A stretch of 21,770 bases of DNA from a virus, in the IMG/VR virus record IMGVR_UViG_3300025674_000464, positions 1 through 21,770 of that record. The stretch is one strand, 5' to 3'. Position 1 is the stretch's first letter; each line of letters opens with the position of its first letter. Shown in pieces: positions 1 through 21,770 of this stretch. Position numbers and translations under genes: made by a program. Below the pieces are notes generated by a model. That model saw nothing but the letters and a program-made list of their open reading frames with translations, had not been told where the DNA came from and made no database searches.

Positions 1-231
1 ACTCTAGCAGCTCCAACAAACGCTATAGCCAATGGACAATACATAGCTTTACTAGTTATACAAGATGGTACAGGCTCTAGAACACTTGCATGGAACGCTG
101 TCTATGAATTTAAAGACGACACAGCACCTACACTAACTACTACCGCTTCTAAAGGTGATTTGTTTACATTTAGATACAACGGTTCTAAGTGGTTAGAAGT
201 AGGTAGGAATCAAAACTTAACACTAAGCTAA
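1..231 (+). CDS. Tail/virion protein, C-terminal 76 residues only
   Basis: The window opens inside a gene; frame 1 is open from base 1 to a TAA at 229-231 and encodes 76 residues. The visible part has alternating polar and hydrophobic residues, with QDGTGSRTLAW around residues 22-32 and YNGSKWLEVGR near the end. This Gly/Ser/Thr-rich beta-strand pattern is common at the C-terminus of marine phage tail and structural proteins. Only one base separates its stop from the next adhesin-like gene (TAATATG), so the two are probably co-transcribed and may be translationally coupled. The tail-protein call is by resemblance and neighbourhood; no domain can be named with certainty from the fragment. Confidence 0.75.
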   Translation, partial: TLAAPTNAIANGQYIALLVIQDGTGSRTLAWNAVYEFKDDTAPTLTTTASKGDLFTFRYNGSKWLEVGRNQNLTLS

Positions 232-232
232 T

Positions 233-1678
233 ATGGCAGATATTAATCTAGGAGTCGGTGGAGCTAACTCAGCTACGGGTGGGTATGATATTGATAACTC
301 TTGTAAGTTTGAAGCTGATAATGTTGAAAAAATGACTCATACTTATGACTCAGCACCTACAAGCCAAAAGAAAGGAACTATTAGTATGTGGTTCAAAAGA
401 ACTGAAATAGGCTCAAATATTGGACTTTTTCAGTTTGGAGATGATGCTTCAGGAAATTATTTATCACTTCGTTGGGGTAGAGATATATATGGTTCATTAG
501 AAACATATGGAATGCGACTTGGAGGAACTAATTTTAGTGTAGGAAATAGTTATGGAGCAATTAGAGATACTTCAGCTTGGTATCATGTGGTAATAGCTAT
601 AGACACAACTCAAGCTACTTCAACAAATAGATTTAAAGTTTACAGAAATGGAGTAGAGCCGGGATGGTCAACTGACAACACATCTAACATTACACAAAAT
701 GCAGATTTGGCTATTGGTGAAAATGGCAAAGATATAATGATAGGCGAAGGTGTTTATAGATACAATGGATATATAGCAGAAGTACATTATGTTGATGGGC
801 AACAACTAACATCAGCAGACTTTGGTGAATACGACGATGATAGTGGTATATGGAAACCTAAAGCTTATACAGGCACTTATGGTAATAATGGATTTTATTT
901 AGATTTTAGCAATGCTTCAAACTTAGGTGAAGACCAAAGCGGTAATAACCACGACTTTACTTTATCAAACATCACAGCAGCAGACCAAGCAACTGACACA
1001 CCTACTAATAATTTTTGTACTTTTAATACTCTTGCTGCAATAGGTACTGCTATTAGCAGTTCAACATATACTGAAGGTGGTACAGTTGCTCAAGCTAATA
1101 AACAAAATGATTTAGGTGAAGGCACAATGATGTTTTCTAATGGAAACTGGTATTTTGAAATGCAAGTTCCATCATCATCATCCACTGCTGATGCAATGTT
1201 TGGTTTTGGTGTTCCTAATGAATGGGGTCTAAGCGGTTCAAATCCTGGAAATGATTACAAAAGTTTTGCAGCACATACTTTAGGTAGATGGTATTTCAAT
1301 AACAATGGACATACTTCAACCGACTCAAGTGCTGCATTTGCAAAAGGAGATATTGTTTCTATAGCTATAAATACAAGTAGCCAAAAAGCATGGATAGCAG
1401 TAAATGGTACATGGGCAACTGGTACTAATCCTGCTACAGGAACTGGTGGTTTTTCATATGGAACTCTTATTACTAATTGGGAGTCAGGAGATTATTTAGT
1501 TCCTGCATTCAGAACACATTTTGTAAGTGGCTCAAAAAGTAATGCTAACTTTGGTGGATATACAGTTATGTCAATCTCAAGTGCAGCAACAGATGAAAAT
1601 GGCTACGGAACTTTTGAATACGCACCCCCATCAGGCTACTACGCCTTATGCACTAAAAACCTAGCGGAGTACGGATAA
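233..1678 (+). CDS. Tail adhesin with LamG-like and SPRY-like domains
   Basis: 481 residues, probably a virion-exposed receptor-binding or tail-decoration protein. Residues about 22-195 look like a concanavalin A/LamG-like beta sandwich: KGTISMWFKR at 47-56, AWYHVVIAID at 115-124, VYRNG at 136-140 and YIAEVHYVDG at 180-189. A linker at 221-265 carries DQSGNNHDF. Residues about 300-445 look SPRY-like, starting with GNWYFEMQV at 304-312 and including VSIAIN and KAWIAVNG. The C-terminus (FEYAPPSGYYALCTKN) is of a kind seen in marine phage tail proteins. No signal peptide or membrane segment is seen. Both lectin-like folds often bind glycans or proteins, so attachment to the host surface is inferred. 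It starts one base after the previous stop and overlaps the next gene by one base. Confidence 0.8.
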   Translation: MADINLGVGGANSATGGYDIDNSCKFEADNVEKMTHTYDSAPTSQKKGTISMWFKRTEIGSNIGLFQFGDDASGNYLSLRWGRDIYGSLETYGMRLGGTNFSVGNSYGAIRDTSAWYHVVIAIDTTQATSTNRFKVYRNGVEPGWSTDNTSNITQNADLAIGENGKDIMIGEGVYRYNGYIAEVHYVDGQQLTSADFGEYDDDSGIWKPKAYTGTYGNNGFYLDFSNASNLGEDQSGNNHDFTLSNITAADQATDTPTNNFCTFNTLAAIGTAISSSTYTEGGTVAQANKQNDLGEGTMMFSNGNWYFEMQVPSSSSTADAMFGFGVPNEWGLSGSNPGNDYKSFAAHTLGRWYFNNNGHTSTDSSAAFAKGDIVSIAINTSSQKAWIAVNGTWATGTNPATGTGGFSYGTLITNWESGDYLVPAFRTHFVSGSKSNANFGGYTVMSISSAATDENGYGTFEYAPPSGYYALCTKNLAEYG

Positions 1679-2760
1679 TGGCTTATACAAATATAGACGA
1701 CCCATCTGCATATTTTCAGACTTTGTTATGGACTGGTAATGATGTTGATGGTAGAGCATTAACAAATGATGGTAATAGTGATTTACAGCCTGATTTAGTT
1801 TGGTTGAAAAATAGAAATGTTGGATACAATCACTTTTTACAAGATTCCTCACGAGGAACTTCAGTATATTTATCTTCAAATACAACTACAGGAGATACAA
1901 CTTGGACAAACTTGGTAGAGTCTTTTGACACCAATGGTTTTACTGTTGGAGATGATGGCTCACAAGTACCCAACCATACTGGAAATACTTTTGTTGGATG
2001 GCAATGGAAAGCCAATGGTGGTACGACAGTTAGTAATACGGATGGTTCTGTAACTTCTACAGTACAAGCCAATCAAGATGCAGGTTTTAGCATTGTTACT
2101 TTTACTTCAGCTCCTAGTTCAGGGACAGGAATTTTTTCAGTAGGACATGGATTAGGACAAATACCTGCAATGGTTATTACAAAAAACAGAGGTGGCTCAG
2201 CAAGTAACTGGTGGACTTGGCATAAAGGTTTAACTGGTGGCAACAGCAATACCAGTTATATTGTTGCCTTAGAAAGAATTAGTATTGAAGCAAGTTACTC
2301 AAATGCTTGGGGTGCAGGTATGACATCTTCAGTCTTTGGAATGCAATCAGGTAATACAGCACTTGCTAGTACAGATTATCTAGCCTACTGCTTCGCAGAA
2401 AAACAAGGCTACAGCAAGTTTGGCAGTTATGTCGGCAATGGAAATGACAATGGTCCGTTTGTCTATACAGGATTTAAACCTGCTTTTGTGATGGTTAAAA
2501 ATGCAAATGCAACTAAAAATTGGTATATGTGGGATAACAAAAGGAATCCATACAATGTTGTCAACAATGGATTAAATGCCAATACAACCAATGCAACACA
2601 AGGAACAGCTTATGACTCATTAGATTTTTTATCTAATGGCTTCAAAATACGAGACTATGCAGATGGAACATGGAACGGAAGCGGAAATACAATAATCTAC
2701 ATGGCATTTGCAGAAAATCCTTTTACGACATCAACAGGTGTCCCGTGTACAGCACGTTAA
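1678..2760 (+). CDS. Tail protein with three repeated beta-rich modules (DUF7483-like)
   Basis: 360 residues, probably a second exposed tail or adhesin protein. Three related modules can be seen, at residues about 13-110, 136-240 and 248-347. Each contains a Pro-x-hydrophobic-Val-hydrophobic-x-Lys-Asn-like strand (PDLVWLKNR, PAMVITKNR, PAFVMVKN), Trp-rich loops (NWWTWHKG, NWYMWDNKRN) and a closing strand (TFVGWQWKA, YLAYCFAEK, YMAFAENPF). The pattern resembles the DUF7483 domain of marine phage tail proteins; the family assignment is from memory of the motif. The start codon shares a base with the preceding stop (TAATG), implying translational coupling. It ends with a Cys-containing tail (VPCTAR). 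A binding role is inferred. Confidence 0.75.
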   Translation: MAYTNIDDPSAYFQTLLWTGNDVDGRALTNDGNSDLQPDLVWLKNRNVGYNHFLQDSSRGTSVYLSSNTTTGDTTWTNLVESFDTNGFTVGDDGSQVPNHTGNTFVGWQWKANGGTTVSNTDGSVTSTVQANQDAGFSIVTFTSAPSSGTGIFSVGHGLGQIPAMVITKNRGGSASNWWTWHKGLTGGNSNTSYIVALERISIEASYSNAWGAGMTSSVFGMQSGNTALASTDYLAYCFAEKQGYSKFGSYVGNGNDNGPFVYTGFKPAFVMVKNANATKNWYMWDNKRNPYNVVNNGLNANTTNATQGTAYDSLDFLSNGFKIRDYADGTWNGSGNTIIYMAFAENPFTTSTGVPCTAR

Positions 2761-2784
2761 ACATTTAACTAACCACTTTATTAT

Positions 2785-2790
2785 AGGAGA
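2785..2790 (+). promoter_or_regulatory. Ribosome binding site in the longest plus-strand gap
   Basis: AGGAGA lies 6 bases before the ATG at 2797 within the 36-base gap 2761-2796, the longest non-coding gap on the plus strand. A 5-bp inverted repeat (GTTAA at 2756-2760, TTAAC at 2765-2769) precedes it, but it is too weak to call a terminator. No convincing promoter was seen in the gap. Confidence 0.7.
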
Positions 2791-2796
2791 AAAATT

Positions 2797-3414
2797 ATGT
2801 GGGCATTAGTAGAATCGGGAAGTGTAACCCAAATTTACACAAGACCCAAAGCTATAACAGTGGGAGAAGTTAACTATCCTGCTAATATCTTTATGCTTTG
2901 GTCAGCTTCTGAACTAGAAGCTATGGGGATTTATGAGGTCGTTATCGACAACACAAATCTAAAAAGTAACGAGTATTATATTAATACTAATCAAAGCTTT
3001 GACTTTGCAGACGGAGTTGTAACAGCTTCATACGGTGTGGCAACTGCTAAACCTATAGATGATGTACTCTTTACAGCTCAAGAAGAAACAGATGGGCTTG
3101 GTACAGAAGGTGAAGTTAAGCAATATGGTTTAAAACCACAACACAAAGCTGTAATAAACTCTCAAGCCGGTGGTATCTTACAAGGCACTGACTGGATGGT
3201 TGTCAGAGCTGCAGAAGGTGGTACAGCAGTACCAAGCGATATAGCAACGTGGAGAGCTGCAGTGCGTACAAAGTCTAATGACATGTGTACAGCTATTGAC
3301 GGTGCTGCAGACGTAGATGCTTTAGCAGCTTTATACGAGTACATAAATACAGGTACTGAAGAGTCCCCAGTAATGGAAAGACCTTTAGGTGAGTTTCCAA
3401 AACTAGGAGCATAA
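2797..3414 (+). CDS. Tail fibre assembly/chaperone-like protein
   Basis: 205 residues. The first half has no recognised domain. The second half contains GTDWMVVRAAEGG at about 130-142, then TWRAAVRTKSND at 151-162 and an Ala-rich helix, and it ends in a Pro/Gly tail. A TDW motif followed by W-x-x-x-R resembles the C-terminal region of Caudovirales tail-fibre assembly proteins, which help fold or attach fibres. Position just after two adhesin-like genes agrees with that job, but it could also be a minor virion protein. A good ribosome binding site precedes the ATG. Confidence 0.5.
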   Translation: MWALVESGSVTQIYTRPKAITVGEVNYPANIFMLWSASELEAMGIYEVVIDNTNLKSNEYYINTNQSFDFADGVVTASYGVATAKPIDDVLFTAQEETDGLGTEGEVKQYGLKPQHKAVINSQAGGILQGTDWMVVRAAEGGTAVPSDIATWRAAVRTKSNDMCTAIDGAADVDALAALYEYINTGTEESPVMERPLGEFPKLGA

Positions 3415-3415
3415 C

Positions 3416-3658
3416 ATGGAACTATCAGCATATATCATTTGGAACATCTTTATAACGTTAGTCTTAGCCCCTATCTGGTTTCAGATTAGGCAGAACACTT
3501 CAGAGCTTAGAAGACAAGATATATTGCTGAACAAAACCCGTGAAGAGGTTGCAAAAGATTATGTAACCAAAGATGAGCTAAGAAACGATATGACCATCAT
3601 TATGGAAAGAATGGATAAAATCAGTGAAAAGCTTGACAAACTCTTTGAAGTTAAGTAA
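3416..3658 (+). CDS. Small membrane-anchored coiled-coil protein
   Basis: 80 residues. Residues about 5-22 form one hydrophobic segment (IIWNIFITLVLAPIWF). The rest is a charged helix (about 24-78), rich in Lys, Glu and Asp with hydrophobic spacing typical of a coiled coil. The layout resembles small phage membrane proteins of the holin-accessory or XhlA type, but no specific family can be assigned. It starts one base after the previous stop, with AGGAGC upstream. A second protein of similar layout lies at the end of the lysis cassette (15438-15719). A role in lysis, or in anchoring a virion complex at the membrane, is possible and unproven. Confidence 0.65.
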   Translation: MELSAYIIWNIFITLVLAPIWFQIRQNTSELRRQDILLNKTREEVAKDYVTKDELRNDMTIIMERMDKISEKLDKLFEVK

Positions 3659-3680
3659 AATAGGTATATAGGAAATAAGA

Positions 3681-5729
3681 ATGTCCAAAAGAAAAGATAG
3701 AAAAAGATACAGTAAAGGTACTAGACAAGACTATACTAAAGGTGGTAGAGTACAAGCTCAAGAAGGTGGTCGTTTTGAATACGATCAAATTAGTGGTTTA
3801 AAAAATCAACAAGCATATGACCCTGTAGCTGCTGCAAAAGCTCAACAAGATGCTGCAGAAGCTGCTGCAAAAAAAGCAGAAGAAGAAGCTGCTGCAAAAG
3901 CTGCTGCAGAAGCTGCGAAGGCTGCAGAAGAAGCAAAAAAAGCTGCACTAAGACAATCTATTGACGATGCTGCTGCTGGTAAAGTTCCAGAGTCTGCAGT
4001 TATAGGTACACCTGTACAAGCAGGAATAGACCCTGTTACTGGACAACCTTTACCAGAACAAAAGGTTACGACTATGGCTGCACCAACTACAGTTCAAACA
4101 AGAACTGCACCGGGTGTTGCACCAGAAAAAGTTACAACTGTTGACACAACTGCACAAGCTAAAACACCAGAACAAATACAAGCTGCACAAATGGAAGCAG
4201 CAAAAGTTGATACAGATGTACAAGTTGAAGCTGCAGAGGGAGCTGTATCCGATCAAGCTATTGCTCAAGCTGCAGGTGTTGAACGTGTAGAACCTATTGA
4301 AGCTGCAGAAGTTGAAATACCAGAAGGTGCTTTAACTGAAAGAGTTGTAGGTACGTTAAGTCCAGAAGCTCAATCAACTGCTGTAATGAACGTTGGTAGT
4401 TCATTGGCAAGAGTTACAAGAGCTAAGAAACAACTAGCAAATGCTGGACTAAGCGATGCAGATATTACAGAGCTTGGTAACGACCCAGAAGCTTTAGAAG
4501 CTAGACTTGCAGACTTTAGTGAAGCTGAAAGAGGTATCATAGCTGGATTACCAGAAGAAGCTTTAGTATCTAATCAAATAGATACATTATTAAAAGGTAT
4601 TGAAGAGGGTGAGATTCCTACATGGGCTGCTCCGGCTGTAGCTAGTGTTGAAGCTATGTTAGCTAAACGTGGTATGTCAGCATCTACTGTGGGTAGAGAT
4701 GCTTTGCTCAATGCTATTATACAATCAGCAATGCCTATTGCTCAGTCTAATGCTCAAGCTATTCAAGCAAGTGTTAGTCAACAAAAAACAATAGAAGCAC
4801 AAGAAGCCGAAGCAAATGCAGCTAGAGGACAGCAGACAGCATTAACAAATGCTAGTAATGTATTCCAACTTAATATGGCTCAGTTTAGTGCTGACCAACA
4901 AACAGCATTATCTAATAGTAAATTCTTACAAACTATAGGATTAACTGAAGCTAATATGGAACAGCAAGGTATTATGCAAGATGCTGTAATGATGTCTCAA
5001 GCTAATCTAGCTGAAGCAGACTTTAATCAACGTGCACAAATACAAAATGCTCAAGCTTTTTTACAAATGGATTTAACCAATCTAAGTAATCAGCAACAAG
5101 CTAACGTATTAAAAGCTCAACAAACTCAGCAACGTTTGTTAAGTAACCAAGCTGCTCAAAATGCTGCAGCTCAGTTTAATGCTACAAGTGAGAATCAAAC
5201 TAATCAGTATATGGCTAGTTTAAATGCTCAGATTAATCAGTTTAATGCAGCTCAACAAAATGCTACAGAACAGTTTAATGCTACACAAGCTAACGCTGCT
5301 GAAGCTAGAGATGCACAAAGACAAGCTGATTTAAATAAGTTTAACACACAGTTAGCAACACAAGTAGATCAATTTAATGCTAATCAAGACTTCGCAAGGA
5401 ATCAATGGAACGCACAGAACATTGCTGCTGTTGAAGCTTCTAACGTACAGTGGAGAAGACAAACCAACGTAGCTAACACTGCTGCTCAGAATGCAGTTAA
5501 TATGCAGAATGCCCAGAATGCTTTTGCAATGTCACAAACTGCACAGTCTTTCTTATGGCAGGAACTAAGAGATCAAGCTGATTTTGATTTTAGAGCTGGT
5601 GAAAATGAACGAAGCAGAATTGCACAACTTGTAAACACTGCACTAGCTTCAGACCCTTCTAAATATAATTCAAGTTTAGGAAACTTACAAAATTTAATAG
5701 GTGTTATAACAGAGGATGTAATAGGATAG
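3681..5729 (+). CDS. Ala/Gln/Asn-rich rod-like internal virion protein
   Basis: 682 residues; probably a virion structural protein. The N-terminus is basic (MSKRKDRKRYSKG) and is followed by a YTKGGRVQ motif at 18-25. Residues about 48-95 are an almost pure Ala/Glu/Lys helix. About 100-330 is a mixed Val/Glu/Ala/Pro-rich region with no recognised domain. Residues 388-618 are at least 21 uninterrupted 11-residue repeats, expected to form a very long helix or coiled coil (separate repeat entry). The composition is rich in Ala, Gln and Asn with almost no Cys. It heads the block of large virion genes and lies four bases before the next one. By position it could stand in for a T7 gp14-type core protein or form part of a DNA-ejection conduit; that is inference. 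Confidence 0.7.
   Translation: MSKRKDRKRYSKGTRQDYTKGGRVQAQEGGRFEYDQISGLKNQQAYDPVAAAKAQQDAAEAAAKKAEEEAAAKAAAEAAKAAEEAKKAALRQSIDDAAAGKVPESAVIGTPVQAGIDPVTGQPLPEQKVTTMAAPTTVQTRTAPGVAPEKVTTVDTTAQAKTPEQIQAAQMEAAKVDTDVQVEAAEGAVSDQAIAQAAGVERVEPIEAAEVEIPEGALTERVVGTLSPEAQSTAVMNVGSSLARVTRAKKQLANAGLSDADITELGNDPEALEARLADFSEAERGIIAGLPEEALVSNQIDTLLKGIEEGEIPTWAAPAVASVEAMLAKRGMSASTVGRDALLNAIIQSAMPIAQSNAQAIQASVSQQKTIEAQEAEANAARGQQTALTNASNVFQLNMAQFSADQQTALSNSKFLQTIGLTEANMEQQGIMQDAVMMSQANLAEADFNQRAQIQNAQAFLQMDLTNLSNQQQANVLKAQQTQQRLLSNQAAQNAAAQFNATSENQTNQYMASLNAQINQFNAAQQNATEQFNATQANAAEARDAQRQADLNKFNTQLATQVDQFNANQDFARNQWNAQNIAAVEASNVQWRRQTNVANTAAQNAVNMQNAQNAFAMSQTAQSFLWQELRDQADFDFRAGENERSRIAQLVNTALASDPSKYNSSLGNLQNLIGVITEDVIG
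4842..5534 (+). repeat. Tandem 11-residue (33-base) coding repeats
   Basis: Within the 682-aa protein, residues 388-618 divide without gaps into 21 blocks of 11 residues. The first ten blocks start with a hydrophobic residue (for example LTNASNVFQLN, LTEANMEQQGI, IQNAQAFLQMD). Later blocks follow a QFNAxxxNAxE/N pattern (QFNATSENQTN, QFNAAQQNATE, QFNATQANAAE, QFNANQDFARN). At DNA level CAGTTTAATGC-like copies start at 5172, 5238, 5271 and 5370, all spaced by multiples of 33 bases. Hendecad periodicity is typical of nearly straight or right-handed coiled coils. Confidence 0.85.
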
Positions 5730-5733
5730 TATA

Positions 5734-6816
5734 ATGGGATTATTTAAAAAAATTAAAAAAGCTTTTAAAAAAGTAACACGTGGTATTAAAAAAGCAGTTA
5801 AAGGTGTTGTTAAAGGAGTTAAAAAAGTAGTTAAAAAAATTAGCTCTAGTAAAATCCTTAAAGCATTAGCTATTGCTGCTGCAGTCGTAGTGACGGGGGG
5901 TGCTGCTGTTGCAGCATTTACTGGAGGTACAGCAGCCAGTGGTACATTTGCTGGATGGATGATGAATGCTAGTCAGGCAGTTACTGGTGGTTCTTTGTTT
6001 GGTACGTCTACAGCTTTAGCCAGAGGTGCAGGAACAGTAGCTAAATTTGTTGCAAGTCCTTTTAAAGCTGTTGGTACAGCCTTAGGAAGTGCTGCTGCAA
6101 CGGTTACAGACTTTACAGGACTTACAACTGAAGCAGGTAGGATGGGAGTCACTCCAGAAATGCAAACTGCAATGGCAGAAGCACAAGTTAAAGCAGGTGT
6201 TCAATTAAGCCCAGATAACTTAAACTTAGAACAATCAATTCAAAGAGTTTCTGATGCTGGAGGAGGTAGTGTGGCTGATATAAAAAGTGCTATTGATAGT
6301 GGCTTAACAACAAAAGAAGCTATTATACAACAAGCATCAATTACAACAACTCCAACTACATTATTAGGTCAAGAACAAGCTGCGATGGCTGCAGCAAAAA
6401 GTTCAGGAGCTTCAGCAGAAACTATGGCATACTTAAGACAACAAAGTGCTCAAACAGCTACAGCTTATGGTGTTCCTAGTGCAGATATTGTAAGTGCTGG
6501 TTTTCCTGAAGCAGCATCAACCAAAAGTTTTTCAGAAAAATATCCGAATACTACCGCTTTTGTTCAGGGTGCAGGTACTTCAGTTGCTAATACAATGTTA
6601 AATACTTATGCTCAATCATTAATGGCAGGAGACCCACCAGGTAGAACAGGTGCTGGAATCGGAGAAGAAGGAGCATCAAGAAGAGACCCTATTGGTATAT
6701 ACAGCAATGCTTTAGATATTAATCCAGATGATTTTACAAAACATTTTACATTTGGTAATACTGTAGAAACTGGTAACATGCCACTCATTCAACAACAAAC
6801 ATTAGAGGTAGCATAA
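5734..6816 (+). CDS. Virion protein with cationic helix and membrane-like N-terminus
   Basis: 360 residues. The first 42 residues contain 15 Lys and one Arg and no acidic residue, with basic residues spaced three to four apart between Val, Ile and Phe: an amphipathic cationic helix. Residues about 43-66 are strongly hydrophobic (ALAIAAAVVVTGGAAVAAF) and could cross a membrane. The remainder is Ala/Gly/Thr-rich with no recognised domain, and the C-terminus is polar. The gene lies between the rod protein and the 244-aa virion protein, and its stop overlaps the next ATG. Location and composition suggest an internal or ejected protein that meets DNA or the host membrane, comparable in idea to T7 gp14; this is inferred. 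No signal-peptidase site is evident. Confidence 0.7.
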   Translation: MGLFKKIKKAFKKVTRGIKKAVKGVVKGVKKVVKKISSSKILKALAIAAAVVVTGGAAVAAFTGGTAASGTFAGWMMNASQAVTGGSLFGTSTALARGAGTVAKFVASPFKAVGTALGSAAATVTDFTGLTTEAGRMGVTPEMQTAMAEAQVKAGVQLSPDNLNLEQSIQRVSDAGGGSVADIKSAIDSGLTTKEAIIQQASITTTPTTLLGQEQAAMAAAKSSGASAETMAYLRQQSAQTATAYGVPSADIVSAGFPEAASTKSFSEKYPNTTAFVQGAGTSVANTMLNTYAQSLMAGDPPGRTGAGIGEEGASRRDPIGIYSNALDINPDDFTKHFTFGNTVETGNMPLIQQQTLEVA

Positions 6817-7550
6817 TGGCAATACCTAATAGAAAAGCAAGACCAATTATTTCAAATAGTGTTAGTGATGTAGCTTCACAAGCTGTTCTTGATGGGTTAG
6901 ATGCTGGATTTACAATCGATGAAATAGCTCCTGATAATGGACCTAAACTCCGAGGAGAAGCTAGGTTTAATCAAGAAGCCTTAGATGAGATTGTTGATTT
7001 ATCTTCACAAGGTGGTGCAATTCCGGGACAAAGTTTAGTCAATGACCCTGCACAACCTTATCCTTGGGAAAGACCTCCAGAGTTTGCTAATCCTAAACAT
7101 GCATTAGATTACATGGTTGGTTTAATATTCCAACCAGAAGCAATGAAAAATATTGTACAAGCTTTAGCAAATGGTGCAGCAGTTGCAGACATTGCAATGG
7201 TTTCACTCTATGCAAAATTCACAGAGGGTAAATTTAATCCTGATGTTTTAATGTTGTTAGCAGAACCCATTATGTATATCATTATGGCAATTGGTGAAGA
7301 AGCTAATATTAAATATAACATCGAAGACAGTAACGATTTAGACGAACTAGATGATGAAGATTATGAAGAAGAGTTTAATAATCAAGTAAATGAATTTAGA
7401 ACTGTATTTGAAGATATTAAAAATGGTACTATGAAAAGAAAAGTAGAACCTGAAAAAATTAAAAGTGGTGTTGTGCCACAAAACATTCTAGACAAAGTTA
7501 AAGAACAAGGTCCAGAAATTAGAAGTTTATTAAGCAAGGGAGAAGAGTAA
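6816..7550 (+). CDS. Virion structural protein, conserved in marine phages (unknown role)
   Basis: 244 residues. Notable features are a central PGQSL...YPWERPPEF segment (residues about 70-92), a helical region with two mostly hydrophobic stretches (about 118-133 and 145-160) and a very acidic stretch rich in Asp and Glu near 170-190. The YPWE-PPEF signature recalls a family of structural proteins in marine phages, recalled from memory rather than searched. No enzyme motif is seen. It overlaps its neighbours on both sides by one base (TAATG), so its translation is likely coupled to the flanking virion genes. A head-tail joining or internal core role is possible; neither is shown by the sequence. 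Confidence 0.6.
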   Translation: MAIPNRKARPIISNSVSDVASQAVLDGLDAGFTIDEIAPDNGPKLRGEARFNQEALDEIVDLSSQGGAIPGQSLVNDPAQPYPWERPPEFANPKHALDYMVGLIFQPEAMKNIVQALANGAAVADIAMVSLYAKFTEGKFNPDVLMLLAEPIMYIIMAIGEEANIKYNIEDSNDLDELDDEDYEEEFNNQVNEFRTVFEDIKNGTMKRKVEPEKIKSGVVPQNILDKVKEQGPEIRSLLSKGEE

Positions 7551-9772
7551 TGGCAGATTTTAAAGAAAGCCCGTTTAAACCTATGTCAGATAGTTATCGT
7601 AAGTTAGCTACAAGTTTATTATCTAGCTCTGATGACTCTTATAAAAAAGATGTATATAAAGGAATAGGATTACAAGTTATTGCAGATGGGTTAAAAGGAG
7701 CTGGTGCTAGTCTTAAGCAAGGTGTTATTGATGGAGCTAATGATGTTAAAGAACAGTATAATGATATTTTTAAAACTAACCAAGCTGAGTATGAATCTTT
7801 TGTAAATGAACGAGAAAGACTAAAAAGATATAATGAAAACAAAGAAACATTTTTAAATGAAGAAGCTGCAAGAGTAATAAATAATACTGATGAAGCTGTA
7901 GCAGCACGGGTTACTTGGTCTGAAGTAGATGAGCAACCTGAAAAAATTAGAAGTGCTATGTATAAAGCATTTAATGATGAACGAGAAAAAATACAAAGAG
8001 AAATGGAATCTCTTTCAGTCGACCCTAGAGTAAAAACTAGAACTTTTCAACAGTTTAATGAACGAGCAAGAAACGAATATCTTGCTGCATTAAAGCTTGT
8101 AGAAGATGACCCAACTAAAAAAGGATTAGTAAGAAATCTTTGGAATAGAGTTTTTAAAACCAAAAGAACTCCGGATGGAGAACTTGTTACAACTAATGAA
8201 AGTTTATTAAAACTTCAAAAAGATTTAGAAGATGCTAAAAAAGAAAGATCAACTTTTAGAGATAGTATTGAAAGGCAACAAGTTATTGAAGGTTTATATA
8301 CGCCTTTAGAATTTCAAAATAAAGACATTGATAGAAGTAGTCTTTACTTTAAAGGGACTCCGCTGCTTCGAGAAGCTGTTAAAAATATTCCAGAGTATGG
8401 AGGTTTAAAAGATGGTTTTTATCACGAAGCTTTAAATATAGTTCTTGATGAAAATCCCGGACTAACATCAGACCAAGCTCTTAATAGAACTTATATGATG
8501 ATTGTAGACGGTCAATTTAATCCTGAGGAATATCAAACACGAGATAAACTTAAAGAAAATGCTGGAAGAAACTTAATTACTTTATATGAAAATTTAAGTT
8601 CAGATGAAAAAAGAAAATATTTTGAAGAAGACCCATCAAGATTATTTAAAGTTGCAGATGCTTATGACAATGATAATCAACCTAATCAAGCAAAAGGTCT
8701 TGGTGTAACATATAAAGATATTTTTGAGGATAACAAATCTCTTGCAGCTACACCTCAACAAAAACAAACTTATATTGAAGTTTATCGTGAGCTGTTAGGT
8801 CAAGATAAAAAAGCAAATAAGGCTGCGTTAGCAGACATTCCGCATCAAGCCAATATGGGTACATATGCTTCAATAGCCGAAAACTATTTTACAAAAAATA
8901 ATAAAGGCTGGGAAAAAGACTATGATCCTCTTCAATTTCAAATTGCTGTATTATCATTTTTAGACCAAAATAAGATGACAACCACACGAATGACTGAAGC
9001 AGATTTAATAGACTTAAGATTAACAGATAGAAGCACAAGCTTTGATGAATCTATATTGGATAATACTCCAAAAATGATTAATGAATTAAGAAAAGCTAAT
9101 AGAGAAAAAGACATTGTAGCCTTAAGAAATAAATATATAGATGTTGTTAGAACAAGCAAAAAACTTGAATTAGATTTAGATGAAAGAGAAGAACTTAGTA
9201 AAAAAATTGATTCTATTTTTATAGACTCTGGAATAAATTTAAATGAAGAAGATATTATATCTGGTGCTATTTATAGTGGTGCAAATCTTACAACTCTAGA
9301 ACCTTCTCTTAGTGATGTAGATTTTAATCCTATGCCTTTAGACGGTGGTTACTATTTAAAAAATGCCAACAAACTTGTATCTCAAATGGATTTAGAAAGT
9401 TTATCTGATGGTCAACTTTTAACCTTGAGATTAAATACTATGCCTAGAGGTGTAGGTCGTTCAAGTTCGTTGCCTGAAAGACTAGGATTACCTTCTGATA
9501 TTTCCTTAGATAGCAGAAAAACATCAGGCTTAACTCCTCTACCGGGAATAAGTGACATATTTGCAACACCTAAAGTTCGTGTGCAATTAAGAAATAGAAT
9601 TGAAAATGAACTTAACAAAAGACAATACTCTGGACCAATTCAAATGGCAAAAAGAGAAGACTTTGAAGTTATTCCTGAAACATGGTGGGATAGATATAGA
9701 ATTGAAAATCCAACAGGTGTAGTTAATACACGAGGATTAACACGTGGTTCAAAATATAATACTCAAGGATAG
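7550..9772 (+). CDS. Large helical internal virion protein (T7 gp15-sized)
   Basis: 740 residues, mostly charged helix, with no recognised domain, signal peptide or clear membrane segment. Charged coiled-coil-like stretches occur at about 70-110 and 205-260. The length is close to T7 gp15 (about 750 residues), and like gp15 it is followed directly by a much larger protein in the position of gp16. On that synteny it may be a core protein ejected to form part of the trans-envelope tunnel; sequence similarity to gp15 was not established. The start shares a base with the preceding stop; three bases separate its stop from the next gene. It ends in a basic, Trp/Tyr-containing tail. Confidence 0.6.
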   Translation: MADFKESPFKPMSDSYRKLATSLLSSSDDSYKKDVYKGIGLQVIADGLKGAGASLKQGVIDGANDVKEQYNDIFKTNQAEYESFVNERERLKRYNENKETFLNEEAARVINNTDEAVAARVTWSEVDEQPEKIRSAMYKAFNDEREKIQREMESLSVDPRVKTRTFQQFNERARNEYLAALKLVEDDPTKKGLVRNLWNRVFKTKRTPDGELVTTNESLLKLQKDLEDAKKERSTFRDSIERQQVIEGLYTPLEFQNKDIDRSSLYFKGTPLLREAVKNIPEYGGLKDGFYHEALNIVLDENPGLTSDQALNRTYMMIVDGQFNPEEYQTRDKLKENAGRNLITLYENLSSDEKRKYFEEDPSRLFKVADAYDNDNQPNQAKGLGVTYKDIFEDNKSLAATPQQKQTYIEVYRELLGQDKKANKAALADIPHQANMGTYASIAENYFTKNNKGWEKDYDPLQFQIAVLSFLDQNKMTTTRMTEADLIDLRLTDRSTSFDESILDNTPKMINELRKANREKDIVALRNKYIDVVRTSKKLELDLDEREELSKKIDSIFIDSGINLNEEDIISGAIYSGANLTTLEPSLSDVDFNPMPLDGGYYLKNANKLVSQMDLESLSDGQLLTLRLNTMPRGVGRSSSLPERLGLPSDISLDSRKTSGLTPLPGISDIFATPKVRVQLRNRIENELNKRQYSGPIQMAKREDFEVIPETWWDRYRIENPTGVVNTRGLTRGSKYNTQG

Positions 9773-9775
9773 TTA

Positions 9776-12700
9776 ATGGCATTAACTTCTTTAACAGGTG
9801 TAGGCATTCTTAAGGGAAGTCTTCCCACTCTTAAAAATAACTTGACAATCGGTTCAAGTTATGCTGGTCGTAAAAAAACCTTAGACGAGTTAGAAAAAGA
9901 TGAACAATTTTTAGAAGTCTCTGAAAGGTTTTTACAATCTGTGGGTGAAAACTCTGATGATGTGTTTGAATATTTAAGAGATTCGGATTTTAATTTATAC
10001 TCTGGTATGAGACGGGCTGCACAAAGTGCTAACTTTACAGATCAACAAAAACAAGATTATAATTATTTAAGAAAAGAATTTGATAATGCTGATTTAGGAA
10101 GTCTTAAACAATTCTTTGGATTGGTTAAAGATGCAGCTATTGATATTACCACCGACCCTACTGCTATTGTAGCAGCTCTTGCTACACCTTTAACGGGAGG
10201 AGCTTCGTTAGCTACAAGAACAGGATTAGGAACAACAGCCTTACAAGTATCTAAAAACTTTGTAGGTCCTACAATTCCTGAAGCTATCATAAAAGGTAAG
10301 CTTAAAAAAGAAGGTAAAGAAGCTGTTAAGAAAGCAGCTCTAGTCACAGGTGCAGAAGTAGGAGCATGGACAGGACTAGACAATCACTTTAGACAAACAA
10401 CTGAACTAAATACTGGTATCAGAAAACTATATTCTACACCAGAGTTAGCAGGTACTGCTGCGTTAGGAACTTTAACAGGTGGATTACTTGGAGGAGCTTT
10501 ACAAAAAGGTAATCTTTTCTATAGTAAAATGAATAGACTTTATTCAGAAGATGGTTATTTAACACTTGAGCCGGGAAGTTTCCAAGATAAAGTTTCAAAA
10601 ACTTTAGAAGCTGGAGATATTGTAAAAGCCAGTACAATAGGTTCGGCAACCTCTATACTAGATACAAAAGCAAAATTTTCTCCGATTACAAGAGAGCTTG
10701 GTAATTTAATGCGAGAAGATTTTAGTCGAGGGTTTGGTAGTGTGACCAGAGAACGTGTAGCTTTAGGACACGGTGAAATGTTAGATACTCTTAGAGGTGA
10801 CTATCATAGAATATTTGATGAAGCTACTGCACCACTTCGTAAGGCTGGTGCATTTAAAGAATCAGACGAACTAGGTGTGATTAGAATTTTAAGAGGAGAT
10901 AAACCTGATGGTTATAGTGAAGACGTTCAACAAGTTGCAAAAGACTTAAGAGGATTTTTTAATAAAATATTTGATGATGCTATAGAAGCAGGGCTAATAA
11001 AAGAAGAAAGAAAACTTCCAAATTATTTTACAAGAAGCTGGGACAGAAAAGCAATTGAAGAAAATCGAGAAATATTTTCAGATTTATTAGTTAGTCAAAA
11101 TATTGTTAAAGATCAAGGAGAAGCTGCTGATCTTATTAATGATATGCTTAATAAAAACAATGAGTTATTTTCTTCGCATTCTATTTTATTAACTCAATCC
11201 AGAGCATTTAAAGATTTAAACGATAACGCTTTTGAAAAGTTTTTAACTAATGATTTAAACACTGTTGTTACTTATTACATGAATGCTGCTAATGCTATAC
11301 AGCATAAGAAAAGTTTTTTATTACCGGGTTTTAGTACAAAATCTAATGAAAATCAATTTGCTGCTAGATGGTTAGACCCAATGGATAGAGAGCTAAGAGA
11401 AGCTAGAGGAGGAAGAGGATTATCTAGAGGAGATAGAAAAAGAATTACTAAGTTATATAAATCTATAACTGGACAAGTAAATTATTTTGATAGTCAACGA
11501 ATTCAAGGAGCTTATGATACTATAAAACTGGCTAACTCTTTAGCGTATCTGCCTTTAGCAACGGTATCATCATTAACAGAAGCCATGATTCCTTTAACAA
11601 AAACTGGTAGTTCTGCAACAAAACCAATTAAAGATGCTTTAAGTGGAATAAAAGAAGGTCATAAAATTTTTGTACAAGATATTCCTATTTTGTTACGAAA
11701 AAAATATGATATGCCAGATTCACAAATACAAAAAGAAATGAATCAAGTATTTATGGCTATGGATGAATCATTAGCAGAATCTACAAACCGTTTAACTGGT
11801 GAAGGGTTACAGAATGATTGGTTAAAAAAACAAGCACGAGGATTCTTTCGACTTAACTTACTTACTCCTTGGACAAAATCTGTACAGTTAGCTTCATTTA
11901 ATATTGGTAAAGGTTTGATAAGAGAAAACTTAGAAAAACTAAATAAGCTTTCTAAAGAAGGTGTAGATATATTTAATGAAACCGCAACAAAAGAACTAAG
12001 CAGAAAAGAAGTACGTAATATTCAGCTATTAAAAAGTGAAGTGTTTGATCTTGGGATAGACATAGAAGATGGATTAAGATGGTTAAATAGTGGAGCTAAG
12101 ACAGGGTTTGGAGCTGAAAGAAAAGACGGTGTTTTAACTGGTCAAATTAAATATGAAGACGAGTTTTATAAATCAGTAATTCAGGGAGCAGGTCGCTTTG
12201 TAAACGAAGTTATTATGCCTGTAGGTAGAGATAGGGCTAGGATTCCTATTTTTATGACAAATCCAAAAGTAGATATTTTAACACAGTTTTTAAGATATCC
12301 TGCTGTTTTTAGTAATACAGTTTTAAAAAATTATATTAGATCAACAGTTACAAATCCTAAAGTTAATGGAGCAAAGCTAGGAGCTTTTGCATTGATGGCT
12401 ACTAGTTTAGCACTGGGTACAAACTATTGGAGGTCTAACGCAGATAACAGAGATAGAATAGTAGAAGAAGGTTTTGAAGATGAAGATTTTTTAAAAGCTT
12501 TTCAAAGGGTTGGATTATTTGGTCCACTTGAATATGGTTTACGTTTTAAAAATTCTCTTCAATACACACAAAATCCTTTAGTCTCAGGTTTAAGTTTGGG
12601 AGGACCTACAGTAACTGATACTCTTGGTTTAATTCTAGGCAGAAAAGGATTGGTTGAAACAGCAGCAGGAAAAATTCCATTCATAGGAACTAAAGGACTT

Positions 12701-14275
12701 ATGGATAAATATATTGGTGCTAATCCATATGATGATTTAAATATCTTTGCAAAAGAAATAGACAAAGAAGCTGCATATGCTTTACGTATAAAAGATAGAC
12801 CAAAAGATCGAAGATATACTCGTACCTATACTGATCTTTATAGAAGTAATTATGCAAAGGGTGGAGAAGTTCAAGACGAATACCCTGTACAATTTGTAAA
12901 GAAAGACCCTAAAGATAGAGAAAGCGATGATTTGTTTGGTGCAAGTTACAAAGAACAAATGGATAGGTTAGGGTTTGATAATGGAGGTGAAGCATCAGGA
13001 CCTCCTAAATTTGAAAAACGAATAGCAAGACCAGACCCTGAGATGTTTATTAAAGACCCTGAATCTGGTAATCCTCAAACGCATCGAATGGGTTGGGGAA
13101 AGATTGATGGTAAATTTATAGCATACCCTACTATCATAGAGCAAGATGGTAAACTTGTGCAGTATGACAATAATACAGAAACAATGAAGTTAATGAAGAA
13201 GAGTGGAAACTTTAAAGCTTTTGATACTAAAGAAGAAGCTGAAGCATATGCTGATGGTAGTTGGAAAACAGATGATTTTAGTAAAACATATCGGAAAGAG
13301 TTTGCCTTGGGAGGATTAGGTAAACTTGTTGGTAAAGAGATTGTTGAAAGTATTAGCAAACCAAAACCTTTAACACAAACAGAACTTAATACAATGCCTT
13401 TAAAATATAGTCAGAAAAAAATATTAGAAGAAGAAAACTTTAAAGGTATCGAAGCAATGCACGGAACACCTAGTGATTTTGATAAGTTTTCTACAGAATT
13501 TTTAATGTCTGGTGAAGGTGCTATGGCATTTGGTAAGGGTTTATATTTTACAACTACTGAAGAGATTGCAAAAGGATACAAAAAAAATATTAGTAAAAGT
13601 CAAGGTATTAAAAAATTAACTCAAGAATATGAAGACCTAATAGGTCAAGCCGAAAACGCTAAGAAAGCTGGAAACAATAAAGAAAGACAAGCTTTACTTT
13701 TAAAAGCTATAGACAAAGATAAAGAGTTAGATAAATTTAAAAGCTCAGAATTACCAGATGATGTTGGACATCTTTATAAAGTAAATTTAAAAACAACAGA
13801 TAACCACCTATTAGACTGGGATAAAAAAATGGAGTACCAACCTTCAGGAGTTGTTAGTGCTGCTGAAACTGCAATAGATAGTTTAGATAATATGCAGCTT
13901 GAAGAGTTTATTACGTTATACGGAAAGTATCCATCATGGACTAAAGATAGAGATAGGGAACAATTAGTGTCAGATGCATGGGTAACTATGAGTGAATTAA
14001 CTGGTGAAGATTTTATAAGTGGGATTAATAAATTAATAAACAAAGGTAATACAGCAGATAGAAAATATGTAGAAGATATGTTGGAAAAATCTGGTGTTAT
14101 GGGGATTAAATATAATGATGGATTTACCAGAAAAACAAAAGGTAAGAAAAAGAAAAACTATGTAGTCTTTGATGCACGTATTATTGAGATATCAAAGAAA
14201 TATGGAATAGCTATACCGGCTGCTGCAGCCCTTTTACAAAAAATAGACAGTGAAAAACAAGAAAGTATAACATGA
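9776..14275 (+). CDS. Giant internal virion protein with C-terminal ADP-ribosyltransferase-like domain
   Basis: 1499 residues, in the position and size class of T7 gp16 (1318 residues). Residues 1-1020 are long helices with several hydrophobic segments (about 128-150, 222-241, 585-608, 866-882). A Tyr-Ala-Lys-Gly-Gly-Glu-Val motif at 1026-1032 opens a modular tail. Residues about 1080-1165 contain DGKFIAYPTI and FDTKEEAEAYAD, a small domain often found in phage virion proteins. Residues about 1225-1478 resemble the polyvalent-protein ADP-ribosyltransferase family: AMHGTPSDFDKF at 1227-1238, GKGLYFTTTEE at 1253-1263, and a C-terminal NYVVFDARIIEISKKYG at 1461-1477. His1229 and Tyr1257 would be candidate NAD-binding residues. 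No lytic transglycosylase motif was noticed. The domain may act on host proteins after ejection, as T4 Alt does; activity is unproven. The gene overlaps the lysozyme gene (ATGA). Confidence 0.75.
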   Translation: MALTSLTGVGILKGSLPTLKNNLTIGSSYAGRKKTLDELEKDEQFLEVSERFLQSVGENSDDVFEYLRDSDFNLYSGMRRAAQSANFTDQQKQDYNYLRKEFDNADLGSLKQFFGLVKDAAIDITTDPTAIVAALATPLTGGASLATRTGLGTTALQVSKNFVGPTIPEAIIKGKLKKEGKEAVKKAALVTGAEVGAWTGLDNHFRQTTELNTGIRKLYSTPELAGTAALGTLTGGLLGGALQKGNLFYSKMNRLYSEDGYLTLEPGSFQDKVSKTLEAGDIVKASTIGSATSILDTKAKFSPITRELGNLMREDFSRGFGSVTRERVALGHGEMLDTLRGDYHRIFDEATAPLRKAGAFKESDELGVIRILRGDKPDGYSEDVQQVAKDLRGFFNKIFDDAIEAGLIKEERKLPNYFTRSWDRKAIEENREIFSDLLVSQNIVKDQGEAADLINDMLNKNNELFSSHSILLTQSRAFKDLNDNAFEKFLTNDLNTVVTYYMNAANAIQHKKSFLLPGFSTKSNENQFAARWLDPMDRELREARGGRGLSRGDRKRITKLYKSITGQVNYFDSQRIQGAYDTIKLANSLAYLPLATVSSLTEAMIPLTKTGSSATKPIKDALSGIKEGHKIFVQDIPILLRKKYDMPDSQIQKEMNQVFMAMDESLAESTNRLTGEGLQNDWLKKQARGFFRLNLLTPWTKSVQLASFNIGKGLIRENLEKLNKLSKEGVDIFNETATKELSRKEVRNIQLLKSEVFDLGIDIEDGLRWLNSGAKTGFGAERKDGVLTGQIKYEDEFYKSVIQGAGRFVNEVIMPVGRDRARIPIFMTNPKVDILTQFLRYPAVFSNTVLKNYIRSTVTNPKVNGAKLGAFALMATSLALGTNYWRSNADNRDRIVEEGFEDEDFLKAFQRVGLFGPLEYGLRFKNSLQYTQNPLVSGLSLGGPTVTDTLGLILGRKGLVETAAGKIPFIGTKGLMDKYIGANPYDDLNIFAKEIDKEAAYALRIKDRPKDRRYTRTYTDLYRSNYAKGGEVQDEYPVQFVKKDPKDRESDDLFGASYKEQMDRLGFDNGGEASGPPKFEKRIARPDPEMFIKDPESGNPQTHRMGWGKIDGKFIAYPTIIEQDGKLVQYDNNTETMKLMKKSGNFKAFDTKEEAEAYADGSWKTDDFSKTYRKEFALGGLGKLVGKEIVESISKPKPLTQTELNTMPLKYSQKKILEEENFKGIEAMHGTPSDFDKFSTEFLMSGEGAMAFGKGLYFTTTEEIAKGYKKNISKSQGIKKLTQEYEDLIGQAENAKKAGNNKERQALLLKAIDKDKELDKFKSSELPDDVGHLYKVNLKTTDNHLLDWDKKMEYQPSGVVSAAETAIDSLDNMQLEEFITLYGKYPSWTKDRDREQLVSDAWVTMSELTGEDFISGINKLINKGNTADRKYVEDMLEKSGVMGIKYNDGFTRKTKGKKKKNYVVFDARIIEISKKYGIAIPAAAALLQKIDSEKQESIT

Positions 14276-14724
14276 ACATCGAACAATGTAAAGCTGAAAT
14301 TAAACGACACGAGGGCGAAGTCCTAGAGATTTATATGGATAGTTTAGGCTATAAGACTCTAGGAGTTGGTCATCTATGTCAACCTAATGACCCTGAATAT
14401 AATTGGGAAGTTGGTACACCTGTATCTCAAGAGGTTGTAGATAGATACTACACCATAGACTTTGATCGACACTATGCAGAAGCTATACATGTGTTTGGTG
14501 ATAAAGAAGAATTTTATAAACTGCCTGAAAAGATACAGCATGTATTGGTCAACATGTGTTTTAACTTAGGTGGTACAAGGCTTTCAAAGTTTCGCAAGAT
14601 GCTACAGGCTTGTAGAGAACACAACTGGAAAGAAATGTCAGCTCAAATGCAAGACAGTCGTTGGTTTACACAAGTAGGTAGGCGTAGTATTGAACTACAA
14701 CAAGTTGTTCTGGACCAAATATAA
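14272..14724 (+). CDS. Endolysin, T4-type lysozyme (GH24)
   Basis: 150 residues. It should cleave the glycan strand of peptidoglycan (N-acetylmuramidase) to release progeny. The catalytic triad of T4 lysozyme (Glu11, Asp20, Thr26) is matched by Glu14, Asp23 and Thr29 with identical spacing, in the segments RHEG, YMDSLGYKT and GVGHL. The C-terminal half has the expected helices, including NMCFNLGGTRLSKF. There is no signal peptide or membrane anchor, so it probably accumulates in the cytoplasm and needs a holin. It overlaps the giant virion gene by four bases and the next gene by one, and begins the lysis cassette. Length is close to T4 lysozyme (164). Confidence 0.93.
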   Translation: MNIEQCKAEIKRHEGEVLEIYMDSLGYKTLGVGHLCQPNDPEYNWEVGTPVSQEVVDRYYTIDFDRHYAEAIHVFGDKEEFYKLPEKIQHVLVNMCFNLGGTRLSKFRKMLQACREHNWKEMSAQMQDSRWFTQVGRRSIELQQVVLDQI

Positions 14725-14960
14725 TGTTACTTTACACAGAGAAACAATTAGATAAAGCTTACAGAATAGATTGTAAAGCTCGTACTCTGTGTAACGAAGA
14801 GTGGGTAACACGTGAAGACTTTAGACCACTTTATGAAGACCTTATAGAGTCTTATATGGTTGCATACAGTGAAGATTATATACTAGGTGATGATGTTCCT
14901 GAGTATTTATTAGATTCTATAAACGATTTACTTGAATCAACATTGACACTAGGAGATTAA
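14724..14960 (+). CDS. Small acidic protein in lysis cassette, unknown
   Basis: 78 residues, acidic, with two Cys (Cys17 and Cys23), no hydrophobic segment and no recognised motif. It is predicted mostly helical, with several Asp/Glu-Tyr pairs. The start codon overlaps the lysozyme stop by one base (TAATG), and the stop is one base before the holin-candidate ATG, so it is co-translated with the lysis genes. A role in lysis timing is possible only by position; it may equally be a passenger gene. Confidence 0.6.
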   Translation: MLLYTEKQLDKAYRIDCKARTLCNEEWVTREDFRPLYEDLIESYMVAYSEDYILGDDVPEYLLDSINDLLESTLTLGD

Positions 14961-14961
14961 A

Positions 14962-15438
14962 ATGAAAAAACTAAAAGGTATATTAGGTACTCTAGCCCCA
15001 ACTCTTGGTGCTGCACTTGGTGGTCCGATAGGAGGACAAGCAGGTCAGATACTAAGTAGTGTTTTAGGTGTAAAGAACAACCCTAAGTCTCTTGAACAGG
15101 CTATGAATAATTTAACAGCCGAGCAAATGGCTGAACTTAAAATAGCTGAGAACGATTTTAAAGTTCAAATGAAAGAGCTAGAGGTTGACGTATTTGAATT
15201 AGAGGTGAACGATAAACAAGATGCTAGACAAAAGTTTAGTAAAGATTGGACACCAAAAATATTAGGAACAATTACTTTAACAGGCTTTTTTAGTTATATA
15301 TTTTTAGTAACCCTACAACCACCTGACAGTACTTCAGATACTATAGTATCTTTAGTGTTAGGATATTTAGGAGGGTTGGCAAGTGCTGTGATAAGTTTTT
15401 ACTTTGGTGCTTCTAATACTCCGGATAAAGATGAGTAG
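14962..15438 (+). CDS. Holin candidate, GTA-type 3TM family
   Basis: 158 residues. The N-terminus (5-36) is Gly/Ala/Leu-rich and weakly hydrophobic (GTLAPTLGAALGGPIGGQAG). A charged helix follows (about 50-92), then two clear membrane segments at about 98-118 and 127-149, and a polar tail. The layout matches the holin family of gene transfer agents and marine phages (GTA_holin_3TM type). Holins form lesions in the inner membrane that let cytoplasmic endolysin reach the cell wall. Its place two genes after a signal-less lysozyme agrees. An AGGAG site precedes the ATG. Identity as a functional holin is inferred from family resemblance. Confidence 0.7.
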   Translation: MKKLKGILGTLAPTLGAALGGPIGGQAGQILSSVLGVKNNPKSLEQAMNNLTAEQMAELKIAENDFKVQMKELEVDVFELEVNDKQDARQKFSKDWTPKILGTITLTGFFSYIFLVTLQPPDSTSDTIVSLVLGYLGGLASAVISFYFGASNTPDKDE

Positions 15439-15719
15439 TGAAAGAGTTTATAAGTGCCATAGAAACTATAGGTATTCCGGCTGCTGCTGCAATTGGTCTA
15501 GGTTATTTAGTATGGACACTCTTTAAAAGTTTAATTGCAGACATCCATAAAAAACTAGATACGCAACACACGATGATTGTTTCCTTGATTGATAGAATCA
15601 GGCAAATGGATAATGATATGATACGTATCGACACCTTAGTTCGTACTGCATTAAAACTACCACCAGACGTTGCTAGGATAGCTCGGGCTGATGGTAAGAA
15701 AGATGTAAGAAAAGATTAG
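15438..15719 (+). CDS. Single-span membrane protein ending the lysis cassette
   Basis: 93 residues from a GTG that overlaps the holin stop by one base (TAGTG), so translation is probably coupled. Residues about 12-30 form one membrane segment (GIPAAAAIGLGYLVWTLF). Residues about 34-70 form an amphipathic helix, and the tail is basic and polar. Layout and position fit an inner-membrane spanin, antiholin or holin partner; no lipoprotein partner gene is visible nested or downstream. It has the same general plan as the 80-aa protein at 3416-3658. Last gene of the plus-strand unit, ending two bases from the convergent minus-strand gene. Confidence 0.6.
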   Translation: MKEFISAIETIGIPAAAAIGLGYLVWTLFKSLIADIHKKLDTQHTMIVSLIDRIRQMDNDMIRIDTLVRTALKLPPDVARIARADGKKDVRKD

Positions 15720-15743
15720 AGTTATTTTAAAACGTTTAACTCT
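15718..15743. terminator. Weak inverted repeat spanning both stop codons (possible bidirectional terminator)
   Basis: AGAGTTA at 15718-15724 pairs with TAACTCT at 15737-15743, giving a 7-bp AT-rich stem with a 12-base loop. The stem includes most of the plus-strand stop and the whole minus-strand stop. Moderately T-rich sequence follows on each strand, but there is no strong U-run and the stem has little GC. It is the only candidate for a terminator between the two convergent transcription units. Confidence 0.3.
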
Positions 15744-15940
15744 CTTTGAAAGAAGTTATGTAAGTCTCCCATCTTTATCTTACCATTACGTAGGATAGTT
15801 TTTATAACATCTCTTTCATCTGGTGGAAATATTTCATCCACCATATCCTCCGGTAACATACTAAACTCTGTAACGATTTCATTGTTACGTGTAAGAAGCA
15901 CTTTAAAACTTACTAAGTTCGCTTCACTTGTATTAACCAT
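15722..15940 (-). CDS. Small unknown protein downstream of nrdB
   Basis: 72 residues using the ATG at 15940. A longer form from 15961 is less likely, because a GGAG site sits 7 bases before 15940 and the gene then overlaps the nrdB stop by only 8 bases (ATGGTTAA). It has no membrane segment and no Cys, with a mixed alpha/beta character (SFKVLLTRNNEIVTEFSMLP) and an acidic centre (PPDERD). No family is recognised. It is the last gene of the minus-strand metabolic unit. Confidence 0.6.
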   Translation of the reverse strand: MVNTSEANLVSFKVLLTRNNEIVTEFSMLPEDMVDEIFPPDERDVIKTILRNGKIKMGDLHNFFQRELNVLK

Positions 15941-16916
15941 TATCACTCTCCAAGTTTGCAAAGGTTATCTTATCCTGTCTACCCCTTAGTCCTGCCTTCA
16001 TATAAGAAGTTGCACGACCTTCAAAGAAGTTCTGATGTTCAACACCCATCACTTCATCCAACCAACCTAGAGGATTCTCACGTTGGTCATAGTTTGTTTT
16101 TAGACCAAGCTGTAGTAATCTTCTATCAGCTATGTATCTATTGTAAGCATACATATCTTTCTTTGTAAGACCTTCAAGGTCTCCCATATCAAACACTAGG
16201 TCTAAGAACTTATCTTCTAGTGTTACCATTTGTCTACAAATCTCGTATAGTTCTGCTTTAAAATCATCTGTCCAGATATCTAAGTTCTCTTGGATAAACT
16301 CTCTGAACAACTTAGTCATAGCTTCAACGTGCATAGACTCATCACGTATAGAGTAAGTAACTATCTGTCCCATACCTTTCATCTTACCGAACCTTGGAAA
16401 GTTTAACAAGATTGCAAAGCTTGAGAACAACTGTAGTCCTTCTGTAAAAGCTGAATAGACTGCTAAAGTTTTTGCAATACTTTTCTTGTCAGACTTAGTT
16501 GTCTTAATCTTATGTACGTACTCGTGTTTATCTGCCATCTCTTCGTACTCTGAAAAAGCTTTGTATTCTATCTCAGGCATACCAACTGTATCAAGGAGTA
16601 AGCTGTAAGCATGTTGATGAATAGATTCCATGTTAGCAAAAGAACCCATCATCATTCTAGCTTCAGGCTTTCTAAAGATACGCATGTATCTATCAACGTA
16701 ACCTGCACCAACATCTACATCAGATTGAGTAAACAATCTAAAGATTTGTGTTAATAGATTCTTTTCTTTTGAATCTAACTCTTGCCAATCTTTTACATCG
16801 GTGTGTAAAGGTACTGACTCCGGCATCCAGTGCATTTGGTTTTGTAAGACATAGTAGTCAAACATCCAAGGGTTATCGAATGGTTTGTAATAATCTCTTG
16901 TGTCTAATAAGCTCAT
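15933..16916 (-). CDS. nrdB: Ribonucleoside-diphosphate reductase beta subunit (class I)
   Basis: 327 residues. It houses the di-iron centre and tyrosyl radical that start reduction of ribonucleotides by NrdA. All key residues are present: iron ligands Asp66, Glu97, His100, Glu159, Glu193 and His196, and radical Tyr104. Spacings equal those of E. coli NrdB (Asp84 to Glu115 is 31; Glu204 to Glu238 is 34). Motifs are NMESIHQHAYS, TEGLQLF and RDESMH. The C-terminal tail would dock on NrdA. It starts at ATG 16916 with GAGGAG upstream and overlaps the stop of the 59-aa gene by four bases. With nrdA it should raise dNTP supply for phage replication. Confidence 0.95.
   Translation of the reverse strand: MSLLDTRDYYKPFDNPWMFDYYVLQNQMHWMPESVPLHTDVKDWQELDSKEKNLLTQIFRLFTQSDVDVGAGYVDRYMRIFRKPEARMMMGSFANMESIHQHAYSLLLDTVGMPEIEYKAFSEYEEMADKHEYVHKIKTTKSDKKSIAKTLAVYSAFTEGLQLFSSFAILLNFPRFGKMKGMGQIVTYSIRDESMHVEAMTKLFREFIQENLDIWTDDFKAELYEICRQMVTLEDKFLDLVFDMGDLEGLTKKDMYAYNRYIADRRLLQLGLKTNYDQRENPLGWLDEVMGVEHQNFFEGRATSYMKAGLRGRQDKITFANLESDNG
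15948..15951 (-). promoter_or_regulatory. Ribosome binding site that decides the 15940 start
   Basis: On the minus strand GGAG (15951-15948) lies 7 bases upstream of the ATG at 15940, inside the 3' end of nrdB. The earlier in-frame ATG at 15961 has no comparable site, so the shorter 72-residue product is preferred. Confidence 0.6.
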
Positions 16917-17092
16917 CTGTTCTCCTCGTTAAATCTCTTAACTAAATATTTAAAATTTTCAATTACATATCCTGCGTAATCTTTTGTTTTTGCGAATGGA
17001 TTATTATTTTCATCACAATAATCTAACCACATCCTACTTGTAAAGCCTGAAAACTTTTGACTAAACACCTTGTCAAATTCTGATTGTTTCAT
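16913..17092 (-). CDS. 59-residue unknown protein between nrdA and nrdB
   Basis: A short minus-strand frame from ATG 17092 to TGA 16913 encodes 59 residues, beginning MKQSEFDKVFSQKFSGF and ending KRFNEENR. It is helical, charged and aromatic-rich (SRMWLDYCDENNNPF in the middle), with one Cys and no membrane segment. Support for it being real: AAGGA upstream, one base between it and the previous gene, and a four-base overlap (ATGA) with nrdB. No family is recognised. Placement inside the reductase operon may mean a linked role, but short phage genes are often unrelated to their neighbours. Confidence 0.6.
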   Translation of the reverse strand: MKQSEFDKVFSQKFSGFTSRMWLDYCDENNNPFAKTKDYAGYVIENFKYLVKRFNEENR

Positions 17093-17093
17093 A

Positions 17094-17237
17094 TTAATCC
17101 TTTGGTAAATAAACTATAACAGCCGAGTTACATTTAGGGCAACTTAAATTAGTTTCCATAATGTACTCATCGTTCTCATCTTCTATGTCGTGATCTCCAC
17201 CCCATATTAATTGTGTTCCACAGTGCCAACAATCCAT
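17094..17237 (-). CDS. 47-residue zinc-ribbon-like protein between nrdA and nrdB
   Basis: A minus-strand frame from ATG 17237 to TAA 17094 encodes 47 residues. It contains two CxxC knuckles, Cys3-Trp-His-Cys6 and Cys33-Pro-Lys-Cys36, separated by an acidic middle rich in Asp and Glu. This is the pattern of a small zinc ribbon. It starts one base after the nrdA stop, with GAGGG just upstream, and is followed one base later by the 59-aa gene. Possible roles are nucleic-acid or protein binding; a redox role next to ribonucleotide reductase is also possible, though the CxxC pairs look structural rather than thioredoxin-like (no WCGPC). Confidence 0.65.
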   Translation of the reverse strand: MDCWHCGTQLIWGGDHDIEDENDEYIMETNLSCPKCNSAVIVYLPKD

Positions 17238-17238
17238 A

Positions 17239-19134
17239 TCAACCCTCACAAGCTATACACTCAGCATCATCTAGTTTAATACGCTGAACTTTAACGTTTA
17301 CATTTTCTGCATTTCTAGCAGCATTAGTTCTAAAGTAATACAAAGACTTTAGTTTGTTCATGCCATACCAGTGTACATCATTAACGTACTGCATGTACTC
17401 ATCGTGTACTTCCTGTGGCTCTGTAGCTTTAGGAAGTGTAAAGAAAAGATTAACAGATTGTGCTTGACAAATAAACTCTTGTCGTTTAGATGCGTGTTCT
17501 ATAATCCATATCTGGTCTATCTCATTAGCAGTTTTAAATATTTCTTTTTCTTCCTCGGTTAATATATCTAGATGCTGGACTGAACCTTCGTTACCTGCAA
17601 TGTCTTTCCACAATGCAGTCAACTCATCTTTCTTTAAACCTTTGTCTTGTAATACTTCTTCTAAGTATTTGTTCTTTACTTGGAAAGAACCTGAGAGAGT
17701 CTTGTGCGTATAAACGTTAGCACGATATGGCTCAATCGAAGGAGAAGTACCACCACATATGATGCTAGAACTAGCGTTAGGAGCAACAGCGAGTAAATGA
17801 GCGTTCCTCCTGCCACTACCACTGACATCAGGAGCTTCGCCCCTTTCGTCTGCAAGTCTTTCAGAAGCTTTGGTTGCCTGTTTTTTAATGTATTTAAAAG
17901 CTTTATGATTGAAGCCCGTAGCGAAGATACCTTCAAAAGGAATGTTGCGTGATTGGAGATACGAATGGAAGCCCATCGCACCGAGACCCAACGACCTTTC
18001 TCGATAAGCAGAGTAGGCAGATTTAGTAAAGCCTTCTTTGCCCGGCTTAATATGTTTTTGAAATCTTTTAAAGTTTGCATTGTACTCTCCTAAGTTATCT
18101 GTGTCGACAGCGTTATCAATATAATGTTGAAGAACATTGTCAAGCATGGTAATTAAATCTTCAATGAACACAGGGTTCTCACTCCACTCATCAAAGTATT
18201 CTAAGTTGACAGAAGATAAACAACAAACTGCTGTCCTCTCTTCATTTGTAGGTAAAGTAATCTCAGAACAAAGATTGCTCTGTTTGATTTCTAATCCTAA
18301 ATCTTTTTGTTGTTTGGGTAAAGCTTCATTACATCTATCAATGTTGACCATGTAAGGTTCACCTGTCTCTGCTCTAGCGTTAATGATCTGCCACCATAAG
18401 TCTCTAGCATTAACAACCTTAATCGCTTCATTACTTTTAGGGTCTACCAATCTCCAGTCTGCATCATCTTCAACAGCTTTCAAAAACTCATTGGTAATGT
18501 TAATACCGTTGTGAAGATTAAGATTCTTACGATTGATATCTCCACCTGATTCTTTACGCATGTTAATAAACTCTTCAATCTCTGGATGAGATATGTCCAT
18601 GTATGCTGCATAAGAACCTCGTCTTGTCGTGCCTTGATTAAAGGCTAACATCTGTGAATCAACTACATGGATGAAAGGAATTGAACCAGTAGACTTACTA
18701 CCGTGAGTAGTAGAAACACCGTTACTCCGGATGTCTCCCCAATATCCACCAATACCTCCACCTGAACTTGCCAACCAAATATTCTCGTCATAATGATCTG
18801 ATAGACCAGTCCTGCTATCAGGTACATAATTGAGGAAACAGCTAATAGGAAGACCACGACTTGTTCCCCCGTTACTAAGTATAGGAGTGCTAAACATGAA
18901 CCAACAAGAGGAACTGTAGTGATAAAGTCTTTGAGCCAATTCAAAATCTGTGTTCCCTTTGTAGGTGGCTGCGAAGACTGATGCTCTGGCAAATGCTTCT
19001 TGTGCATGTGTTTCATTCTCCCATAAGTATCTATCCTTAAGTGTGTCAAGGCTGAACTTATCTAAATTTTTTTCGTTACTATAATTTATTTTTATACCAA
19101 GATATTCCTTGATACCTACTTTATCATCTACCAT
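17239..19134 (-). CDS. nrdA: Ribonucleoside-diphosphate reductase alpha subunit, no ATP-cone
   Basis: 631 residues. Catalytic subunit converting ribonucleoside diphosphates to deoxy forms, using the radical passed from NrdB. Active-site residues are visible: Asn287, Cys289 and Glu291 (SNLCSEI), redox Cys99 (ISCFLNYV) with partner Cys304 (TAVCCLSS), the radical-transfer pair Tyr599-Tyr600 (LKSLYY) and the C-terminal reducing pair Cys626 and Cys629 (CIAC). It is about 130 residues shorter than E. coli NrdA (761), and the N-terminal ATP-cone is absent: the catalytic-domain start (LDTLKDRYLW) lies near residue 29. It should therefore escape overall dATP inhibition through that domain. The start overlaps the preceding stop (TAATG). 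The reading frame is continuous; no intein or intron is seen. Confidence 0.95.
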   Translation of the reverse strand: MVDDKVGIKEYLGIKINYSNEKNLDKFSLDTLKDRYLWENETHAQEAFARASVFAATYKGNTDFELAQRLYHYSSSCWFMFSTPILSNGGTSRGLPISCFLNYVPDSRTGLSDHYDENIWLASSGGGIGGYWGDIRSNGVSTTHGSKSTGSIPFIHVVDSQMLAFNQGTTRRGSYAAYMDISHPEIEEFINMRKESGGDINRKNLNLHNGINITNEFLKAVEDDADWRLVDPKSNEAIKVVNARDLWWQIINARAETGEPYMVNIDRCNEALPKQQKDLGLEIKQSNLCSEITLPTNEERTAVCCLSSVNLEYFDEWSENPVFIEDLITMLDNVLQHYIDNAVDTDNLGEYNANFKRFQKHIKPGKEGFTKSAYSAYRERSLGLGAMGFHSYLQSRNIPFEGIFATGFNHKAFKYIKKQATKASERLADERGEAPDVSGSGRRNAHLLAVAPNASSSIICGGTSPSIEPYRANVYTHKTLSGSFQVKNKYLEEVLQDKGLKKDELTALWKDIAGNEGSVQHLDILTEEEKEIFKTANEIDQIWIIEHASKRQEFICQAQSVNLFFTLPKATEPQEVHDEYMQYVNDVHWYGMNKLKSLYYFRTNAARNAENVNVKVQRIKLDDAECIACEG

Positions 19135-19409
19135 TATGAGTTCTCTGTGTCGTGAATGTTAAGCATTATTATACCATAATGTAAGATTTTTAGCAAGTCT
19201 TTTCTGTTCTTTCCATCTTTATTTCCATAGCGTTTAGCGTACTTCATAATATTACCAAGACTAAAGCCCTCACCATGTCCCGAATCAATAATAACATCGG
19301 TAGCCTGATATTTATCGGATGCATAATGCTGACTGTATGTAGCATCAATGTATCCTTTAAGCTCTTGTAATAGTTTGTCTTCATTAAATTTATAATTACT
19401 CTTTCTCAT
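19134..19409 (-). CDS. DUF3310-like protein (T7 gp1.7-type nucleotide kinase family)
   Basis: 91 residues from ATG 19409. Longer in-frame starts lie deep within the endonuclease gene, so MRKSNYKF is preferred; it overlaps the endonuclease stop by 14 bases. The C-terminal half has the DUF3310 pattern: FSLGNIMKYAKRYGNKDGKN then DLLKILHYGIIML. Some members, including T7 gp1.7, have been linked to nucleotide kinase activity, which would suit a gene beside ribonucleotide reductase. A usual Tyr-rich N-terminal motif is only partly seen (YIDATYSQHY). The assignment is from motif resemblance and biochemical function is uncertain. Confidence 0.6.
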   Translation of the reverse strand: MRKSNYKFNEDKLLQELKGYIDATYSQHYASDKYQATDVIIDSGHGEGFSLGNIMKYAKRYGNKDGKNRKDLLKILHYGIIMLNIHDTENS

Positions 19410-19833
19410 TTTTCCATTCCTTCGGTAAAGTCTCTTCGCTATACCATGTAAAGTTATTTGTTTCAGCCCATTCAGCATGTGTTCTTTTTGTCCCATCTTT
19501 CCTTACCTTTGCTCCCGGCATAGGAGAGAAAGGTTTTTGAAATAAAAATATTAACTCAGTATTTTTTGGTAGTGCTTTTCTAATATGAATATATTTACTG
19601 TACTCAGCATGATCCCAAAACCTACCTTTAGCTTCTAATAAAATTGTTTTACCGTCTATCTCTCTAACAAAGTCAGCTTCGTATTTATGTTCAACAACAT
19701 ATTGTATGACATCCCAATGGTGTTTCCAGTCTTGAAGTATGCCTAAATGAATGTCATACTCCCATCGACTGTCATACCCTTTAGGTACGTTAATCTTTTT
19801 AGGTCTAGGTTTTCTAGGTACTCTTCTAGGCAT
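19396..19833 (-). CDS. Endonuclease I, T7 gp3-like Holliday-junction resolvase
   Basis: 145 residues from ATG 19833. It cleaves branched DNA (four-way junctions) and, in T7, helps degrade host DNA and resolve replication intermediates. Catalytic residues of the PD-(D/E)XK core match T7 gp3 (Glu20, Asp55, Glu65, Lys67): here Glu25 (SRWEYD), Asp54 (HKYEADF), Glu67 and Lys69 (LLEAKG). The order HKY...DF...EAKGRF...HAEWA is as in the family, and length is near T7 gp3 (149). The N-terminus is basic (PRRVPRKPRPKK). It overlaps the previous gene by 8 bases (ATGCCTAG). Confidence 0.88.
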   Translation of the reverse strand: MPRRVPRKPRPKKINVPKGYDSRWEYDIHLGILQDWKHHWDVIQYVVEHKYEADFVREIDGKTILLEAKGRFWDHAEYSKYIHIRKALPKNTELIFLFQKPFSPMPGAKVRKDGTKRTHAEWAETNNFTWYSEETLPKEWKNEKE

Positions 19834-20074
19834 TAAGGTCTCCAAGCGTTAGCTGTGGATTCCGTTTAACCTGTTTGTAAAACCATCTTAAACTATATGC
19901 ACTAAGAAGAAATCTATTGTTAGCAAAGATGTGTGTTTGTTCTGGTAAAAACTCATTAAGATTATTTCTATGTATCTTAGATGTATCTTCTCCATCGGGA
20001 ATCATTGTTCTTAACCACTCAATAAGTAAGTCTTCTGCTCTACGTCTTAATTGTTTTGATTTTCTTCCACTCAT
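19826..20074 (-). CDS. 82-residue basic protein, unknown
   Basis: 82 residues. The N-terminal third is basic and helical (SGRKSKQLRRRAEDLLIEWL); the rest has aromatic-rich helices (FANNRFLLSAYSLRWFYKQVKR). No enzyme motif, Cys or membrane segment is seen. The ATG overlaps the exonuclease stop (ATGA), with GAGGT upstream, and its own end overlaps endonuclease I. Sitting between two nucleases, it might bind DNA or partner one of them; that is inference from position and charge. Confidence 0.6.
   Translation of the reverse strand: MSGRKSKQLRRRAEDLLIEWLRTMIPDGEDTSKIHRNNLNEFLPEQTHIFANNRFLLSAYSLRWFYKQVKRNPQLTLGDLNA
19840..19843 (-). promoter_or_regulatory. Ribosome binding site that decides the endonuclease I start
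   Basis: On the minus strand GGAG (19843-19840) lies 6 bases upstream of the ATG at 19833. The earlier in-frame ATG at 19845 overlaps this site and has a poorer context, so the shorter 145-residue product is preferred. Confidence 0.65.
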
Positions 20075-20943
20075 ATCTGTGTTACCTCTATAACTTTAGG
20101 TGGCTTGGGTGTTTGAGTTAAGTATTTTAATCCATTAGAATATTTAAATACTCTTAAACCTTTACCTTCATTAGAATCTTTATGACATTCAAACTTGTGT
20201 CTGCAATACACACACTCTCTAGGTAACTGCATGTTACCAGACTTACCATCTGGAACAGGGCTGTAACATAGATCAGGTGGTGTAGCTAACTTAACAGCTT
20301 TCTTTATATCTGTAATCTTTTTCTTGATGTTAGGCTTGTCAAAGTTATCAGGTCTGTACAAAGCTAACTCACCAGACTCTTTATTAAGAGCAAGGAATCC
20401 ACCCTTGTCTGTACCCTGTGCTTGTTCATAACCTGCAAGTTGAGCCATATAACCAAACATATCGTTCTCTGCTAGAGTACCATCCTTAAATTTTTTGAAA
20501 GCAAACCCAGAAGCTGTCTTAATATCAACAACCTCTCCATCGATAACACAATCCATGTGTCCTTTGATTCCAGATACCTTGATCTCTTTCTGTTCATCAG
20601 TAACTGTATGTCCAGATAGCTTGATAAGAAATATAACTATCTCTTCAAGTAAATGTCCATATAAAAACTTAATGAATAAAGAAGGTGGCATCCTTTCCGG
20701 AGTACCTTCTGACTTCATATCAAACCATAACTGTCGTGACTTCCTACCTATGTTAGACATACGTAAGGTTGCATCACCTCTTGGTTCAGGGTGAGACCAC
20801 TTGTAAAGTATCTCTTTCATAGACTCACCAAACTGGTCGATAGTCTCTGGGTCTAGATCAATGTGCTCACCATCGGCAAGTACACCTATCTTATTATATA
20901 TATCTTCTACTAATGTGTCAAGAGTCTTTTTAGATTTAGCCAT
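20071..20943 (-). CDS. PD-(D/E)XK exonuclease, Cas4/RecB-like
   Basis: 290 residues. The probable role is degrading or processing DNA ends during phage replication or host DNA breakdown. Nuclease motifs are GHLLEEI (His97, Glu100), GHMD (His129, Asp131), VVDIKTA (Asp140, Lys142) and MAQLAGYEQ (Gln168, Tyr172), the order found in RecB/Cas4 nucleases. Four Cys sit at the C-terminus: Cys226, Cys244, Cys247 and Cys253. The last three have the C-x2-C-x5-C spacing of the iron-sulphur cluster in Cas4 and AddB. The usual N-terminal Cys (before Arg-Gln-Leu-Trp) is replaced by Lys68, so the fourth ligand, if any, may be Cys226. Only one base separates it from the preceding gene, and no clear ribosome binding site was seen. 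Confidence 0.82.
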   Translation of the reverse strand: MAKSKKTLDTLVEDIYNKIGVLADGEHIDLDPETIDQFGESMKEILYKWSHPEPRGDATLRMSNIGRKSRQLWFDMKSEGTPERMPPSLFIKFLYGHLLEEIVIFLIKLSGHTVTDEQKEIKVSGIKGHMDCVIDGEVVDIKTASGFAFKKFKDGTLAENDMFGYMAQLAGYEQAQGTDKGGFLALNKESGELALYRPDNFDKPNIKKKITDIKKAVKLATPPDLCYSPVPDGKSGNMQLPRECVYCRHKFECHKDSNEGKGLRVFKYSNGLKYLTQTPKPPKVIEVTQI

Positions 20944-20944
20944 A

Positions 20945-21232
20945 TTATTTTTTATGTTTTACAAAATTTAGTTTACGAGTGTCTGGATTGTAGTTTAATA
21001 TTTGTACATTTAAGTCAAGTTGCTCATCGCTTCTAGTCCTACCTGACCTGCCTGATTTGGTTTTGACATCTATCAGAGTTGTCTCTCCATCTTTTGTAGC
21101 AATCAAATCAACTGGACCAGTACAGCCACAGTTTTTAAATACTTCATAACCATTATCCCAAAGCCAAGTGACTGCATAAAACTCAGCCATATCTCCTTTT
21201 CGATTATCTTGTGTATGATTAGTGTGTGTCAC
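20945..21232 (-). CDS. Small PD-(D/E)XK nuclease-like protein
   Basis: 95 residues from a GTG at 21232 that overlaps the polymerase end by 14 bases. The motifs are GDMAEFYA (Glu17), PVDLIA (Asp42) and LIDVKT (Asp55, Lys57), followed by a basic SGRSGRTR loop. This is the core of a minimal PD-(D/E)XK endonuclease or resolvase-like domain, with Asp in the usual (D/E)XK position. An ATG at 21190 has AAGGAG close before it, but would remove the conserved Gly just before the first helix, so the GTG start is preferred with moderate confidence. It may trim branched or foreign DNA; substrate unknown. Confidence 0.75.
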   Translation of the reverse strand: MTHTNHTQDNRKGDMAEFYAVTWLWDNGYEVFKNCGCTGPVDLIATKDGETTLIDVKTKSGRSGRTRSDEQLDLNVQILNYNPDTRKLNFVKHKK

Positions 21233-21770
21233 TCCAATTGTCTCCTATCTTGTATTCGCCATCCATAGGACAACGAAGGTTAAAATGTTTACCGGCTTCT
21301 ATGATAGATTCAACAGCCATCTGTCCTACCTTGTTTGCTCTACAAGATGATACTTCTATCTGCCATTCATCGTGAATGTTAGCTACAAACTTATGTGGTG
21401 TACCACTAAGATTAAGTCTACCAGATAAAATACATAAAGCTTTCTTCATAAGAATAGCACCACCACCTTGAAGTAAAGTATTCAAAGCTGAGTGTTTGTT
21501 TCTTATATACAACTTCCTACCGTCTAATCCTTTGAGGTAATTTTTTGAAGCTGCTCTGTCAACTCGTTCCTTAAGAGACTTGTATGTTGGGAGACTACTA
21601 AGAAAGCGTTCTCGCAACTTCTTACCGTCTGCTCTGCTTCCTTTAATGATGCTTCCAATCTTTTCATCTCCTGCTCCGTAAACGAGTGCGTAGATGAAAG
21701 TTTTAGCCTGATCTCTTGATTTAAGTCCAGCAAAGTTTTGGTTAGTCGTGTGAATGTCTCCATTAATAAT
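21219..21770 (-). CDS. DNA polymerase A family, C-terminal part (T7-like)
   Basis: The gene runs off the right edge; the frame is open from 21770 to TAA at 21219, giving 183 residues. Motif B is visible as RDQAKTFIYALVYGAGDEKI, close to T7 gp5. The Tyr in FIYA takes the place of T7 Tyr526. Then come HSALNTLLQGGGAILMKKAL and motif C as VANIHDEWQIEV (the His-Asp-Glu carries a catalytic Asp). The end reads GEYKIGDNW. The enzyme should replicate the phage genome from the minus-strand unit. The thumb, exonuclease domain and most of the fingers lie outside the window, so processivity factor use and any inserted domain cannot be judged. Confidence 0.92.
   Translation of the reverse strand: MINGDIHTTNQNFAGLKSRDQAKTFIYALVYGAGDEKIGSIIKGSRADGKKLRERFLSSLPTYKSLKERVDRAASKNYLKGLDGRKLYIRNKHSALNTLLQGGGAILMKKALCILSGRLNLSGTPHKFVANIHDEWQIEVSSCRANKVGQMAVESIIEAGKHFNLRCPMDGEYKIGDNWSDTH

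Follow-up and report, generated by a model that had tools for sequence, protein, structure and literature searches.

The window, that is, the whole 21,770-base stretch of virus record IMGVR_UViG_3300025674_000464 analysed here, belongs to an HMO-2011-type podophage; phages of this type are a very common marine group. Five consecutive open reading frames (ORFs) on its plus strand, following the tail-fibre genes, occupy positions 3681 to 14275. The first encodes a protein of 682 residues with a long periodic region, which is referred to as the rod. The features of the locus are listed below in window coordinates.

3681-5729, plus strand: coding sequence of the rod protein (P0001, 682 residues), an ORF with homologues in 57 IMG/VR loci and 26 phage records
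3681-4613, plus strand: N-terminal part, of low complexity, rich in Ala, Pro and Gln and highly variable in length across homologues
4614-4754, plus strand: conserved N anchor, residues 312-358 (IPTWAAPAV...MPIAQSNA), with invariant P, W and A columns
4737-5654, plus strand: stretch without proline, residues 353-658, between Pro at positions 352 and 659
4842-5534, plus strand: 21 consecutive 11-residue blocks, residues 388-618, seen in the block list, the autocorrelation and the register test
4842-5171, plus strand: N-terminal half of the rod, residues 388-497, with a hydrophobic position 1, secondary positions 4 and 10, and a 22-residue super-period
5172-5534, plus strand: C-terminal half of the rod, residues 498-618, with QFNA-type blocks and a seam at positions 2, 6 and 10
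5373-5618, plus strand: C anchor, residues 565-646, including W591 (SNVQWRR) and W626 (SFLWQE)
5734-6816, plus strand: ORF of 360 residues, the second gene of the block, cysteine-free and variable in size (50 to 509 residues in relatives)
6816-7550, plus strand: ORF of 244 residues (135-262 in the family), cysteine-free
7550-9772, plus strand: ORF of 740 residues (335-964 in the family), cysteine-free, with a mostly helical AF2 model
9776-14275, plus strand: ORF of 1499 residues, cysteine-free

Relatives found by tblastn include HMO-2011-type podophages of SAR116, SAR11 and Roseobacter hosts, many IMG/VR contigs, and related phages of Vibrio, Aeromonas, Pseudoalteromonas and rhizobia. A single-protein scan also gave one remote match in a Maricaulis MAG (L462). 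The phage records examined annotate the homologues as hypothetical, with one exception labelled 'huntingtin', a name that presumably stems from the glutamines. Elsewhere in the window (15933-19134), a two-subunit NrdA/NrdB-like ribonucleotide reductase is encoded, and the enzymes at a comparable place in HMO-2011, CRP-1 and phiM6 are annotated as B12-dependent.

The 21 gap-free blocks reported by the first-pass annotation were confirmed, and residues 388-618 correspond exactly to positions 4842-5534. The block list also agrees with its description of two block types. Blocks 1 to 10 open with L, M, L, L, M, L, I, L, V and L, and the blocks that follow read QFNAT..., QYMAS..., QFNAA... and QFNAT.... 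Over the 21 blocks, position 3 is Asn in 14, position 4 is Ala in 14 and position 9 is Gln in 11. The suggested check of the protein by autocorrelation at period 11 gave peaks solely at multiples of 11, with identity z-scores of 4.4, 5.3, 8.1 and 6.9 at lags 11, 22, 33 and 44 (2000 shuffles) and values below 3 at every other lag up to 43. The periodicity and the absence of proline reach beyond the 21-block span, over a stretch of 306 residues (353-658). Its composition (35% Asn plus Gln, 20% Ala, 22.5% LIVMFWY) bears out just half of the poorly hydrophobic surface that had been described, as the hydrophobic residues sit in defined seams. In the C-terminal half they gather at positions 2, 6 and 10, which form a 4-4-3 hendecad seam in which Phe dominates position 2. 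In the N-terminal half, the main seam is formed by positions 1 and 4 on the opposite side of the helix, with a second at position 10, and a 22-residue super-period is present. Both seams (2-6-10 and 1-4) have the 3/4-residue spacing, which fits a helix that uses one or two faces for packing and has amide-rich ones remaining.

The register was measured across homologues by a procedure that requires no alignment of the repeats. Two anchors, the conserved segment ahead of the rod and the segment holding W591, were located in each homologue by profiles, and the distance between P352 and W591 (window numbering) was then counted. This distance equals 8 modulo 11 in 377 of 378 distinct homologous regions; the raw count was 378 of 379, from which L213, with a distance of 30 residues caused by truncation at a contig end, was removed. 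The sole exception, L390, is shifted by +1 through a single Asn insertion adjoining the C anchor. With W626, which lies in the C anchor beyond the repeats, as the endpoint, 340 of 341 regions are in phase. As a control in the same proteins, the distance from W626 to the stop codon is flat modulo 11, its 47 values covering all residues modulo 11. A +7 indel that appeared in L048-L053 proved to be an artefact of a MAFFT alignment cut to the last 460 residues, which had lost the N anchor; the full-length sequences are in register. Freely varying spacing among homologues, named beforehand as the observation that would count against the repeat, is thus the opposite of what was found.

The number of units varies widely within this register. 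The in-register lengths take 24 distinct values from 118 to 866 residues, equivalent to 10 to 78 blocks (21 in the window), and include the odd unit numbers 13, 15, 19, 21, 25, 27 and 33. A tree with 187 tips, computed from the anchor regions and leaving out most of the rod, requires at least 43 changes of unit number by parsimony; errors in the tree could inflate this count, and the 24 distinct lengths set its floor. Judged by the indel positions, much of this variation lies in the rod's N-terminal half or immediately ahead of it. The 11-residue register is therefore under strict selection while the unit number is free to change, because indels of other sizes must arise and yet are almost never retained.

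Proline is excluded from the rod. Among 131 non-redundant homologues, none of 36,994 rod residues is Pro, compared with 6.26% upstream, and Gly makes up 1.1% of the rod. The N-terminal part of the homologues contains 6.3% Pro and 8.4% Gly, and the position of the N anchor ranges from 27 to 1012. A low-confidence AF2 monomer model of residues 301-682 (40 sequences; mean pLDDT 62.7, pTM 0.37) contains one continuous helix of 154 residues at 504-657, and residues ~400-500 are split into short helices with a spacing of ~22 residues and a bundle-like packing. The length of about 35 nm calculated by the first-pass annotation stands as arithmetic and is conditional on a continuous helix, which the monomer model breaks at ~400-500. 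Short folded-back helices had been named as contrary evidence, and the model provides them in part: the broken stretch agrees with that picture and the helix at 504-657 does not. A monomer model of a rod that would form assemblies is weak evidence, yet the case against a continuous N-terminal half is built mainly on it. A Foldseek search with the low-confidence rod model gave no match at E<=0.001, and the looser list contained common helical arrangements only.

A conserved block of cysteine-depleted genes begins with the rod gene, which is followed by a variable ORF and by proteins of ~185, ~550 and >800 residues. The order of rod, variable ORF, a 130-290-residue protein and a 330-1000-residue protein, separated by short gaps, was observed in 90 of the 93 loci that extend far enough downstream, and 266 loci overall show it; in the annotated relatives, a further protein of 817-1671 residues comes next. 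The five window ORFs contain no Cys in 3525 residues. In six annotated relatives, the block contains 3 Cys in 16,495 residues versus 123 in 20,425 residues of sampled other genes, and the rod proteins across the family contain 13 in 302,148. Known ejected proteins are similarly poor in this residue (T7 gp14-16, 1 in 2261; P22 gp7/gp20/gp16, 0 in 1309; phiX174 H, 0 in 328), and Cys is present in P22 gp14 and gp9 and in phiX F and G. The tail needle of P22, gp26, is also cysteine-free, so the depletion is supportive and neither specific nor proof. Such depletion may mark ejected phage proteins in general.

Several features of the individual block proteins were recorded. The 360-residue product (5734-6816) carries an N-terminal polybasic amphipathic stretch followed by a hydrophobic Ala/Val segment and, judged by these segments, looks membrane-active. 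The AF2 model of the 740-residue protein was searched for a gp15-like tunnel and gave no PDB match, an absence from the list that is compatible with relatedness; a PDB profile search with this protein found no ejection protein. Between L004 and the window, identity is 88% in the rod protein and about 34% in the 740-residue protein, a pattern that suggests module exchange or strong diversifying pressure on the latter. Near the C-terminus of the 1499-residue protein, residues 1229-1276 weakly match ART-PolyVal (ADP-ribosyltransferase), a match that lies below the Pfam cut-off. A short KGGxV motif is located near the N-terminus of the rod protein (window 3738-3770) and at residue ~1028 of the 1499-residue protein. 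Upstream of the N anchor, 82 of 372 rod homologues carry KGGx[VIMLA], compared with about 15 predicted from shuffled sequences; the motif is possibly a packaging or processing signal.

Searches with the rod protein gave no PHROG or Pfam family match up to E=1, chance-level ribosomal proteins as the only PDB sequence matches, and no ejection protein in PDB profile searches. It was therefore compared with known systems by its properties. The H tube of phiX174 is a decamer with hendecad and heptad segments, in which N, Q or R account for 18 of 23 inward residues (PMC7354561). The rod shares with H a hendecad helix rich in Asn and Gln and the lack of cysteine, and period 11 is measurable in H by the same test (z 3.8). 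H has three hendecads followed by heptads, whereas the rod family has 10-78 unbroken hendecads; H belongs to an ssDNA microvirus and the rod to a dsDNA podophage, and sequence homology was not found in the Pfam scan. The ejection proteins T7 gp14/gp15/gp16, P22 gp7/gp20/gp16 and DEV gp73/gp72/gp71 are encoded, like the block, by adjacent genes of rising size and have the role proposed here for the block; those of T7 and P22 share its cysteine depletion (DEV was left out of the count). Unlike the rod, the T7 and P22 proteins lack period 11, and neither a sequence match between T7-type ejection proteins and the rod nor, with the low-confidence models, a fold match was found. The rod gene stands as an extra gene upstream of a size series like that of T7 gp14-gp15-gp16. 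The tape measure proteins of siphophages likewise consist of 11-residue units with a W/F marker, which change by duplication and loss (PMC3271669). Their marker differs from that of the rod, which is mainly Phe and confined to one half; the rod is also rich in Asn and Gln, and its gene neighbourhood differs. By the tests run, the rod protein lies outside the H family, the T7 ejection families and the tape measure proteins, and, if the role proposed for it holds, it works most like the first two.

On balance, we favour a long α-helical hendecad rod (11 residues per three turns) within a protein that this HMO-2011-type podophage probably ejects. The products of the block would be carried inside the head and expelled before the DNA. 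Several rods would pack side by side in register through their hydrophobic seams, and each change in length would comprise whole three-turn units, keeping every seam on its face; such lateral packing would restrict length changes to these units. The amide-rich face might, less certainly, line the path of the DNA or touch it, as in the phiX174 H tube. The rod probably helps to carry phage DNA into the host. The idea that its length is set to cross the envelope is not supported, since the homologous rods vary from 10 to 78 blocks (roughly 18-130 nm), a wider range than Gram-negative envelope thickness would account for. The longest rods, with 70-78 units, would measure about 115-130 nm when straight; this is too long for a simple tube across the envelope and weighs against the ejected rod. 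The literature yielded no virion proteome of an HMO-2011-type phage or proteomic proof of the rod protein in the virion. A paper on a hendecad rod in podophages was likewise not found in the literature searched, which lay mostly outside subscription journals.

The regular spacing and the helical form can each be explained in another way. Slippage or unequal recombination of repeated DNA could create the register as a neutral by-product, and tandem duplications of 330 bp (110 residues, ten units) do enlarge some long relatives (L182 and L223). Family lengths such as 228, 338, 448, 558, 668 and 778 rise by 110 residues. Super-repeats of 110 residues were observed in the long rods of L182, L223, L458 and L456. 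In the window rod, however, Tandem Repeats Finder detected no 33-bp array, and the DNA identity at lag 33 is 38% compared with 29% at lags 30 and 36; copying errors alone thus do not hold the phase. Neutral drift would also introduce indels of other sizes, which just one of the 378 sequences contains. The neutral account is largely refuted, and we find it hardly credible. It is quite unlikely that the blocks are instead short helices of a bundle or solenoid, with a 22-residue unit of helix plus turn and no long rod in the N-terminal half. The helix breaks at ~22-residue spacing in the AF2 monomer and the 22-residue super-period with its N/S/D-rich segments point in this direction. The conserved quantum, however, is 11 rather than 22 or 44, as the odd unit numbers demonstrate, the supposed turns are entirely without proline, and the model has a low pLDDT and contains a single chain.

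Two further explanations accept a rod and give it another role. It could belong to an external trimeric fibre or spike as its shaft, a right-handed coiled coil of the trimeric-adhesin type whose length follows that of the fibre. The position of the gene after the tail-fibre genes and the wide range of rod lengths agree with a shaft, and the homologues L071 and L072 (Roseobacter phages CRP-3 and CRP-738) end in a Peptidase_S74 intramolecular chaperone domain, which is usual in trimeric fibres. The match of L072 to a PHROG 'DNA ejection protein' runs through this S74 tail alone and was not counted as evidence. A Pfam scan detected no S74 domain at the C-terminus of the window protein, which ends shortly past the rod with no receptor-binding domain. 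Undecad coiled coils are known from the adhesin NadA, whose stalk shares the 11-residue coiled-coil logic and differs in being that of a bacterial surface adhesin (PMC6191539). The close, conserved linkage of the rod to the downstream genes, and their common depletion of Cys, compared with 5 Cys in 841 residues of the window fibre ORFs, argue against the shaft, which we regard as unlikely. A role as a length ruler or packing spine, gauging an internal core or a transient conduit in the manner of a tape measure, is very unlikely. Whole units are gained and lost as in tape measure proteins, and Phe dominates position 2 in the C-terminal half. The relatives CRP-1 to CRP-3, however, are short-tailed podoviruses (PMC6918029), which leaves a ruler without a long tail tube, and the length of ORF+3 does not track that of the rod (Spearman 0.05). 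Rod length correlates with that of the upstream part (0.58) and of ORF+1 (0.37), figures that ignore kinship and support no conclusion here.

As a tentative extension of the ejected-rod reading, the family may represent rods or tubes of a new class by which tailed phages deliver DNA, evolvable in length in exact three-turn units (about 10-78) and lined with amides like the unrelated phiX174 H tube. If true, DNA translocation would have been solved convergently, and the relatives with 10 to 78 units would provide a natural length series on what sets the length of the conduit. The near-absence of cysteine may aid the recognition of ejection proteins in phages that lack annotation, and the strict 11-residue quantisation gives direct access to testing how a transient conduit might be built by podophages.
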